Of a stretch of 64,000 nucleotides of DNA, positions 1 to 64,000 are shown piece after piece (positions within the stretch are counted from its first letter, which is position 1; every line of letters starts with the position of its first letter). Source of the stretch: Moritella yayanosii (GTDB lineage Bacteria > Pseudomonadota > Gammaproteobacteria > Enterobacterales > Moritellaceae); assembly GCF_900465055.1 (NCBI RefSeq), contig NZ_LS483250.1, forward strand, positions 3,472,001 to 3,536,000, given 5' to 3'. Both the position numbers and the translations under genes were made by a program. The notes below the pieces were generated by a model. The model was not told the DNA's origin. It made no database searches and was given only the letters and a program-made list of their open reading frames with translations.

Positions 1-590
1 CTATGGGTCTAGATCATGACATGGGAATGCTCGACTTTGCTGAAGTTTTTGGTAACGATAACCCTGTAACATTAGAAATTGGCTTTGGTATGGGCGCATC
101 GTTAGTCGAGATGGCGGCGGGCTCACCAGAGAAAAACTTTATCGGTATCGAAGTGCATTCACCCGGTGTTGGTGCATGTCTGATGGCTGCGGGTGAACAC
201 GGCATTACCAACTTGCGCGTATTTTGCCATGATGCAGTTGAAGTATTAGCGGATTGTATCCCTGATACTAGTTTAGGTGGCATGCAGTTATTCTTCCCAG
301 ATCCTTGGCATAAGAAGCGTCATCACAAACGTCGCATTGTACAAGCAGAATTTGCAGAAAGTATTCGCCAAAAACTTAGCTTAGGTGGTATCTTCCATAT
401 GGCGACGGACTGGGAACACTACGCCGAGCATATGATTAAAATAATGGCTGTTGCACCAGGTTATGAAAATACCGCAACAGAAGGGAATTTTGTGCCACGT
501 CCAGACTGGCGTCCATTAACTAAATTCGAACTACGTGGTCACCGTTTAGGGCACGGCGTTTGGGATATTATGTATAAACGTACTAAATAA
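1..590 (+). CDS. trmB: tRNA (guanine-N7)-methyltransferase TrmB, 5' end cut by window edge
   Basis: TrmB makes m7G46 in the variable loop of tRNAs with S-adenosylmethionine. The visible 195 residues contain the SAM-binding glycine loop ([10 protein letters not shown], visible residues 25-34) and the family signature [15 protein letters not shown] near residue 97, and end with the typical [10 protein letters not shown] tail. E. coli TrmB is about 239 residues, so some 40 N-terminal residues lie upstream of the window; the first ATG seen at base 3 is probably internal. The stop is 12 bases before yggL, so the two are probably co-transcribed. Confidence in the family is very high. Confidence 0.96.
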
Positions 591-602
591 TTCGAGGTAA
601 TA

Positions 603-941
603 ATGGCTAAAAATCGTAATCGTCGTCTACGTAAAAAACTCCATGTTGATGAATTTAAAGAATTGGGTTTTGATCTTTCTTGGGACTTCGCTGAAGGGAC
701 AACTGACGCGCAAATTGACGCTATCTTAGATGGTTTCATTGCTGAAGTTATCGATCCGAACAAACTGGCTTTTGCTGCTGACGGTAACTTGCAATGGGAT
801 GGTATGGTTTGTACTGAGACCCACGGTAAATGTACAGAGGAACAACGTGAACAAGTGAAAATTTGGTTAGAAGCAAAAGGTGTTCAAAACCTAATTGTTA
901 GTCCATTATTTGATTTGTGGTACGGTGAAGAAGGCGAATAA
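603..941 (+). CDS. yggL: YggL family protein (DUF469), ribosome-associated
   Basis: This 112-residue basic protein begins MAKNRNRRLRKKLHVDEF and matches the YggL/DUF469 family (108 residues in E. coli), reported to bind the large ribosomal subunit. A Shine-Dalgarno-like GAGGTAAT lies just before the ATG. It follows trmB by 12 bases, the same order as in E. coli and Vibrio, and a hairpin about 20 bases downstream probably ends the transcript. The family is clear; the precise cellular role is poorly defined. Confidence 0.93.
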   Translation: MAKNRNRRLRKKLHVDEFKELGFDLSWDFAEGTTDAQIDAILDGFIAEVIDPNKLAFAADGNLQWDGMVCTETHGKCTEEQREQVKIWLEAKGVQNLIVSPLFDLWYGEEGE

Positions 942-961
942 GCCCATTTACTAGTCCCTAA

Positions 962-1006
962 AACCGACTGTTTTCAGGTATATCACCTTAACACGGTCGG
1001 TTATTT
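962..1006 (+). terminator. hairpin after yggL, probable terminator
   Basis: AACCGAC at 962-968 pairs with GTCGGTT at 996-1002, followed by a T-rich stretch. The loop is long (27 bases), so the call is moderate. It would end the trmB-yggL transcript. Confidence 0.5.
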
Positions 1007-1100
1007 GTTGTCTTATGTCTACGCTCGACAGCTGCTATTTTTCCATTGTTGTTCCCGCTTTCTACAGCACATCGAACACCGCATTTTAAATAGGTTATTT

Positions 1101-2018
1101 ATGCTATCTAACGCATCTCTAGAAGAATTGCTCGTCGAAATCCGCCCACTCATTGGCGAAGGTAATGTTGCCAGTTATATTCCAGCGTTAGCGAACGTTA
1201 ATCCCAATCAATTAGGTATTGCTGTGTGCATGGCAAACGGTGATGTGTTTACGGCCGGTGATGCCGATACCCGTTTTTCAATCCAAAGTATTTCCAAAGT
1301 CTTTGCATTGACTGCGGCGTTAACCCGTTTTTCTGAAGATGAATTATGGACCAGGGTGGGACGAGAACCTTCTGGGCAAGCCTACAATTCACTTATTCAA
1401 TTAGAGTTTGAAAAAGGTAAACCGCGTAATCCATTTATTAATGCGGGCGCATTGGTGGTGGCTGATATGTTGCAAAGTCGCCTTTCTGCACCGAAACAAC
1501 GGATGTTGGAATTACTGCGAAAACTGGCTAACTCGACTGATATCTATATTGATCACAATGTGGCAGATTCAGAATTTGAACACATGGCGCGTAATGCGGC
1601 TATCGCTTATTTGATGAAATCACACGGTAACTTTACTAATAGCGTCGAAACGGTATTACAGAGCTATTTTAGCTATTGTGCGATTAATATGAATTGTGTG
1701 GAATTGGCGACTGCCTTCTCATTTTTAGCGAGAAAAGGGATACCTTGTCATCGCAACAAAAGCCTGGTTAGTGAACGTTGTACGCGCCGCTTAAATGCGT
1801 TGTTGGCTACGTGTGGTCTGTATGATGAATCAGGTGATTTTGCTTTCCGTGTCGGCATGCCAGCGAAAAGTGGCGTTGGCGGTGGTATTGCTGCCGTGAT
1901 CCCCGGCGAATTAACGGTTTGTGTGTGGTCGCCAGAACTGAATGATTCAGGTAATTCGTTGGCGGGCACGGCATTGTTAGAGCTGTTTAGTGAACGTTTT
2001 GGCCATTCAATTTTCTAA
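1101..2018 (+). CDS. glsB: glutaminase, serine-dependent GlsA/GlsB type
   Basis: Hydrolyses L-glutamine to glutamate and ammonia in the cytoplasm. The protein has 305 residues from the ATG at 1101, matching the family (308 in E. coli GlsB). The open frame runs upstream to 1005, but homologues begin close to [11 protein letters not shown], and AGG lies a few bases upstream of 1101. The active-site SxxK motif is S63-I-S-K66 in [20 protein letters not shown] and [13 protein letters not shown] are conserved, and the C-terminal KSGVGGGI loop is present. It stands between yggL and the convergent hemW, as in Vibrio. Confidence 0.95.
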
Positions 2019-2020
2019 CG

Positions 2021-2048
2021 GTAACGGCTGCTCGTGAGCAGCCGTTAC
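2021..2048. terminator. perfect 13-bp hairpin between glsB and hemW
   Basis: Bases 2021-2033 pair perfectly with 2036-2048 (GTAACGGCTGCTC and its complement) just after the glsB stop and before the convergent hemW stop. No strong T-run follows immediately, but position and stability suggest a shared transcription end. Confidence 0.6.
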
Positions 2049-2067
2049 TTATTGCGCCCCTTTTACT

Positions 2068-3273
2068 CTAAATAAACAGATCGAATAAGCTATTTAGATA
2101 ACGATGACCCAGTTTGGTCACTTGCCAATGGGTTGCGGTTTCAGTGAGTAGACCTTTTTTTATCGCGGCGTCAATCTGCTTACTAACCGTGGACAACGGC
2201 AATCCGGTAAAGTCACAAAAATCCTGCTTCGGGGTTGCTTCGGTTAACCGAAAACGATTCATGAAGAATTCAAATGGCAGTTCATCTTGGGCTACGACAT
2301 GTTCATTGTCTAAAAAGGCGTTATCAGCGTCCATATAACCGCGTGGGTGCTTTACTTTACTGCGGCGGACTATCTGACCTGTTTCTGGTTCCGTTAGCTT
2401 ACCGTGCGCGCCACAGCCAATCCCGATATAGTCACCAAAACGCCAATAATTTAAATTGTGCTGACATTGGTTACCGGCTTTCGCATAACCGGATATCTCA
2501 TATTGCTCATAACCGGCTGCACTCAAGAGTGCATGGCCTTGTTCAAAAATATCCCAAAGGACATCTTCATCCGGCAAGGTGGGCGGTTTAGAGTGAAATT
2601 GGGTGTTCTGCTCAATGGTTAATTGATACCAAGACAGATGTTGAGGCGCTAATTCGACCGCTTTATTCAAATCATATAAGGCATCGTTCAGATCTTGATG
2701 TGGCAGGCCATGCATCAGATCTAAATTGAACGAGTTTAACGCGGATTCGCTGGCAATGTTGGCCGCGCGGATCGCTTCATCAGGATCGTGGATACGGCCT
2801 AATAAATTAAGCTTTTCGGCTTGTAAACTTTGCACACCTATCGAGATGCGGTTAACACCGGCGGCGACATAACCGTGAAAACGATCGGCTTCGACAGTCC
2901 CAGGGTTAGCTTCCATGGTGATCTCGATATTGTCACTAAATGGGATCATGGCTTCAATACCATCAAGTATGTTGCCGATACCTGCAGCGCTGATCAAACT
3001 GGGTGTACCGCCGCCAATAAAGATCGAATGCAATGAACGTTGGAATACGCGTGGTAATTCACTGCGTAAGTCAGCCAGTAGATCGGCAATGTATTCGTCT
3101 TCCGGGATCTTACCCTTCTGCGTATGTGAGTTGAAATCACAGTACGGACATTTTTGTACGCACCATGGAATATGCACATATAAGCTCAATGGCGGTAGTC
3201 GCATTGGCATATTTGTAATCTGATCTACAGTTGTTACTGTATCAGTTGTCGTCGTCATCATGGTATCTGTCAT
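2068..3273 (-). CDS. hemW: radical SAM heme chaperone HemW
   Basis: HemW is a radical-SAM-family heme-binding protein thought to deliver heme to membrane targets; it was formerly annotated as an oxygen-independent coproporphyrinogen oxidase. The CX3CX2C cluster motif is at residues 38-45 (WCVQKCPYC), followed by FIGGGTPS, EANPG and the family stretch QCQHNLNYWRFGDYIGIGCGAHG split over the middle. With 401 residues it exceeds E. coli HemW (378) because of a threonine-rich N-terminus; the ATGs at residues 22 and 24 are possible true starts. The annotated ATG overlaps the rdgB stop by one base (TAATG), which suggests translational coupling. Confidence 0.94.
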   Translation of the reverse strand: MTDTMMTTTTDTVTTVDQITNMPMRLPPLSLYVHIPWCVQKCPYCDFNSHTQKGKIPEDEYIADLLADLRSELPRVFQRSLHSIFIGGGTPSLISAAGIGNILDGIEAMIPFSDNIEITMEANPGTVEADRFHGYVAAGVNRISIGVQSLQAEKLNLLGRIHDPDEAIRAANIASESALNSFNLDLMHGLPHQDLNDALYDLNKAVELAPQHLSWYQLTIEQNTQFHSKPPTLPDEDVLWDIFEQGHALLSAAGYEQYEISGYAKAGNQCQHNLNYWRFGDYIGIGCGAHGKLTEPETGQIVRRSKVKHPRGYMDADNAFLDNEHVVAQDELPFEFFMNRFRLTEATPKQDFCDFTGLPLSTVSKQIDAAIKKGLLTETATHWQVTKLGHRYLNSLFDLFI

Positions 3274-3887
3274 TATTTTGTGGCTAATCGAGTGTGCTGT
3301 TCGTGCATTGCCGCTAACAATTTGGTTAACGCTTGGCCGCGATGGCTCAACTCACTTTTACGTTGTTTAGTCAGTTCTGCGGATGTGCAGCCTTCCGACT
3401 CCACAAAGAAAATAGGATCGTAACCAAACCCATCTTCACCACTTGGCTGCTGGGTTATAACGCCATCCCAGCTGCCGTGACAGACTAACGGTGTTGGATC
3501 TTCTGCATGGGTCATGTAGACCAATACACAATGAAAACGTGCGGTACGTTGCGCCGTTGGTACACCTTTAAGTGCGTCTAATAACTTAAGTAGGTTATCA
3601 CGATCACTGGCATCTACACCGGCGTAACGGGCAGAATAGATACCGGGTACACCTTGTAGCGCATCAACGGCTAAGCCTGAATCATCAGCAATCGCAGGCA
3701 GACCCGTTAATGCTGCTGCATGTTTCGCTTTGATGATGGCATTTTCAATAAAGGTGGTGCCAGTTTCATTCGCTTCGACAATATTGAAGTTACTTTGTGG
3801 CAGCACTTCCAGACCAAATTCAGCAAGCAGTGCTGACATTTCACGAACTTTGCCTGGATTACCAGTAGCGAGAACAACTTTAGACAT
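3273..3887 (-). CDS. rdgB: dITP/XTP pyrophosphatase RdgB
   Basis: House-cleaning nucleotidase that hydrolyses dITP, ITP and XTP so that deaminated purines are kept out of DNA. At 204 residues it matches the Ham1/RdgB family (197 in E. coli). It shows the N-terminal [13 protein letters not shown] substrate loop, the catalytic [10 protein letters not shown] segment and the FGYDPIFF motif near residue 150, then SHRGQAL near the C-terminus. It is the gene upstream of hemW in a leftward operon and overlaps it by one base. Confidence 0.96.
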
Positions 3888-3985
3888 GGTGCGCCTTTAT
3901 TATTTATAAAAAAAAGTTAAATGAGATGAGTTATACCACTCCTCTACGGGTCAGGTTATACAGGATCAGCGATCACTGATAAAGC

Positions 3986-4414
3986 CTAATCAACATAAAA
4001 CTTCTGCTGGAATTTTAGCTCTTGGGTTTGATTACCGCTGCTTATCGTTACCTTGATACGGTAAGTTTCTTCGTTACGATGTGGCACTTCTGCAATGTAG
4101 TAAATAGCATTTTTTTCGCGAATTTCACGCACGTCTAACTCGCGGATATTACCGAGTAAATTACGTGCTGTTATTGTCATGGTAACCGCTTGCGCTTTTA
4201 AGGTATCGCTATCAAGCACTGAAATATTGATAATACCGAGGTATTTACTCCGGTTGATAGCATAATCCGAGGCGATGTCAGAGGTTAAGAATGTGCTTGG
4301 GAAAGCAATGTAATGCACATCCCAATCACCCAGTTTTTGCATTTGTTCTGCATTGGCGGTTGCTGAGACGAGTAAGGTAATAGAGAGTAATAAATATTTC
4401 AATAATGCTGGCAT
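3986..4414 (-). CDS. DUF4426 family exported protein
   Basis: A 142-residue protein with an N-terminal signal peptide (MPALLKYLLLSITLLVSATANA, cleavage likely after ANA) and then the DUF4426 opening QKLGDWDVHYIAFPSTFL. The function is unknown. The start is placed at 4414 because GGAG lies about eight bases upstream and the signal peptide begins there; an in-frame ATG at 4441 would add nine residues. The gene occupies the same place between yggT and rdgB as in Vibrio and Shewanella, which supports a real, conserved periplasmic or exported product. Confidence 0.85.
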   Translation of the reverse strand: MPALLKYLLLSITLLVSATANAEQMQKLGDWDVHYIAFPSTFLTSDIASDYAINRSKYLGIINISVLDSDTLKAQAVTMTITARNLLGNIRELDVREIREKNAIYYIAEVPHRNEETYRIKVTISSGNQTQELKFQQKFYVD

Positions 4415-4532
4415 GTTGGCTCCGAAATTAAATTTGAGCAAAGAGGATATATAGTTGGATATAAATAGTATAGCTAACTTGAATTAGTCACGTATCAATG
4501 CAAGGTTTCCCCGGCATTGATACTGGCTTATT

Positions 4533-4693
4533 ATACCAATCACAATAAATAGATGATCATTCTTTCTGGTTAAAACTGTCACTAACTGCGTTGTTAATTT
4601 TGTAATTAGAATAACTAGTTACGGAAATTAACGTCTTGTTATTGTCAATTTTCCCGGCGAAATAATTGATCACTTATTTAATGCAATTGGTAT
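4533..4693. mobile_element. MITE-like element, 161 bp, with 27-bp terminal inverted repeats
   Basis: The left end (4533-4559, starting ATACCAATC) and right end (4667-4693, ending ATTGGTAT) match as inverted repeats at 22 of 27 positions. The interior is AT-rich, has no open reading frame and is unlike the neighbouring genes. TTA flanks both sides (4531-4533 and 4693-4695), a possible short target duplication. The right end touches the yggT stop codon. Size, palindromic ends and lack of coding fit a miniature inverted-repeat transposable element. Similar TATACCAAT-ended elements are my recollection from marine gammaproteobacteria, not something shown here. Confidence 0.7.
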
Positions 4694-5238
4694 TAGAACG
4701 GTAGACCGGTAAGATCGCCAATTAACATTTGTAAAAATTGCAGGCCTAAAATCGCCACTAACATTGATAGATCAAGACCCCCAATAGCAGGAATGATACG
4801 ACGGATAGGCGTTAAAATTGGCTCACTCAGTTGTGATAATACGTGTTCAACTGGGCTATTGCCTTGACTAACCCAGCTTAAAATTGCACGTAAGATCAAA
4901 ACGTAGAAAACTAAGCTAAAGCATTGTTTAACCAGTTTGATAGCAGCTAAGATTACTACATCTTGGATAGGTGCGACCGCACCCGTTTGCAGACCGAATA
5001 AGGTATAAATCATCACGCAGGCTACTGCATAAGCAAATACCACAGAAGCGAGGTCTAGGCCGCCTAGGCTTGGGATCACGCGACGTAATGGTCTGACAAC
5101 GGGTTGGGTTGCTTTGACAATAAATTGGCTCATTGGATTATAAAAATCAGCACGGGCCAGTTGTAACCATATGCGTAGTAGTATGATGAGGATGTATGTT
5201 TCAAATAAGATACTGACCAAAAAGTTAGCCGCGTTCAT
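4693..5238 (-). CDS. yggT: YggT family integral membrane protein
   Basis: A 181-residue membrane protein with two YGGT repeats, each with a hydrophobic helix followed by the motif P-(L/I)-RR-(V/I)-IP-(S/A)-(L/I)-GGLDL (residues about 50-62 and 140-155). The family has been linked to osmotic tolerance and to division-site or envelope functions, but its role is not settled. It lies between proC and the DUF4426 gene in the conserved yggS-proC-yggT order. The MITE-like element ends exactly at its stop codon, so the insertion may have replaced the native 3' flank. Confidence 0.93.
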   Translation of the reverse strand: MNAANFLVSILFETYILIILLRIWLQLARADFYNPMSQFIVKATQPVVRPLRRVIPSLGGLDLASVVFAYAVACVMIYTLFGLQTGAVAPIQDVVILAAIKLVKQCFSLVFYVLILRAILSWVSQGNSPVEHVLSQLSEPILTPIRRIIPAIGGLDLSMLVAILGLQFLQMLIGDLTGLPF

Positions 5239-5290
5239 AAATTACCCTTCAAGTTAATTGGTGGTGAGTTAATTGTTCGTTGGTTAATCG

Positions 5291-6118
5291 TTAAAATAGT
5301 TTTTGCATTTCTTCAGCGCGGGACACCGCTGCTTGCATTGCTGTATTGACAGTACCGCGTAGATCGTGTTCTTCAAAAGTACGGATGGCTTCTGCTGTCG
5401 TGCCACCTTTTGAGGTGACATTTTGGCGTAATGTGGCTAAATCAATGTGTGGATTTTGGATCACTAATTCGGCTGAACCTGCCGCCGCTTGCTGGACTAA
5501 CTCTCTTGCTTGCTGCTTGCTAAATCCCATGCTGATAATGCTGTCTTGCATTGCTTCCATGAAAAGGAAGAAATAAGCCGGTGAACTGCCCGTTGCGGCA
5601 ATAATAGTATTTAAATCAGCTTCGTTATCTACCCAGCATGTTTTACCAACCGCCATCATGATCTGGTCAATCGTTTTGATATCGTTATCAGACACTTCTG
5701 GTGATGGGAATAAACCCGTCATGCCTTTTTGAACTAACGCTGGGGTATTTGGCATCGACCGTACGATAGGTTGATTATCAGCCAGTAAACTCTGTAAACG
5801 TTCAACGGTTACGCCTGCGGCAACCGACACAAATAACTTACCACGGTAATTGCTACTTTGTTCTGCAAGGTGGGAGCAAACCGCTGCCATCAATTGCGGT
5901 TTTACCGCCAGAATAATGATATCTGCCGCCGCCACAGCCGCGTGATTGTCTTGGGTGGTATGAATGGCAAATTTTTCTGCTAATACATCTAAGCGCGCTC
6001 GTGTTGGACTGGCTGCATAAATTAACTCGGCAGGATAACCATCTGCGATCATGCCTGTGATAAGGCTGCTCGCCATATTTCCTGCACCGATAAAGGCGAT
6101 TTTTTTATTCGTGATCAT
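5291..6118 (-). CDS. proC: pyrroline-5-carboxylate reductase
   Basis: Catalyses the last step of proline synthesis, reducing 1-pyrroline-5-carboxylate with NAD(P)H. The 275-residue product (269 in E. coli) starts with the Rossmann motif IAFIGAGNMASSLITG and carries AVKPQ, RSMPNTPALVQKGMTGL and the C-terminal family signature around TSKGGTTAEAIRTFEE. It lies 56 bases downstream of yggS and upstream of yggT on the same strand, the usual gammaproteobacterial cluster. Confidence 0.97.
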   Translation of the reverse strand: MITNKKIAFIGAGNMASSLITGMIADGYPAELIYAASPTRARLDVLAEKFAIHTTQDNHAAVAAADIIILAVKPQLMAAVCSHLAEQSSNYRGKLFVSVAAGVTVERLQSLLADNQPIVRSMPNTPALVQKGMTGLFPSPEVSDNDIKTIDQIMMAVGKTCWVDNEADLNTIIAATGSSPAYFFLFMEAMQDSIISMGFSKQQARELVQQAAAGSAELVIQNPHIDLATLRQNVTSKGGTTAEAIRTFEEHDLRGTVNTAMQAAVSRAEEMQKLF

Positions 6119-6174
6119 TACTGTTTAATTCCTTATACTTGCTCGTTACTGTTTAATTCCATAAAACGGAGTGA

Positions 6175-6870
6175 TCAGTCGCGTGCGCCAAAAATGGCTG
6201 TGCCAACACGTACCATGTTGCTACCTTGCGCAATTGCAAGTTCCATATCGTTGGTCATGCCCATCGATAAAGTGTCTATTTGGTTATATTGATGCTGAAG
6301 TGATAAATACAACGATTCAAGCTGGCTAAATTGTGATTTAAGCTTGTCGATATCAGCTGTTTTTTCTGGGATCGCCATTATCCCACGTAACACCAAGTTA
6401 GGTAAATTAGCCACTTGTTCCGCTAACCGGCGTGCTTGTTGCACGTTAGCGCCAGACTTGCTGTCTTCGGCACTGATATTAATTTGAATACACACGTTCA
6501 ATTTAGGCATATCTGCTGGACGTTGATCATTGAGTCGTTGCGCCACTTTTAAACGGTCGATACTTTGCACCCAATCAAAATGCTCGGCAATCGGACGGGT
6601 TTTATTCGATTGAATTGGACCAATAAAATGCCATTCGATATCGTCATAATTACCATCGTGCTGCAGATGAGTAATTTTTTCTACCGCTTCTTGCAGATAG
6701 TTTTCACCAAATTTACGTTGCCCCAGTGCGTAAACTGCCATCACTTGTTCGACGGGTTTGGTTTTACTTACTGCAAGCAGGTTAATTTCACCGCTTTTTT
6801 TACAAGATGTGCTTGCCGCGTTTTCAATTTGAGTCAGAACCTGTTGTAATCGAGTTGATATACTAGTCAT
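6175..6870 (-). CDS. yggS: pyridoxal-phosphate homeostasis protein YggS
   Basis: A 231-residue single-domain alanine-racemase-fold protein of the YggS/PLPBP family, which binds PLP and keeps free vitamin B6 and amino-acid pools balanced without a known catalytic reaction. The PLP lysine is K36 in LLAVSKTKP; FGENYLQEA, WHFIGPIQSNK and the C-terminal SMGMTNDMELAI phosphate-binding segment are all present. It begins the leftward yggS-proC-yggT group and is divergent from pilT, with only 30 bases between the two starts. Confidence 0.96.
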   Translation of the reverse strand: MTSISTRLQQVLTQIENAASTSCKKSGEINLLAVSKTKPVEQVMAVYALGQRKFGENYLQEAVEKITHLQHDGNYDDIEWHFIGPIQSNKTRPIAEHFDWVQSIDRLKVAQRLNDQRPADMPKLNVCIQINISAEDSKSGANVQQARRLAEQVANLPNLVLRGIMAIPEKTADIDKLKSQFSQLESLYLSLQHQYNQIDTLSMGMTNDMELAIAQGSNMVRVGTAIFGARD

Positions 6871-6900
6871 GATGTTACTTGCAATGAGGTTAAGAAGAAT

Positions 6901-7935
6901 ATGGATGTTACAGAGTTACTTACATTTAGTGTAAAGCATAACGCATCAGATCTACACCTTTCTTCGGGTGTACCTCCAATGATCCGTGTGGATGGTGATG
7001 TACGTAAAATAAACTTACCAGCTTTTGACGCTAAACAAGTGCATGCGCTGATTTATGACATTATGGATGATAAACAACGTAAAGACTACGAAGAAAATTT
7101 GGAAGTCGATTTTTCTTTTGAAATTAATAATGTTGCCCGTTTTCGTGTTAATGCGTTTAATCAACACCGTGGTCCAGCAGCAACTTTTCGTACTATTCCC
7201 AGTGACATAAAAACTCTGGCCGAGTTAAGCGTGCCAGATATTTTGTATGATCTTGTCGAGCTACCGCGTGGTTTAGTATTGGTGACTGGGCCAACTGGCT
7301 CGGGTAAATCTACCACACTGGCTGCGATGATAGATCATATTAATGAGCACCAGCATAAGCACATATTGACCATCGAAGATCCGATTGAATTTGTCCATAA
7401 AAATAAAAAAAGCTTAATTAATCAGCGTGAAGTATATCGCGATACTAAAAGTTTTAATGCCGCATTACGGTCGGCGTTACGTGAAGATCCCGACATCATT
7501 TTAATAGGTGAAATGCGCGATTTAGAAACTATTCGTCTGGCATTAACCGCCGCTGAAACGGGACACTTGGTATTTGGTACCTTGCATACCACCTCTGCAG
7601 CGAAAACCATTGATCGTATTGTTGATGTATTTCCAGGACAAGAAAAAGCCATGGTGCGTTCTATGCTGTCGGAATCATTGCGCGCGGTCATTTCGCAAAC
7701 CCTATTAAAACGTACCGGTGGTGGTCGAGTGGCAGCCCATGAGATCATGCTGGGCACTCCCGCTATCCGTAATTTGATCCGTGAAGATAAAGTCGCGCAA
7801 ATGTATTCGGTGATCCAAACGGGTATGATGCACGGTATGCAAACCTTAGACCAATCGTTACGAGAATTGGTTAATATGGGTATTGTCACCAGCGAAGAAG
7901 CGCGCATTAGAGCCGTTGATCAACAAAAATTTTAA
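6901..7935 (+). CDS. pilT: type IV pilus retraction ATPase PilT
   Basis: Hexameric motor that powers pilus retraction and twitching. The 344 residues equal the P. aeruginosa length and align throughout. The N-terminal PAS-like half begins MDVTELLTFSVKHNASDLHLSSG. The Walker A loop is GPTGSGKST near residue 132, the Asp box is HILTIEDPIEF, Walker B is DIILIGEMRD near 198, the His box is GTLHT, and the PilT-specific AIRNLIRE motif is near 270. Only two bases separate it from pilU, so the pair is an operon, divergent from yggS. Confidence 0.97.
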   Translation: MDVTELLTFSVKHNASDLHLSSGVPPMIRVDGDVRKINLPAFDAKQVHALIYDIMDDKQRKDYEENLEVDFSFEINNVARFRVNAFNQHRGPAATFRTIPSDIKTLAELSVPDILYDLVELPRGLVLVTGPTGSGKSTTLAAMIDHINEHQHKHILTIEDPIEFVHKNKKSLINQREVYRDTKSFNAALRSALREDPDIILIGEMRDLETIRLALTAAETGHLVFGTLHTTSAAKTIDRIVDVFPGQEKAMVRSMLSESLRAVISQTLLKRTGGGRVAAHEIMLGTPAIRNLIREDKVAQMYSVIQTGMMHGMQTLDQSLRELVNMGIVTSEEARIRAVDQQKF

Positions 7936-7946
7936 GGATGAATAAC

Positions 7947-9062
7947 ATGGGGATGCTACCGCAACTCTTTAGTGCCATGAAAAAGCTTGCCGGTTCTGAT
8001 ATGTATATCTCTGCGGGGATTGCGCCGACAGTTAAAGTTCACGGGTCATTACGTGCAATCTCGGAACATAAATTAACCGCAGAGCAATCGTTAGCCTTAG
8101 TCAAAGAAGCCATGTCTGAGGATGAGTATGCTTCTTTTTGTCGTACCAAAGAATCTAATTTTGGTATTTTTATGCCAGATATTGGTCGTTTCCGTGTCAG
8201 TGCATTTTGGCAATTAGAAAAAGCTGGTATGGTTATTCGTCGTATTGAAACCGAAATCCCGACCATGGATGAATTACACCTGCCACCAATATTAAAACAC
8301 ACGGCACTCGAGAAGCGTGGTTTAATATTGGTGGTCGGCGCGACGGGTTCGGGCAAATCCACCACCCAAGCAGCGATGGTGGGTTATCGTAATCAAAACT
8401 CATCGGGGCATATCTTAACCATTGAAGATCCGATTGAGTTTGTGCATGAACATGGCAGTTGTATTGTCACCCAGCGTGAAGTGGGGATTGATACCGAGTC
8501 GTTTGAAAATGCGTTAAAGAGTTCCTTGCGCCAAGCGCCTGATGTCATTCTTATTGGAGAGATCCGCTCGCAAGAAACCATGGAATTTGCCTTGGCGTTT
8601 GCGGAAACTGGTCACTTATGTATGGCGACGTTACATGCCACCAATGCTAATCAAGCCATTGATCGTATTTTGCACTTAGTACCAAAAGAAAAACATGCGC
8701 AATTGTTATATGATTTGTCGCTGAATTTAAAAGCCATTGTTGCGCAGCAATTAATTCCCGTGCAGGGAGGGACCAGTCGACGAGGAGCATTCGAGATCTT
8801 ATTGAATACGCCATTGATCAGTGAGTTGATCCGTAACAATGAGCTGCATAAAATTAAAGATGTAATGACGAAATCGGTAGAATTGGGTATGCAAACCTTT
8901 GACCAAGCGTTATTAGCGCTTTATAACAGTAGTATGATCAGTTATACCGAAGCCCTGCATCATGCTGATTCAGCCAATGATTTACGCTTAATGATTAAGT
9001 TAAATCAAGGTCAAGGGAGCAGTGATGGGATGTTGGATGGAGTCACGATTGAAGCCTTGTAA
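7947..9062 (+). CDS. pilU: PilT-dependent retraction ATPase PilU
   Basis: Accessory pilus retraction ATPase that works with PilT. It contains Walker A (GATGSGKST), the Asp box (LTIEDPIEFVHEHG), Walker B (VILIGEIRS) and the His box (ATLHATN). I chose the ATG at 7947 because AAGG (7934-7937) is nine bases upstream; the ATG at 7938 touches AAGG directly and would make a 374-residue form. It follows pilT in the standard pilT-pilU pair and has the long PilU C-terminus lacking in PilT. Confidence 0.95.
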   Translation: MGMLPQLFSAMKKLAGSDMYISAGIAPTVKVHGSLRAISEHKLTAEQSLALVKEAMSEDEYASFCRTKESNFGIFMPDIGRFRVSAFWQLEKAGMVIRRIETEIPTMDELHLPPILKHTALEKRGLILVVGATGSGKSTTQAAMVGYRNQNSSGHILTIEDPIEFVHEHGSCIVTQREVGIDTESFENALKSSLRQAPDVILIGEIRSQETMEFALAFAETGHLCMATLHATNANQAIDRILHLVPKEKHAQLLYDLSLNLKAIVAQQLIPVQGGTSRRGAFEILLNTPLISELIRNNELHKIKDVMTKSVELGMQTFDQALLALYNSSMISYTEALHHADSANDLRLMIKLNQGQGSSDGMLDGVTIEAL

Positions 9063-9100
9063 TAGTCAACGTCAGTTAAAAACAAGTTTAAGGAAGAGTT

Positions 9101-9880
9101 ATGTTAATAGTGGTATCACCGGCTAAAACCCTCGATTTTGAGACGCCGTCTGTCATCGAGCAGTATAGCCAAGCAGACTTGACGGCTGATTCGGCAGAAC
9201 TGATTGACGTTTGTCGTCAATTAACGCCAATGGATTTAGCTTCGTTGATGAAAATTAGTGATAAATTAGCGGGATTAAACACCGCTCGTTTTACCGAGTG
9301 GTCGAGAGACTTTACCCCTGAGAATGCCAAACAAGCCGTGTTTGCGTTTAAAGGTGATGTTTATACGGGTTTAGATGCTGAAAGCTTTAGCGCTGACGAT
9401 ATGGTGTTTGCCCAGCAGCACTTCCGTATTTTATCTGGTTTATATGGTTTATTGCGACCGTTGGATCTGATTAAAGCCTACCGTTTAGAAATGGGCACTA
9501 AGCTTGCCAATGGACGTGGTACTAACTTGTATCAATTTTGGGGTGATATCATTACCGATAAAGTTAACGAAACACTTATCGCACAAGGCGATAAAGTGTT
9601 AATTAACTTAGCGTCTAATGAATACTTTAAAGCAGTGCAAAAAAAGCGCTTAAAAGGCCAAGTGATCACGCCGGTATTTAAAGACTGTAAAGCGGGTAAA
9701 TTTAAGATCATTAGCTTTTATGCCAAGAAAGCACGAGGTCTCATGGCGCGGTACATTATTGCTAACCAGTTAACAGAGATCGAGCAGTTGAAGGCGTTTG
9801 ATAGCGATGGTTATTACTATTGTGAAGCGGAATCAACGGACATTGAATTGGTGTTTAAGCGTGATGAAATCTTTAAATAA
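9101..9880 (+). CDS. yaaA: YaaA peroxide-stress protein (DUF328)
   Basis: A 259-residue member of the YaaA/DUF328 family (258 in E. coli). In E. coli YaaA is induced by peroxide and lowers free intracellular iron. Visible family features are the opening [14 protein letters not shown], the [21 protein letters not shown] segment (split here as [12 protein letters not shown] and YRLEMG) and [18 protein letters not shown] is the ribosome-binding site. It stands alone 38 bases after pilU and ends before a strong terminator. No clear OxyR site was identified. Confidence 0.93.
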
Positions 9881-9950
9881 CGAGCATTCATAATATCAGC
9901 ACTGTTTAATGCCTATACAGGTAACAATAGTGTTATAAATTAGCGTTAAT

Positions 9951-9983
9951 AAAAAAGGATATTCACCGGAATATCCTTTTTTT
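9951..9983. terminator. bidirectional terminator between yaaA and the ygiM-like gene
   Basis: GGATATTC (9957-9964), loop ACCG, GAATATCC (9969-9976), with A-run before and T-run after. It can end transcription of yaaA; the opposite-strand ygiM-like gene stops about 65 bases to the right. Confidence 0.85.
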
Positions 9984-10046
9984 CATCTGGCGATTAGCGG
10001 CGTAGTTAGTGCCTCAGAGCGAGTACCGCGTCAGGCGATTTACCGA

Positions 10047-10694
10047 TTAGTCCCAGCCGTTATTTTTCTTGCGACGGAAGCGAATTGATGGAATGATTAA
10101 TCCAGCAATTAAACCAGCAGCAAGAATGAGTGCACCGAGGATAATGAAGCGATGTTGTTCATCTTCTTCTTTGGTATCTAGGCGGGTAGATAATTGCTCA
10201 TTTTCTTCACGTAAACGCACTGCTTCTGCAGTTAATGCGCTGTTTTCTGCCGTTAAAGAAGCAATATTATTCGCTTGCGCAGCGATGCCCGCTTCTTTGT
10301 CTGCTAGTTCATCACGGTTAGCATCCGTTAACTTGGCGATAGCCGCGGTGTTTTTACTGTTTATTTTCGCTAATGCTGCTTTGGTTTTTGCCAGTTCAGC
10401 TTGTAGCTTAGGTGTCCGTATTTTCAAACTCACTTGTCGAGACAGTGATTTACCGTCAATCCACGCGGTTTTGTCTTTGCTAGTGATGATCTGCGTAAAG
10501 TTAGAGCCAGCATTCGTTTGTAAATAGGTGACCGCTTCACCGGCTTTGACCGTACCAATAATTCGATATTGGGTCCCCGGACCTGAATGCATATAAATCG
10601 CTACATCATCACTGATATAACGTGTTTCTTTTGCAAAGCTAGATACACTAACGAGTGTTAGCAGTGTTGCTATAATGAGTTGTTTAATCTTCAC
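10047..10694 (-). CDS. ygiM: SH3-domain signal-anchored protein, YgiM-like (TIGR04211 type)
   Basis: A 215-residue exported protein: signal peptide (KIKQLIIATLLTLVSVSSFA), a bacterial SH3 domain (residues about 22-90, with MHSGPGTQYRIIGTVKAGE), an alanine-rich coiled coil (about 95-180), one transmembrane helix (ILGALILAAGLIAGLII) and a basic C-terminal tail. This is the SH3-plus-anchor layout of E. coli YgiM. The signal peptide starts at a GTG at 10694, which I take as the start; the frame continues to an ATG at 10763 without signal-like sequence. It is close to ygiF in the genome, as in E. coli. Its biochemical role is unknown. Confidence 0.85.
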   Translation of the reverse strand: MKIKQLIIATLLTLVSVSSFAKETRYISDDVAIYMHSGPGTQYRIIGTVKAGEAVTYLQTNAGSNFTQIITSKDKTAWIDGKSLSRQVSLKIRTPKLQAELAKTKAALAKINSKNTAAIAKLTDANRDELADKEAGIAAQANNIASLTAENSALTAEAVRLREENEQLSTRLDTKEEDEQHRFIILGALILAAGLIAGLIIPSIRFRRKKNNGWD

Positions 10695-10806
10695 AAGATG
10701 TCCCGTAAACGAAGTATTATGGTAAGCATAATAAGTATAAAATCGAATTTCGACAAGCCTCAAATGCTAGTTTACCGTCACAAAAATATAAATTGAGTGG
10801 ATTTAC

Positions 10807-10838
10807 AAAAAAAGGCCATCAATATTCTGATGGCCTTT
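10807..10838 (-). terminator. terminator of the phosphate transporter operon
   Basis: AAAGGCCATCA (10811-10821) pairs with TGATGGCCTTT (10828-10838); read leftward the stem is followed by a run of T. It lies 19 bases after the pit stop codon. Confidence 0.88.
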
Positions 10839-10856
10839 TCATTACAATGTAACCAA

Positions 10857-12131
10857 TTACACTACAAAGATAGCTTCTAAGATCTTGTAGAAGATAATTG
10901 ACAGCACTGCTCCAGCAGGTAGTGTCACGACCCAAGAGATCACGATCGTTCTGACGACGTTTAGATTGAGTGCCGCAATACCACGCGCCATACCTACACC
11001 TAACACAGCCCCAACGAGCGTTTGTGTGGTCGAGATAGGTAAACCTGAGCCTGAGGCAATAACAACCGTTGTCGCTGTTGCTAGCTGCGCAGCAAAGCCA
11101 CGGCTTGGGGTTAGTTCGGTGATACCGGTACCGATAGTTGACATCACTTTATGACCCATAGTCGCTAGACCAACCACGATACCGAAACCACCAAGTGGTA
11201 AGATCCACCACGCTATCTCGGCTTTTTCGGAAATTTCACCACCGTGTTGAACAATAGAGACCACCGCGGCTAATGGACCAATCGCATTGGCTACATCGTT
11301 AGAGCCGTGCGCAAAGGCCATTGCACACGCGGTAATGATCATTAAGATACCAAATATTTTCTCTACATTAGAGAAGTGCATGTCTTCGTCATTACTTGGG
11401 CTGTAGTTCTGTTTGCTGATATAAATGGCACCCACAATAGCAATCAGTAGACTGATCACTGCCGATGCGGCTAACGCTTCACCTGTAGTTAAATGTAAAC
11501 CGACATGTTTAAGGCCTTTTTTAATGGTGACCATGGCAATAACAAATGTCGTTAGAGCCATGTAGAAAGGTACGTAACGTTTGGCGTTAGCCAGCGGATC
11601 TTTGGTATCAAAAATGAGTTTTTGAATACTCATAAAGGTGATGTAAGCGATGACACCTGAGAGTATTGGTGTGAGCACCCAACTGCCCACAATACCACCG
11701 GCTTTATCCCACTGTACGGCTTCTGGACCGACACTGACAACCGCAAAACCGATGATGGCACCAATAATTGAGTGTGTCGTTGATACCGGCCAGCCAAAAA
11801 TTGATGCGATCATCAACCAGGTGCCCGCTGCGAGTAGCGACGCGATCATACCAAATGCTAATGCATCAGGGCGGCCTTGTTCTTTAAATACGGCAAGGTC
11901 AATAATACCTTTACGAACGGTATCGGTTACTTCACCACCGGCTAAATAAGCGCCGGCAAATTCAAAGATGATGGCAATAAAGATCGCTTGTTTTACGGTC
12001 AGTGATTTGGTGCCTACAGAGGTCCCCATTGCATTTGCTACGTCATTGGCACCAATGCCCCATGCCATATAAAGACCGAAGATAGCCGCAAGAAACAGTA
12101 GATGAGGACCGTATGCTTGAATGATTTCCAT
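10857..12131 (-). CDS. pitA: inorganic phosphate transporter, PiT family
   Basis: Low-affinity proton- or sodium-coupled phosphate permease in the inner membrane. The 424-residue protein has about ten to eleven hydrophobic helices and the duplicated PiT signature: GANDVANAMGTSVG near residue 27 and GSNDVANAIGPLAA near 275. It follows the DUF47 gene by 22 bases on the same strand, the common gene pair in which the PhoU-like partner is thought to control transport. At 424 residues it is shorter than E. coli PitA (499) and more like the Vibrio type. The exact paralogue name is uncertain. Confidence 0.93.
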   Translation of the reverse strand: MEIIQAYGPHLLFLAAIFGLYMAWGIGANDVANAMGTSVGTKSLTVKQAIFIAIIFEFAGAYLAGGEVTDTVRKGIIDLAVFKEQGRPDALAFGMIASLLAAGTWLMIASIFGWPVSTTHSIIGAIIGFAVVSVGPEAVQWDKAGGIVGSWVLTPILSGVIAYITFMSIQKLIFDTKDPLANAKRYVPFYMALTTFVIAMVTIKKGLKHVGLHLTTGEALAASAVISLLIAIVGAIYISKQNYSPSNDEDMHFSNVEKIFGILMIITACAMAFAHGSNDVANAIGPLAAVVSIVQHGGEISEKAEIAWWILPLGGFGIVVGLATMGHKVMSTIGTGITELTPSRGFAAQLATATTVVIASGSGLPISTTQTLVGAVLGVGMARGIAALNLNVVRTIVISWVVTLPAGAVLSIIFYKILEAIFVV

Positions 12132-12153
12132 TATTTATATACCTATAGTGATC

Positions 12154-12834
12154 TTAATTACGCGCTAGCATTAGTTCGAGGCGTGAGCCAACAGTTTCGG
12201 CTTGATCGGCTAAACCACCAACCCACTCTAAGATTTTGTAAAGGAACATAACATCAATTGGATTGTAGTTATTTTCAATTTTACGTAGTTTTTGACGCAA
12301 TACGATCTGCATTGCATCGGTATCATCTTCGATACAATCAAGTTCGTTGATCATGTTTTCAACAAGATCGACTTCACGGCCTCTAAAGCCAGTTTCAAGT
12401 AGTTCATCTAGTTCATTAATGGCTTTTTTAGCCTGCGCGGTTGCATCAATGCAACGTTTTAGATACAGCGTGAAATCATCAGCGATTTCGGCCGGAAGTA
12501 GCAGGTTGCGACCGATAACACGCCCTGCAATATCTTTTGCGAGATTGGCGATCTTATCTTGCTGAGTCAGTAGGTCTAACATATCGGTGCGAGCGACAGG
12601 CATAAAGATACCGCGTGGTAGCTTTAAGCGGATTTCACGTTTTAATACATCAGCCTCTCGTTCACATTGTGAGATCTGCTGGCGGATAGTTTCAGCCTTA
12701 TCCCAATCTTGTTGCGTCGTTGCAGCAAAAAATGGCACAAGTAATTCACAAGTCTCATGCACTTTCGTGATGTGTTCTTGTAAGGGGGTAATCGGCGACT
12801 TAGCAAAAAGTCCTAAAATAGTATTTACTGGCAT
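12154..12834 (-). CDS. DUF47 / TIGR00153 family PhoU-like protein
   Basis: A 226-residue all-helical protein of the DUF47 family, related to PhoU and regularly encoded next to PiT transporters. Features include LLVPFFAATTQQDWDKA, CEREADVLKREIR, the acidic metal-binding-like ENMINELDCIEDDTDAM and ILEWVGGLADQAETVGSRLE near the C-terminus. I chose the ATG at 12834 (MPVNTILGLF), where homologues begin and GGA is at a suitable distance. The open frame extends to 12915. It probably forms an operon with pitA and modulates phosphate uptake. Confidence 0.9.
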   Translation of the reverse strand: MPVNTILGLFAKSPITPLQEHITKVHETCELLVPFFAATTQQDWDKAETIRQQISQCEREADVLKREIRLKLPRGIFMPVARTDMLDLLTQQDKIANLAKDIAGRVIGRNLLLPAEIADDFTLYLKRCIDATAQAKKAINELDELLETGFRGREVDLVENMINELDCIEDDTDAMQIVLRQKLRKIENNYNPIDVMFLYKILEWVGGLADQAETVGSRLELMLARN

Positions 12835-13112
12835 AGCCATAATCCATGTATGTGACAATAATATGTGCACTTTTGAAGATGTCGGGAATGTTAAACCACT
12901 CTCACGAGTTTGCAATATAAAAATTACTTAATTAGCGATTGAATTAGACCAATATCAATATATGTCTGTTTTTAACGACTAATAATATTCACTAATTAGG
13001 TATTTAACCTTAGACAGCTTTTAAAATAATTGGTAAGTTTTATACTTTAAAGTGCGGGATACGCTGTTTTATCTTGGCATTATTTTATCGTTTATGAATT
13101 TAGCGAGGCTGG

Positions 13113-14606
13113 ATGAGTACGGAAGTTGAAATAAAATTTGTTGTTAAACCACAGGTTAAGTCACAATTAGAAATACTATTAGCTGATTATGTGATACTCG
13201 AGCAGGCTGTTAAGCCTTTATCTAATACCTATTTTGATACAACGACATCCCAATTTCGTCAATTCGACTTTGGTTTACGCACGCGTAAAAGTTTAAATTT
13301 TGCCGAGCAAACGATTAAAACTGCTGGTATTGTGCGTGGCGGGTTACATCAGCGCCCAGAATATAATTTACCATTAGATGGTGATGTGCCAACACTGGTG
13401 GATTTTCCAGCGGAAATATGGCCACCAAATACCAATATTGCCCAGCTACAAGCAGATCTTGTCGATTTATTCACCACAGATTTTGAACGGACTATGTGGC
13501 ATATACAGTTGCCTAACCGTGCTGAGATTGAAGTGGTATTTGATCAAGGTATGGCGCGCAGTGGTGACAATAGCTACCCGATCTGTGAAATTGAATTAGA
13601 ATTGGTGCGCGGTACTATTGCTGATCTCTTTACGCTCGCCCAGCAGATCACCCAATTAGATAACGTGCGTTTGGGTAATGTCAGTAAAGCAAAACGTGGT
13701 TATCAACTTGCGGGATTATATCATCCTCAAGTTAAGCCCCTGGTGCTAACGATACCGAAACGCGAAAAAGAAACCTTAGCTGACATTTTTTTAACGACTC
13801 TGACTCAAAGTTATGCGCATTGGCAGCATCATGAACAGTTGTATTTGGACACTCAGGATATCGGTGCACTCGCGGAAGTATTAGTTGGGGTAACGTTGAT
13901 CCAACAGACCATGCGCACGTATATTAATATCTTGCCTGAGATTGCCCTTAAGCAGACAGAATTAAATTGGTTGCAACAGCAGCTGTCAAATGTTGATCGG
14001 GCGACACAATTGCAGCATGTGCTGATCAATAATGGCCAATTGCTGCGTAAATTCCCAGAACATAAGCGCATTAGTAAAGAGTTACAAGCACTCCAAAGCA
14101 GTTATATTGATTTTACCGACATTGACACACTGTTTAATAGCTCAAGATATGCCCGCATTATGCTGTCTATCAGTCAGCTATTAAGTCAAGGTTTAAGCAG
14201 TGTCAAGCTTGATAGTGGTCATATACTGTCATTTTCAAATAGCCATTTACAAGCAAGTTGGCAAAATGTACTTGATTCGCCTTTATCTGAAGCGCAATTG
14301 GATGCCGCTGGTTATTTACAGCTGCAGACAAAATTAAAACAAAATTTGTTAATTGGGCACTGTTTTAGCCACCATTATGCATCGGAATGTCGTGATAAAT
14401 TCCGGTTACCTTGGCAAGATATTTTGCAGGGCATTGAGGATTTAGCCGTATTAGATATGTTGATGATCGTGGTTCGGCAGCAACCAGAAGCGATTGTGTT
14501 GCAAATTAATAAGTTGTTAGACCGTCGTCAGCGTTCATTACTGGATGCGATGGAACAAACACGGCATCAAGCATTAACCATGCGCCCCTATTGGTTAACA
14601 GAGTAA
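13113..14606 (+). CDS. ygiF: CYTH-CHAD inorganic triphosphatase, YgiF-like
   Basis: A 497-residue protein with an N-terminal CYTH domain (residues about 1-205; ExExK motif is EVEIKF at residues 4-9, with NTYFDT and the basic RTRKS strand) and a C-terminal CHAD-like helical domain (about 225-495). E. coli YgiF (433 residues) hydrolyses inorganic triphosphate. The ATG has GAGG just upstream. In E. coli ygiF is directly followed by glnE; here the yjf-type block lies between them. The CHAD part is divergent, with several histidines (HQRPEY, HCFSHHYASECRDKFRLPWQ in pieces) still visible. Confidence 0.88.
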   Translation: MSTEVEIKFVVKPQVKSQLEILLADYVILEQAVKPLSNTYFDTTTSQFRQFDFGLRTRKSLNFAEQTIKTAGIVRGGLHQRPEYNLPLDGDVPTLVDFPAEIWPPNTNIAQLQADLVDLFTTDFERTMWHIQLPNRAEIEVVFDQGMARSGDNSYPICEIELELVRGTIADLFTLAQQITQLDNVRLGNVSKAKRGYQLAGLYHPQVKPLVLTIPKREKETLADIFLTTLTQSYAHWQHHEQLYLDTQDIGALAEVLVGVTLIQQTMRTYINILPEIALKQTELNWLQQQLSNVDRATQLQHVLINNGQLLRKFPEHKRISKELQALQSSYIDFTDIDTLFNSSRYARIMLSISQLLSQGLSSVKLDSGHILSFSNSHLQASWQNVLDSPLSEAQLDAAGYLQLQTKLKQNLLIGHCFSHHYASECRDKFRLPWQDILQGIEDLAVLDMLMIVVRQQPEAIVLQINKLLDRRQRSLLDAMEQTRHQALTMRPYWLTE

Positions 14607-14612
14607 ACAAGT

Positions 14613-14646
14613 GGTGAGCAGTGGCATGTAGATGCCACGGCTCACC
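14613..14646. terminator. compound hairpin between convergent genes
   Basis: Outer stem GGTGAGC/GCTCACC (14613-14619 and 14640-14646) and inner stem GTGGCAT/ATGCCAC (14621-14627 and 14632-14638). It follows the ygiF stop. There is no clear T-run, so termination is inferred from position. Confidence 0.5.
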
Positions 14647-14731
14647 GTGATTGATAGTTGATAGCACATCTTCTCACCTCACCTCACAGAGCGAAATATC
14701 AATAAGAGCCGATAAAGCCTTGTTTGACGAA

Positions 14732-15052
14732 TTATTCTGAAAATTTCACCAGATCTTCAATCACTAACTTTTTAATTTCTAATTGCTGATCTGGTTGTAA
14801 GCTATATTTTTCAGCTAACTCAATATAATCTTGGCTATTTAACGACACGGTCAGACGCGGTCTTTTCGGGCGTTTATTCACGGTTAAACCGAGAATGTCG
14901 CGGATCTGTTCTGATGGGCTTAAGTTATGATCGAGTGCCGCTTTTCGGATCTTGTATTGGATCTTTTCATCCATATCAAATGCGACCTGAACGGCTTTCA
15001 TCGCCTTTTGGGATGATAGCCATTTTTCCGGTAACTCACGTGATTTAACCAT
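14732..15052 (-). CDS. small charged protein at the end of the yjf-type block, unrecognised
   Basis: A 106-residue, highly charged protein with no signal peptide or membrane segment. It has a repeated look: QVAFDMDEKIQYKIRKAALDHNLSPSEQIRDILG in the first half (given here only as a region, residues 22-56) and LTVSLNSQDYIELAEKYSLQPDQ in the second, each a short beta strand followed by helices. That pattern recalls ribbon-helix-helix folds, but this is only an impression. It follows the DUF2491 gene by 23 bases on the same strand and is probably the last gene of that operon. I have no firm family name. Confidence 0.7.
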   Translation of the reverse strand: MVKSRELPEKWLSSQKAMKAVQVAFDMDEKIQYKIRKAALDHNLSPSEQIRDILGLTVNKRPKRPRLTVSLNSQDYIELAEKYSLQPDQQLEIKKLVIEDLVKFSE

Positions 15053-15075
15053 GTTTAATCTGCCTTGTCCTGTGT

Positions 15076-15717
15076 TTATGCTATTGGCCAGTATCCGGTA
15101 ATGCTGTCATTACCAAGCTGTACGGTCAAGTACACATCTGTATCACCGTTATTATGTACCATAATATCGATTAGTTTGTTTTCTTTAGCATCATGTAAGT
15201 GATAAAACTCAAACTCCCGACCTGGGTTTTCATCGGTATATTGCGACGGCGCTGAGGTTCTAAAGTCGGTTCTATGGTGATAACCGACAGTGGCAATATC
15301 TTGCTGGTAATAACGTTCAGCATGCCAATCACCTAACGAGACGGGCAGTTGGCTAGGTAACTCAGTAAAGCCTTCTTCAAACACATCACTGAATAAGTCT
15401 AAATCGAATAACTGTGAGACTTCTTCACGCGTGAGCTCCAGACTGAGTTGGAAATTGTTGTGATCGTGACCAGGCAGTGACAACCAAACATACGTTTGTT
15501 GTTCACCTTGTAGCTTAAAGCGTGGGTAATGTTGGTGCTCAAACTCCAGCGTTTCAATCCCGATCACTTCAAATTTGTGCTGACGCACTTCACTGGGTAA
15601 AGTGAAACTGTCGCTAAATTCGATAATATCACCAAGAATTAACTTGCTGACATGGTTGAGATCGCGGGTTGGGGTTGTGGATTCGGATTTTTTAAATAAT
15701 TTTTTGAAGAAGCTCAT
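15076..15717 (-). CDS. yjfK: DUF2491 family protein, YjfK-like
   Basis: A 213-residue soluble protein matching DUF2491 (E. coli YjfK, about 219 residues). Its opening MSFFKKLFKKSE is amphipathic and basic, and the aromatic-rich C-terminal half contains GREFEFYHLHDAKENKLIDIMVHNNGDTDVY in scattered pieces. The ATG at 15717 has AGGA at a good distance; the frame runs on to 15768. It lies downstream of the PspA-like yjfJ gene, as in the E. coli yjfIJKL group. The molecular function is unknown, and membrane-stress involvement is inferred from context. Confidence 0.82.
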   Translation of the reverse strand: MSFFKKLFKKSESTTPTRDLNHVSKLILGDIIEFSDSFTLPSEVRQHKFEVIGIETLEFEHQHYPRFKLQGEQQTYVWLSLPGHDHNNFQLSLELTREEVSQLFDLDLFSDVFEEGFTELPSQLPVSLGDWHAERYYQQDIATVGYHHRTDFRTSAPSQYTDENPGREFEFYHLHDAKENKLIDIMVHNNGDTDVYLTVQLGNDSITGYWPIA

Positions 15718-15789
15718 TATTATTCCTGTCATATAGCGGCATGACAAAAAGGAACAGCACGTTTTCACGTAGGCTGCTCCTATTAAAAA

Positions 15790-15816
15790 TTAATGGCGTT
15801 GTTGATACGCCATTAA
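15790..15816. promoter_or_regulatory. intercistronic hairpin in the yjf block
   Basis: TTAATGGCGT (15790-15799) pairs perfectly with ACGCCATTAA (15807-15816) in the gap between the pspA-like and DUF2491 genes. There is no T-run; it may mark RNA processing or partial termination. Confidence 0.5.
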
Positions 15817-15852
15817 CGTTATGGCTGTGTTCAGTCTATGTTGTTATTAAGT

Positions 15853-16545
15853 TTAGCTATTTTGCTTTGCTTTCAAACGTTCTAGTACCGAGTTAGCACT
15901 GCTTTGTTGCTGGCCAATACCTGCTTCAGCTAATTTAGCTTTTAATGATTGGTCGCTGCCTTCTGCTTGTAATTCATCAGCGGCAAGCATACGATCATCA
16001 AAATCTTGTTGTTTTTGCTTGATGCGCTCGAGTGAATCTTTGGCACTGAGCAGTTTTGAATTGCTGGCGCTAAAGTTGTCAGTGATAGCGGATGTGGCTT
16101 TTTGTACACTATCCGTGGTTTTCACCATCGTTAGTTGGCGTTGATGCTCTGACAATTGACGTTCACTTCTCTTCACTAAGTCTTTTAGTTTCGTTGCGCT
16201 GCTCGTAAAGCTATCTAAATTTTGTTGCTGTTCGATAATTTCTTGCTCTAGTTGAGCAATTTTTTCAGCCACTTCTAGTGCTAACGCTTCGTTACCGGCA
16301 TTTAAGGCTTGTACCGCATAACCTTCGTGCTCTGTTAGGTTTGCTTTAACGCGATCAAGTTCACGGCTTGATTGCATTTGCTTTGCCATCACGTCAGTTA
16401 AATTACGTTTAGCATTGGTTAAATGAGTTTGGGCATCGCGAATTTCTTGTTCGAAGATACGCATTGAGTTTGCATCAACAATACCTTCACCTACTTCACG
16501 GGCGCCACCACGGATTGCAGTCATAATTTTCTTAAAAATGCTCAT
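15853..16545 (-). CDS. yjfJ: PspA/IM30 family protein, YjfJ-like
   Basis: A 230-residue, almost entirely coiled-coil protein of the PspA/IM30 (ESCRT-III-like) family, which oligomerises on stressed inner membranes. It begins MSIFKKIMTAIRGGAREV, an amphipathic opening typical of the family, followed by long heptad-rich helices through about residue 200. GAAGGAG precedes the ATG. It lies between yjfI and yjfK homologues. It resembles the YjfJ branch more than phage-shock PspA because of this neighbourhood and the absence of pspB/pspC. Confidence 0.88.
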   Translation of the reverse strand: MSIFKKIMTAIRGGAREVGEGIVDANSMRIFEQEIRDAQTHLTNAKRNLTDVMAKQMQSSRELDRVKANLTEHEGYAVQALNAGNEALALEVAEKIAQLEQEIIEQQQNLDSFTSSATKLKDLVKRSERQLSEHQRQLTMVKTTDSVQKATSAITDNFSASNSKLLSAKDSLERIKQKQQDFDDRMLAADELQAEGSDQSLKAKLAEAGIGQQQSSANSVLERLKAKQNS

Positions 16546-16568
16546 AAACTTCTCCTTCGAAGTAGGGG

Positions 16569-16982
16569 TTAAACTAAATAATCTGATAATTCAGTAATAA
16601 CTTCGAGACTGTTATCACTTAATACAACTAATTCATGCTCGATATCGATCATGGTTGATTGCACTGATAATGCGCCGTATACTACATACATATCACCAAT
16701 TTTAGCGAATGATGACAGTGGCATTGGGATGTTAAGTTCTAACATCGTTTCTAGCATGTCGACTCGTTTTTCTGCTTTAACTTCGTCTTCGCCCCATAAA
16801 TAAGCAATACAAAGAATTTGCTCATCAGTGACAGAAACAAAAATGGGAATTTCTTCACGACCTTCAACGTCGACACGTAGTACATCAACATCACCAGAAA
16901 TTGGGGTACAGTCAAATTGATAGCCGGTGTCAGACTTGTCGCCAAGATCATTAAGATAATTTGCAATTTTATGTATGTTCAT
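16569..16982 (-). CDS. yjfI: DUF2170 family protein, YjfI-like
   Basis: A 137-residue acidic soluble protein of the DUF2170 family (YjfI in E. coli). Notable stretches are IPIFVSVTDEQILCIAYLWGEDEV in pieces and MLELNIPMPLSSFAKIGD. The start at 16982 (MNIHKI) is chosen because AAGGA is six bases upstream; the open frame to 17000 overlaps an inverted repeat. It is the first gene of the yjfI-yjfJ-yjfK-small-gene series, 23 bases before yjfJ. Function unknown. Confidence 0.82.
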   Translation of the reverse strand: MNIHKIANYLNDLGDKSDTGYQFDCTPISGDVDVLRVDVEGREEIPIFVSVTDEQILCIAYLWGEDEVKAEKRVDMLETMLELNIPMPLSSFAKIGDMYVVYGALSVQSTMIDIEHELVVLSDNSLEVITELSDYLV

Positions 16983-16994
16983 CTGGTTCCTTTT

Positions 16995-17048
16995 TGACAT
17001 ATTATGTCTAAGTAAGTTTAACTTTAAGCCTCAAGACATAATATGTCA
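16995..17048. promoter_or_regulatory. perfect 14-bp inverted repeat upstream of yjfI, candidate operator
   Basis: TGACATATTATGTC (16995-17008) and GACATAATATGTCA (17035-17048) are exact reverse complements separated by 26 bases. Each arm is itself a GACATA-N-TATGTC palindrome, so there are two copies of a 13-bp dyad. The left copy begins 13 bases upstream of the chosen yjfI start. Twin dyads in a promoter region suggest binding of a dimeric repressor or activator at both copies; no T-run supports termination. Confidence 0.6.
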
Positions 17049-17163
17049 AGCGACTTGCGTTTAATTTATACTATTTTATATCTAGCGATCACTTTGTTTG
17101 GTCTTACTACTAACATAAAGTTCAATCTATTCAATAAACTACCCACTATATCTCGTCACAATA

Positions 17164-18060
17164 TTAAATTAATAATGCCATAAGAATGAACGCGATGGAT
17201 AAATTGATGGCCATATCCATCGCGGCGATGCCAACATTATTTTGTAAATCTACTTCTTTATTAATATTAACGCCATTGAGAATTATTTTTTTGGCAATAA
17301 TGGCAAGGAGAGTAAAGGTGGTCAGCATGACAAAGCTAAACAGCATCCACGAGCCTAATGTGGTCAGGAGATTGGCGGTATCATAATAGATATAGTTGCT
17401 GGCTATCGTTACCGTGAGCGCAACACCAATAAGATAGCCGCCATGTCGCAGTGCCACCGCAATATTATTATCTTTAAAAGCCTGCTGCATGGAGGTGCCG
17501 AGATTGCCACGTGAATAACAGTGTTCACGGTAACGGGTCATGAGTAACATAATAGTTTGGTAAATAAGGAAACCGCAGAAGATAGCAACGAAGGTGATGA
17601 GTTCCAAGCCTTCAGCCCAAACCAGCGTCGAACGAATAATAATGGCGGTGGCAATTGCTGCACAGGCATCGACAATCGCCACGGCGACGTTACGTTGGGC
17701 AATTTCGGCATTTTTATCGAGTTGATTGAGAGAAACGCGATCATAGATCCAGCGTCCCAGTTTGATCAGTACTAATCCGGCGAGACCATACAGGCTCATC
17801 CCTAATATTTCGATGGGTAGCGTGGCGGCTTTTTCACCTGAAATAGCTCCAGAAAGCACGATGCCTAAACCAAAAATAGCACCCGCTAAACTAATACCAA
17901 AAGCAAAGTTGTCACGTTTGGCCAGTTCATCTATGGTATCTATGTTGTCGATTGCACCGGTGAAAAAGCGCATTGCAGATAAAAATGCTAAGGCGATGAT
18001 AAGGTCGGCAAGTAAAAACAGCAACAGATCCGACGATAAGATAGTTTCAAAAACAGACAT
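17164..18060 (-). CDS. yjfL: tandem DUF350 membrane protein, YjfL-like
   Basis: A 298-residue membrane protein with about eight hydrophobic helices. It contains two DUF350-like units: the first with NFAFGISLAGAIFGLGIVLSG and NVAVAIVDACAAIATAII, the second with NIAVALRHGGYLIGVALTV and NVGIAAMDMAINLSIAFIL. E. coli YjfL is a single-unit protein of roughly half this length, so this looks like a duplication and fusion. It stands upstream of the yjfI-yjfJ-yjfK group on the same strand, with 181 bases and the inverted repeat between. Function unknown. Confidence 0.85.
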   Translation of the reverse strand: MSVFETILSSDLLLFLLADLIIALAFLSAMRFFTGAIDNIDTIDELAKRDNFAFGISLAGAIFGLGIVLSGAISGEKAATLPIEILGMSLYGLAGLVLIKLGRWIYDRVSLNQLDKNAEIAQRNVAVAIVDACAAIATAIIIRSTLVWAEGLELITFVAIFCGFLIYQTIMLLMTRYREHCYSRGNLGTSMQQAFKDNNIAVALRHGGYLIGVALTVTIASNYIYYDTANLLTTLGSWMLFSFVMLTTFTLLAIIAKKIILNGVNINKEVDLQNNVGIAAMDMAINLSIAFILMALLI

Positions 18061-18238
18061 AAAAGGTTACCTTCTGTTACGATTTTAGCTGCCATAATCG
18101 TGTACTAATGATAAATTAATATCGCTAAGTAATAGCATGTAAGGCATAGCATGTCTATATGTGCATTGTTGATATGAACAGCCGGTTTAAATTGTTGAAT
18201 TAATTGGATCTCAAGCCTTAATTATAGGGATGTCGTTT

Positions 18239-21103
18239 ATGAGTACAGAATGTCAAATTGTGGATGTATTAGCGGATACAGGAAGTATGTATTGGCAGCG
18301 TTGGTGTGAGCGCAATGAGCGTGACTTAGCCTTGTTGTCTGCCGAACAAATTGCGCAGAGCCAACGGGTGTTTTCGTTAAGTGATTTTATTGCGGAAAGT
18401 TGTATTAACAATACTGATTTACTTAACGATATTTGGCAATCTGGTCTACTCTCACAAGTATCCCGAACTGCACACGTCGAAGCGCACTTATGTGAGTTGT
18501 TAACGGCTTGTGATTCTGAACCGACATTATTACGTACGATACGAAAATTTCGCCGTTTTCATATGTGTATTATCGCTTGGCGAGAGCTATTACAATTTGC
18601 CCAGTTAACGGAAAGTTTAACCCACACCTCTCACCTTGCTGACTGTTTAATCGAAGGTGCATTGGACTGGTTATATCAACTGCAATGTACAGAGCAGGGC
18701 ACACCTGTTAACCCCGAAGGTGTGCAGCAGCAGTTGGTTATTTTAGCCATGGGTAAGTTAGGGGGTGGCGAACTGAATTTCTCATCTGACATTGATCTTA
18801 TTTTTACTTATCCAGAAGCCGGCGAGACTGTCGGCGCTGGCCGTACGGTGACGAATCAAAAATTCTTCCTGCGCTTAGGCCAGCGATTAATTGCCGCATT
18901 ACACCAAGTCACCGCCGATGGTTTCGCTTACCGTGTTGATATGCGTTTGCGTCCGTTTGGCGACTCTGGCCCCTTAGTCATGAGTTTTAATGCGTTTGAA
19001 GAATATTACCAGAACCAAGGGCGAGACTGGGAACGTTATGCCATGGTGAAAGCCCGTGCTTTGGGAGGTAATGCAGAAACCAGAGTTGAACTCGAAAAAA
19101 TGCTGCGTCCGTTTATCTATCGTCGTTATGTGGATTTTAGTGCTATTGATGCGCTGCGTAATATGAAAGCCATGATTAAAGCAGATGTACGTCGTAAAGG
19201 GTTGAAAGATAATATTAAGCTGGGCAGTGGTGGCATTCGAGAAGTGGAATTCGTGGCGCAAACCTTTCAGCTTATTCGGGGGGGGCGTGAACCGGTACTA
19301 CAAATTAAATCCTTGTTAGCGACGCTGAAAGTATTACAGTCGCTTGGTGAGATCTCAGCAGAGAGTTATACCGTGCTTACCGAGAGTTATTGTTATTTGC
19401 GTCAAGTCGAGAATATTCTCCAGCAAATAAATGATACACAAACACAAACTTTACCGCAGTCAGCGTTAGATCGCAGTCGGTTAATTAGTGTATTAGGTTA
19501 CCCTGATTGGGACAGTTTTTATGTGCATGTTTATCAAGTGATGGCAGCGATCCATCGCGAGTTTAGTCAGGTGATTGGTGGCGATGATGAGGATAATGAA
19601 GAGTCACAACCCGCATTAGATTTATGGCATTTGGAGCTGTCAACGGATGAAGTGGTCACTTTATTGGCTGAATATGGTTTAACACAGCAAGATGCACAAA
19701 CTTTTGCACACGACTTAAATCATTTTAAGAGCGACTATGCCCGTAAAACCGTCGGCCCTCGAGGTCGACAAACGATCGAGAAATTATTGCCTAAACTGCT
19801 GTTTTCGATCCTGAAAGCGGATGATCCTGTGGCGTTGTTACCCCGTATTATTGCGTTGTTATTAAAGATCTTAAATCGCACTGCGTATTTAGAATTGTTA
19901 GTCGAAAATGACTTAGCATTAACCCAGTTATTACGTTTATGTGGTGCCAGTCCGATGGTGGCGAAGCAGTTGTCGAGTCACCCGATTTTATTAGATGAGC
20001 TGTTGGTGCCATCGCATTTGTATCACCCCACGCCATTGCATGAATATCGCAGTGAATTACGTCAGTTTATGCTGCGTATCCCGGAAGAAGATCAGGAACA
20101 GCAGCTCGAAGCATTACGTCAATTTAAACAAACCCAATTACTGCGTATTGCTGCCGCCGATATTGCGGGTGAGTTAGCGTTAATGAAAGTGAGTGATCAC
20201 CTGACCTGGTTGGCGGAAGCTGTGATTGATAACGTGGTCAACCTAGCATGGCAACAGTTAGAAGAGAAACACGGTATACCGCACAATGTCGTGGAAACCG
20301 GTAAGAAAGGTTTTGCGGTGGTCGCTTACGGTAAGCTGGGGGGTATTGAACTGGGTTATGGTTCTGATCTGGATCTGGTGTTCATTCATAATTGTGAAAC
20401 CGCAGGGATGACCAACGGCGCAAAAGTGATTGATAGTCGTCAGTTCTATCTACGTCTCGCGCAACGTATTATTCATATATTTAGTACCCGCACCAGCACG
20501 GGTATTTTGTATGAAGTGGATATGCGTTTACGCCCATCGGGTAACTCAGGGGTACTGGCTTGTCCGGTATCGCGTTTCTTGGATTATCAGAGTAACGAAG
20601 CATGGACCTGGGAGCATCAATCATTAGTGCGTACGCGTATTGTTTATGGTGATAAGTTAATTCAAAAACGGTTTAACGAGGTGAAACGCAGTATTCTTGC
20701 CAAACCGCGAGATACCGCCGAATTGCAAAAACAAGTGGTGGAAATGCGCTTGAAAATGCGTAACCATTTACTCAACGCCAATGCCGACCAATTTGATATT
20801 AAGCAATCAGAAGGCGGTATTACCGATATTGAATTTATGATGCAGTATATTGTGTTAAATCATGCTGCGCAGATACCCAAGCTACAGCTGTGGCCTGATA
20901 ATGTCCGTATTATTAGCCGTTGTGTGGCTGAAGGGTTAATGACTGAAGAGTTAGGCGCGAGCTTAACATCAAGTTATTGCCAAATGCGTGATGAGATCCA
21001 TCGACTTAATTTATTAGGTAAGAAAGGAATTGTTGCGAATAGTGAATTTACGGCGCAACGAAAAGTCGTGACAGACTATTGGCAGCAGTTGTTTGCGCTG
21101 TAG
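18239..21103 (+). CDS. glnE: bifunctional glutamine synthetase adenylyltransferase/deadenylase
   Basis: Controls glutamine synthetase by adding or removing AMP on a tyrosine in response to PII. The 954-residue protein (946 in E. coli) has two nucleotidyltransferase domains with the motifs GKLGGGELNFSSDIDL near residue 175 and GKLGGIELGYGSDLDL near 700, each followed by a MRLRP motif. The N-terminal domain removes AMP and the C-terminal one adds it. The ATG at 18239 has AGGGA at eight bases; the earlier ATG at 18230 overlaps that site. A terminator follows, shared with lpxL. Confidence 0.97.
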   Translation: MSTECQIVDVLADTGSMYWQRWCERNERDLALLSAEQIAQSQRVFSLSDFIAESCINNTDLLNDIWQSGLLSQVSRTAHVEAHLCELLTACDSEPTLLRTIRKFRRFHMCIIAWRELLQFAQLTESLTHTSHLADCLIEGALDWLYQLQCTEQGTPVNPEGVQQQLVILAMGKLGGGELNFSSDIDLIFTYPEAGETVGAGRTVTNQKFFLRLGQRLIAALHQVTADGFAYRVDMRLRPFGDSGPLVMSFNAFEEYYQNQGRDWERYAMVKARALGGNAETRVELEKMLRPFIYRRYVDFSAIDALRNMKAMIKADVRRKGLKDNIKLGSGGIREVEFVAQTFQLIRGGREPVLQIKSLLATLKVLQSLGEISAESYTVLTESYCYLRQVENILQQINDTQTQTLPQSALDRSRLISVLGYPDWDSFYVHVYQVMAAIHREFSQVIGGDDEDNEESQPALDLWHLELSTDEVVTLLAEYGLTQQDAQTFAHDLNHFKSDYARKTVGPRGRQTIEKLLPKLLFSILKADDPVALLPRIIALLLKILNRTAYLELLVENDLALTQLLRLCGASPMVAKQLSSHPILLDELLVPSHLYHPTPLHEYRSELRQFMLRIPEEDQEQQLEALRQFKQTQLLRIAAADIAGELALMKVSDHLTWLAEAVIDNVVNLAWQQLEEKHGIPHNVVETGKKGFAVVAYGKLGGIELGYGSDLDLVFIHNCETAGMTNGAKVIDSRQFYLRLAQRIIHIFSTRTSTGILYEVDMRLRPSGNSGVLACPVSRFLDYQSNEAWTWEHQSLVRTRIVYGDKLIQKRFNEVKRSILAKPRDTAELQKQVVEMRLKMRNHLLNANADQFDIKQSEGGITDIEFMMQYIVLNHAAQIPKLQLWPDNVRIISRCVAEGLMTEELGASLTSSYCQMRDEIHRLNLLGKKGIVANSEFTAQRKVVTDYWQQLFAL

Positions 21104-21115
21104 TTAAACGAAAAA

Positions 21116-21156
21116 ATCCTATTGATGTGCACATTACCGTGTTTCATCAATAGGAT
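21116..21156. terminator. terminator between glnE and lpxL
   Basis: ATCCTATTGATG (21116-21127) pairs with CATCAATAGGAT (21145-21156), with an A-run on the left and CTTT on the right. It lies between convergent genes and probably works in both directions. Confidence 0.8.
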
Positions 21157-21188
21157 CTTTATGTATTGGACTATGTTGATGAAACCGA

Positions 21189-22145
21189 TTACTTATACAA
21201 GCTCGGCTCACCTTCTGGACGGGTTTTAAAGCGGCGATGTAACCACATGTATTGCGGCACCTGCTCTAAAATAGATTTTTCACATTCTTTATTACAGATA
21301 GTGGCATCTTCCACTTGGTTCCCGGTTGGGAAGTTTTCGAGTGGTGCGCGGATCGTTAACTTGTAACGGCCATCCGGAAGACGACAAGAAGATGCTGGGT
21401 AGGTTTTCGTATTTTTACCCGAGGCAAACAGCGTGGTGCCAGTAATGGTACAAGCTTTTTCAACCGCAAAAAATGGTACAAACACGCTGCGACGAGGACC
21501 ATAATCATGATCTGGTGCATACCATAGTGGTTCACCTTCATCGAGTACGCGTAACATGCCTTTGATATCTCGGCGATTGATTAAGGCTTTATTTGACAGG
21601 GTGCGCCCACGGCATTGTAAATATTCCATCAATGGATTTTTGTTTGGACGATAGATTGCATAGGCGGGTCGTAATAGACCAAAGATACGCGCTGATATTT
21701 CCAGCGATAAAAAATGCGATCCCAAGATCAGCATACCATTACCATCCGCTTTGGCTTGGTCGATATGTTCTTGTCCTTCGATAACCATGTTTTGCTTAAT
21801 ACGCCAATCAGGCCAGAACCAGGCATTAGCAGTATCAATAACGGCTAAACCAGTATATTCAAAATTTTCTTTGGCTAATGCCGTAATTTCGGCCGTCGAT
21901 TTATCCGGAAAGCTCAGCGCTAGGTTTTGTTGCGCTGTTTTTAGACGTTTGGGTACAATTTTCGCGACCAATCGGCCTAATGCACGACCCAGAATATTTT
22001 GAATATTGTTCGGTAATAAGGATGTAAACCACAAAACAGTGGCGGCTAACAGTAATGGCCAGTGTTTAGGATGTAGAAACCGCCCTTCAAACTTGGTGTT
22101 TTCTTTACTTACCATGGTGTTGTTGGTTTTATTTTTGTCTGTCAT
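21189..22145 (-). CDS. lpxL: lipid A lauroyl acyltransferase LpxL (HtrB)
   Basis: Adds a secondary acyl chain to Kdo2-lipid IVA at the inner membrane. The 318-residue product has an N-terminal membrane anchor (HWPLLLAATVLWFTSLL), the HX4E catalytic motif in GSHFLSLEISARIFG, and the LpxL stretches WYAPDHDYGPRRSVFVPFFAVE (in pieces) and YMWLHRRFKTRPEGEPSLY at the end. These resemble LpxL more than LpxM or LpxP. The first 20 residues are an unusually polar, Asn/Thr/Lys-rich extension, so a downstream start is possible. It stands between glnE and tolC. Confidence 0.93.
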   Translation of the reverse strand: MTDKNKTNNTMVSKENTKFEGRFLHPKHWPLLLAATVLWFTSLLPNNIQNILGRALGRLVAKIVPKRLKTAQQNLALSFPDKSTAEITALAKENFEYTGLAVIDTANAWFWPDWRIKQNMVIEGQEHIDQAKADGNGMLILGSHFLSLEISARIFGLLRPAYAIYRPNKNPLMEYLQCRGRTLSNKALINRRDIKGMLRVLDEGEPLWYAPDHDYGPRRSVFVPFFAVEKACTITGTTLFASGKNTKTYPASSCRLPDGRYKLTIRAPLENFPTGNQVEDATICNKECEKSILEQVPQYMWLHRRFKTRPEGEPSLYK

Positions 22146-22249
22146 GGAAAAATCTCATTCGCGCGAGTTAATATTATAAACACAATCAAGCAACTAATAT
22201 TTATACGTTTAATTGGTCTTTTCGTGGCTGTTACAGAAGGTTTTAGTTA

Positions 22250-22276
22250 TAAAAAAGGCGACACACATGGTCGCCT
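22250..22276 (-). terminator. terminator of tolC
   Basis: AGGCGAC (22256-22262) pairs with GTCGCCT (22270-22276); read leftward a T-run follows. It lies just beyond the tandem repeats downstream of tolC. Confidence 0.85.
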
Positions 22277-22285
22277 GGGTATTCT

Positions 22286-22320
22286 GTGTTACGTGTTACG
22301 TGTTACGTGTTACGTGTTGC
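22286..22320. repeat. five tandem 7-bp repeats (GTGTTAC) abutting the tolC stop
   Basis: GTGTTAC occurs four times exactly (22286-22313) and a fifth time with one change (GTGTTGC, 22314-22320), ending directly at the tolC stop codon. It is a short, slippage-prone satellite within the tolC 3' untranslated region, ahead of the terminator hairpin. Confidence 0.9.
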
Positions 22321-23664
22321 TTAGTTGCTCGTTTCTAACCCAGCATTGACTAAATCAATATCTTCAGCGTTCAACGTACCAGCGGCTTGTTTCAACTGTA
22401 ACATACTAATGATGTAGTTATAACGCGATGCGGACAATGATTGTTTCGATTGATATAACGTCTTTGTCGCATCTAACACATCAATGATGGTACGGGTACC
22501 AACACCAAAGCCAGCCTGCGTTGCTTCTAAAGCACTTTGCGAAGATTTAACCGTTTGCTCGTAAGCTTTAATAGAGCTTAATCCGGCAGTTACGTTGTTG
22601 TAAAAAGTACGAATTTTAGTTTGTACTTCACGACTCGCTCTGGTTAATTGCTCTTGGCTTGCTGTGACTTGATAAGCGGCTTGTTTCTTTGCCGACGTTA
22701 CCGCGCCGCCTGTGTATAGCGGCATGCTAAATTCGATGCCGACATTAGCAGAAGAAACTGTGCTTTCTAAACCTGCACCACCATTATTATAATCATCGCC
22801 GTAGCCGGTGTACTGGGCGCCAGCATTTGCCACTAAGTTCAATGACATATTATCCGCAGAGCTTGCTAGCTCGACGTTACCTTCGGCAATTTGCTTGGCA
22901 ATACGCTGGATCTGAATGGCTAAGTTTTGATTGTTAGCTGTGGCTAACCAGTTATCACGTTGACCGTCTGGTGCTGTAGGGCTAAAGCGTGCGGTATTTA
23001 ACGTCGCAATGTTAATATGGGTTAAACCGGTAATTTCAGTTAATGACTCGTAGCTGTTGGCTAAGGTATTTTCAGCATTAATGACCTCTGCCACCGATAA
23101 ATCAAAGCTGGATTGCGCTTCTAAAACGTCTGTTTTATCTGTTAGACCGACATTATAACGTTGCGTTGTTTGCTCAAGTTGACGCTCTACCGCGTCTTTA
23201 TTACGGTTAGAGAATTCTAAGGTATCGTTAGCGCCCAATACGCTGAAGTACGCATTTGCTACGCGTAAAATCAGATTTTGCAGCTCAGCTTGCACTGCAA
23301 GTTCACTTTGTTCTGCTTGCTTAGCAGCTTGGCTAACATTAATGAAATTACTTTCTTCATATAATGATTGGGTTAAACCAATGCCAACTGAGCCTGTTAA
23401 TGCATTACCGTTAGAGGTTGTATTTGCGGTAGTATAATCACTCGTAATGCCGTAACCCAGATCTGCACTTAGCCCAATTTGTGGTAAGTTAGCTGCTTCT
23501 TGTTCAGTAATTTTCTCTAGTGCGGCATCTCGGTTTGCTTGTGCTTCTAAGTAAAGAGGATCTTTGGTCAAGGCTTGTTGAAATATTTGCTGTAAATTAT
23601 CAGCACTGGCTGAGTGAGCAAAAAATGCCAGACCGCAGGCTAGAAGAATTTTATTAAACTTCAT
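22321..23664 (-). CDS. tolC: outer-membrane channel protein TolC
   Basis: Trimeric outer-membrane channel for multidrug efflux and type I secretion. The 447-residue precursor starts with a signal peptide (MKFNKILLACGLAFFAHSASA) and has the duplicated outer-membrane efflux protein repeats: LILRVANAYFSVLGANDTLEFS near residue 130 and VQTKIRTFYNNVTAGLSSI near 345, as well as YNVGLTDKTDVLEAQ and FGVGTRTIIDVLDA, which match each other in position. It is shorter than E. coli TolC (493), lacking a long C-terminal tail. It is divergent from nudF, exactly as in E. coli. Confidence 0.95.
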   Translation of the reverse strand: MKFNKILLACGLAFFAHSASADNLQQIFQQALTKDPLYLEAQANRDAALEKITEQEAANLPQIGLSADLGYGITSDYTTANTTSNGNALTGSVGIGLTQSLYEESNFINVSQAAKQAEQSELAVQAELQNLILRVANAYFSVLGANDTLEFSNRNKDAVERQLEQTTQRYNVGLTDKTDVLEAQSSFDLSVAEVINAENTLANSYESLTEITGLTHINIATLNTARFSPTAPDGQRDNWLATANNQNLAIQIQRIAKQIAEGNVELASSADNMSLNLVANAGAQYTGYGDDYNNGGAGLESTVSSANVGIEFSMPLYTGGAVTSAKKQAAYQVTASQEQLTRASREVQTKIRTFYNNVTAGLSSIKAYEQTVKSSQSALEATQAGFGVGTRTIIDVLDATKTLYQSKQSLSASRYNYIISMLQLKQAAGTLNAEDIDLVNAGLETSN

Positions 23665-23942
23665 TGGTGGTTACCTTAAGTGTAAATAGTGGCCGTTATG
23701 AATTCGCATAACAATAAATAATGATACTGCTTAGTCAAATTAATAATTATCCAAAAGAGATAGTTAGATTAATCGGATGATTTCCATCTTATACTAGGTG
23801 TTATCTCAAAGCTCGAGTTTTAAACGTTGAATCAATGTCGATATGGAATTATGTATATCTACTAGGAATTATCCTTAACCCCTAGCAGCCCACATGGTAT
23901 TCACCGCAACCCTTTATTATCAGTATATTTTAGGAGATGTAA

Positions 23943-24578
23943 ATGAAAAGTCGAAAGTTAGAAATACAATCTGAGTATGATATTGCTGATATTGAGATCA
24001 TAAACAAACAACAGGTTTTTAATGGTTTCTTTAAGATTAACACTTATACCTTTAAACATAGGCTGTTTGCTGGTGGTTGGAGTGGTGAAATAAGCCGAGA
24101 AGTATTTGAACGGGGTAACGCAGCAGCCGTGATCCCTTATGATGCGGGTCGTGATGAAGTGGTACTGATAGAGCAGATAAGAATTCCGGCTATAGAATCA
24201 AGCTCACAACCTTGGTTACTGGAATTAGTGGCCGGCATGATCGATAAACAAGGTGAAGATTCTGCCGAAGTCGTGAAACGCGAAGCATTAGAAGAAGCCG
24301 GTGTGACGATTGACCGTTGTGATTTCATTATGCAGTTTCTGGTTAGTCCCGGTGGCAGCAGTGAAGCTATCGATTTATACGTAGGTGAGGTCGATAGCAG
24401 CACAGCGGAAGGCGTTCATGGTTTAGCAAGTGAAGGTGAAGATATACGCGTACATGTGGTGAGTCGCGAAACTGCTTACAATATGGTGCAAACAGGGCGA
24501 ATAAATAACGCCTCGACTATTATCGCTATCCAGTGGTTACAATTGAATTTTCAAACATTGCAAAAGTCTTGGCTGTAG
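23943..24578 (+). CDS. nudF: ADP-ribose diphosphatase NudF
   Basis: Nudix hydrolase that splits ADP-ribose to AMP and ribose 5-phosphate. The 211-residue protein has the Nudix box in GMIDKQGEDSAEVVKREALE continuing EAGV (residues about 99-122). The spacing between the leading Gly and the first Glu is six residues instead of the canonical five, so the box has a one-residue insertion, while the REALEEAG core is intact. LVSPGGSSEAIDLYVGEV is also typical of NudF. An AGGAGAT site precedes the ATG. It is divergent from tolC and is followed by cpdA; E. coli has yqiB in between, not seen here. Confidence 0.93.
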   Translation: MKSRKLEIQSEYDIADIEIINKQQVFNGFFKINTYTFKHRLFAGGWSGEISREVFERGNAAAVIPYDAGRDEVVLIEQIRIPAIESSSQPWLLELVAGMIDKQGEDSAEVVKREALEEAGVTIDRCDFIMQFLVSPGGSSEAIDLYVGEVDSSTAEGVHGLASEGEDIRVHVVSRETAYNMVQTGRINNASTIIAIQWLQLNFQTLQKSWL

Positions 24579-24782
24579 CGCTACAATGGAGAATCGGCCT
24601 CTCTATCGCTAAGTCATTTGAATCTATGATGATTAGAATTGTGGAAATGTGTGCTGGTCAACAGATTTATTGGCCTGTATTAGGGTATGCTAGTAGCTAA
24701 GTAATCTTGTAAACAGTGTGTCGATTGGCAGTCGTATTCGTCATTACTAGATAACATATAGGGATAAGGGTTAAAGATTATT

Positions 24783-25619
24783 GTGGGTGCGGATATTTCT
24801 AAGTTAACTGTAAAGCATAACGTAATTAATTTATTACAAGTGACAGATACTCATTTGTTTGCCACAGCTAAGAAAGATCTGCTCGGGGTGAAAACGCAAT
24901 TGAGTTATCGGCATGTCATTGATGCTATCCTCCAGAATCAACAACCGTTTGATGCTGTGCTTGCTACGGGTGACATTTCTCAAGACAATACACCTGCGTC
25001 TTATCAATACTTTGCTCAACATATTAAACGTCTAAATAAGCCGTGTTATTGGTTGCCGGGTAATCACGACAATATTCCACTGATGTCCGATGCCTTAAGA
25101 GCCGAAGGTGTGTTGGCGGATAAATATAAAATTGTGGGCGACTGGCAGATTATTTTACTCGATTCACAGTTAACGGGCTCACCTGCCGGTTATCTCGCGC
25201 CCGAACAACTGCTTCTGCTTGACGAACAACTTAGCGCGCATCCAGATAAATATGCATTAGTGGTATTACATCACAATGTTTATCCTGTCGGGTGTAAATG
25301 GCTAGACCAACATCTCTTACGTAATGCGGATGCATTTTTAGCGATACTTGAGAAACACTCGCAAGCCAATCATGTGTTATTTGGCCATGTTCATCAGCAA
25401 TTGGATAAAACCTATGCTGGTATTCACTTTATGGCATCACCATCGACTTGCTTCCAATTTAAACCGCATTGTGATGAATTTACGCTTGATTCTAGTGCGC
25501 CGGGCTGGCGGTATTTGCAGTTGTACAGTGATGGTTCGATTAACAGTCAAGTTTGGCGTTTGTCGAACAACGATTTTAATCCCGACCTAGAATCCAAAGG
25601 TTACTCATATTCTGGCTAG
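24783..25619 (+). CDS. cpdA: 3',5'-cyclic-AMP phosphodiesterase CpdA
   Basis: Metallophosphoesterase that hydrolyses cAMP to AMP and so tunes CRP signalling. The 278-residue product carries the calcineurin-like metal motifs in order: DTHLFA (residues about 23-28), ATGDISQDN, WLPGNHDN, VVLHHN and LFGHVHQQ. The C-terminal FKPHCDEFTLDSSAPGWR is a strong CpdA signature. The start is a GTG at 24783; no convincing closer start exists, though the ribosome-binding site is weak. It lies 204 bases after nudF and 78 before yqiA, the classic parE-region cluster minus yqiB. Confidence 0.93.
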   Translation: MGADISKLTVKHNVINLLQVTDTHLFATAKKDLLGVKTQLSYRHVIDAILQNQQPFDAVLATGDISQDNTPASYQYFAQHIKRLNKPCYWLPGNHDNIPLMSDALRAEGVLADKYKIVGDWQIILLDSQLTGSPAGYLAPEQLLLLDEQLSAHPDKYALVVLHHNVYPVGCKWLDQHLLRNADAFLAILEKHSQANHVLFGHVHQQLDKTYAGIHFMASPSTCFQFKPHCDEFTLDSSAPGWRYLQLYSDGSINSQVWRLSNNDFNPDLESKGYSYSG

Positions 25620-25697
25620 TTTTGCCCTGATCTATCAACGTTGTCGAGGTAATAACACGCCTCGATACTCACCCTCAATGCTGAGGTAAATGAATAC

Positions 25698-26279
25698 ATG
25701 GTTCCCATGCTTCTGCTCTATTTGCACGGTTTTAATAGTTCGCCAAAGTCGATTAAAGCACAACAATTGGCCGATTATCTTGGCTTGTACCACCCCGAGA
25801 TAACTATTGAAATCCCGCATTTATCACCTTATCCGCAACAAGCGTGGTTACAGATAGAAGCGATTGTGGCAGGTTATCCTGGTTATCAGTTAAGCGTGGT
25901 GGGCAGTTCACTCGGTGGTTATTATGCGACGAAAGTGAATCAGGTATATCATTGTCCTGCGGTCATTGTTAATCCGGCGGTCAAACCTTATGAATTGCTG
26001 GTGGATTATTTAGGTGAGAACACCAATCCGTATACCGACCACGTATTTACCCTTACCGAACAGCACATTGATGAACTACGAGGATTGGATTGTCCGACAT
26101 TAGTTCACCCTGAAACGATCTGGGCACTATTACAGACCGATGATGAAGTGTTAGACTATAACCAAGCAACAGCAAAATATAATGCGGCTAAATTAACGGT
26201 AGAGCAGGGCGGTGATCATGCTTTTATCGGATTTGAACGCTATCTTAGCGATATTTTAACCTTTCTTGCATTCAAGTAG
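25698..26279 (+). CDS. yqiA: YqiA family esterase
   Basis: A 193-residue alpha/beta-hydrolase of the YqiA/UPF0227 family with short-chain esterase activity in E. coli. The nucleophile elbow is GSSLGG (VVGSSLGGYYATKV), with LYLHGFNSSPKSIKA at the N-terminus, NPAVKPYELLVDYLG in the middle and GGDHAFIGFE containing the likely catalytic histidine. GAGG lies 11 bases before the ATG; a second in-frame ATG three codons later is also possible. It sits directly upstream of parE. Confidence 0.93.
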   Translation: MVPMLLLYLHGFNSSPKSIKAQQLADYLGLYHPEITIEIPHLSPYPQQAWLQIEAIVAGYPGYQLSVVGSSLGGYYATKVNQVYHCPAVIVNPAVKPYELLVDYLGENTNPYTDHVFTLTEQHIDELRGLDCPTLVHPETIWALLQTDDEVLDYNQATAKYNAAKLTVEQGGDHAFIGFERYLSDILTFLAFK

Positions 26280-26306
26280 ATGTAACGAACAGCATAAAAG
26301 AAACTC

Positions 26307-28196
26307 ATGACTCAAGAATATAACGCGGGCTCGATTGAAGTCCTAAATGGTCTCGAACCAGTACGTCGTAGACCCGGTATGTATACCGACACAGTACGCC
26401 CTAATCACCTTGGCCAAGAAGTTATCGATAATAGTGTCGATGAAGCGTTAGCTGGTCATGCTCAGAGCATAACCGTTACCTTACATGCAGACCAATCGTT
26501 AGAAGTGAGCGATGATGGTCGTGGTATGCCAGTGGATATTCACCCTGTGGAAGGGGTGAGTGGTGTTGAGCTGATTTTATCTAAGTTACATGCGGGTGGT
26601 AAATTCTCGAACGATAGTTATCAATTCTCCGGTGGTCTACATGGGGTAGGTATTTCGGTGGTAAACGCATTATCGAAACGTATTGAAATCACTATTCGCC
26701 GGGGTGGCCAAATCTATCAAATCGCTTTTGAACATGGCGAAAAGGTGTCTGAATTAGAAGTGATTGGTACCATTGGCATTCGTACCACGGGTACCAAGGT
26801 CCATTTCTGGCCGGATCCGAGCTATTTTGATTCGGGTAATTTTTCCGCTAAACGCTTAGTACATAACTTACGCGCTAAAGCGGTATTGTGTCCTGGTTTA
26901 AGCATTAAGTTTGACGATAAAGTGAATAAAGAAAAACATGCCTGGTGTTTCGAAATGGGCCTGCAAGACTACTTAATGGAATCGTTGCAACAGTGGCCGA
27001 CAATACCTGAAGCGCCGTTTGTGGGCTGTTTTTATGCCAATCATGAAGCGGCTGACTGGGCGGTGATCTGGTTGCCTGAAGGCGGAGAGTCGGTGACCGA
27101 AAGTTATGTTAACTTGATCCCGACAGTGCTCGGTGGTACCCATGTTAATGGTTTACGTCAAGGTCTGCTCGATGCAATGCGTGAGTTCTGTGAATTTCGT
27201 AATTTATTGCCGCGTGGCGTGAAGTTAACTCCAGATGATATTTGGGACCGTTGCTCTTATATCTTGTCGGTTAAAATACAAGATCCACAATTTGCCGGAC
27301 AAACCAAAGAACGTTTGTCATCACGTCAGTGTGCTGCGTTTGTTTCTGGTGTGGTTAAAGATTCGTTTTCATTATGGTTAAACTCCAATACCGATCTGGC
27401 TGAGCTGCTGGCTGATTTGTGTATTAACAACGCGCAGAAACGCTTAAAAGCCAGTAAGAAAGTGGCGCGTAAGCGGGTGACCAGTGGTCCTGCATTACCG
27501 GGTAAATTAACCGATTGTTCGGGTCAAGACCCAATGCGTTCAGAACTGTTCTTAGTGGAAGGTGACTCTGCGGGAGGTTCTGCGAAACAAGCGCGTGATC
27601 GTGAGTTTCAAGCAGTCATGCCATTGCGCGGTAAGATCTTAAATACTTGGGAAGTTGATTCTGCCCAAGTACTTGCTTCAGAAGAAGTGCATAATATTTC
27701 TGTGGCGCTGGGTATTGACCCTGGCTCGGATGATATTTCCGGGTTACGTTATGGCAAAATCTGTATCTTAGCCGATGCCGACTCTGATGGTCTACACATT
27801 GCGACCTTGTTATGCGCCTTGTTCTATAAACATTTTAGAACCATGGTTGAAGCCGGACATGCGTTTGTGGCCATGCCGCCGTTATATCGTATCGATATCG
27901 GTAAAGAAGTGTTTTATGCATTAGATGAAGCCGAGAAAAATGGCATTCTCGATCGTATCGAAGCCGAGAAAAAACGCGGTAAAGTCAACGTGCAACGTTT
28001 TAAAGGACTGGGTGAAATGAATCCGTTACAATTGCGGGAAACTACCATGGATCCTAATACCCGCCGTTTAGTCCGTTTAACGATTGATGATGCAGACAAA
28101 ACATTCGCCATGATGGATATGCTACTTGCCAAAAAACGCGCTTCAGATCGCCGAGCTTGGTTAGAAGATAAAGGTAACATGCTCAGCGATAGCTAG
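26307..28196 (+). CDS. parE: DNA topoisomerase IV subunit B
   Basis: ATPase subunit of topoisomerase IV, which decatenates daughter chromosomes. The 629 residues match E. coli (630). The GHKL ATPase motifs are VIDNSVDEAL, SDDGRGMPVDIH and GGLHGVGISVVNALS; the TOPRIM motifs are EGDSAGGSAKQARD and DADSDGLHIATL; the C-terminal LGEMNPLQLRETTMDP segment is intact. It is 27 bases from yqiA and ends the nudF-cpdA-yqiA-parE group. Confidence 0.98.
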   Translation: MTQEYNAGSIEVLNGLEPVRRRPGMYTDTVRPNHLGQEVIDNSVDEALAGHAQSITVTLHADQSLEVSDDGRGMPVDIHPVEGVSGVELILSKLHAGGKFSNDSYQFSGGLHGVGISVVNALSKRIEITIRRGGQIYQIAFEHGEKVSELEVIGTIGIRTTGTKVHFWPDPSYFDSGNFSAKRLVHNLRAKAVLCPGLSIKFDDKVNKEKHAWCFEMGLQDYLMESLQQWPTIPEAPFVGCFYANHEAADWAVIWLPEGGESVTESYVNLIPTVLGGTHVNGLRQGLLDAMREFCEFRNLLPRGVKLTPDDIWDRCSYILSVKIQDPQFAGQTKERLSSRQCAAFVSGVVKDSFSLWLNSNTDLAELLADLCINNAQKRLKASKKVARKRVTSGPALPGKLTDCSGQDPMRSELFLVEGDSAGGSAKQARDREFQAVMPLRGKILNTWEVDSAQVLASEEVHNISVALGIDPGSDDISGLRYGKICILADADSDGLHIATLLCALFYKHFRTMVEAGHAFVAMPPLYRIDIGKEVFYALDEAEKNGILDRIEAEKKRGKVNVQRFKGLGEMNPLQLRETTMDPNTRRLVRLTIDDADKTFAMMDMLLAKKRASDRRAWLEDKGNMLSDS

Positions 28197-28227
28197 AGGA
28201 TAGTGTTAGCTAATATTATTGAAATAA

Positions 28228-28257
28228 AGAGCAATGTGATAATGGATGCATTGCTCT
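28228..28257 (+). terminator. 9-bp hairpin after parE
   Basis: AGAGCAATG (28228-28236) pairs with CATTGCTCT (28249-28257). A T-run begins about ten bases later (TGTTTTTTC). A weak or Rho-assisted terminator is plausible. Confidence 0.5.
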
Positions 28258-28345
28258 AAGTCCTTGCTGTTTTTTCTTTGTAAAACCAGCTAATTTACTT
28301 CTTTTTGATCATTATCAGTAAATGATAGATTAACATAACTAATTA

Positions 28346-28360
28346 TGAGAATTGTTATCA
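28346..28360 (+). promoter_or_regulatory. Fur box upstream of the iron transporter
   Basis: TGAGAATTGTTATCA matches the 7-1-7 Fur consensus TGATAATNATTATCA at 12 of the 14 specified positions. It lies about 85 bases before the substrate-binding protein gene of a ferric iron ABC transporter, so iron-dependent repression by Fur is expected. A related sequence, TGATCATTATCA, sits at 28306-28317. Confidence 0.8.
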
Positions 28361-28445
28361 TTTGCACTTGTGGAAAGTTTTATATTCTTATAAACTCCGC
28401 AGCATATTGTAAATTATGTAAACAATTCGTATTTAAGAGGTAAGG

Positions 28446-29465
28446 ATGAAAAAAGGAATATTTGGTTTATCTGTTTTGGCATTAACAACGTCACTCATGA
28501 GCGCTACGGCTGTTGCTGGTGAAGAAGTTAATATTTATTCAAATCGCCAAGCGAATTTGCTTAATCCGATCCTTGAACAATACACTAAAGATACTGGTGT
28601 GAAGGTTAACATTGTATTTGCCAAGAAAGGACTTGTAGATAGAATGAAACGTGAAGGTCGTTTATCAAAAGCTGATCTATTGCTAACCACTGATATCAGC
28701 CGCTTAGTTGAAGCTGTTGAAAGTGGTGTCACTCAGTCAGTCTCAAGCGACGTATTAGAAGATAACATTCCAGCGAAATACCGTGATCCAGATGGCGAAT
28801 GGTTTGCACTGACTACACGTGTTCGTAACATTTATACATCACGTGAAGTGTATGGCGACGTTGCTAATATCACTTATGAAGAACTTGCAGACCCTAAATA
28901 TAAAGGTCAAATCTGTATGCGTTCGGGTAAACACCCATACAACGTAGCACTTATCTCATCGATGATCTCGCATCACGGTGAAGCTGAAACTAAAGAATGG
29001 TTAGAAGGCGTGAAAGCTAACCTAGCACGTAAACCACAAGGTAACGATCGTGCACAAGTTAAAGCGATTAAAGAAGGCGTTTGTACTATTGCGCTTGGTA
29101 ACAGCTACTACTTAGGTAAAATGCTAAAAGATCCAAAACAAGTTGCTTGGGCTGAATCGGTTAACATTAACTTCCCTAACCAAGAAAACCACGGCGCGCA
29201 CGTGAACGTTTCTGGTATGGTATTAGCTAAATACGCACCGAACAAAGGTAACGCGGTTAAACTAATGGAATACCTATCTGGCGCGAAAGCACAAAAAATG
29301 TATGCTGAAGTTAACATGGAATACCCAGTTAAAGCCGGTATCAAAGCATCTGAGCTAGTTTCATCTTGGGGTGAATTTAACGCAGATTACATGCCTGTCG
29401 CAGAAATTGCAAAACATCGTAAAGCTGCACTAAGACTACTTGATGAAGTTAAGTTCGACTTGTAG
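28446..29465 (+). CDS. fbpA: ferric iron ABC transporter, periplasmic binding protein
   Basis: Binds Fe3+ in the periplasm for the FbpBC permease. The 339-residue precursor has a signal peptide (MKKGIFGLSVLALTTSLMSATAVA) followed by the FbpA/FutA opening EEVNIYSNRQANLLNPIL and the stretches LLLTTDISRLVEA, GNSYYLGKML and NFPNQENHGAHVNVSG, with paired tyrosines in the C-lobe expected to bind iron. A Fur box stands upstream and an attenuator-like hairpin separates it from fbpB, consistent with excess binding protein. FutA or AfuA names apply equally. Confidence 0.93.
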   Translation: MKKGIFGLSVLALTTSLMSATAVAGEEVNIYSNRQANLLNPILEQYTKDTGVKVNIVFAKKGLVDRMKREGRLSKADLLLTTDISRLVEAVESGVTQSVSSDVLEDNIPAKYRDPDGEWFALTTRVRNIYTSREVYGDVANITYEELADPKYKGQICMRSGKHPYNVALISSMISHHGEAETKEWLEGVKANLARKPQGNDRAQVKAIKEGVCTIALGNSYYLGKMLKDPKQVAWAESVNINFPNQENHGAHVNVSGMVLAKYAPNKGNAVKLMEYLSGAKAQKMYAEVNMEYPVKAGIKASELVSSWGEFNADYMPVAEIAKHRKAALRLLDEVKFDL

Positions 29466-29540
29466 AATACATATAGCCCTAAACTTGTTAGGGGTTAACA
29501 GTTGAAATTGCAACTTAATTGGTTGCCAATTGACTGATTT

Positions 29541-29578
29541 AAAGGTTGGTAAAGTTACGTTGTAACTCGCCAACCTTT
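29541..29578 (+). terminator. intercistronic hairpin between fbpA and fbpB
   Basis: AAAGGTTGG (29541-29549) pairs with CCAACCTTT (29570-29578), and an inner AGTTAC/GTAACT stem stacks inside. It is followed by only a short T-run, so some read-through into fbpB is expected. Such elements commonly set a high ratio of binding protein to permease. Confidence 0.7.
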
Positions 29579-29611
29579 TCGCGTATCTAAACAGGAGTTA
29601 TTTTTCCGTTC

Positions 29612-31243
29612 ATGAATCATAAGTTAGCCTTTTCTTGGCATTCTAGTAGTTGGTTTATTGCGATTATGTTAGCGCTACCTATTGCGGCATTGTTTTACCA
29701 AGCAATGGGTCCCAGCGCAGATGTTTTTCAACACCTTATTGATACCGTTCTCCTCGATTATGTTCAAAATACCCTGATCCTTGTTTTTCTGGTTTGTTTA
29801 ATCAGCTGTATTATTGCTTTGCCTGCTGCTTGGCTTATTGCCATGTGTGATTTTCCCGGCCGCAAAAGCTTACAATGGGCGCTGATGTTACCGATGGCGA
29901 TGCCTGCTTATATCGTGGCTTATATTTATACTGATATGTTTGATTATGCTGGGCCGGTACAAATTGCTTTACGCGCTGTATTTGGTTGGGAAAGTACCCG
30001 TGATTATTGGTTCTTTGATATTCGAACCATACCCGGTGCCGCCACGGTGTTAGCGTTGGTGTTATATCCTTATCTTTATTTGTTAGCCCGTACTTCATTT
30101 CTGGAACAATCAACCAGTCTTATCCAAGCTAGCCGTATGTTGGGCAGTTCCGCATTGTCGAGTTGTTTACGGGTATCGTTGCCCCTTGCGCGTCCTGCTA
30201 TTGCTGTCGGCTTATCGCTGATCGCGATGGAAACGGTGGCTGATTTTGCCACGGTGAATTACTTTGCGGTAAATACGCTGACGACAGCAGTTTACGATAC
30301 TTGGATCGGCCACGGCAGTTTAACAGCCGCCGCACAATTGTCGGTGATGACATTATCGGTGATCTTATTATTTGTTGGTTTAGAGCGCTTCGCTCGGCGT
30401 AAACAGCAAGTGTTTCAAAAAAGCATGCTGCATGAACAAGAGGTACGTTATCAATTAGTTGGTGCGGCGAAATACGTGGCGATGGCTTGGTGTTGGTTAT
30501 TAGTGTTTGCTGGTTTCTTATTACCGTTTGCGGTATTAGTTAATTATGCATGGCATTACTTTGCCGAGTCTTGGACGGAAGCGTTTTTTCAATACAGCGC
30601 CAACAGTTTAATTCTGGCGCTGGTCGTGGCGAGCTTAGCGGTTCTCTGCGCAATATTACTGGGTTTATATCGTCGTTTAGTCGGCACTAAATATGCGGTG
30701 ATCCCGGCTCGTATTAGCACCATGGGTTATGCGTTGCCTGGCACGGTATTAGCTATTGGTATCATTATTCCGTTGACCTCGGCTGATTTTTTATTAAATG
30801 ACTTAACGGAATTATTATGGGACTGGACACCCGGTCTGGTCTTTACCGGTACGACCTTTGCGCTTATTTTTGCTTATCTGATTCGTTTTTCAGCTATTGC
30901 AGTTGGCTCGATAGAAAGCAGTATTGATAAAATATCGCCGTCGTTAGATATGGTGGCGCGTACGTTAGGACACAGTCCCAATAGTATGGTCCGTAAAGTA
31001 CATATTCCATTGATCCGTAAAGGGGTATTAGCGGCGTTTTTATTAGTCTTCATTGAGTCAATGAAAGAACTGCCTACTGCCTTGTTATTACGTCCATTTA
31101 ATTATGAAACACTCGCCACTTATGTGTACCAGTTCGCGTCTGATGAAATGTTAGAACAGGCTGCTCTGGCGGCAATTGTGATCGTGTTAGTTGGATTGAT
31201 CCCGCTTATTTTCTTGAACCGTTCTTTGGAGCAACAGCACTGA
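29612..31243 (+). CDS. fbpB: ferric iron ABC transporter, permease
   Basis: A 543-residue inner-membrane permease with about twelve transmembrane helices in two homologous halves, each with the binding-protein-dependent transport EAA loop: ASRMLGSSALSSCLRVSLPLARPA near residue 175 and VARTLGHSPNSMVRKVHIPLIRKG near 455 (given as regions). This fused two-domain layout is typical of FbpB/SfuB. The stop overlaps the fbpC start by one base (TGATG), implying coupled translation. Confidence 0.95.
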   Translation: MNHKLAFSWHSSSWFIAIMLALPIAALFYQAMGPSADVFQHLIDTVLLDYVQNTLILVFLVCLISCIIALPAAWLIAMCDFPGRKSLQWALMLPMAMPAYIVAYIYTDMFDYAGPVQIALRAVFGWESTRDYWFFDIRTIPGAATVLALVLYPYLYLLARTSFLEQSTSLIQASRMLGSSALSSCLRVSLPLARPAIAVGLSLIAMETVADFATVNYFAVNTLTTAVYDTWIGHGSLTAAAQLSVMTLSVILLFVGLERFARRKQQVFQKSMLHEQEVRYQLVGAAKYVAMAWCWLLVFAGFLLPFAVLVNYAWHYFAESWTEAFFQYSANSLILALVVASLAVLCAILLGLYRRLVGTKYAVIPARISTMGYALPGTVLAIGIIIPLTSADFLLNDLTELLWDWTPGLVFTGTTFALIFAYLIRFSAIAVGSIESSIDKISPSLDMVARTLGHSPNSMVRKVHIPLIRKGVLAAFLLVFIESMKELPTALLLRPFNYETLATYVYQFASDEMLEQAALAAIVIVLVGLIPLIFLNRSLEQQH

Positions 31244-32301
31244 TGACGACATCTTCTTCACTTGCTTTACGTATTTCAGATTTACATTGTAGTTATGCTG
31301 GCGTTGATATTTTAACAGGACTGGATCTGGATTTAGGTAAAAATGAAATCCTGTGTCTATTAGGACCAAGTGGCTGTGGTAAAACCACCACGTTAAAATT
31401 GATTGCCGGGTTATTACCACCAACCCAAGGCAGTATTGAGATTAATGGTCAAGTGGTTGACAATAGCGAGCTGAATGTCGCGCCTGAAAAGCGTAACGTC
31501 GGGATGATTTTTCAGGACTATGCGCTATTTCCACATTTAACCGTGACTGATAATGTGTTATTCAGCCAATATAAGCAAACTAAAGCCAAGCAAAAAGAGA
31601 CGCTGGATAATGTGCTGAAATTAGTCAATTTGACCGAGTTTGCTGACCGTTATCCACATCAACTATCCGGTGGACAGCAACAGCGGGTAGCGATTGCCCG
31701 CGCTTTAGCCAATTCACCAGAGTTGCTATTATTGGACGAACCTTTCTCTAATATTGATAGCCAAGTACGCCATCACTTGATTGAAGAGATGCGCGCTTTA
31801 CTTAAATCGCATAACATGAGCGCTATTTTTGTTACCCACAGCAAAGAAGAAGCATTTGCTTTTGCCGACCGGTTAGCTGTTTTCCATCAGGGTAAAATTG
31901 AGCAGCTCGGCACGCCAAGTGAGTTATATAACCGACCTGCTACGCGCTTTGTGGCTGACTTCCTTGGCAAGGTTAACTATTTAGATGCGGTAGTATTAGA
32001 TGAATACAGTGTCAGCACCGCATTGGGTGTTATTAGCGGTAAGCAAAAATTAACGGTGACGGTTGGTGCGCATAAATTGTTAGCAATACGACCACAGCAA
32101 TTAAAATTAGCGCTCACCGAGCAGGGGAGTGCGACGATCACGCAACAACAGTTCTTAGGGATGACCACGCATTGCACTATTACTTTAGCGGAAGAGCCCG
32201 CAATCGAATTATCGGTATCAATGCAACAGCCAATGGTGATTGGTGATGTGGTGAGTGTCACGGTTGACAGCCATGATTTGGTGTTATTTGATCGCGATTA
32301 A
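31243..32301 (+). CDS. fbpC: ferric iron ABC transporter, ATP-binding protein
   Basis: Powers ferric iron import with FbpA and FbpB. The 352-residue protein has Walker A GPSGCGKTT, the Q-loop MIFQDYALFPHLTV, the ABC signature [15 protein letters not shown], Walker B LLLLDEPFSNID and the H-loop FVTHSKEEA. The C-terminal TOBE-like domain (residues about 240-350) fits the FbpC/PotA class. It is the last gene of the operon. Confidence 0.95.
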   Translation: MTTSSSLALRISDLHCSYAGVDILTGLDLDLGKNEILCLLGPSGCGKTTTLKLIAGLLPPTQGSIEINGQVVDNSELNVAPEKRNVGMIFQDYALFPHLTVTDNVLFSQYKQTKAKQKETLDNVLKLVNLTEFADRYPHQLSGGQQQRVAIARALANSPELLLLDEPFSNIDSQVRHHLIEEMRALLKSHNMSAIFVTHSKEEAFAFADRLAVFHQGKIEQLGTPSELYNRPATRFVADFLGKVNYLDAVVLDEYSVSTALGVISGKQKLTVTVGAHKLLAIRPQQLKLALTEQGSATITQQQFLGMTTHCTITLAEEPAIELSVSMQQPMVIGDVVSVTVDSHDLVLFDRD

Positions 32302-32382
32302 CCGTTAATGATGCATCAATGGTGATGTTTGGCGTGATACAACTCAGCGCCAAACATAGTCAGTAATACGCTAGTTTTACCG

Positions 32383-32844
32383 CTAGAGATACTCAAACAA
32401 CTCTTTTACTGCACTATCTACGTCGGCAATAATGCGGGTGCTGGTCGGGGTAATGAAAATAGTATCATCGCCCGCAATGGTGCCTAAAATACCTTCTGTA
32501 CGGCCTAATGAATCTAATAAGCGAGCGATCAATTGCGCTGAGCCGGGGCTGGTTTGGATCACAATAAGGCTTTCATTATGGCTAATATCTAATACTAGGC
32601 TTTTTAATTGGCTGCTAATGGTAGGCACGCCTAACTCTGCGGGTAAGCAATATACCATTTCATCTTTGGCATTGCGGGTGCGTACTGCACCAAATTTACT
32701 CAGCATTCTTGAGACTTTTGATTGATTGACACTATCAAAGCCTTGTTCCTTTAGTGCATCAACAATCTCGCCTTGCGATCCAAGATGCTCTTCTTTCAAT
32801 AATCCTTTAAATGCTTTTACTAACAGATCTTGTTTTTCACTCAT
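32383..32844 (-). CDS. argR: arginine repressor ArgR
   Basis: Hexameric transcriptional regulator that binds ARG boxes when arginine is present. The start at 32844 gives 153 residues (156 in E. coli) and has GGTAA upstream; an ATG at 32856 would add four residues. The N-terminal winged helix contains [34 protein letters not shown] (region 26-60), and the C-terminal core has [23 protein letters not shown] and [10 protein letters not shown] with the arginine-binding aspartates. It is divergent from artP, with ARG-box-like sites in the shared intergenic region. Confidence 0.97.
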
Positions 32845-33003
32845 TTTTGTTACCATGTCAGTTGATTCATCTATAATTCAAGCTGCAAATGTTAAATTCA
32901 ATCCGACTTTATAATGAAACCTTAGCTAACGTTATAGCTTGTTCATAAAGCCAGTTACTAAGTCATTCAAGTGAATAGCAAATGAACTTGACGCGTGATG
33001 AAC

Positions 33004-33159
33004 TGAATAATTATGCATATGATACCAGCAGGGTATATTTGTATCTAGCTTATTTGGTTAATTCGATAAATTTGCATAAAAACATCATCAAAGTGAATGT
33101 TTATGTTGATTTTGCAGTTTATTCGGTTATTATACTCGCATCTAGTGAAATTATATTCA
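33004..33159 (+). promoter_or_regulatory. cluster of ARG-box-like ArgR operators upstream of artP
   Basis: Against the core TGAATNNNNATTCA, matches are TGAATAATTATGCA (33004-33017) and TGAAATTATATTCA (33146-33159), each with one mismatch, and weaker TGCATAAAAACATC (33073-33086) and TGAATGTTTATGTT (33094-33107). The two weaker sites are exactly 21 bases apart, the usual spacing of paired ARG boxes. A TATACT at 33131-33136 could be the -10 of the artP promoter, between operators. The 311-base gap between argR and artP holds nothing else I can identify. Confidence 0.65.
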
Positions 33160-33168
33160 GTTACCATT

Positions 33169-33909
33169 ATGAGCATCGAACTAAAAAACATCTGTAAATC
33201 TTGGGGTCAACTGGATGTATTACAAAACATCGACCTTAAATGTGCGAAAGGCGAAACCTTAGTGCTGCTTGGTCCAAGCGGTGCTGGTAAGAGCTCTTTG
33301 TTGCGCATACTTAATTTACTTGATACACCCGATAATGGCTCTATCAGTATTGCGGGTGAAACATTTGATTTTTCGGGCAAACTTAATGATAAACAATTAG
33401 CTAAGCGCAGCCAGATGTTAAGACGAAAAGTAGGTATGGTATTTCAACAATACAACCTATGGCCGCATATGTCGGTGATGGATAACTTAATTGAAGCGCC
33501 CGTTAAGATTTTAAAGCAAACCAAACAACACGCTCGTGAAGAGGCCATGAAGATCCTTGAGCAATTACAACTAACTGATAAAGTTTATGTATTTCCATTA
33601 GCATTATCAGGTGGTCAACAGCAACGTGTCGCAATTGCACGTGCTTTAATGATGAAACCAGAAGTATTGTTATTTGATGAACCAACTGCAGCGTTAGATC
33701 CAGAGGTAACGAATCAAGTGGCTAAGATCATTAAATCACTGGCAAGTACCGGTATTACCCAGGTTGTGGTTACGCACGAAGTGGATTTCGCGCGTAAAGT
33801 CGCGAGTCAAGTTTGTTATCTTGAAAACGGTGAAATTGTTGAATTTGGTGGTGCTGAGCACTTCCAGCAACCACAAACGCCGCAATTTACAAATTATTTA
33901 AAACATTAG
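33169..33909 (+). CDS. artP: arginine ABC transporter ATP-binding protein ArtP
   Basis: The ATPase of the ArtPIQM arginine importer. From the ATG at 33169 ([12 protein letters not shown]) it has 246 residues (242 in E. coli); the open frame reaches back to 33097, but that part overlaps the operator region. Walker A is GPSGAGKSS, the Q-loop region is [11 protein letters not shown], the signature is [15 protein letters not shown], Walker B is [12 protein letters not shown] and the H-loop is VVTHEV. First gene of artP-I-Q-M, presumably repressed by the adjacent ArgR. Confidence 0.95.
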
Positions 33910-33940
33910 ATTATTTAAATATTAGGAATAGGTCGACTAA

Positions 33941-34684
33941 ATGAAAAAATTACTCACAGTATTAATTCTAATTTCAGCAGCGGCACAAGTAACAGCGGCA
34001 GAACAAATCAAATTCGTCACTGAAGCAACCTATCCGCCGTTTGAAATGATGGATGAAAACAACGAATTTCAAGGTTTTGATATTGATATCGCGCGCGCAG
34101 TTTGTACTGAATTAAAAGCGGAATGTAGTTTTGCTAACCAATCATTTGATAGTCTGATCCCAAGCTTAAAATTCCGTCGTTATGATGCAGCTATTGCGGC
34201 CATGGACGTAACGCCAGCACGTAAAAAGCAAGTTGATTTCTCTGATATTTATTATGAAAACTCAGCGGTACTGGTGGCTGAAAAAGGTAAATATAATGTT
34301 GTTGCTGATTTGTCCGGTAAAGCAGTCGGGGTACAAAATGGTACATCTCACCAAGCTTATATGACAGAAACATATGCCGATGAAAAAGTATTGTTACTTA
34401 ATTTCCCCTCGTACCAAAAAGCGTTTTTAGACCTTAAAAATGGTCGTATCAATGGGGTATTCGCAGATTCTGCAGTGGCGCACGATTGGTTGAGCAAACA
34501 CAGTGGCGGTAACTATGAAACAGTGGGTAAAGCCGTGACTGACGAGAAATACTTTGGTGCTGGTTTTGCTATCGCAGTACGTAAAGGTAACGCTGAATTA
34601 TTGGCTAAACTGAACAAAGGTTTGCAAGCAATTAAAGCGAACGGTACTTACGATAAAATTTACGCAAAATACTTTGCTAAATAA
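33941..34684 (+). CDS. artI: arginine ABC transporter periplasmic binding protein (ArtI/ArtJ)
   Basis: A 247-residue precursor with signal peptide MKKLLTVLILISAAAQVTAA and a family-3 solute-binding fold. The ligand-binding opening IKFVTEATYPPFEMMDENN, GFDIDIARAVC, RYDAAIAAMDVTPARKKQVDFS and the later VGVQNGTSHQAY are characteristic of ArtI, ArtJ and related lysine/arginine/ornithine binding proteins. The sequence does not distinguish ArtI from ArtJ. It lies 31 bases after artP and before a hairpin that may raise its expression above artQM. Confidence 0.9.
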   Translation: MKKLLTVLILISAAAQVTAAEQIKFVTEATYPPFEMMDENNEFQGFDIDIARAVCTELKAECSFANQSFDSLIPSLKFRRYDAAIAAMDVTPARKKQVDFSDIYYENSAVLVAEKGKYNVVADLSGKAVGVQNGTSHQAYMTETYADEKVLLLNFPSYQKAFLDLKNGRINGVFADSAVAHDWLSKHSGGNYETVGKAVTDEKYFGAGFAIAVRKGNAELLAKLNKGLQAIKANGTYDKIYAKYFAK

Positions 34685-34779
34685 AAAATAACAACAATGT
34701 TTAATCTCGACCTGCGTTGCAGTGCAATATCAGGGAATTACCGCCAATTTATTGTGGTAATGAGAGAATTCATTTAAAG

Positions 34780-34802
34780 GTGCCTTTTAGGGGCACTTTT
34801 TT
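34780..34802 (+). terminator. partial terminator between artI and artQ
   Basis: GTGCC (34780-34784) pairs with GGCAC (34792-34796), followed by six T. A short but classical hairpin-T-run within the operon, 22 bases before artQ. Confidence 0.65.
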
Positions 34803-34823
34803 GTTTTTACGTCCGGAGTTTTT

Positions 34824-35498
34824 ATGGATCTTTTGCAGCTTCAATTATTATTGGATGCAACAAAAATCACCCTTGGCCTTGCACTAACATCCTTGCTGGT
34901 TGGCTTGGTTCTCGCTATTTTATTCTGTGTTGCAGAAATGCAAAAGAACCCACTTATTGCCAAGCCGATTAGTTTTTTCGTGACCGTGTTACGTGGTTTA
35001 CCGGAGATATTGATCGTATTTTTCATTTTCTTCGGTGGCACCCATATCCTGTTTTTATTAACCGATGAGTATTATGACATCAGTCCGTTCTGGAGTGGTG
35101 TAGTAGCACTGTCGCTTATCTTTGCTTCTTATGCTTCGCAAACGTTACGCGCGGCCATTCAATCAGTACCTAAAGGCCAGCAACAAGGCGCGCAAGCATT
35201 GGGTATGGGGCCAGTGCGTTGTTTCTTGCGTATTACCTTGCCGCAAGCATGGCGTTTGGCCTTACCGGGGTTAGGCAATCAATGGATGGTACTGCTAAAA
35301 GATACCGCGTTAGTCTCCCTGATTGGGGTAACTGAGTTGATGAAACAAGCGGATTTATTATCCGGTAGTACCTATAAGCCCTTTACTTTTTTGGTGGCGG
35401 CTGCGGCGATTTACCTGATTATTACTTTGATTAGTCAATGGTTGTTAAAGCACCTTGATAATTACATTAACCGTTTTGATGCCGGAGTAGCAATATGA
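34824..35498 (+). CDS. artQ: arginine ABC transporter permease ArtQ
   Basis: A 224-residue HisM/ArtQ-type membrane permease with about five hydrophobic helices. The EAA loop is seen as GAQALGMGPVRCFLRITLPQAWRLALPG (residues about 127-154, given as a region), following FFVTVLRGLPEIL near residue 50. Its end overlaps the artM start by four bases (ATGA), so translation is coupled. Together with ArtM it forms the channel of the arginine importer. Confidence 0.93.
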   Translation: MDLLQLQLLLDATKITLGLALTSLLVGLVLAILFCVAEMQKNPLIAKPISFFVTVLRGLPEILIVFFIFFGGTHILFLLTDEYYDISPFWSGVVALSLIFASYASQTLRAAIQSVPKGQQQGAQALGMGPVRCFLRITLPQAWRLALPGLGNQWMVLLKDTALVSLIGVTELMKQADLLSGSTYKPFTFLVAAAAIYLIITLISQWLLKHLDNYINRFDAGVAI

Positions 35499-36160
35499 CG
35501 TTAGATCACTTCTGGTTATTATTTAACGGTTTGAGCACTACCCTTGAAATTACTTTTTTCAGTTTATTATTTGGTTCTATGATCGCGGTGTTATTAACGC
35601 TGGCGATGATCAATAAGATCCCGGGATTAAACTTATTAGCTCGGACTATTATTTTGCTGTTTACTGGTACCCCGTTATTGATCCAAATATTTTTGATATA
35701 CAGTGGTCCGTCCCAGTTTGAGTGGATCAAAGACAGCTTCTTATGGGATTATCTGCGCCAGGCTAAAGTTTGCGCCATCATTGCCTTATCGTTTAATACG
35801 GCCGCGTATTCAGCGCTACTCTTTAAAGGCGCGATCGAATCAGTACCGCGCGGCGAATGGGATGCTTGTAATGCGCTGGGCATGAACCGCGGGCAAACCC
35901 TAGCAGTTATTGTGCCCCATGCGATACGCCGGGTATTACCGTCTTATTCGAATGAAGTTATTTTGGTACTTAAAGGCACCTCATTAGCAAGTTCGATCAC
36001 GATCATGGATGTGATGGGTTATGCCAATCAAATCAATGGTCAAACCTATGATGCGTTAATGGCATTCTCTGCTGCGGGTATAATCTACCTCGGCATGAAT
36101 GGTATCTTGATATTGATATTTAAACAGTTAGAGAAAAAAGCCCTCGCATTCCAATCTTAA
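35495..36160 (+). CDS. artM: arginine ABC transporter permease ArtM
   Basis: A 221-residue permease, partner of ArtQ. It has N-terminal helices, the LLFTGTPLLIQIFLIYSGPSQF region (in pieces) near residue 55 and an EAA loop, CNALGMNRGQTLAVIVPHAIRRVLPS (region 125-150). Last gene of the art operon; it overlaps artQ by four bases. A long inverted repeat lies 12 bases after the stop. Confidence 0.93.
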   Translation: MTLDHFWLLFNGLSTTLEITFFSLLFGSMIAVLLTLAMINKIPGLNLLARTIILLFTGTPLLIQIFLIYSGPSQFEWIKDSFLWDYLRQAKVCAIIALSFNTAAYSALLFKGAIESVPRGEWDACNALGMNRGQTLAVIVPHAIRRVLPSYSNEVILVLKGTSLASSITIMDVMGYANQINGQTYDALMAFSAAGIIYLGMNGILILIFKQLEKKALAFQS

Positions 36161-36171
36161 TTGACCTTGTT

Positions 36172-36224
36172 ATTTGCTCATCTATTTCGTTATCGATGGT
36201 TATCATCGAAATAGGTGAGCAAAT
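36172..36224. repeat. 18-bp inverted repeat after artM
   Basis: Bases 36172-36189 (ATTTGCTCATCTATTTCG) pair with 36207-36224 at 17 of 18 positions plus one G-T pair; the loop has 17 bases. Within it, CGATG/CATCG (36194-36198 and 36204-36208) offers a competing small stem. No T-run follows. It may be an unusual terminator, an mRNA-protecting hairpin or a small palindromic repeat unit. Confidence 0.75.
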
Positions 36225-36420
36225 GTAACCATTTCACCTGAAAGTAAATCGTTAATAGATAGAAAGCGAAGACTTAAACATTCATGTGTAATTTAGTTAT
36301 TTATTGTGCATATCCGCGTTGTTAATTGTTTTTTAGTCAATGTTGCAGTAAGGTAACGGTGATTAAAGGAATTTGTGAATATTGTATTCTACATAAACAA
36401 TTAAGATAATGGAGACGTCT

Positions 36421-37359
36421 ATGAAAGTTGCTGTATTAGGTGCTGCTGGCGGTATCGGTCAAGCTTTAGCCCTACTTTTGAAAACTCAACTACCTGCTGG
36501 TTCTGATTTATCACTTTATGATATCGCCCCTGTAACTCCAGGTGTTGCTGTTGATTTAAGCCATATCCCTACAGACGTTACTATTGCTGGTTTTGCTGGT
36601 ACAGATCCTACTGAAGCACTTGTTGGTGCTGACGTGGTACTTATCTCTGCGGGTGTTGCTCGTAAACCAGGTATGGACCGTTCAGATCTATTCAATATCA
36701 ATGCTGGGATCATCAAAAATCTAGCTGCTAAATGTGCGGAAGTATGTCCAAATGCATGTATCGGCATTATCACTAACCCAGTTAACACCACGGTGCCAAT
36801 TGCTGCTGAAGTACTTAAGCAAGCGGGTGTTTATGACAAACGTAAACTATTCGGTATCACCACGCTGGATGTTATCCGTTCTGAAACTTTTGTAAGTGAG
36901 CTTAAAGGCATTTCACTTGCTGACGTTGAAGTACCAGTAATTGGTGGTCACTCAGGCGTAACAATTCTGCCGCTACTTTCTCAAGTGAAAGGCGTTGAAT
37001 TTACTGCTGAAGAAATTGTGACACTTACAGCACGCATTCAAAACGCAGGTACTGAAGTTGTTGAAGCTAAAGCGGGTGGCGGTTCTGCGACACTTTCTAT
37101 GGGTCAAGCGGCGGCACGTTTCGGCCTTTCTCTGGTTCGCGCACTACAAGGTGAACAAGGTATAGTTGAGTGTACTTATGTTGATGGTGGCTCTGAGCAC
37201 GCAACATTCTTCGCACAACCTGTACTACTAGGTAAAAACGGCGTTGAAGAAGTACTCGCATACGGTGAACTAAGCGAATTTGAAGCAAGCGCACGTGATG
37301 CAATGTTAGAAGAACTAAAAGCGAACATCACGCTAGGTGAAGAATTCGTTGCTGGTTAA
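36421..37359 (+). CDS. mdh: malate dehydrogenase
   Basis: NAD-dependent malate to oxaloacetate dehydrogenase of the TCA cycle. From the ATG at 36421 it has 312 residues, equal to E. coli; GGAGACGT is the ribosome-binding site. The NAD loop is [16 protein letters not shown], substrate arginines are in [11 protein letters not shown], and the catalytic histidine is in [16 protein letters not shown] strong terminator follows. In many relatives mdh stands next to argR; here the art operon lies between them. Confidence 0.98.
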
Positions 37360-37400
37360 TCATTACAGTTAGCCTGTTAGGTTAAAGTGGATGACAATTG

Positions 37401-37431
37401 AAACCCAAGTTATTTTAACTTGGGTTTTTTT
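37401..37431 (+). terminator. terminator of mdh
   Basis: AAACCCAAGTTA (37401-37412) pairs with TAACTTGGGTTT (37416-37427) around a TTT loop, followed by a T-run. Confidence 0.9.
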
Positions 37432-37433
37432 AG

Positions 37434-37460
37434 TTAAGAAAACCAGATTTTGGTCGATAT
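37434..37460 (+). promoter_or_regulatory. possible sigma-28 (FliA) promoter of motX
   Basis: TTAAG (37434-37438), 14 bases, then GTCGATAT (37453-37460), compared with TAAAG-N14-GCCGATAA. Four of five and six of eight positions match at the right spacing, 54 bases before the motX start. Suggestive only. Confidence 0.4.
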
Positions 37461-37514
37461 AACGATAACCACCGTAATTATTATCGCTGCAAATTTTCTC
37501 TTAGGTTGATTGAT

Positions 37515-38351
37515 ATGCTTATAACACCGACAACGAACTTAACAACAATTGGTCATTATGTGAAAACGGCCACTTTGTATTATGTAAAAATGACAGTGTT
37601 AGTCACGTGCACGAGTGTATCTTTATTGGCGATGAATGACGCTAATGCGGATGTAAATGATAACCAAACTGTGGCGAGTCAATCGATAGCTAGTCAATCC
37701 GTTGGCGTGAAAGAACAACGTATTACTGACAGTGGTAAGCGTGCTGTTGCGGCTGAAAAAGCCGGTAACATAACCACTAAATATAGTGATTATCCCAGTG
37801 TTATTGAGTTATATAGCGATGATGAACTGAACCAGTTAATTGCAGAGAATACTCACCTTAAACGCGTACGAGCAGATGAGTGTCAGCTGGTTGCTGATAT
37901 TAAAGTCCGTGCGGAATTAGTAAAATTGCCAACCTACCAATTCCTATGGGGCGATATGTTAGCCTGGGGTGTCTGTGTTGATAAGAATGCCGAGTTAGGC
38001 ATTTACTTCATGCGTGCAGCAGCAAGACAGGGTCTACCGCGTGCATTAGAACAGCTTGGCCGTTATTATGTACAAGGAAAATTTGTACAACAAGATATAG
38101 AACGTGCGTTACCGTTGTTTGAACAATCGGCGAAATTGGGGTTTTTACCGGCAAAAGTGCAGTGGGCTGAGCTATTAATCAAAGGCCATGGCAGCCCTTA
38201 TGATTATCAAACCGCATACAGTTATTTGTATAATACCGTAACCGCTGATGTAAAGATGCACAACAAATTGACCATATTACTCGCGAAATTAGAAAATTTA
38301 ATGCCTAAACGCGTGGTTATAGCAGCAAAAAATGCCGCTAAGTACAATTAA
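37515..38351 (+). CDS. motX: sodium-type flagellar motor protein MotX
   Basis: MotX forms the periplasmic T-ring with MotY and holds the PomAB stator in sodium-driven polar flagella. The C-terminal 180 residues contain Sel1-like repeats and strong MotX stretches: HLKRVRADECQLV, LWGDMLAWGVCVDKNAELG, RQGLPRALEQLGRYYVQG, GSPYDYQTAYSYLYNTVTAD. At 278 residues it is longer than Vibrio MotX (about 211) because of an extended N-terminus containing a hydrophobic signal-like segment (MTVLVTCTSVSLLAMNDANA) and a low-complexity linker. The ATG at 37515 has AGG nine bases upstream. As in V. cholerae it is near rnr. Confidence 0.88.
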   Translation: MLITPTTNLTTIGHYVKTATLYYVKMTVLVTCTSVSLLAMNDANADVNDNQTVASQSIASQSVGVKEQRITDSGKRAVAAEKAGNITTKYSDYPSVIELYSDDELNQLIAENTHLKRVRADECQLVADIKVRAELVKLPTYQFLWGDMLAWGVCVDKNAELGIYFMRAAARQGLPRALEQLGRYYVQGKFVQQDIERALPLFEQSAKLGFLPAKVQWAELLIKGHGSPYDYQTAYSYLYNTVTADVKMHNKLTILLAKLENLMPKRVVIAAKNAAKYN

Positions 38352-38533
38352 ACACGATGAATTAAATATCCCTAAAAGCTAACAGCATAATCATTTAGAG
38401 TTAGTTTCGATTCGATCCCATGCTCATTTGGCACTATCCTTCTCGTATACCGAGTTACTTAGGGTACAAAACTGTATCCTAATGTGCTTTGGGTATATAA
38501 TCCGAGCTATATACCTACCAATTTGGACCTTCT

Positions 38534-41089
38534 ATGAGTAAAGACCCTTTCCATACGCGCGAGCAGGAAAAATACAGCAATCCTATTCCTAGTCGAGAAT
38601 ACATTCTCGATTATCTTCGTAGCTTAGATAAGCCGATTAATCGCGAGCAAATATTTGCTGGATTAACGTTAAAAGGTGAAGAGCACGAAGAAGCTTTACG
38701 TCGTCGTTTACGGGCGATGGAACGTGATGGACAGTTAATTTTTGCTCGTAACCGAACCTATGAGTTACCTGAAAACTTAGACCTGTTAGAAGGTTTAGTT
38801 TTAGGTCATCGTGATGGTTTTGGCTTTTTCCGTCCTGATGATGGTGGTAAAGATTTATTTATCTCTATCCGTCAAATGTCGACGTTATTCCATGGCGATC
38901 GTATTCTTGCACAACCGGTCAAAGAAGAGTTTAAAGGCCGTAAAGAAGCACGTTTTGTACGTTTATTAGATGCGGAACCACTGCAACTGGTTGGCCGTGT
39001 TTATCTGGAAAAAGGGATTGCTTTTGTACGTCCAGATGACAGTCGTATTAAACAAGAAATACGTATTAGTGATGAAGAACGTTTAGGTGCTCGTGCGGGT
39101 CAAATGGTGGTGACTGAGATTGTTAAACGTCCCACTTATAACTTACCTGCGTTAGGTAAAGTGATTGAAATACTAGGTGAAAATATGGCACCTGGTATGG
39201 AAATTCAAGTGGCGATCCGTACCCATGATATTCCGCATGTATGGCCAGAACATATTCTTGATGACATGGCAAAACTGTCGCCAGAAGTGCCTGACGATGC
39301 CAAACTAGAGCGTGTTGATTTATGTGCTCTACCTTTGTTAACGATAGATGGCGAAGATGCCCGCGATTTCGATGACGCAGTATTTTGTGAACGTAAAAAA
39401 AGCGGTGGCTGGCGTTTATGGGTCGCTATTGCTGACGTAAGTTCATACGTGCAAACCAATTCAGATTTAGATTTAGAAGCACAAGGCCGTGGTAACTCGG
39501 TTTACTTCCCTGAGCAAGTAGTGCCTATGTTGCCAGAAGTATTATCGAACGGTTTATGCTCGCTGAATCCACATGTTGACCGCTTATGTATGGTTTGTGA
39601 AATGACCATTTCTGATGCAGGTCGTTTGTCGGGTTATAAGTTTTACGAAGCGGTGATGAACTCACATGCGCGTTTAACGTATACCAAAGTAGCCAATATT
39701 CTTGATGGTGATACTGAACTTCGTGATGAATACCAAGCGGTAGTGCCACATCTTCACGAATTGCATAACATGTATAAAGTGTTGAAAAAAGCACGTTCTG
39801 AACGTGGTGCCATTGAGTTTGAAACGTTAGAAACGCGTTTTGTATTTAATGAACACCGTAAAATCGATAAGATCGTACCGATAGTGCGTAACGATGCGCA
39901 TAAACTGATTGAAGAATGCATGATCTTAGCGAACGTGTCAGCAGCCCGCTTTGTAAGCAAGCATAACGCAGCGGCATTATTGCGTGTGCATGATACTCCA
40001 GGTGAAGAAAAACTGGTTAATTTTAGACGTTTCTTAAGTGAAACCGGTCTAGAGTTAAGAGGTGGTTTGAAACCAACACCGCTAGATTACGCTGATTTGA
40101 TCAGTCGAATTCAAGAGCGTCCGGATAAAGAACTTATCCAAACGATGCTGTTACGCTCAATGAAACAAGCAGTATATCAAGCCGAAAACAACGGTCACTT
40201 TGGTCTAGCATTAACTGCGTATGGTCACTTCACGTCGCCAATTCGCCGTTATCCGGATCTAGTATTACACCGAGCGATCAAGTTTGAAATTGCTAACCAG
40301 GCGGCAATTAAAGCAGGCAAACCATTAACTCAGCGCAGGACGAGCACGGGTGGTTATTGCTACCAAGTATCGGATGTTGAGAAACTCGGTGAGCATTGTT
40401 CATTAACAGAACGTCGTGCCGATGATGCAACGCGTGATGTATCAGATTTCTTGAAATGTGAATACATGCAAGATCATCTGGGTGATACATTTGACGGTGT
40501 GATCGCGGCGGTAACGGGTTTTGGTTTCTTTGTGCGGATCAAAAACCTTAACATCGATGGCCTAGTGCATGTCTCTAGCTTACGTGGTGATTACTATAAT
40601 TTCGATGGTAGTCGTCAAACGTTACGTGGTGAATCAAGTGGGGTCGAATACCGTATCGGTGATCAAGTTGAGGTGAAAGTCTTAGCGATCAACATGAACG
40701 ATAAGAAGATTGACCTTGAGCTCGCAGGTGCAGTAACACACAGTCGTCGTAGTAAACGTAAACCAGCGGAGTTTTCTGGTAAGCGCAAACCTGCCACAGC
40801 GGAAAAAGGTGCTGAGCCGAAAGCTAAAAAACGTCATAAATTAAAGCTTGATACCAATAATGATGCAGTGGTCAGTGCGGGAGAAAAAGCCCGCTTTGCT
40901 GAAAAGTTGAAACCGCAAACGGGAACTGATGCTGCGAAAGATAAAGCACCCGTTGACGCGGGTAGTAAGCCGAAAGGCAAAACCAAACCAGCGAAGAAAA
41001 AACCAGCCAAGAAAAAAACAGTAGCTAAGGCTAAATCACGCCCAGGCAGAGCTGAACGTTCAAAGCAAAAAGCAAATACTAATAAATAG
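38534..41089 (+). CDS. rnr: exoribonuclease R
   Basis: 3'-5' exoribonuclease able to unwind structured RNA. The 851 residues (813 in E. coli) comprise an N-terminal winged helix (about 20-80), cold-shock domains with GLVLGHRDGFGFFRPDDGG, the RNB catalytic domain with DGEDARDFDDAV near 273, an S1 domain (DGVIAAVTGFGFFVRI near 650) and a very basic Lys/Ala-rich tail (about 735-851) that is longer than in E. coli. It is followed 41 bases later by rlmB, the usual pair. Confidence 0.97.
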   Translation: MSKDPFHTREQEKYSNPIPSREYILDYLRSLDKPINREQIFAGLTLKGEEHEEALRRRLRAMERDGQLIFARNRTYELPENLDLLEGLVLGHRDGFGFFRPDDGGKDLFISIRQMSTLFHGDRILAQPVKEEFKGRKEARFVRLLDAEPLQLVGRVYLEKGIAFVRPDDSRIKQEIRISDEERLGARAGQMVVTEIVKRPTYNLPALGKVIEILGENMAPGMEIQVAIRTHDIPHVWPEHILDDMAKLSPEVPDDAKLERVDLCALPLLTIDGEDARDFDDAVFCERKKSGGWRLWVAIADVSSYVQTNSDLDLEAQGRGNSVYFPEQVVPMLPEVLSNGLCSLNPHVDRLCMVCEMTISDAGRLSGYKFYEAVMNSHARLTYTKVANILDGDTELRDEYQAVVPHLHELHNMYKVLKKARSERGAIEFETLETRFVFNEHRKIDKIVPIVRNDAHKLIEECMILANVSAARFVSKHNAAALLRVHDTPGEEKLVNFRRFLSETGLELRGGLKPTPLDYADLISRIQERPDKELIQTMLLRSMKQAVYQAENNGHFGLALTAYGHFTSPIRRYPDLVLHRAIKFEIANQAAIKAGKPLTQRRTSTGGYCYQVSDVEKLGEHCSLTERRADDATRDVSDFLKCEYMQDHLGDTFDGVIAAVTGFGFFVRIKNLNIDGLVHVSSLRGDYYNFDGSRQTLRGESSGVEYRIGDQVEVKVLAINMNDKKIDLELAGAVTHSRRSKRKPAEFSGKRKPATAEKGAEPKAKKRHKLKLDTNNDAVVSAGEKARFAEKLKPQTGTDAAKDKAPVDAGSKPKGKTKPAKKKPAKKKTVAKAKSRPGRAERSKQKANTNK

Positions 41090-41130
41090 TAATAGCAATA
41101 GTAATAATAGTGACAAGGTAGAGAGATACA

Positions 41131-41883
41131 ATGAGCAGTGAACTAATTTTCGGTATTCATGCAGTTAAATCATTATTGGAGCATGAACCAGAGCGTTTCA
41201 TTGAAGTATATGCATTAAAAGGACGTGAAGATGATCGTCTAACACCATTAATCGCAGAATTAAATGATATTGGTATTGCAGTGCAATTGGTTAACCGTAA
41301 CACACTGGATAAGAAGTGCGACGGCGGCCGTCATAACGGTGTATTAGCGCGCGTTAAAGAAGGTAAGAAATTAAACGAAACTGATCTAGATACGTTACTT
41401 AACCTTCTTGAAGAAAAAGAACAACATCCATTATTATTGATTCTTGATGGTGTGACTGATCCGCACAATCTCGGTGCTTGTTTACGTAGTGCTGATGCAG
41501 CGGGTGTTCACGCAGTGATTGTACCAAAAGATAAATCAGTACAACTGACATCTGTGGTGCGTAAAGTAGCCTGTGGCGCAGCAGAAACAGTGCCACTGAT
41601 TGCCGTGACAAATCTGGCACGTACGATGCGTGAATTACAAGAACGTCGTATCTGGATCGTGGGTACTGCGGGCGAAGCAACACAAGATCTATATCAACCT
41701 AAACTAACGGGTCCATTAGCCATTGCGATGGGTGCGGAAGAAAAAGGTCTGCGCCGTTTAACGCGTGAACATTGTGATGAGCTAATTAGCATTCCAATGG
41801 CGGGTAGTGTGTCAAGCTTGAACGTATCGGTAGCAACCGGCATTTGCTTGTTTGAAATAGTACGTCAACGTCAGGCTAAATAA
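41131..41883 (+). CDS. rlmB: 23S rRNA 2'-O-ribose G2251 methyltransferase RlmB
   Basis: SpoU-family (SPOUT) methyltransferase acting on G2251 of 23S rRNA. The 250 residues (243 in E. coli) include the N-terminal substrate-binding domain ([17 protein letters not shown]) and the three SpoU motifs: [20 protein letters not shown] near 107, [16 protein letters not shown] near 194 and [19 protein letters not shown] near 220. It is in an operon with rnr and ends at a clear terminator. Confidence 0.97.
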
Positions 41884-41946
41884 CGATACGCTCTTGTTTC
41901 GTAAATAGGTTTAACCGATTGGTTGAACAATAATGAGTTGCTATAC

Positions 41947-41976
41947 AAAAAGCGTCCGATCAATGGACGCTTTTTT
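41947..41976 (+). terminator. terminator of rnr-rlmB
   Basis: AGCGTCC (41951-41957) pairs with GGACGCT (41965-41971), extended by A-run/T-run pairing. A classical Rho-independent terminator. Confidence 0.9.
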
Positions 41977-42059
41977 ATTAACTCTATGTTATGCACTAAA
42001 GTTTTTATCGACTATCATTTGCGGCATGATGCTACTCGTTAGCCGAGTACTCTAGGTTA

Positions 42060-42626
42060 TTAAGCATCCATTACGTCTGAGGCTGCGCTTTTACTGTCAC
42101 TATCGATATGGGTTTCACTACTCGTGATTTTACGGCCTCTTGGCATCTTCACCACTACTGTTTTGGCTAAGTCATCATGCAGGCAGCGACGTTGGTCACC
42201 TCTAAAAATAGCCAAGAAATTACTGATAGTAATAACAAAGCCAAAAAATGGCAGATAAGCCGCGACCCAAAATGGCAGGTAACGCTTGAGAATGATGTCT
42301 TGCAAGCTTAGGCGTAGGCCATTTTCATCGACCACGGCAATCCCAACAATACGTTTACCTAAGGTTTGACCGTACTCTTTAAGCAGGTAACTGTTTAATG
42401 CCATAAATAGCAGGATTTCAAGTAACGATACTTTGACTTGAGTCGCGAATGAGATCGTGAAGTTTTCATCGATACCGCCACTTAGATTCAATAAATCAAA
42501 ACCAAGAATAAACGGGACTAACATAATAGTCGGGAAAACGATTTTATCTAATATTGCTGCTTGAAAGCGTTGAGCTAACGTAGCAAGTTCAACATACTGG
42601 CGAGATGACGACGGTTCAGGTTGCAT
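42060..42626 (-). CDS. RDD family membrane protein
   Basis: A 188-residue inner-membrane protein of the RDD family, named for conserved Arg-Asp-Asp residues. Here RFQAAILDKIVFP carries the Arg and Asp in the first helix; two further helices follow (ISFATQVKVSLLEILLFMALNSYLL and LPFWVAAYLPFFGFVITISNFLAIF, given as regions), with GQTLGKRIVGIAVVDENG between and FRGDQRRCLHDDLAKTVVV after. RDD proteins are often linked to sodium/proton handling or envelope functions, but this member's role is unknown. It stands alone, convergent with rlmB. Confidence 0.85.
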   Translation of the reverse strand: MQPEPSSSRQYVELATLAQRFQAAILDKIVFPTIMLVPFILGFDLLNLSGGIDENFTISFATQVKVSLLEILLFMALNSYLLKEYGQTLGKRIVGIAVVDENGLRLSLQDIILKRYLPFWVAAYLPFFGFVITISNFLAIFRGDQRRCLHDDLAKTVVVKMPRGRKITSSETHIDSDSKSAASDVMDA

Positions 42627-42796
42627 ATGACTTCTATAAATTAGTTAACAGGAGTTAGACCTAGATGATAATCAATCCTTAGCGTAATAATCAAGATTTA
42701 CTCGCACTTATTTATTCAATTCAAGTTTTGCGCCACAGGGTAAGGATTATTGTTATCATGCTCGATGATGTTTGATTTTAGTATATGGGATGAATT

Positions 42797-43273
42797 ATGA
42801 CTTGGATGTGTTGTCAGTTTAACGAATTATCGAGTTTGCAACTTTATGATGTATTGCAATTACGCTCGGCTATTTTTGTCGTCGAACAAGACTGTGCTTA
42901 TCAAGATATAGATGGTTTAGATACCCATTCTGAGACGCGCCATTTATTGCATTATAATGAAGCGGGTGAGTTACTGGCTTATTTGCGTATCCTAGCAGCA
43001 GGTGTCAGTTATCCGGATGTGGCGATTGGCCGTGTGGTTACGGCCGCATCTGGGCGTGGACAAGGACTCGGCCATCAATTATTAGATCGTGGTATTAATG
43101 CTGCAAAATCAGTGTGGCCAGAACAGGACTTATATCTGTCAGCACAAGCTCATCTGCAACATTATTATCAGCGCTATGGTTTTATTACTGAGACGGCAGA
43201 ATATTTGGAAGATGGAATTCTCCACGTTGGTATGCGCTGGCAAGCGAATACTGAGTATTCGAAAAGCTCATAA
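42797..43273 (+). CDS. elaA: GNAT family N-acetyltransferase, ElaA type
   Basis: A 158-residue acetyltransferase matching E. coli ElaA (153). Typical stretches are LYDVLQLRSAIFVVEQDCAYQDIDGLD (region 15-41), the acetyl-CoA loop AIGRVVTAASGRGQGLGHQLLDRG (region 75-98) and LSAQAHLQHYYQRYGF. The physiological substrate is not known. It is a single-gene unit between the RDD gene and the ribosomal protein operon, followed by a 450-base noncoding region. Confidence 0.92.
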   Translation: MTWMCCQFNELSSLQLYDVLQLRSAIFVVEQDCAYQDIDGLDTHSETRHLLHYNEAGELLAYLRILAAGVSYPDVAIGRVVTAASGRGQGLGHQLLDRGINAAKSVWPEQDLYLSAQAHLQHYYQRYGFITETAEYLEDGILHVGMRWQANTEYSKSS

Positions 43274-43600
43274 CGAACAAGACTAATAACATGCACGATA
43301 ACATGTACGGTGATAGTGTTTTGATCATAACAAATCCTTGTTAATGGCAGCATATTGTTGCCGTGAAAATGTCTATGGTACCTGCATATGCATTATTTAA
43401 TATGGCACATATTATACATTGTTTTTTACAGTCTGATGATATAAAGATAAATCAGCATTTGTTATTAATACTTTTATTTATCAATAATTAAAAGATGAAT
43501 TTTGATTAATACTTTAGGTTTAATACTTTCGTTTACTGGAACTATACTCAAGTTGCGTCAAGTACAAATGTAAATATTTACGATTATCTTCATTGTCGAG
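43274..43600. other. AT-rich noncoding region upstream of the rpsF promoter
   Basis: No convincing gene on either strand. TTAATACTTT occurs three times (43465-43474, 43506-43515, 43520-43529), the last two 14 bases apart. The rest is AT-rich sequence without further recognisable signals. Confidence 0.6.
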
Positions 43601-43629
43601 TTGTATTGTGGGCAGTGACACTATATAAT
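43601..43629 (+). promoter_or_regulatory. sigma-70 promoter of the rpsF operon
   Basis: TTGTAT (43601-43606), 17-base spacer, TATAAT (43624-43629), about 100 bases before rpsF and just upstream of the leader hairpin. The perfect -10 and ideal spacing fit a strong ribosomal-protein promoter. Confidence 0.7.
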
Positions 43630-43668
43630 TCGCGGTCTCAAAATTAGTCAATTTTCTATACGTTCCTT

Positions 43669-43701
43669 GCCTCGATGGACCGACTAAGCCAGAGCCGAGG
43701 C
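43669..43701 (+). promoter_or_regulatory. rpsF leader, likely S6:S18 autoregulatory RNA motif
   Basis: GCCTCG (43669-43674) pairs with CGAGGC (43696-43701), enclosing a bulged CCG-containing stretch (CCGACTAAGCC). Many bacterial rpsF leaders carry an RNA that mimics the S6:S18 site on 16S rRNA, with a key CCG, and mediates feedback repression. The position 25 bases before rpsF and the CCG fit that motif; I could not check it against a covariance model. Confidence 0.6.
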
Positions 43702-43726
43702 TGATTAAACCCGTGAGGAGCTTACG

Positions 43727-44095
43727 ATGCGTCATTACGAAATCGTATTTATGGTTCACCCAGATCAGAGTGAACAAGTTGCAGGCATGATTGAGCGTTA
43801 TAGCGCTATCATCACTGAAGCAAATGGTACTATCCACCGTCTAGAAGACTGGGGTCGTCGCCAATTAGCATACCCAATCAACAAACTTCATAAAGCTCAC
43901 TATGTTCTTATGAACATTGAAGCTGGCCAAGATGTTATTGATGAGCTAGAAAACAACTTCCGCTTTAACGACGCCGTTATCCGTAGCATGTTCCTACGTA
44001 CTAAAGGTGTAGTTACTGAAGCTTCTCCAATGGCTAAAGCTAAAGAAGAACGCCGTGAAGCGCCTGCTGCTACTGAAGCAACAGCTGCTAAATAA
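43727..44095 (+). CDS. rpsF: 30S ribosomal protein S6
   Basis: A 122-residue S6 (E. coli 131-135 with its glutamate tail). [44 protein letters not shown] (in pieces) and [12 protein letters not shown] are canonical. The C-terminus is an Ala/Glu-rich tail. GAGGAG precedes the ATG. First gene of rpsF-rpsR-rplI; unlike most gammaproteobacteria no priB follows. Confidence 0.98.
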
Positions 44096-44165
44096 TAGCG
44101 TTTTAGCTATAGGTATTTGTTTGTTGGATAACATTTAGTTATCCAATTATTTGAGAAGATTTTAG

Positions 44166-44405
<240 letters not shown>

Positions 44406-44453
44406 GCTTTTGTTTGGTCGTCAAGACTAACTCTACATTTCTGAGGAAAGGTA

Positions 44454-44906
44454 ATGAAAGTAATTTTATTAGACAAGATCGCTAAATTAGGTACATTAGG
44501 CGAGACTGTTAACGTTAAAGCTGGTTATGCTCGTAACTTCCTTTTACCAAAAGGTAAAGCGGTTCTAGCAACTAAAGCAAACGTTGAATCTTTCGAAGCA
44601 CGTCGCGCTGAACTAGAAGCTAACGTAGCTGCTATTAAGGCAACTGCTGAAGCTAAAGCTGCAACAATCAACGCTCTAGAAGCTGTTGTAATTGCAACTA
44701 AAGCTGGTGACGAAGGTAAACTATTCGGTTCTATCGGTACTCGTGACATCGCTGACGCGATCGTTGCTGCTGGTGTTGAAGTTGCTAAAAGTGAAGTTCG
44801 TCTTCCTGAAGGCGCTTTACGTACTATTGGTGCGTTCGAAATCAGCATCCAAGTACACAGCGAAGTATTCGCTACAGTGAACTTAGAAGTTGTAGCTGCA
44901 GCTTAA
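44454..44906 (+). CDS. rplI: 50S ribosomal protein L9
   Basis: A 150-residue L9 (149 in E. coli). The N-terminal domain [36 protein letters not shown] (region 1-36) is canonical, followed by the long connecting helix and the C-terminal rRNA-binding domain with [16 protein letters not shown]. Last gene of the operon, followed by a strong terminator. In Vibrio dnaB follows soon after; here a metabolic cluster intervenes. Confidence 0.98.
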
Positions 44907-44940
44907 TTTAAAGTATCACTTTAGATTAATCTCAGTATAA

Positions 44941-44969
44941 AGCCATGGTGTAAACCATGGCTTTTTTTA
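44941..44969 (+). terminator. terminator of the rpsF operon
   Basis: AGCCATGGT (44941-44949) pairs with ACCATGGCT (44954-44962) and is followed by seven T. Confidence 0.92.
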
Positions 44970-45063
44970 TGCCTGTAATTTGAGAGACGAACGATGTGAT
45001 AAACGGCGTTCTCAACACCGTCAGGAAAAATAACGGTGAGCGGACTATTTGGGATAACCGGTA

Positions 45064-46671
45064 TTATTTTGGGTAGCCAGTGATGGTACGAATAGACTGG
45101 TATAACGGCTGCAGTTGTTTATACATTTTCAAATAGACTTGCTTATAAAGTGCATCATAAGTCGCCACGATCTCTGGTTGCGGTTGAAATACCTTATTTA
45201 CCCGCGTCATCCCCGCAATCGCCTGATCAAAATTGGCATAAATCCCGAGTCCAACTGCGGTCACAATAGCAGCACCTAAGCCTGATGTTTCAAAGGTATG
45301 TGGGCGTTCTGCGGGCATGTTAAAAATATTGGCGGTTAACTGCATCACCACATCACTTTGAGAACCGCCCCCTGATACCCGTAGCGTGGTTATGTTAACC
45401 TTATTACGCTTGCTGATCCGCTCTTTACCTTCGCGTAATGCATAGGCAAGTCCTTCTAAGATCGCGCGGTAAATATGGGTTCGTGTATGCACATCACCAA
45501 AACCAATAATACTGCCTTTAGCTTCTGGACCCGGATCACGCGCGCCAGGTGTCCAATAGGGTTGTAACATCAGCCCCATAGAACCGGCTGGAATGTCTGT
45601 GACTAAGCGATCGAATAATACTTCTGGGGCAATACCTTCGGCATCCGCGAGATGTTGTTCCCGTAAACCAAACTCTTTTTTAAACCAACTGATCAACCAA
45701 AAACCACGATAAATCATCACCTCGGAAGAATAATGGCGTGGGATCGCGGAAGGAAATGGCGGTAAATGCGGCGTGGCTTCCACGTATTTGTCTGTGGTGA
45801 TATTAATGGTCGCCGTGGTGCCATAACTTAAACAAGCGATGTGGGGACGGTTACCACCAGAGCCGATAATTTCGCAAGCCTTGTCTGATGCCGAGGCTAT
45901 CACCGGTAATCCAGCCGGAATACCGGTATACGCGGCGGCATCTTCGGTGACATGACCAATAAGTTCTCCGGGTTCGATCAGTTTAGGTAACATCTGCGGA
46001 TCTATCGCTAACATATCCCAACGCCAATCCGACTTTTTTAACCACGCCAGTTTTTTGTAATCAAACGGTATATAACCGACTTGGCTGCCGATGGAATCAA
46101 CAATATTGTCGGTAAATTTATAATTTAAAAACCCCGATAACAGGAGATACTTGGATGTATCACGCCAGATGTCGGGCTGATTTTGACGGATCCAAATGGC
46201 TTGTGATTTTTCTTGAAAACGTTGAATAATGTCTTCGACACGGGCAATTTTAAATAACCAGTTCCATGGCCATTGTATTGCTTCTTGCTGCGCATGACGT
46301 TGATCTAACCAGATGATCGCTGGGCGTAATGCGTTACCATCACTATCGAGGTTGATCACTGTGCCGCGTTGGGTGGTGATCGACATACCGGCAATATCTT
46401 GTTTACCGATCTCGGGGTATTGTTTCAGATCTTGCCACAGTAGATCACAGGCCTGCTTGACGGCTAGCCAGTAGTAATCAGGATCCTGCTCGGCCCAACC
46501 AGGCTGCGCTGAAAAGTACGGGCTGATCACTTGCTGGCCTTTGGCGATCAAATTGCCTTGCTGATCAAAAAGTAGTGCGCGAACACTTTGAGTGCCATTA
46601 TCAATACTTAACAAATAACCTGATTGTCGGTCCGATGTTAATCGTGATGCTGCTGGAGTACTACTGTCCAT
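45064..46671 (-). CDS. FGGY family kinase, candidate (alkyl)glycerol kinase
   Basis: A 535-residue sugar/polyol kinase of the FGGY family. The N-terminal phosphate-1 loop is LLSIDNGTQSVRALLFD (residues 20-36), with GWAEQDPDYYW and ITTQRGTVINLD next, and the C-terminal ATP domain shows SYGTTATINI, ILEGLAYALREG and RVSGGGSQSDVVMQLTANIF. It is clearly longer than, and distinct from, glycerol kinase GlpK (about 500). It is the third gene of a leftward operon after an alkyl-DHAP-synthase-like gene and a GlpD-like gene, suggesting a glycerol, 1-O-alkylglycerol or similar substrate. The substrate is inference. Confidence 0.85.
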   Translation of the reverse strand: MDSSTPAASRLTSDRQSGYLLSIDNGTQSVRALLFDQQGNLIAKGQQVISPYFSAQPGWAEQDPDYYWLAVKQACDLLWQDLKQYPEIGKQDIAGMSITTQRGTVINLDSDGNALRPAIIWLDQRHAQQEAIQWPWNWLFKIARVEDIIQRFQEKSQAIWIRQNQPDIWRDTSKYLLLSGFLNYKFTDNIVDSIGSQVGYIPFDYKKLAWLKKSDWRWDMLAIDPQMLPKLIEPGELIGHVTEDAAAYTGIPAGLPVIASASDKACEIIGSGGNRPHIACLSYGTTATINITTDKYVEATPHLPPFPSAIPRHYSSEVMIYRGFWLISWFKKEFGLREQHLADAEGIAPEVLFDRLVTDIPAGSMGLMLQPYWTPGARDPGPEAKGSIIGFGDVHTRTHIYRAILEGLAYALREGKERISKRNKVNITTLRVSGGGSQSDVVMQLTANIFNMPAERPHTFETSGLGAAIVTAVGLGIYANFDQAIAGMTRVNKVFQPQPEIVATYDALYKQVYLKMYKQLQPLYQSIRTITGYPK

Positions 46672-46691
46672 GTAAATTCTCTCTGACTAAG

Positions 46692-48356
46692 TTAGTTGGC
46701 AACTACGTTAGCGGAACTAACGTCCTGTGTGGATAAAAGCTGGCGATGTTTTGGCAAACTATAGTAACGCTGAATGATGTCTTGATAGCGACTTAACTCT
46801 TGTTGCCACTGACCTTCATTCCAGTGTAACGCGGTTTGGCAAAGCGGCTGTAATTGCGCGAATAACTGTTCGCCACCTGCCACTAATAATAACCCGATGC
46901 GAGTACGACGTAACAGTAGATCATCAAGGTGAACCACCATTTCGTGCTGCAAACTCCATTTAAGCTCGGCAAGTAGGGTATTGGTAGTGCCAATGGGTCT
47001 AAGTTCATTGTGTTCAGCGTTATTGATCAAGTGACTGTAGTGTTTACCATACTGACTTTTTAACCGCTGTATCTGTTGCTGATGTAAGATGCTGTCGACG
47101 GGTGTATCGGTGATAGTTTGAAATAGTTTGGCCGCTTGTAAGTCGATCAAGTTCATCTCTGGCAAGTAATGCTGGGCGACTTTTAATACATCAAGCGCGA
47201 TCAATCTAAAGGTGGTGAGTTTGCCGCCAGCAACACTGATCAAGCCTTGTTCATTCCAGATTGAATGCTCACGTTTCTCATCTGAGGGTTTGATGTTTTT
47301 TAAGTTGTCGCTATTACTTACAACAGGGCGGATCCCAGCATAAGTGGAAATAACATCGGCTTCGCTGATATCGGCTTGTGGGAACTGCTTATTGATCCCG
47401 GTAAGTAAGTAATCGACTTCACTTTGACTGATACAGGGCTGTTGATCTAAATCGCTATCATGATCAAGATCCGTGGTACCAATCACAGTGCTATTTTCCC
47501 AAGGAAAGGCAAAGATAGGCCGTTTGTCTTCAGGGTGGAAGTAGCTCACTGAATAGGCCAGTGGTAAGCGCCAACTAGGAACAATTAAATGGCTGCCTCG
47601 TAACGGTCTAATGGCTTTTTTTGCGTGTAGTTGCTGGCGCAATTTATCGGTCCAAGGCCCAGTGGCATTGATCACCACTTTTGCTTGGAGATTGAATTTT
47701 TGCCCAGAGACCTGGTCCGCAACGTGAATGCCGGTCACTGTATCTGCGGTGAGAATAATGTGTTCAGCGCTAAGATAATTGATCGCTGTGCCACCACGTT
47801 CCTGTGCTTCTTGTAATACCCGCATAACCAACCTCGCATCATCCGTGACAGCATCAGCGAATTGGGTTGCTCCTTGCAGTTTGTGCTGCTCAATACCCGG
47901 CGCATGAAAGTCAGCAATGCCATGATTAATATAACGGTGATTACGTTTGCCACCAATCCAATCGTAGATAGTCAGTAAACTATTAAACACCAATGGTCCC
48001 GGAAATTGAGATTTATAATGGCCCATCAAAAATTGCAGTGGATTGACTAAACCAGGTAATTCGTTAAGTAATTTTTCGCGTTCCGTCACGGCATCCTTGG
48101 TCATATTATATTGACCGCTGCCCAAATAGCGTAATCCACCATGCACCATTTTTGAGGATTTGCTGGATGCCCCCCAAGCAAAGTCTTGTTGTTCAATTAA
48201 CAAGACTTTTAATCCGGCTTGGCTGGCGGTTAACAGAATACCGGCACCGGTAATACCGCCACCCACGACGATCATATCCCACACCGTATTATCCGCGCCT
48301 TGTTGGACCTGAGAGAGGCGCTGTGCGCGACTAAAACTGGCTAATACATGACTCAT
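46692..48356 (-). CDS. FAD-dependent glycerol-3-phosphate dehydrogenase/oxidase family protein
   Basis: A 554-residue GlpD-family flavoprotein. The FAD dinucleotide-binding motif is IVVGGGITGAGILL (residues about 29-42), followed by SSKSSKMVHGGLRYL, the family signature around the substrate site. ATGPWTDKL, RGSHLIVPSW, TYAGIRPVV and SVAGGKLTTFRL are also conserved. GlpD oxidises glycerol 3-phosphate to DHAP and passes electrons to quinone. Because it sits between an AGPS-like gene (8 bases upstream) and an FGGY kinase (20 bases downstream), its substrate could be an alkyl-glycerol phosphate rather than plain glycerol 3-phosphate; that is inference. Confidence 0.88.
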   Translation of the reverse strand: MSHVLASFSRAQRLSQVQQGADNTVWDMIVVGGGITGAGILLTASQAGLKVLLIEQQDFAWGASSKSSKMVHGGLRYLGSGQYNMTKDAVTEREKLLNELPGLVNPLQFLMGHYKSQFPGPLVFNSLLTIYDWIGGKRNHRYINHGIADFHAPGIEQHKLQGATQFADAVTDDARLVMRVLQEAQERGGTAINYLSAEHIILTADTVTGIHVADQVSGQKFNLQAKVVINATGPWTDKLRQQLHAKKAIRPLRGSHLIVPSWRLPLAYSVSYFHPEDKRPIFAFPWENSTVIGTTDLDHDSDLDQQPCISQSEVDYLLTGINKQFPQADISEADVISTYAGIRPVVSNSDNLKNIKPSDEKREHSIWNEQGLISVAGGKLTTFRLIALDVLKVAQHYLPEMNLIDLQAAKLFQTITDTPVDSILHQQQIQRLKSQYGKHYSHLINNAEHNELRPIGTTNTLLAELKWSLQHEMVVHLDDLLLRRTRIGLLLVAGGEQLFAQLQPLCQTALHWNEGQWQQELSRYQDIIQRYYSLPKHRQLLSTQDVSSANVVAN

Positions 48357-48364
48357 ATAACCTC

Positions 48365-50038
48365 CTAACTGACCTGTTCTTGTGGTTTGTTATCATCGTT
48401 TGTGGCGAGTGGCTTGGGAGTCGATGCAAGCAGGCAATGTGGATTCATGATCTGCTGTGGATCAAAAGTATCACACAGGGACTGAATCGCTTTGATGGTC
48501 AACGCGCCTTTTTCGGTGATTAAATAAGGTTGATGATCTTTACCGACGCCGTGTTGGTGACTAATGGTGCCTTTGTTATTAACAATGATCTCTGAGGTAG
48601 TGTGTTTTAACTTCGCCCATTGCGCTAAGGTTTGTTGGTAATCTTCACCGGCCTTGAAAATATAGGTGGTGTAAATACTAGACCCTTGTGGGTAAAAGTG
48701 GGACAGATGGGTAAACACATGCAGTTGTGGCGTGCCGGCTGTGGTACCGGTACTTGCATCTTGCGTTAATACGGTGCGTAAATTGGTTTCTATTTTGGCG
48801 ATCAGATTATCGACGTTTTGCCAGTCAGTTGCTGTTTCTAACGTATCTACAACATAGCCTTTTTGCCACAATGCTTCGCGGAAGTAGGGCATGGTAAAGC
48901 GTTTTTCCGCCCATTTATTGCCCATGAATGAACCGGTATATAACCCTTTATGTGCTTTGGTTATTTTCTTCAATTGTTTTAATGCACTACGGCATTGGAA
49001 TTTGGTCCCTGTTAAACCAAAAGTCATCATACACTTGCCTTCTTTGGTACCAAATATCGCCAGGGCTTTTTCGAGTAACGCGATCTGTTTTGCGTGTCCG
49101 GCTAAGGCGAGTTGAGTTTCGGTTTCAATGGCGTTACTCAGACGTAGCATCGACAGTTGAATATCGGCTTGGACTAATGTTTTGGCCGCGTCTTTGGCTT
49201 GCTGCCAGCTTGGGAAGAAAGTGACATAGAAGTTTTCTTGTGCGGCTAATTTACGTACGCGTACTTTGACTTCCGATAAGATGCCTATACGTCCTTCCGA
49301 GCCCATTAATAAGGCTTTAATATCGGGCCCTGCTGCCGACGCTGGGAAGGTGGGAATATCCAAGCGACCCACTGGGGTGATGACTTCACCACCGGCAAAT
49401 AATTCTTCAATACGGCCATAGCGTAAAGACTGCTGACCACTCGAGCGGGTTACTACCCAGCCGCCAATGGTTGAAAGCTCAAAAGATTGTGGAAAATGGC
49501 CTAAGGTATAACCTTGTGCACGTAATTGCGATTCGACTTGTGGACCGGGAGTACCCGCCCCAAACGTGGCAATTTGGCTGTCAGTATCGAGCGCGATAAG
49601 TCTGTTCATCCGCCCCATATCAACGGTTAAGATCGCCTGTTCGGATGCAAATGGATTAATGTGACCCGCGACACTGGTGCCGCCACCATAAGGGATAACC
49701 AGAATATGGTGTTGTTGGCAAACGCTGAGAAGTTCGACTAAATCATCACTGTTTTCTGGGAACGCAACCCCATCGGGGAAATACTCAAAATCACCACTGC
49801 GCATGGCTAACCAGTCCGGTAAACTTTGTCCTCGGGCATGGCGAATACGACCTTCCGGATCACGATCAAATAACCGGTGATTTGGTAATCTGGACTCGGG
49901 TACTTGGTTAATGACATCCTCAAGTTTTGCATCTATTAATGGTGTTGTGCTACCGATTTTTGCCAGTAAAAAAGCATCTGCACTGCTTGGTAAATCTAAT
50001 TTATTTGCTTCATCGCCCCAACCATTCCAACGTTTCAT
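48365..50038 (-). CDS. FAD-binding oxidase, alkyldihydroxyacetonephosphate synthase (AGPS)-like
   Basis: A 557-residue vanillyl-alcohol-oxidase-family flavoprotein that resembles AGPS along its whole length. It begins MKRWNGWG, as AGPS proteins do. The FAD PP-loop is PYGGGTS (116-122), followed by GHFPQSFELSTIGGWVVTRS (180-199), LMGSEGRIGIL (244-254) and an R299 in SMLRLSNA that lines up with the AGPS active-site arginine. The histidine motif near the C-terminus is HQHGVGK (494-500) instead of the HHHGVGK of animal AGPS. AGPS exchanges the acyl group of acyl-DHAP for a fatty alcohol, making an ether bond. First gene of the operon, divergent from an AraC-type regulator. Confidence 0.86.
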   Translation of the reverse strand: MKRWNGWGDEANKLDLPSSADAFLLAKIGSTTPLIDAKLEDVINQVPESRLPNHRLFDRDPEGRIRHARGQSLPDWLAMRSGDFEYFPDGVAFPENSDDLVELLSVCQQHHILVIPYGGGTSVAGHINPFASEQAILTVDMGRMNRLIALDTDSQIATFGAGTPGPQVESQLRAQGYTLGHFPQSFELSTIGGWVVTRSSGQQSLRYGRIEELFAGGEVITPVGRLDIPTFPASAAGPDIKALLMGSEGRIGILSEVKVRVRKLAAQENFYVTFFPSWQQAKDAAKTLVQADIQLSMLRLSNAIETETQLALAGHAKQIALLEKALAIFGTKEGKCMMTFGLTGTKFQCRSALKQLKKITKAHKGLYTGSFMGNKWAEKRFTMPYFREALWQKGYVVDTLETATDWQNVDNLIAKIETNLRTVLTQDASTGTTAGTPQLHVFTHLSHFYPQGSSIYTTYIFKAGEDYQQTLAQWAKLKHTTSEIIVNNKGTISHQHGVGKDHQPYLITEKGALTIKAIQSLCDTFDPQQIMNPHCLLASTPKPLATNDDNKPQEQVS

Positions 50039-50186
50039 ACTCTAATATTCCCTATAATATTACTGTGTAATATAAGTTTAAGTGCAAGGCCGGTTGATCG
50101 CATTGTCGGATTAAGCCAAGATAAGTATCAAATTAGGACTCACTCACAATACCTCAGGGTAATGCTCGTTATACTCATAAATTCGT

Positions 50187-51251
50187 ATGGATAAGGATGA
50201 TTCAGTTATGGTGGGGCTAGGTTCAGTATCGGTGCCGGTAGTAAAACAGTATTTACGCTATGTCGAAACCCTCGATATTGATGTGGCGGCATTGTTGTCG
50301 CGCAGTAATATTACCGCCACGACACTGACACACGAAAGTGAACGTATTACTGGTGAGCAATTGCAGACATTTTTAAGCAACCTGATTATTGCGACTGATG
50401 ATCCGTTATTTGGCCTGAAAAGTGGCGCCTTTGTTGAACCTAGCTCTTACAGTGTGTTGGGTTATATTACGATGACTTGTGCCACGTTAAAACAAGTATT
50501 AGAGCGTATTCAGCCTTATGAAAAACTTGTTGGTGACATGGGCGTGACATCCATTCGTTATCAGCAGCAACAGATAGTGGTTAGCTGGCATTGCGCTTAC
50601 ACCGTTGCAGATGTGCGAGAGCTGATGGTCGATAACGTCTTTGCTTCTTGGCTGGCTTATGCGCGTTGGTTGTCTGGGCAGGATTTAGGTCCCGTTGCAG
50701 TACATTTACAGCGTGCTGAGCCAAGCGCTGAGATTATGCATTATTATCAGCAAATTTTTGCTTGCCCGGTATTGTTTGCACAACCAAGTAATAGTTTGGT
50801 GTTATCGCGTGATAACCTAAATATCCCGTTGCGACAGCCAGATCATAGTTTATTGCAAACCCTTGAATTGCATGCGGCAGGACAAGTTTCGGCACTGGGA
50901 GAGATGCATAGCTTTAGTGTCCAAGTTCACGATATTATCCGTATCCTGCTGTCGAAGGGCATCACCCGCAAAGATATGGTGGCCGCGCAGCTGAATATGA
51001 GTGAGAGAACGTTACAGCGAAAGCTGCAGCAAGAACAAACCAGTTATCAAAAGTTACTCGATGAAGCGCGGTTATCATTGGCTCAGCAGTACTTGACCAA
51101 CAGCAAGTTAGGCATTGATGAGATTGCTATACTGTTGGGATTTAGTGAAACGCGTTCTTTTTTTCGTAGCTTTAAGTTATGGACAGGGCAAACCCCGAAT
51201 GTTTATAGAGAGTGCGCAGAGAGTGTAGTTTACAAAAATCAGGTTAAATGA
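50187..51251 (+). CDS. AraC family transcriptional regulator
   Basis: A 354-residue regulator with an N-terminal Arabinose_bd-type (PF12625-like) ligand domain (residues about 25-205; FGLKSGAFVEPSSYSVLGYI is typical) and a C-terminal AraC HTH pair (about 255-345: MVAAQLNMSERTLQRKLQQE and IDEIAILLGFSETRSFFRSF). It is divergently transcribed from the AGPS-glpD-kinase operon, with 148 bases between starts, and most likely controls that operon in response to its substrate. A start at the second ATG (residue 8) is possible. Relatives with this domain pair include OruR and other catabolic regulators. Confidence 0.9.
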   Translation: MDKDDSVMVGLGSVSVPVVKQYLRYVETLDIDVAALLSRSNITATTLTHESERITGEQLQTFLSNLIIATDDPLFGLKSGAFVEPSSYSVLGYITMTCATLKQVLERIQPYEKLVGDMGVTSIRYQQQQIVVSWHCAYTVADVRELMVDNVFASWLAYARWLSGQDLGPVAVHLQRAEPSAEIMHYYQQIFACPVLFAQPSNSLVLSRDNLNIPLRQPDHSLLQTLELHAAGQVSALGEMHSFSVQVHDIIRILLSKGITRKDMVAAQLNMSERTLQRKLQQEQTSYQKLLDEARLSLAQQYLTNSKLGIDEIAILLGFSETRSFFRSFKLWTGQTPNVYRECAESVVYKNQVK

Positions 51252-51363
51252 GTGATTTATAGTACGCAACCCTTTCATTTTTTGAGTATGAGGACTAAAA
51301 TTTGCCACAAATAATAAAGTTAAACCCTATACTGCTTCACAGCAGGATGCAATTAGTGAGTAT

Positions 51364-51681
51364 ATGATGAAAAAAATTACAACAATGATCGTTGCGTTAA
51401 CATGTTTAGTTCCTTCTCTTGCAATGGCTGGCGGTGATATCGCTGCTGGTAAAGCGAAAGCGGCTGTGTGCGCTGCTTGTCATGGTGCTGCAGGTATTTC
51501 TATTGTGCCTATGTACCCAAATCTAGCGGGTCAAAAAGAAATGTATTTAGTTAATGCATTAAAAGCCTATAAAACGGGTCAACGTACTGGCGGTATGGCG
51601 CCGATAATGGCTGGTCAAGCGATGGCATTATCTGACGCTGACATTAACAATGTAGCGGCGTACTTCTCAAGCTTAAAATAG
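51364..51681 (+). CDS. periplasmic monohaem cytochrome c
   Basis: A 105-residue class I c-type cytochrome. Signal peptide [22 protein letters not shown], haem-attachment motif CAACH (residues about 36-40), proline-rich [14 protein letters not shown] region, axial methionine likely in [12 protein letters not shown], and the final helix [12 protein letters not shown]. It resembles the small cytochrome c553/c4-half electron carriers. It stands alone between the AraC gene and dnaB, ahead of its own terminator. Which oxidase or reductase it serves cannot be told here. Confidence 0.92.
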
Positions 51682-51714
51682 TATTGCGTTGGTACCAACA
51701 GCCAATACATTAAT

Positions 51715-51739
51715 AAAGCCTCGTGATGAGGCTTTTTTA
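51715..51739 (+). terminator. terminator of the cytochrome c gene
   Basis: AAAGCCTC (51715-51722), loop GTGAT, GAGGCTTT (51728-51735), T-run. A perfect palindrome GTTGGTACCAAC lies slightly upstream, after the stop. Confidence 0.9.
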
Positions 51740-51864
51740 TTCATCAAAAAACTGTAAAATACCGCCCTTGACTAAATTTTTACCACTTCACCGGTTATTT
51801 TATTTCCCCTACAGGGATATTTTTAGGATAATAGCTAATCGCACTAAATTTCGTGAGCGCTAGC

Positions 51865-54789
51865 ATGGCCGACAAACGTCAAAATCAGTTTCAAAATCAG
51901 TTTTCAAAAGATAAAAATAGAAAAGACAGTGCTGTTGATGCGCTAAAAGTGCCGCCGCATTCGTTTGAGGCGGAGCAATCGGTGTTAGGTGGCTTATTCA
52001 TTGATAATGAAGCCTGGGATCGTGTAACCGAATTTGTGGTGGCGAAAGATTTTTACAGTCGCCCACATCAGCTTATCTTCGAAGCAATGGGGAAGCTGGT
52101 GGATCAGCATATCCCGCTGGACATTATTACCGTTTCCGAATGGTTAGATAACGAAGAACTGCTCGATGATGCGGGTGGTTTTGCGTACCTGGGCGATATT
52201 ACTAAAAATACCCCAAGTGCATCGAACATTACCGCTTATGCCAACATTGTGCGTGAGCGTGCGATAATACGTGAACTTATTGCGGTTGCCAATGATATCA
52301 GTGAGTCAGGTTATGAGCCACAAGGGCGTAAAAGTACCGACCTACTTGATTTAGCTGAAAGTAAAGTATTCCAAATTGCAGAATCAAGACAGAGCGAAGG
52401 CCAGGGCCCAAAGAACTTAGAAAGCGTACTGCAAGAAACCGTTGATAAAATCGAAGCGCTTTACCAAACCCCACATGACGGTGTGACCGGGGTTGCGTCT
52501 GGTTATCATGCTCTTGATTCGATGACGACTGGCTTCCAACCGTCTGATTTGATTATTATCGCAGCCCGGCCATCCATGGGAAAGTGTATTGTTTCTGGCT
52601 CGAAAATCTTAGATCCATTAACCGGTCAATTGAATAGTATTGACGATCTTGTTACATGCGAGCAAGCAAACCTAGCCACAGTTAATAACGATTACACACT
52701 ATCTATCACTCAAGCATCGGCATTTGTTGATGATGGTATTAAACCGGTATTCCGCGTTAAAACAGCATTAGGTCGAGAAATATCGACGACACTGACGCAT
52801 CCGTTTTTAACCGGGAATGGCTGGCGACCTCTGGCAGAAATTACGGTTGGTGAAAAAGTTGCGGTACCACGCGAGTTACCTTATTTTGGTGATAAAGCGA
52901 TGCCTGAGCATGAAGTTAAAGCATTAGCGTATTTTATTGCTGACGGTGGTACGACACAATCTAATCCTATGTTTACCAATGTGAACCCTGTGATTAGTCA
53001 GGATTTCATCAATGCCATTGAGCAATTTGATGCAGTGTCAGTGAAACCGGTATTAGCAGAAGATAGAACACCAGCATTTAGAGTCAGCGCCGAATCGTCA
53101 CAAGTTGAAGCGTATAGAAGCCAATTTGCAACATTGCTAACGCAGTCCATGACAGCTCAAAATATCACCGGTAATGATCTTGCTGGGCTATTATCGGTTA
53201 GTAAGGCGAGTATCAGCCAGTGGTGTAATGGTCATTGTGTGCCAGAAAAAAGTACATTAACGGTATTACTCGAAAAACTTAATTTTACATTAGCTGATGC
53301 AGGCGTACCAAGTTATGCTGCAATGGCGAAGAACAGTATCAATAGCGTGACACAATGGTTAATCGCACATGCTGTATGGCATAAAAGTGCATTAGAAAAA
53401 GCCATCCCTGACGTGGTTTATTGTTTACCAAAATTACAATTAGCATTATTCATCAATCGTCTATTTAGCTGTGATGGTAGTGCCTTTGTTCAAGCCAATA
53501 ACCAAGCACGATTAAGTTACTCTTCTTCGAGTTATGCACTGGTTCATGGCTTACAACACCTATTACTGCGTTTCGGCATTATTGCTAAAGTGCGTGAAAA
53601 AACAAGTAACTATGATGGTGCCACTCCGTACGAATTAGAGGTGCTTGATCAGCAAAGTATCCAACTATTCATCAGTGAAATCGGTATTTTTTCGAAAGAA
53701 CAAGCACTCGAAAAAGTATTACAGTTATTAGCGGATAAAGCGCAGCACACCAATAAAGACACCATGCCTGAGTCTGTCAATCAGTATATTTTGCTGAAAA
53801 AAGCGGACCGCTCGTGGCGAGAGTTGTTTATTGCAGCAGGTAAAGCCTATCCAGAGGGTTATAACCCTCATCTGCACGGTGAAAATGCCAGAGGCATATC
53901 TCGTCGTCGCTTAGCTTTGTTTGCTGAATTATTACAAGATGATTATCTTCAACAGTTAAGTCTATCAGACTTATACTGGGATGAAATTGTTGCGATTGAG
54001 CCTCAAGGTGATAAGCAGGTTTATGACTTGACTGTGCCAGACACGCATAATTTTATTGCTGAAGATATTTGTATTCATAACACGACGTTCGCGATGAATT
54101 TATGTGAGCACGCGGCGTTGAATGAAGATAAACCCGTGGTTATTTTTTCGCTGGAAATGCCGGCAGAACAGATCATGATGCGTATGCTCGCGTCACTGGG
54201 TAAAATTAACCAAACTAAAGTACGTACTGGTCAATTAGATGATGATGATTGGGCGCGTTTATCTGCGACCATGAAGAGCATGCTGGAACAGGGGAAAATG
54301 TACATTGATGATAGTTCTGGTTTGACCCCGACTGAAGTACGTTCGCGCTCACGTCGTATTGCCCGTGATCACGGTGGTATCAGCATGATCATGATTGACT
54401 ACTTACAACTTATGCGCGTACCAGCGTTAAGTGAAAACAGAACCTTGGAAATTGCCGAAATTTCTCGTTCATTAAAATCGCTGGCCAAGGAACTTAAATG
54501 TCCTGTGATTGCCTTATCACAGTTGAACCGCTCGTTGGAACAACGCGCCGATAAACGTCCGGTTAACTCGGATCTTCGTGAATCAGGCTCTATTGAGCAG
54601 GATGCCGATTTAATTATGTTTATTTATCGTGATGAAGTTTATAACGATGATTCGTCAGATAAAGGCACTGCCGAAATCATTATCGGTAAACAACGTAACG
54701 GCCCGATTGGTAAAATAAGATTGACCTTTAACGGTGAATTCTCGCGCTTTGATAACTTCACTGGTCCTGCTTATGATGATGATTATTAA
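51865..54789 (+). CDS. dnaB: replicative DNA helicase DnaB, interrupted by an in-frame intein
   Basis: DnaB unwinds DNA at the replication fork. The single frame encodes 974 residues from the ATG at 51865 (978 from a GTG at 51853), twice the family length. Removing the 499-residue intein leaves a 475-residue helicase (471 in E. coli): N-terminal domain (HSFEAEQSVLGGLFIDNEAWD), linker, then the RecA-like ATPase with Walker A split as ARPSMGK | TTFAMN, Walker B MIMIDYLQLM, and the ALSQLNRSLEQR loop. Without splicing the P-loop is broken, so splicing must be required for activity. It is followed 9 bases later by alr, as in Vibrio. Confidence 0.97.
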   Translation: MADKRQNQFQNQFSKDKNRKDSAVDALKVPPHSFEAEQSVLGGLFIDNEAWDRVTEFVVAKDFYSRPHQLIFEAMGKLVDQHIPLDIITVSEWLDNEELLDDAGGFAYLGDITKNTPSASNITAYANIVRERAIIRELIAVANDISESGYEPQGRKSTDLLDLAESKVFQIAESRQSEGQGPKNLESVLQETVDKIEALYQTPHDGVTGVASGYHALDSMTTGFQPSDLIIIAARPSMGKCIVSGSKILDPLTGQLNSIDDLVTCEQANLATVNNDYTLSITQASAFVDDGIKPVFRVKTALGREISTTLTHPFLTGNGWRPLAEITVGEKVAVPRELPYFGDKAMPEHEVKALAYFIADGGTTQSNPMFTNVNPVISQDFINAIEQFDAVSVKPVLAEDRTPAFRVSAESSQVEAYRSQFATLLTQSMTAQNITGNDLAGLLSVSKASISQWCNGHCVPEKSTLTVLLEKLNFTLADAGVPSYAAMAKNSINSVTQWLIAHAVWHKSALEKAIPDVVYCLPKLQLALFINRLFSCDGSAFVQANNQARLSYSSSSYALVHGLQHLLLRFGIIAKVREKTSNYDGATPYELEVLDQQSIQLFISEIGIFSKEQALEKVLQLLADKAQHTNKDTMPESVNQYILLKKADRSWRELFIAAGKAYPEGYNPHLHGENARGISRRRLALFAELLQDDYLQQLSLSDLYWDEIVAIEPQGDKQVYDLTVPDTHNFIAEDICIHNTTFAMNLCEHAALNEDKPVVIFSLEMPAEQIMMRMLASLGKINQTKVRTGQLDDDDWARLSATMKSMLEQGKMYIDDSSGLTPTEVRSRSRRIARDHGGISMIMIDYLQLMRVPALSENRTLEIAEISRSLKSLAKELKCPVIALSQLNRSLEQRADKRPVNSDLRESGSIEQDADLIMFIYRDEVYNDDSSDKGTAEIIIGKQRNGPIGKIRLTFNGEFSRFDNFTGPAYDDDY
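52585..54081 (+). other. DnaB intein with LAGLIDADG homing endonuclease, 499 residues
   Basis: The intein begins with Cys1 (TGT at 52585, CIVSGSKILD) and ends with His-Asn (54076-54081), followed by Thr as the +1 extein residue. Splicing block B is TTLTHPFL (Thr and His around 52789-52800), and block F is QVYDLTVPDTHNFIAE before the terminal HN. Endonuclease motifs are LAYFIADGG (52924-52950, intein residue 114) and LALFINRLFSCDG (53440-53478, residue 286); both aspartates are kept, so homing may be active. An HTH-like segment lies at 53149-53290. The insertion is in the Walker A loop directly after the P-loop lysine. Confidence 0.95.
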
Positions 54790-54798
54790 GGAATAGAT

Positions 54799-55872
54799 AT
54801 GCGTTCAGCAACGGCTGAAATATGTTTGCAGTCATTGCAGCATAATGTTCAAAAAATAAAAAATATTGCCCCGCACAGTAAAATAATGGCTGTGGTGAAG
54901 GCGAATGCTTATGGTCATGGTCTGCTTGCAGTGGCGTCTGCGCTTACTGATGTGGATGCATTTGCGGTGGCTCGTGTAGAAGAAGCGTTAACCCTACGCA
55001 GTGGTGGTATTGTAAAACCGATCTTATTACTGGAAGGTTTCTTTTCAACTGATGAATTACCGATCTTGGTGGCGAATAATATTCAAACCACGGTACACAT
55101 TGAACAACAACTTGACGAACTCGAACAAGCTGATTTAGACGCGCCTATTCATGTCTGGTTGAAGATGGATACCGGTATGCACCGTTTGGGGATCCGTCCT
55201 GACAACTGTAAACGTGCCATTGAGCGTTTGAAAAATAACCCTAATGTAGTGCAACCCGCACGGTTGATGACCCATTTTAGTTGTGCGGATGAAACTGACC
55301 CGAGTATCACTCAACGTCAAATTAATATATTTGACGAGTTAGTGGCTGGTGAAGAGGGTGAACATTCTATTGCTAACTCTGCAGGTGTGTTGGCTTGGCC
55401 AAGTGCACATCGGGACTGGATCAGGCCTGGTATTATGCTTTATGGTGTGTCACCGATGATCGGCGCCACCGCAGTCGAACATGATTTAAAGCCAGTGATG
55501 ACATTAACCACAGACTTAATTGCCGTGCACGATATTAAAAAAGGTGAAACTACGGGTTATGGTGGTATTTGGAGTGCATCAACAGATACCCGCTTAGGCG
55601 TTGTTGCTGTAGGTTATGGTGATGGTTACCCTCGCATGGCACCAGAAGGTACACCGGTATTAGTTAATGGCCGTATCGTGCCCATTGTTGGGCGTGTTTC
55701 TATGGATATGTTAACGGTAGACTTAGGCGCGCAATGCCAAGATAAAGTCGGTGATAAAGTCATTATGTGGGGAGCAGGGTTACCAGCAGAATTAGTTGCT
55801 GAGCACATAGGAACCATTGCATATGAACTAGTCACTAAGCTGACACAGCGAGTTACGCTCAAATATGTATAA
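54799..55872 (+). CDS. alr: alanine racemase, biosynthetic
   Basis: PLP enzyme making D-alanine for peptidoglycan. The 357 residues match E. coli Alr (359). The PLP lysine is in MAVVKANAYGHG (about residue 34), the second catalytic base tyrosine in GIMLYGVSPM... region near 255 (GYGGIW), and RVSMDMLTVDLG is present near the C-terminus. It directly follows dnaB with 9 bases between, the usual dnaB-alr order. Confidence 0.97.
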   Translation: MRSATAEICLQSLQHNVQKIKNIAPHSKIMAVVKANAYGHGLLAVASALTDVDAFAVARVEEALTLRSGGIVKPILLLEGFFSTDELPILVANNIQTTVHIEQQLDELEQADLDAPIHVWLKMDTGMHRLGIRPDNCKRAIERLKNNPNVVQPARLMTHFSCADETDPSITQRQINIFDELVAGEEGEHSIANSAGVLAWPSAHRDWIRPGIMLYGVSPMIGATAVEHDLKPVMTLTTDLIAVHDIKKGETTGYGGIWSASTDTRLGVVAVGYGDGYPRMAPEGTPVLVNGRIVPIVGRVSMDMLTVDLGAQCQDKVGDKVIMWGAGLPAELVAEHIGTIAYELVTKLTQRVTLKYV

Positions 55873-56225
55873 AAAAAAGTGGGCTGTGATCTCTTTACTT
55901 TCATTCGTCAGATGAACGAAAGTTAAGTAATATCAATGTATTATATTTATAAGTAACACTGAGTCATGAATTGCAATGCAATAAGTAGGTTGAAATATGC
56001 GTGTTGTATCTGCAATTTGTTAATTAATTACGCTATGATGAGCTAGAGCTAAAACTCTAACTCTTTTATTTTAGACCATTATTGGTCGAAAATAGTAAAT
56101 TATTGTTTTATTTCGTCGATATTTAGTAATTAGCGCAAAGTTGATATAGATTTATCTAAAAGTTGCGATTAAGCTTCTTTTATCTCACTTTTTATCATTT
56201 TATTTGTACAGCAGTAAGAGGGCAT
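55873..56225. other. noncoding region between alr and the TetR gene
   Basis: An imperfect hairpin CTTTCATTCG/GAACGAAAG occurs near 55908-55932, shortly after alr, and may help end transcription. The rest is AT-rich, with no gene seen on either strand; the promoter of the TetR gene should be here but I cannot place it. Confidence 0.5.
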
Positions 56226-56873
56226 ATGACAGAGAATAATACGATGCAAAGAAATCTTCCTCGGCAGGAAAGAAGCCTTGAAAGAGTAAAACAGATTATT
56301 GATTCAGCTGCAGCCTTGTTTGATGAAATTGGTATCGCGAATGCGACCCCTTCTGATATTGCTAAAGCATCGGGTTTAACCAGAACATCTTTGTACCGCT
56401 ACTTTCCTAATAAAGCATCAATTATTCGAGCATTGGCTGAACGTCATCTACAGGCATTGGAATTACGTTTCTCCGCAGTCGCCAGTGATTTACTCCTTGA
56501 AGACCGTATCGAACTGGTTATCGAAATTTATGCTGAATTCTACCAGAATGAACCGGGTTATATGGCGGTTTGGTCAGGTGTTGATTCATTACCTGAACTT
56601 AAAAGTATTGACCAGTCAGCACTCGATTTTCATTCCGCAGTGATTCAAAAGCAAATGGTGAGCATTGTCGCTGATGATCTGGATACTGAACAGATCAAAA
56701 TGATCTCGGTTATCTTACCGCGTACTGTCGGCTCAATATTACGCCTGGCTGTTCAGGAACCTGAATTAGCGGATAAATATGTCCGTGAAGCAAAACTACT
56801 AGCGAAAGTATACTTGACGCATTACGCGGACTTAGCGGCTTATAAGCTTAAGGTTAATCAAAACGATGATTAA
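56226..56873 (+). CDS. TetR/AcrR family transcriptional regulator
   Basis: A 215-residue repressor. The N-terminal HTH is ATPSDIAKASGLTRTSLYRY followed by FPNKASII (residues about 40-68 from this start). The C-terminal ligand domain is helical and not diagnostic. The ATG at 56226 is preceded by AAGAGGG; the frame runs upstream to 56163 in sequence that reads as noncoding, and an ATG six codons further in is also possible. No obvious target operator or divergent partner is seen; the radical SAM gene downstream is separated by 179 bases. Confidence 0.88.
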   Translation: MTENNTMQRNLPRQERSLERVKQIIDSAAALFDEIGIANATPSDIAKASGLTRTSLYRYFPNKASIIRALAERHLQALELRFSAVASDLLLEDRIELVIEIYAEFYQNEPGYMAVWSGVDSLPELKSIDQSALDFHSAVIQKQMVSIVADDLDTEQIKMISVILPRTVGSILRLAVQEPELADKYVREAKLLAKVYLTHYADLAAYKLKVNQNDD

Positions 56874-57052
56874 CAACATAACGGCGTTTATTGTTGTCAT
56901 GTTAGCCCACTAGATACGAATCTTAACCGAATAAACTAGCTGTGTTGTATGATATATACTCAAGTTACTTCCAGATGCTTGTGTATAGAAACTGCTAGGT
57001 ACCCGCCTCAATTAGCAGTGGATGCTGATGCTTAAATAATGGAATTGTTTTT

Positions 57053-57940
57053 ATGCCTATCTCTTATGTTGAACCCGTATTTCGTCCGCCGAGTGAATGG
57101 CGCTCACTGATCTTACAAGTCGCCAATGGTTGTTCTTGGAATAACTGCACTTTTTGCGATATGTATACCCAACCGCAAAAAAAATTTCGCGCTAAAAAGA
57201 TTGCCGATATCGAGGCAGAAATTTTAAGTGTTGTTGCTAGCGGTCAAAAGCATCAGCGCGTTTTCCTCGCTGATGGTGATGCTATGACATTACCGTTTAA
57301 ACGGTTAAAAGAGATCTTGCTATTGATCCGCAAGCACATGCCCCATGTGCAAAGAGTCAGTGCTTATTGCCTACCTCGTAATATCAAAAGTAAATCATTG
57401 GCAGAACTTTATGAGTTATGCAATCTAGGTTTAGGCATTGTTTATGTCGGCTGTGAAAGTGGTGATGATGAAGTATTAGCATTAGTTGAGAAAGGCGAAA
57501 CTTACGCTTCACAACTCGATGCGTTATACAAACTTAAAGGCGCAGGCATTAAAACCTCGGTGATGATATTAAATGGCTTAGGTGGCACTGAGTTTACTGA
57601 GCAGCATGCATTAAATTCAGCCCGCTTAATGAACGAAGCACAGCCTGATTATTTGTCCATATTAGTCGTGTCTTTTCCATTAGGACAAGCCAAGTTTGCC
57701 AACAATTTCGTCAATGGTTTCCAGTTACCTGATCAGCATGGGTTATTTTTAGAAATGCAAATGTTGTTAGAAAATCTAGACCTGAAGAATACCGTATTCA
57801 GATCTGACCATGCTTCTAACTACTTATCTTTGAAAGGGACGTTAGGGCAAGATAAAGCACAATTATTAGCGCAGGTACGCAGTGCAATTGAAACCCCAGA
57901 ACAAAGTAATCTGCGTAAAGAGTGGCAGCGCGGGTTATAA
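57053..57940 (+). CDS. radical SAM protein with CX4CX2C cluster motif
   Basis: A 295-residue radical SAM enzyme of unknown reaction. The cluster motif is GCSWNNCTFCDMY (residues about 26-38), with four rather than three residues between the first two cysteines. Other features: VFLADGDAMTLPFKRL, which resembles the SAM-contacting strand in HemN- and YgiQ-like proteins, VYVGCESGDDEVL and SVMILNGLGG. Such compact proteins are widely distributed and are usually labelled B12-independent radical SAM or Elp3/HemN-like. It stands alone. Function cannot be assigned. Confidence 0.86.
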   Translation: MPISYVEPVFRPPSEWRSLILQVANGCSWNNCTFCDMYTQPQKKFRAKKIADIEAEILSVVASGQKHQRVFLADGDAMTLPFKRLKEILLLIRKHMPHVQRVSAYCLPRNIKSKSLAELYELCNLGLGIVYVGCESGDDEVLALVEKGETYASQLDALYKLKGAGIKTSVMILNGLGGTEFTEQHALNSARLMNEAQPDYLSILVVSFPLGQAKFANNFVNGFQLPDQHGLFLEMQMLLENLDLKNTVFRSDHASNYLSLKGTLGQDKAQLLAQVRSAIETPEQSNLRKEWQRGL

Positions 57941-58193
57941 CTGTCATATGTTCAACATTTAGCGCTGCTACTATCACAGTAATTTAGAAAAAAGTAGCAG
58001 ACCAGATGACAACCAGAAAGGGCAGTGCTATGGTTGCTAAGATTATATTAATAATGATTGCCTTATGATTACTAACTGTTTGATAGTTTTTGTCTATTAA
58101 AATGATTGACTCAAACAATTGGTTTAAAATTATATTTAATGTGAAAATTATGCCGTAAATAAGCGGATATTTAATTAATTTTAGGAGATTAAA

Positions 58194-58796
58194 ATGGTTT
58201 TAGTAGGACGTCAAGCACCTGATTTTACAGCTGCAGCAGTACTTGGTAACGGCGAAATCGTTGATAACTTTAACTTTGCTGAATTCACTAAAGGTAAATC
58301 AGCGGTTGTATTTTTCTACCCACTTGATTTCACATTCGTTTGCCCATCAGAGCTAATCGCTTTTGATCACCGTCTAGAAGAATTCCAAAAACGTGGTGTT
58401 GAAGTTATCGGTGTTTCAATCGATTCACAATTCAGCCACAACGCATGGCGTAACACTTCGGTTGAAGATGGCGGTATCGGTCCAGTTAAATACCCACTAG
58501 TAGCAGACGTTAAACACGAGATTTGTCAAGCATATGGTGTTGAACATCCAGAAGCTGGTGTGGCTTTCCGTGGTTCTTTCTTAATCGACACAAAAGGCGT
58601 TGTTCGTCACCAAGTTGTTAACGACCTTCCTTTAGGCCGTAACATCGACGAAATGCTACGTATGGTTGATGCACTAAACTTCCATGAGAAAAATGGTGAA
58701 GTTTGTCCTGCACAATGGGAAGTTGGTAAAGAAGCAATGGAAGCATCTCCAGAAGGCGTTGCTAAATACCTAAGCAAAAATGCTAAAAGTCTATAA
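58194..58796 (+). CDS. 2-Cys peroxiredoxin (AhpC/TSA family)
   Basis: A 200-residue typical 2-Cys peroxiredoxin that reduces H2O2 and organic peroxides. The peroxidatic cysteine is in DFTFVCPSEL (about residue 50) and the resolving cysteine in GEVCPAQW (about residue 170). A GGIG segment and a C-terminal KYLSKN resemble, but do not equal, the GGLG and YF motifs of oxidation-sensitive Prx1-type enzymes. AGGAG is the ribosome-binding site. A 252-base upstream region contains a CTGCTACT/AGTAGCAG hairpin (57965-58000). It ends at a bidirectional terminator. Confidence 0.95.
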   Translation: MVLVGRQAPDFTAAAVLGNGEIVDNFNFAEFTKGKSAVVFFYPLDFTFVCPSELIAFDHRLEEFQKRGVEVIGVSIDSQFSHNAWRNTSVEDGGIGPVKYPLVADVKHEICQAYGVEHPEAGVAFRGSFLIDTKGVVRHQVVNDLPLGRNIDEMLRMVDALNFHEKNGEVCPAQWEVGKEAMEASPEGVAKYLSKNAKSL

Positions 58797-58833
58797 TTTG
58801 TACTTAACTTGTTAGGTAAAAATTTAGTCTAAT

Positions 58834-58865
58834 AAAAAAGCCAATCTCATCGAGATTGGCTTTTT
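58834..58865. terminator. bidirectional terminator between peroxiredoxin and cheX-like genes
   Basis: GCCAATCTC (58840-58848), loop ATC, GAGATTGGC (58852-58860), flanked by A6 and T5. Confidence 0.92.
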
Positions 58866-58905
58866 AGTATTGAATAATGTCGTTTTAAAGAACGTTTAAA
58901 TTGAG

Positions 58906-59370
58906 TTAGCTATCAAAGCATATCTCAATTGACGCATTACCGAATACACTGGTCAGTGGCAGCAATAATTTTGGCCCTTCAGATTTATGCGTAATGGTAT
59001 GATCTTTACCTGAGACCACGATTGGGGTCGACATATCAAAATCAAAGCCTTTATCAGCTAAAATACGTTTTGCACCACCTGTAACCATGTTAGTGATCTC
59101 ACCCACCATATCAATCACTTCAGCATCAATTTTAGCGGGTTTCTCACCCAGCATGTTATTCATGATCGCTAAGGCTAATGATTCATCAAAGGTGAGTGAA
59201 AATGAGCCTTTTGCTTGGGTAGACATCATGCCCATAATGCCCGTGATATCACCCTTGGCTTTATCATCTTTTTTTAGTCTTGGTTTACCGGGAGTTAATT
59301 CCACTTGTGCCATGGTACTTAGCACGTTCAATAAAGACGCGATAAATGGATTAATAAACTCTACACGCAT
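58906..59370 (-). CDS. chemotaxis protein CheX-like
   Basis: A 154-residue protein of the CheX/CheC-like phosphatase family, which removes phosphate from CheY-type response regulators. It starts RVEFINPFIASLLNVLSTM, as CheX does; the catalytic E-X2-N motif is seen in DMVGEITNMVTGGAKRIL (about residues 87-104), and the first half has FSLTFDESLALAIMNNMLGE. It follows zur by 24 bases on the same strand. CheX-type proteins of this kind may also work with polar biogenesis or biofilm signalling, so the partner is uncertain. Confidence 0.88.
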   Translation of the reverse strand: MRVEFINPFIASLLNVLSTMAQVELTPGKPRLKKDDKAKGDITGIMGMMSTQAKGSFSLTFDESLALAIMNNMLGEKPAKIDAEVIDMVGEITNMVTGGAKRILADKGFDFDMSTPIVVSGKDHTITHKSEGPKLLLPLTSVFGNASIEICFDS

Positions 59371-59394
59371 AGTTAGCTCTTCCTGAAATTAAAA

Positions 59395-59844
59395 TTATTC
59401 GCGACAATCAGCACAAATACCGTGTGCTTCAACTGTTTTAGTCGTAATGGAAAAACCATGTTCATCAGCAAGTGATTGTAGTAATTCTTCTATTTCTGCA
59501 TTGTGTAATTCAATAACGCTACCACAACTCTTACATAAGAGTAGTTGTGAAGGGTGCTTTTCACCAAAATTTGGGCATAAAATAAAGGCGTTACTTGATT
59601 CTATCTTATGGATAAATTCTTCTTCGAGTAGAAAATCGAGGGCGCGATAAACGGTCGGTGGTTTTGCGTTTGGTTCTAATAGTTGCAGTTGAGCAAGCAG
59701 GTCATAAGCACTGATCATGGCGTTGTGCTGTGCCATCAACATGAAAATTTGTTGCCTAATTGGGGTGAAGCGAACTGCACGGGTAATACAAAGTTGCTGC
59801 GCTCTGTAGAGTAAATTGTTCGCTGAATCTGTCATAGGAACCAT
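59395..59844 (-). CDS. zur: Fur family zinc uptake regulator Zur
   Basis: A 149-residue zinc-responsive repressor. The winged helix includes RFTPIRQQIFMLM and PPTVYRALDFLLEEEFIHKIES (region 63-84). The structural zinc cysteines are in LLCKSCGS and at the C-terminus HGICADCRE; the regulatory site includes HPSQLLLC. This matches Zur rather than Fur (which would have an HHDH-type motif). An in-frame ATG three codons in (59835) may be the real start. It is divergent from dusA and upstream of the cheX-like gene. Confidence 0.93.
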   Translation of the reverse strand: MVPMTDSANNLLYRAQQLCITRAVRFTPIRQQIFMLMAQHNAMISAYDLLAQLQLLEPNAKPPTVYRALDFLLEEEFIHKIESSNAFILCPNFGEKHPSQLLLCKSCGSVIELHNAEIEELLQSLADEHGFSITTKTVEAHGICADCRE

Positions 59845-60380
59845 TAAAATAGCGGATAAAGGATGATGCTAACACACTCGAGGTTTTTTTCTAATTACAA
59901 TACATTAAAAATAGCAAAGCAAGCGAACTTTATAGTGGTTTTCGGTGTATTTAGGGGGGTGGTTAACGTATTAATAAATTAATAGTTAAATTAGATAATT
60001 TGTTACTGCCGCACACCACGACGATCTCGACATCTGTGGTCGTGGTGACCAAAACCACGTCTATCCGTGACTAAACGATGTTCAGTTAAACCCGCAACAT
60101 CGCCTAGGGTAATGATTTTTTAGTCATGTTAGCCGTAAGGTGTCACGGTTAGAACAACAATTAAATATTATCTTGTTAGAGCGTCCGACGCGTTAAAACA
60201 AAAATGAGCTGGTGGCGTTATAAAATATGTGCGTAAGCTCTTTATTTTTGAAAGTGCAGCGCGCAAGGTGTATGATCGCCCCCTTGTTTTTCATCGTTGC
60301 GGCTTCGCTGTCGCACGAATTTGAAAGCAGTTTAATGACATTTAGTGCACTTACGCATCCAGATAAGAGATAATAAAGTA
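59845..60380. other. 536-base region between zur and dusA with nested inverted repeats
   Basis: CACCACGAC (60014-60022) pairs perfectly with GTCGTGGTG (60039-60047). CGTGGT (60041-60046) can alternatively pair with ACCACG (60054-60059). On the minus strand an open stretch of 38 codons (about 60116 down to 60000, no start codon) reads as a His/Arg-rich peptide and may be a gene remnant. The promoters of zur and dusA must also lie here. The dusA ATG at 60381 is preceded by AAGAGA. Confidence 0.5.
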
Positions 60381-61373
60381 ATGACCAAGCCAGTTATCAA
60401 CAGTGTTCACGCCGCAGGACGCTTTTCTATCGCACCAATGTTGGATTGGACCGACCGTCATTGCCGTTACTTCCACCGCTTGTTAACCAAAAATACCTTG
60501 CTGTACACCGAAATGGTGACCACAGGTGCGATCATTCACGGTCGCGGTGATTATCTTGCCTATAACAAAGAAGAACACCCAGTGTCGTTGCAGTTAGGTG
60601 GTAGTAATCCTATTGATCTGGCTCAAAGTGCGAAGTTGGCACAAGAGCGTGGTTATGACGAAATTAACCTGAATGTGGGCTGCCCATCTGATCGCGTGCA
60701 AAGTGGTAAATTTGGTGCCTGTTTAATGGCTGAACCGACGCTGGTGGCGGATTGTGTAAAAGCCATGCAAGACGTGGTGGATATTCCGATTACGGTTAAA
60801 ACCCGTATTGGCATTGATGATCAAGACTCGTATGAATTTCTACAAACCTTTATCGATACCGTGGCAGCCACAGGTTGTAAGGACTTTACTTTGCATGCGC
60901 GTAAAGCCTGGTTAAGCGGATTAAGCCCGAAAGAGAATCGTGAGATCCCAGAGCTTAATTATCAACGTGTTTATGATATTAAACAGGACTTCCCAGCGCT
61001 TTTCATTGCTATTAATGGTGGTGTTAAAACATTAGCAGAAACGCAATTACATCTAGGCAATGTTGACGGCGTGATGATGGGGCGTGAAGCGTATCATAAC
61101 CCTTTTTTATTGAGCCAAATTGATGAGCTGGTTTATGGTGGTGAGAAGTCGACCCATAGCCGTCACGATTACGCTGAAATGATGCTACCGTATATTGATA
61201 ATCACATTCGTAATGGTGGCAGTTTAACGCACATTTATCGCCATATGCTTGGGTTATTCCTTGGGTTGCCGGGAGCAAGAGCGTGGAAGCGTCACCTCAG
61301 CGAGCAAGGGCATAAAAAAGGCGCGGGTGTTGAGGTTGTAGAAGCAGCATTACTGTTAGTTCCTAAAAGCTAA
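60381..61373 (+). CDS. dusA: tRNA-dihydrouridine(20/20a) synthase DusA
   Basis: FMN enzyme reducing uridine 20/20a in the tRNA D-loop. From the ATG at 60381 it has 330 residues. The opening [19 protein letters not shown] is diagnostic; the catalytic cysteine is in [21 protein letters not shown] (region), with [25 protein letters not shown] (DusA-specific) and [14 protein letters not shown] following. The frame extends to 60345, but the downstream ATG fits homologues. dusA 5' ends are known phage integration sites; no prophage is seen here. Confidence 0.96.
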
Positions 61374-61420
61374 AGTCATAGGCCAAAATGCTAATGCAAT
61401 GATTTAAAATGCAAAACAAT

Positions 61421-61457
61421 AAAGCTTATTATAGTTTATATAATAGGCTTTTTTTTG
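61421..61457 (+). terminator. terminator of dusA
   Basis: AAAGCTTATTATA (61421-61433) pairs with TATAATAGGCTTT with one G-T pair and is followed by a T-run. Confidence 0.88.
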
Positions 61458-61572
61458 TATGATTTTTAAAGCCGGATAGTGATTAACTGCTGAGGCTCGT
61501 TTGGGTCAACTTATTCAGGTAGTATAAATACCCTAATACTAACGGTTTAATAAAATAAATCAGTGAAAACGG

Positions 61573-61599
61573 TCATGATTTTAATCTTCAGGCCGATAA
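61573..61599 (+). promoter_or_regulatory. sigma-28 (FliA) promoter of the chemoreceptor gene
   Basis: GCCGATAA at 61592-61599 is a perfect FliA -10, and TCATGATT at 61573-61580 matches five of eight positions of TAAAGTTT at the correct 11-base spacing. It is about 110 bases before the chemoreceptor ATG, the expected class of promoter for such genes. The rest of the 338-base gap from dusA holds the dusA terminator and AT-rich sequence only. Confidence 0.6.
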
Positions 61600-61711
61600 G
61601 TTATTAGAGATTTAGAGGATATTATCCGATCTATAAGTTAGATCACAGGGACGAGACTTATTATTGTAATCACATTATCAAGCTAACTTACAAACGCTAC
61701 AGAGGTATTAA

Positions 61712-63331
61712 ATGGGACTATCCATCCAACTAAAAATCAAGCATAAGATCGGTATTCTTTCGGCGGTTGTTGTCGTTAGTTTTTTAACTTATCTTTTCGC
61801 CAACATTCTTGTTGTGAAAGAAAATAAAGAACGGTTATCACAACTGTCTGCAATTTATTATCCAGTACTGGAAGCGGCCACGATCAGTAACAGTAAGATT
61901 GCCGAGTTAACCCAAGCAATTGAAACATCAGTCACCATTGGTGATGAAGATATGCTGCTAAGTGCTGATGAAGTTTATGCAGATCTCATTAGCCAATTAG
62001 ACTTAATTAATTCGATTCACCCTGATAAGCGCAGCGAGTTATTGTTAATTAAGGCGCAAGCTAAAGAGTATTATAATTCCGCGAAATATCTAGCTAATGG
62101 TTTGATTATTGGTACTATTTCTATGGATAACTTATCTGTGTTAGCAGAAAGTAACCGTTTTACATTAGAAAAATTGTTAGCTGATCTTGACCAGTTTAAA
62201 AAAGACAGTCAAGCTGACTTCACTGCCTTGATTGAAACGTCATTAGCGAGTTCTGATACGAGCCGTGATCGCGGTGTGATGTTAGGTGTCGGTGTGATTA
62301 TATTAGTACTGGCGGTATGTTATTGGCTGACGGTATCGATCACAGGCAGTATTCGTAAAGTATCTGATTCGTTAAAAGAGATCGCGCAAGGTGACGGTGA
62401 TCTTACGGTACGTATTGATTATGTAAATAAAGATGAAGTGGGTGAGCTGGTACATTGGTTTAATCTGTTCTTAGACAAACTTCATGGCAGTATTAGCGAA
62501 ACCATTCAATCGATCGATTCGTTATCACAAGCATCGACGCAATTAGCGACATCAAGTAGTACTTCTAAATCGCGAATTCAAGAGCAAAGTCAGTCGATTG
62601 ATCAGGTATCTCGCTCGATGAACGAAATGTTTGAGACTGTCAGGCATATTGCTGATTATGCGTCTGATGCTTCGGCAGAAGCAAGTAGTGCAAACAGCGA
62701 AGCTGAGACTGGCACCGTGGTTGTTAAAAAGACCATCGAAGCCATACACGAACTGGCTGACGAAGTGAAAACAGCTTCAAAAGTAATCGACGAATTAGAC
62801 GCTCATACTAGCAATGTTGGCGTGATCCTCGAGACTATCCGTAGTATCGCTGATCAGACCAATCTGTTAGCCTTAAATGCAGCCATTGAAGCGGCGCGTG
62901 CGGGTGAACAAGGACGAGGTTTTGCTGTCGTTGCAGACGAAGTTCGGACTTTAGCATCTCGCACACAAGATTCAACCCAAGAGATCCAACAAGTATTGGA
63001 AGAATTGCAACATGCTTCACGAGGCGCTGTGGAAGCGATGCAACGTGGGATGAATAAAGCGGATATTGGCGTAGAGCAATCATCTAGAGCTGGCGATTCT
63101 CTAACAAACATTTCGAGTAAAGTTCAAGCCATCAATGTCGTTAACGAGCAAATTGCATCAGCGACGGAAGAACAGGCTCAAACATCAAAACTGATACATG
63201 GTTATATCGATGAAACCCATTCGATAGCAACACAAGTATCTAAAGATACCGAAGTGCTTGACGAGATCGCGCAAGCTATTGAAGTTGCCACACAAAAACT
63301 AAGGAAAGCAACAAATCAATTTAGTGTGTAG
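61712..63331 (+). CDS. methyl-accepting chemotaxis protein
   Basis: A 539-residue inner-membrane chemoreceptor. It has a transmembrane helix near 13-33 ([17 protein letters not shown]), a periplasmic helical sensor domain of about 150 residues (35-188), a second transmembrane helix near 190-210 ([18 protein letters not shown]), HAMP (211-265) and a signalling domain with the hairpin tip [20 protein letters not shown] and [15 protein letters not shown]. No CheR-docking pentapeptide is visible at the C-terminus (TNQFSV). The ligand is unknown; the helical bundle sensor resembles 4HB or TarH-like domains. Confidence 0.94.
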
Positions 63332-63382
63332 TAAGTAACGATAATTTGCTTGCTGCACGAAATTTCTAAGGAGAGAAATTTT

Positions 63383-63547
63383 ATGAGCAAGCAAATTGCT
63401 ATTGATGGATCAAACATTGTCTCAAAAACAGTATCAACAGTTGGATCAACCCGATTACAGAACATCACCGCAACATTATCTTTAGCTGCTGGTATTTCAG
63501 CAGCGCTATTCTCGTCATATACCGCTGCGTACAGTACGTACACCTGA
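63383..63547 (+). CDS. 54-residue orphan small protein
   Basis: MSKQIAIDGSNIVSKTVSTV... continues to a hydrophobic, Ala/Ser/Thr-rich C-terminal half (LSLAAGISAALFSSYTAAYS). AAGGAG lies nine bases before the ATG, an excellent ribosome-binding site, and the gene lies 51 bases after the chemoreceptor. There is no signal peptide pattern at the start; the hydrophobic half could be a single membrane helix. I recognise no family. The strong ribosome-binding site is the main support for a real gene. Confidence 0.6.
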   Translation: MSKQIAIDGSNIVSKTVSTVGSTRLQNITATLSLAAGISAALFSSYTAAYSTYT

Positions 63548-63600
63548 ATTGATATTGCCGTTGGTTGGGGGAATTGATTACAAATTTCATGGAGGAAAAA

Positions 63601-63841
63601 ATGCAGAAAATGATCAAGGGCATACTATTTCTATTACCATTTTTTATTTCATCGGTGATGGCTGAGATAGTGGTTGTCGTTAATCCATGAGGTCCCAAAG
63701 CAGTCAAGGTTACATAAAGACTTGACCGGTCGTACACCGGCACAAGTCAATGCGTATTGGTCTAGAAATGTGTTTACAGGATTAGGTCAAAATCCAGAAG
63801 TTGTCTCTCCTATCTTCTTTCTAACTACGATTCATAAGTAA
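63601..63841 (+). pseudogene. remnant of a PstS-like (phosphate ABC-type) small binding protein
   Basis: After GGAGG an ATG opens a signal peptide (MQKMIKGILFLLPFFISSVMA) and the mature start EIVVVVNP, then a TGA at 63688. The reading continues as GPKAV, then in another frame (63719-63841) DLTGRTPAQVNAYWSRNVFT and GLGQNPEVV, ending TAA. These pieces line up, in order, with the small PstS-like proteins that read E(V/I)xVIVNP ... GTKAV ... TGRxxAQVxAYWSxxxFTGxGxPP, but the middle parts are missing. A gene broken by internal deletions and a stop is the best reading. Confidence 0.7.
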
Positions 63842-64000
63842 ATCGAATGCGTCAACTAGGGTAATAACTTTACACAATAAAGTAGGATATGCATCTTTAT
63901 TGTATGGTATTGATTTATATCGTATTGGGTATGTACAATTACACTAACACTGTTAACAACAGTGCCCTAGTAGTAAAGTTCAATCAAACCAGTCACGCTA
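63842..64000. other. right-end noncoding sequence
   Basis: AT-rich sequence after the pseudogene. No gene, terminator or repeat could be supported. Confidence 0.5.

Follow-up and report, generated by a model that had tools for sequence, protein, structure and literature searches.

A predicted class 1 homing intein in the Walker A loop of Moritella DnaB, with a Cro/C1-type domain between its LAGLIDADG repeats

The dnaB gene described here lies in the window, the whole stretch of 64,000 nucleotides that was analysed, which corresponds to positions 3472001-3536000 of a Moritella genome consisting of a single contig of 4,433,651 bases. Members of Moritella are known from cold and deep-sea habitats. 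The dnaB frame is open throughout to position 54789, encoding 978 amino acids from a GTG at 51853 or 974 from an ATG at 51865, and Pfam finds in it the DnaB N domain and a DnaB_C match that is split by an insert. The features of the locus, with the basis of each in brackets, are listed below.

51853..54789, forward strand: dnaB precursor frame, comprising N-extein, intein and C-extein (open reading frame; matches to DnaB N domain, DnaB_C and TIGR00665)
51865..52584, forward strand: N-extein of DnaB counted from the ATG, with the C-terminal end RPSMGK carrying the Walker A lysine (frame, DNA read, Pfam)
52585..54081, forward strand: intein of 499 amino acids, from Cys1 to His498-Asn499 (frame, Pfam, NCBIfam, alignment)
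52585..52875, forward strand: Hint splicing domain, N-terminal half (residues 1-97), with Cys1 and block B T69xxH72 (Pfam, NCBIfam, phmmer, alignment, AF2 model)
52921..52947, forward strand: LAGLIDADG motif 1, residues 113-121, ALAYFIADG, with D120 (alignment and model; the window copy has no Pfam match of its own here)
53095..53319, forward strand: helix-turn-helix domain of the Cro/C1 type, spanning residues 171-245 and flanked by the two LAGLIDADG repeats (Pfam HTH at 180-237 below cut-off, family profile, model)
53452..53478, forward strand: LAGLIDADG motif 2, residues 290-298, INRLFSCDG, with D297 (Pfam, alignment)
53770..53961, forward strand: helical accessory domain, residues 396-459, at the known ACD position between the endonuclease and the C-terminal Hint half (model, profiles; HTH-like by weak matches in relatives only)
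53962..54081, forward strand: Hint splicing domain, C-terminal half with blocks F and G, carrying D481, H498 and N499 (Pfam, NCBIfam, alignment, model)
54082..54786, forward strand: C-extein of DnaB, starting TT, with the Walker A threonine as the +1 nucleophile (frame, DNA read, Pfam)

The N-terminal junction (52579-52587) reads GGA AAG / TGT, encoding G K / C, and the C-terminal junction (54076-54087) reads CAT AAC / ACG ACG, encoding H N / T T. The insert adds 499 residues between the lysine (52582-52584) and the threonine (54082-54084) of Walker A. The original prediction of 499 residues that start with Cys, end with His-Asn and are followed by Thr, placed between the GK and TT of the P-loop, is confirmed by the frame and the junction DNA and is no product of chance, and the spliced length of 475 residues that it gave agrees with the count from the ATG (479 residues from the GTG).

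The 499-residue segment matches Pfam Intein_splicing with an E-value of 4e-22, and both NCBIfam models, intein_Nterm (3.5e-6) and intein_Cterm (2e-7), exceed their cut-offs, so that the proposed comparison with intein profiles came out positive. The Pfam splicing model finds no other intein in this genome. Pfam LAGLIDADG_3 (E 3e-18, residues 286-367) covers the second repeat only in the window copy, and repeat 1 is assigned from alignment and model. In an alignment of eleven inteins of the P-loop site, nine full-length (494-499 aa) plus G262 and G675, the residues C1, T69, H72, D120-G121, D297-G298, D481, H498 and N499 are invariant in all nine full-length members, the window's included; the claim that both splicing blocks and both LAGLIDADG motifs are intact thus holds for the key residues. 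Cys1, T69-H72, H498-N499 and Thr+1 are those of class 1, and the Hint fold is recovered by both Pfam and the AF2 model. The hallmarks of class 3 are missing: residue 1 is Cys, and Asp481 occupies the aligned block F position. Its residues place the element in class 1, and its LAGLIDADG endonuclease has two repeats and looks intact, both catalytic aspartates (D120 and D297) being present in 9/9. It is a complete and probably active intein of a familiar type, inserted at an established hotspot; the insert very probably cuts itself out of DnaB after translation.

Nearest by sequence among solved splicing domains are the Ssp and Npu DnaB and Mtu RecA inteins, which have the same Hint fold as the Moritella intein and whose solved forms are splicing domains without endonuclease. 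The cyanobacterial DnaB inteins (Ssp, Npu) occupy the other DnaB site. Five AlphaFold (AF2) models were built from nine sequences, with mean pLDDT ranging from 67.7 to 85.9; the best has a mean pLDDT of 85.9 and a pTM of 0.82. When it was compared with the PDB, the top folds were intein endonucleases: TliVMA (7qss; E 5e-17, TMq 0.58), PI-PfuI, PI-TkoII, PhoVMA and PI-SceI. An accessory domain of the archaeal VMA type is indicated by helices within residues 396-459 of the model and by the family profile A1, which aligns residues 380-493 to 7qss. Archaeal TliVMA, PI-PfuI and PI-TkoII share a layout of Hint domain, LAGLIDADG endonuclease and an accessory domain before the C-terminal Hint half; compared with them, the Moritella intein has a Cro/C1-type domain between the LAGLIDADG repeats in addition. 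The TliVMA intein also sits at a P-loop site, and the accessory domains of both TliVMA and PI-TkoII are described as HTH-like in PMC8966425.

Within Moritella, presence is patchy: the intein was found in 2 of 11 genomes, the window genome and G001. A scan for close relatives returned as its sole match Moritella dasanensis ArB 0140, the record of G001, 90% identical over 499 residues. The dnaB C-extein is present in 11/11 genomes at 98-100% identity, and the intein-free alleles that the original prediction suggested looking for do exist, since all nine other dnaB genes have an uninterrupted site with gapless flanks RPSMGK-TTFAMNLCEHAALN (RPSMGK-TTFAM). In a tree of the dnaB-alr region, the nearest relatives of the window (G003 and G006) are without the intein, and carrier G001 clusters with moderate support with intein-free G005, G002 and G007; the two carriers are not mutual nearest relatives.

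Matches were found in 3 of 394 genomes of the order sample (the two Moritella and G262) and, at E <= 0.001, in 28 of 369 genomes of the class sample. Nine of these 28, the window included, share the GK/C...HN/T site; of the remaining 19, seven (G425, G451, G494, G509, G527, G565, G713) show the flanks of a second DnaB site, and the rest lie in other proteins or have no called site. The same-site relatives are G533, G745, G650, G708, G539, G526, G657 and G675 from the class and G262 from the order. The seven full-length gammaproteobacterial DnaB P-loop inteins are 42-46% identical to the window's and class 1 by residues. The two LAGLIDADG Asp-Gly pairs are gone from both G262 (429 aa) and G675 (288 aa), whose endonucleases are degenerate. 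At the phylum level, 154 of 398 genomes match profile A1, with a best E-value besides the window of 2e-8; among the matches listed, the hits are short and mostly at positions 170-250, like ordinary Cro/C1 regulators, a few lie over splicing or endonuclease parts, and a further full-length member is absent. In Gammaproteobacteria, this single position in an essential helicase is seen in a series of homing-cycle states (active-looking, degenerate, mini and empty), and the element points to class 1 inteins, besides those of class 3, as users of the DnaB P-loop site. A DnaB intein from an Euzebya pacifica plasmid occupies the same site but has Ser at +1; it is class 1 by residues, about 28% identical to the window's and without the Cro/C1-type domain. 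Its host, a DnaB-like helicase at 721-4038 of L175 (plasmid pEDY32-46I, NZ_CP031166.1), has two apparent inteins, one in the P-loop (C...HN/S) and one at an SGALEQDA site. The G708 DnaB (L036, L060) likewise has apparent inteins at the P-loop site and at an HN/SGAIEQDAD site.

Viral contigs were scanned with the nine-member alignment and two peptide patterns, giving 108 relatives, of which 80 were kept (61 full-length in frame, 19 partial). Among the 46 different flanks of the 61 full-length relatives, 39 place the intein immediately after GK and have Thr or Ser at +1. Several of these 39 sites are not in ATPases, and the two that were checked (L109, L137) are in tail tape measure proteins. 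This suggests that the lineage follows a short GK/T(T/S) context rather than P-loop function, which would favour selfish spread over host regulation. Intein positions in the P-loop of phage terminases, and kinship between phage and mycobacterial DnaB inteins, are described in PMC5050341. The inteins of the two tape measure proteins, which have no P-loop, lie at a GK/TT-like motif (L109 4001-5038; L137 4001-5116), and further tape measure cases were recognized by eye in L117, L124, L134, L135, L140 and L142.

Residues about 171-245 of the intein, between the two LAGLIDADG repeats, form helices of the Cro/C1-type helix-turn-helix. In the window copy, the HTH matches are below the Pfam cut-offs (HTH_31, 24.6 of 27 bits; HTH_3, 19.7 of 23). 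HTH_3 matches all nine full-length members at E <= 1, with a best E-value of 1e-11 and weakly in some; in single scans of six full-length members from outside Moritella, its cut-off was exceeded in four and missed in two, and single Pfam scans of the degenerate G262 and G675 gave no HTH match. The family profile matches solved Cro/C1 domains over 171-245, for example the P22 C2 repressor. A profile of the Cro/C1 stretch matched none of the 61 full-length viral relatives and none of four named-record proteins, Euzebya DnaB among them. The profile of the accessory domain (396-459) also matched none of the 61; it matched Euzebya and gave weaker matches to Nocardia and to two relatives from the class. 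The Cro/C1-type insert is an uncommon structural feature of an otherwise ordinary intein. In a full-text literature search of partial coverage, no DnaB intein was described as having a Cro/C1 domain between its LAGLIDADG repeats, and the insert might tentatively be regarded as a new structural detail.

Selection was assessed between the two carriers. By a simple counting method that is imprecise at high dS, the intein has dS 0.70 and dN 0.057, and the 50 other window genes have a median dS of 0.79 (range 0.15-1.56) and a median dN of 0.043; this gene set is the 54 ORFs minus three small overlapping or doubtful ones (3986, 7422, 10069), with dnaB split in three, and the other 50 all have a counterpart. 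By region, dN/dS was 0.12 and 0.03 for the splicing halves, 0.05 and 0.06 for the LAGLIDADG halves, 0.09 for the linker, 0.04 for the C-terminal accessory domain and 0.08 for the whole endonuclease part. The Cro/C1-type domain, at 0.19, is the fastest-evolving part of the intein between these carriers. The endonuclease was kept under constraint during host-gene divergence, and its dN/dS of 0.08 is most simply explained by recurrent homing.

Taken together, these data make it very likely that the insert is a selfish class 1 homing intein at site b that splices out to give a 475-residue DnaB and homes into empty dnaB alleles, with no need of a regulatory role. Homing is supported by the patchy presence in 2/11 genomes, the joined sites in 9/9, the carriers not being nearest relatives, the catalytic Asp in 9/9 and the low dN/dS. 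In the proposed mechanism, the intein at the P-loop site of chromosomal Moritella dnaB, of class 1 and equipped with a LAGLIDADG homing endonuclease of two repeats, would be translated whole within its precursor. The Hint domain would then excise the intein by the Cys1 / Thr+1 / Asn499 route, rebuilding the GK-TT Walker A loop and yielding a normal 475-residue DnaB, as the residues predict. The excised intein would act as a site-specific endonuclease that cuts intein-free dnaB at the uninterrupted GK/TT and would spread through gene conversion. Additional DNA contacts, which set or widen target choice, are probably made by the Cro/C1-type domain and by the helical domain that precedes the C-terminal Hint half. 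The element would be kept as a selfish one, and the explanation requires no regulatory role in the host.

As a more tentative proposal, about which we are rather doubtful, this gammaproteobacterial clade of DnaB P-loop inteins may have taken up a phage-repressor-like (Cro/C1) targeting module besides the usual accessory domain; the module may retune target choice, or the excised intein may bind and regulate DNA near dnaB. A phage 434 repressor grafted onto TliVMA by hand nearly abolished cleavage of lambda DNA, as stated in PMC8966425. If the Cro/C1-type insert does set target choice, it would be a natural counterpart of that graft.

DnaB function very probably depends on splicing, because 499 residues separate the Walker A Lys from the Thr and because the only close paralogue found is without the Walker A lysine; on these two points, the earlier claim that helicase activity depends on splicing gains support by inference. 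DnaB_C matches three places in the genome, and the DnaB_C profile search found no second full dnaB there. A DnaB_C-only frame (G000:C1:1406479; 305 aa, DnaB_C E 2e-49) was considered as a back-up helicase, but its Walker A reads GRPLNHSDT, and for want of the lysine it is an unlikely substitute. The third match is weak, RadA-like by eye, and has an intact P-loop. The paralogue (L002, G000:C1:1406479-1407240) sits downstream of a 206-aa frame that is phage-repressor-like by eye.

That the insert no longer works as an intein, or is kept in the protein as a domain and never spliced out, is hardly credible, given the intact and conserved block residues, the dN/dS of the splicing halves, a C-extein 98-99% identical to that of intein-free alleles and the finding of no other DnaB with a Walker A lysine in the genome. 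The original prediction also held that splicing could gate replication, for example through the redox state of Cys1, and this part is unsupported. As a regulatory switch, the intein would hold back DnaB splicing via Cys1 under oxidation or stress. Its location in the P-loop of an essential helicase and its Cys1 nucleophile suit such a role, and C496, fourth from the intein end with a counterpart in 7/11 alleles, is a possible partner of Cys1, the oxidation of which is possible in principle. The precedent is found in mycobacteria, where P-loop inteins respond to oxidants, M. smegmatis DnaBi1 and, in vitro, that of M. leprae, according to PMC6195587 and PMC8557812. These inteins (DnaBi1 and M. 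leprae DnaBi; site b) have the same insertion point and use the P-loop Ser/Thr as +1 (PMC6195587). However, they are endonuclease-free class 3 mini-inteins, unlike the Moritella intein, a class 1 element that has Cys1 and a complete endonuclease. Class 3 mini-inteins are described there as having no residue-1 nucleophile and no endonuclease and as using an internal block F cysteine (Cys118), which in DnaBi1 forms a disulfide with Cys48 (PMC6195587, PMC8557812). Because the oxidant-sensitive mycobacterial inteins act via this internal cysteine, the redox analogy fails at the level of mechanism: D481 stands at the presumed block F counterpart of the class 3 cysteine in the alignment, and the Cys118-Cys48 pair is without counterpart in the Moritella intein, where blocks A and B have a single cysteine between them, C25, which G001 lacks. 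Among the 23 PDB sequences listed by phmmer, none carries a mycobacterial DnaB intein label. M. smegmatis DnaB has a second intein, of full length, which is spliced out completely when expressed and appears non-conditional (PMC8557812). With 9/11 Moritella genomes managing without the intein, and homing accounting for the conserved endonuclease, a regulatory switch is improbable.

The selfish homing intein is compatible with two histories, compared here with one genome per species. An intein ancestral to Moritella and now being lost, rather than spread by homing among species, is given close to, but short of, an even chance. Its dS lies near the 50-gene median between the carriers, which is equally consistent with old shared ancestry followed by many losses and with two gains, and a degenerate relative occupies this site in G262, a genome of the order. 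Against this, at least about six losses would be needed (counted by eye on the partly resolved dnaB-alr tree), each of them exact at the amino-acid level, and the strong purifying selection on the endonuclease is unexpected if it was merely inherited. A homing cycle combining close-relative transfer with inheritance covers both facts. The class-wide intein and extein trees have too weak a resolution for dating transfers, and the extein identities from their fixed-length cuts are unreliable and were set aside. A recent transfer between the two carriers is not supported, as the intein dS falls inside the range of the 50 other genes. The window's dnaB differs from those of G003 and G006 chiefly between -180 and +480 around the site, but a co-conversion tract there was rejected: intein-free G003 and G006 differ from each other by 0.9% upstream and by 7.8% and 7.1% around the site, and the same rise between two intein-free genomes means that this stretch is simply more variable. 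No intein-specific co-conversion footprint was found among the Moritella dnaB genes compared. The dnaB segments 52405-52584 and 54082-54561 are more variable than the upstream part among Moritella, intein-free genomes included.
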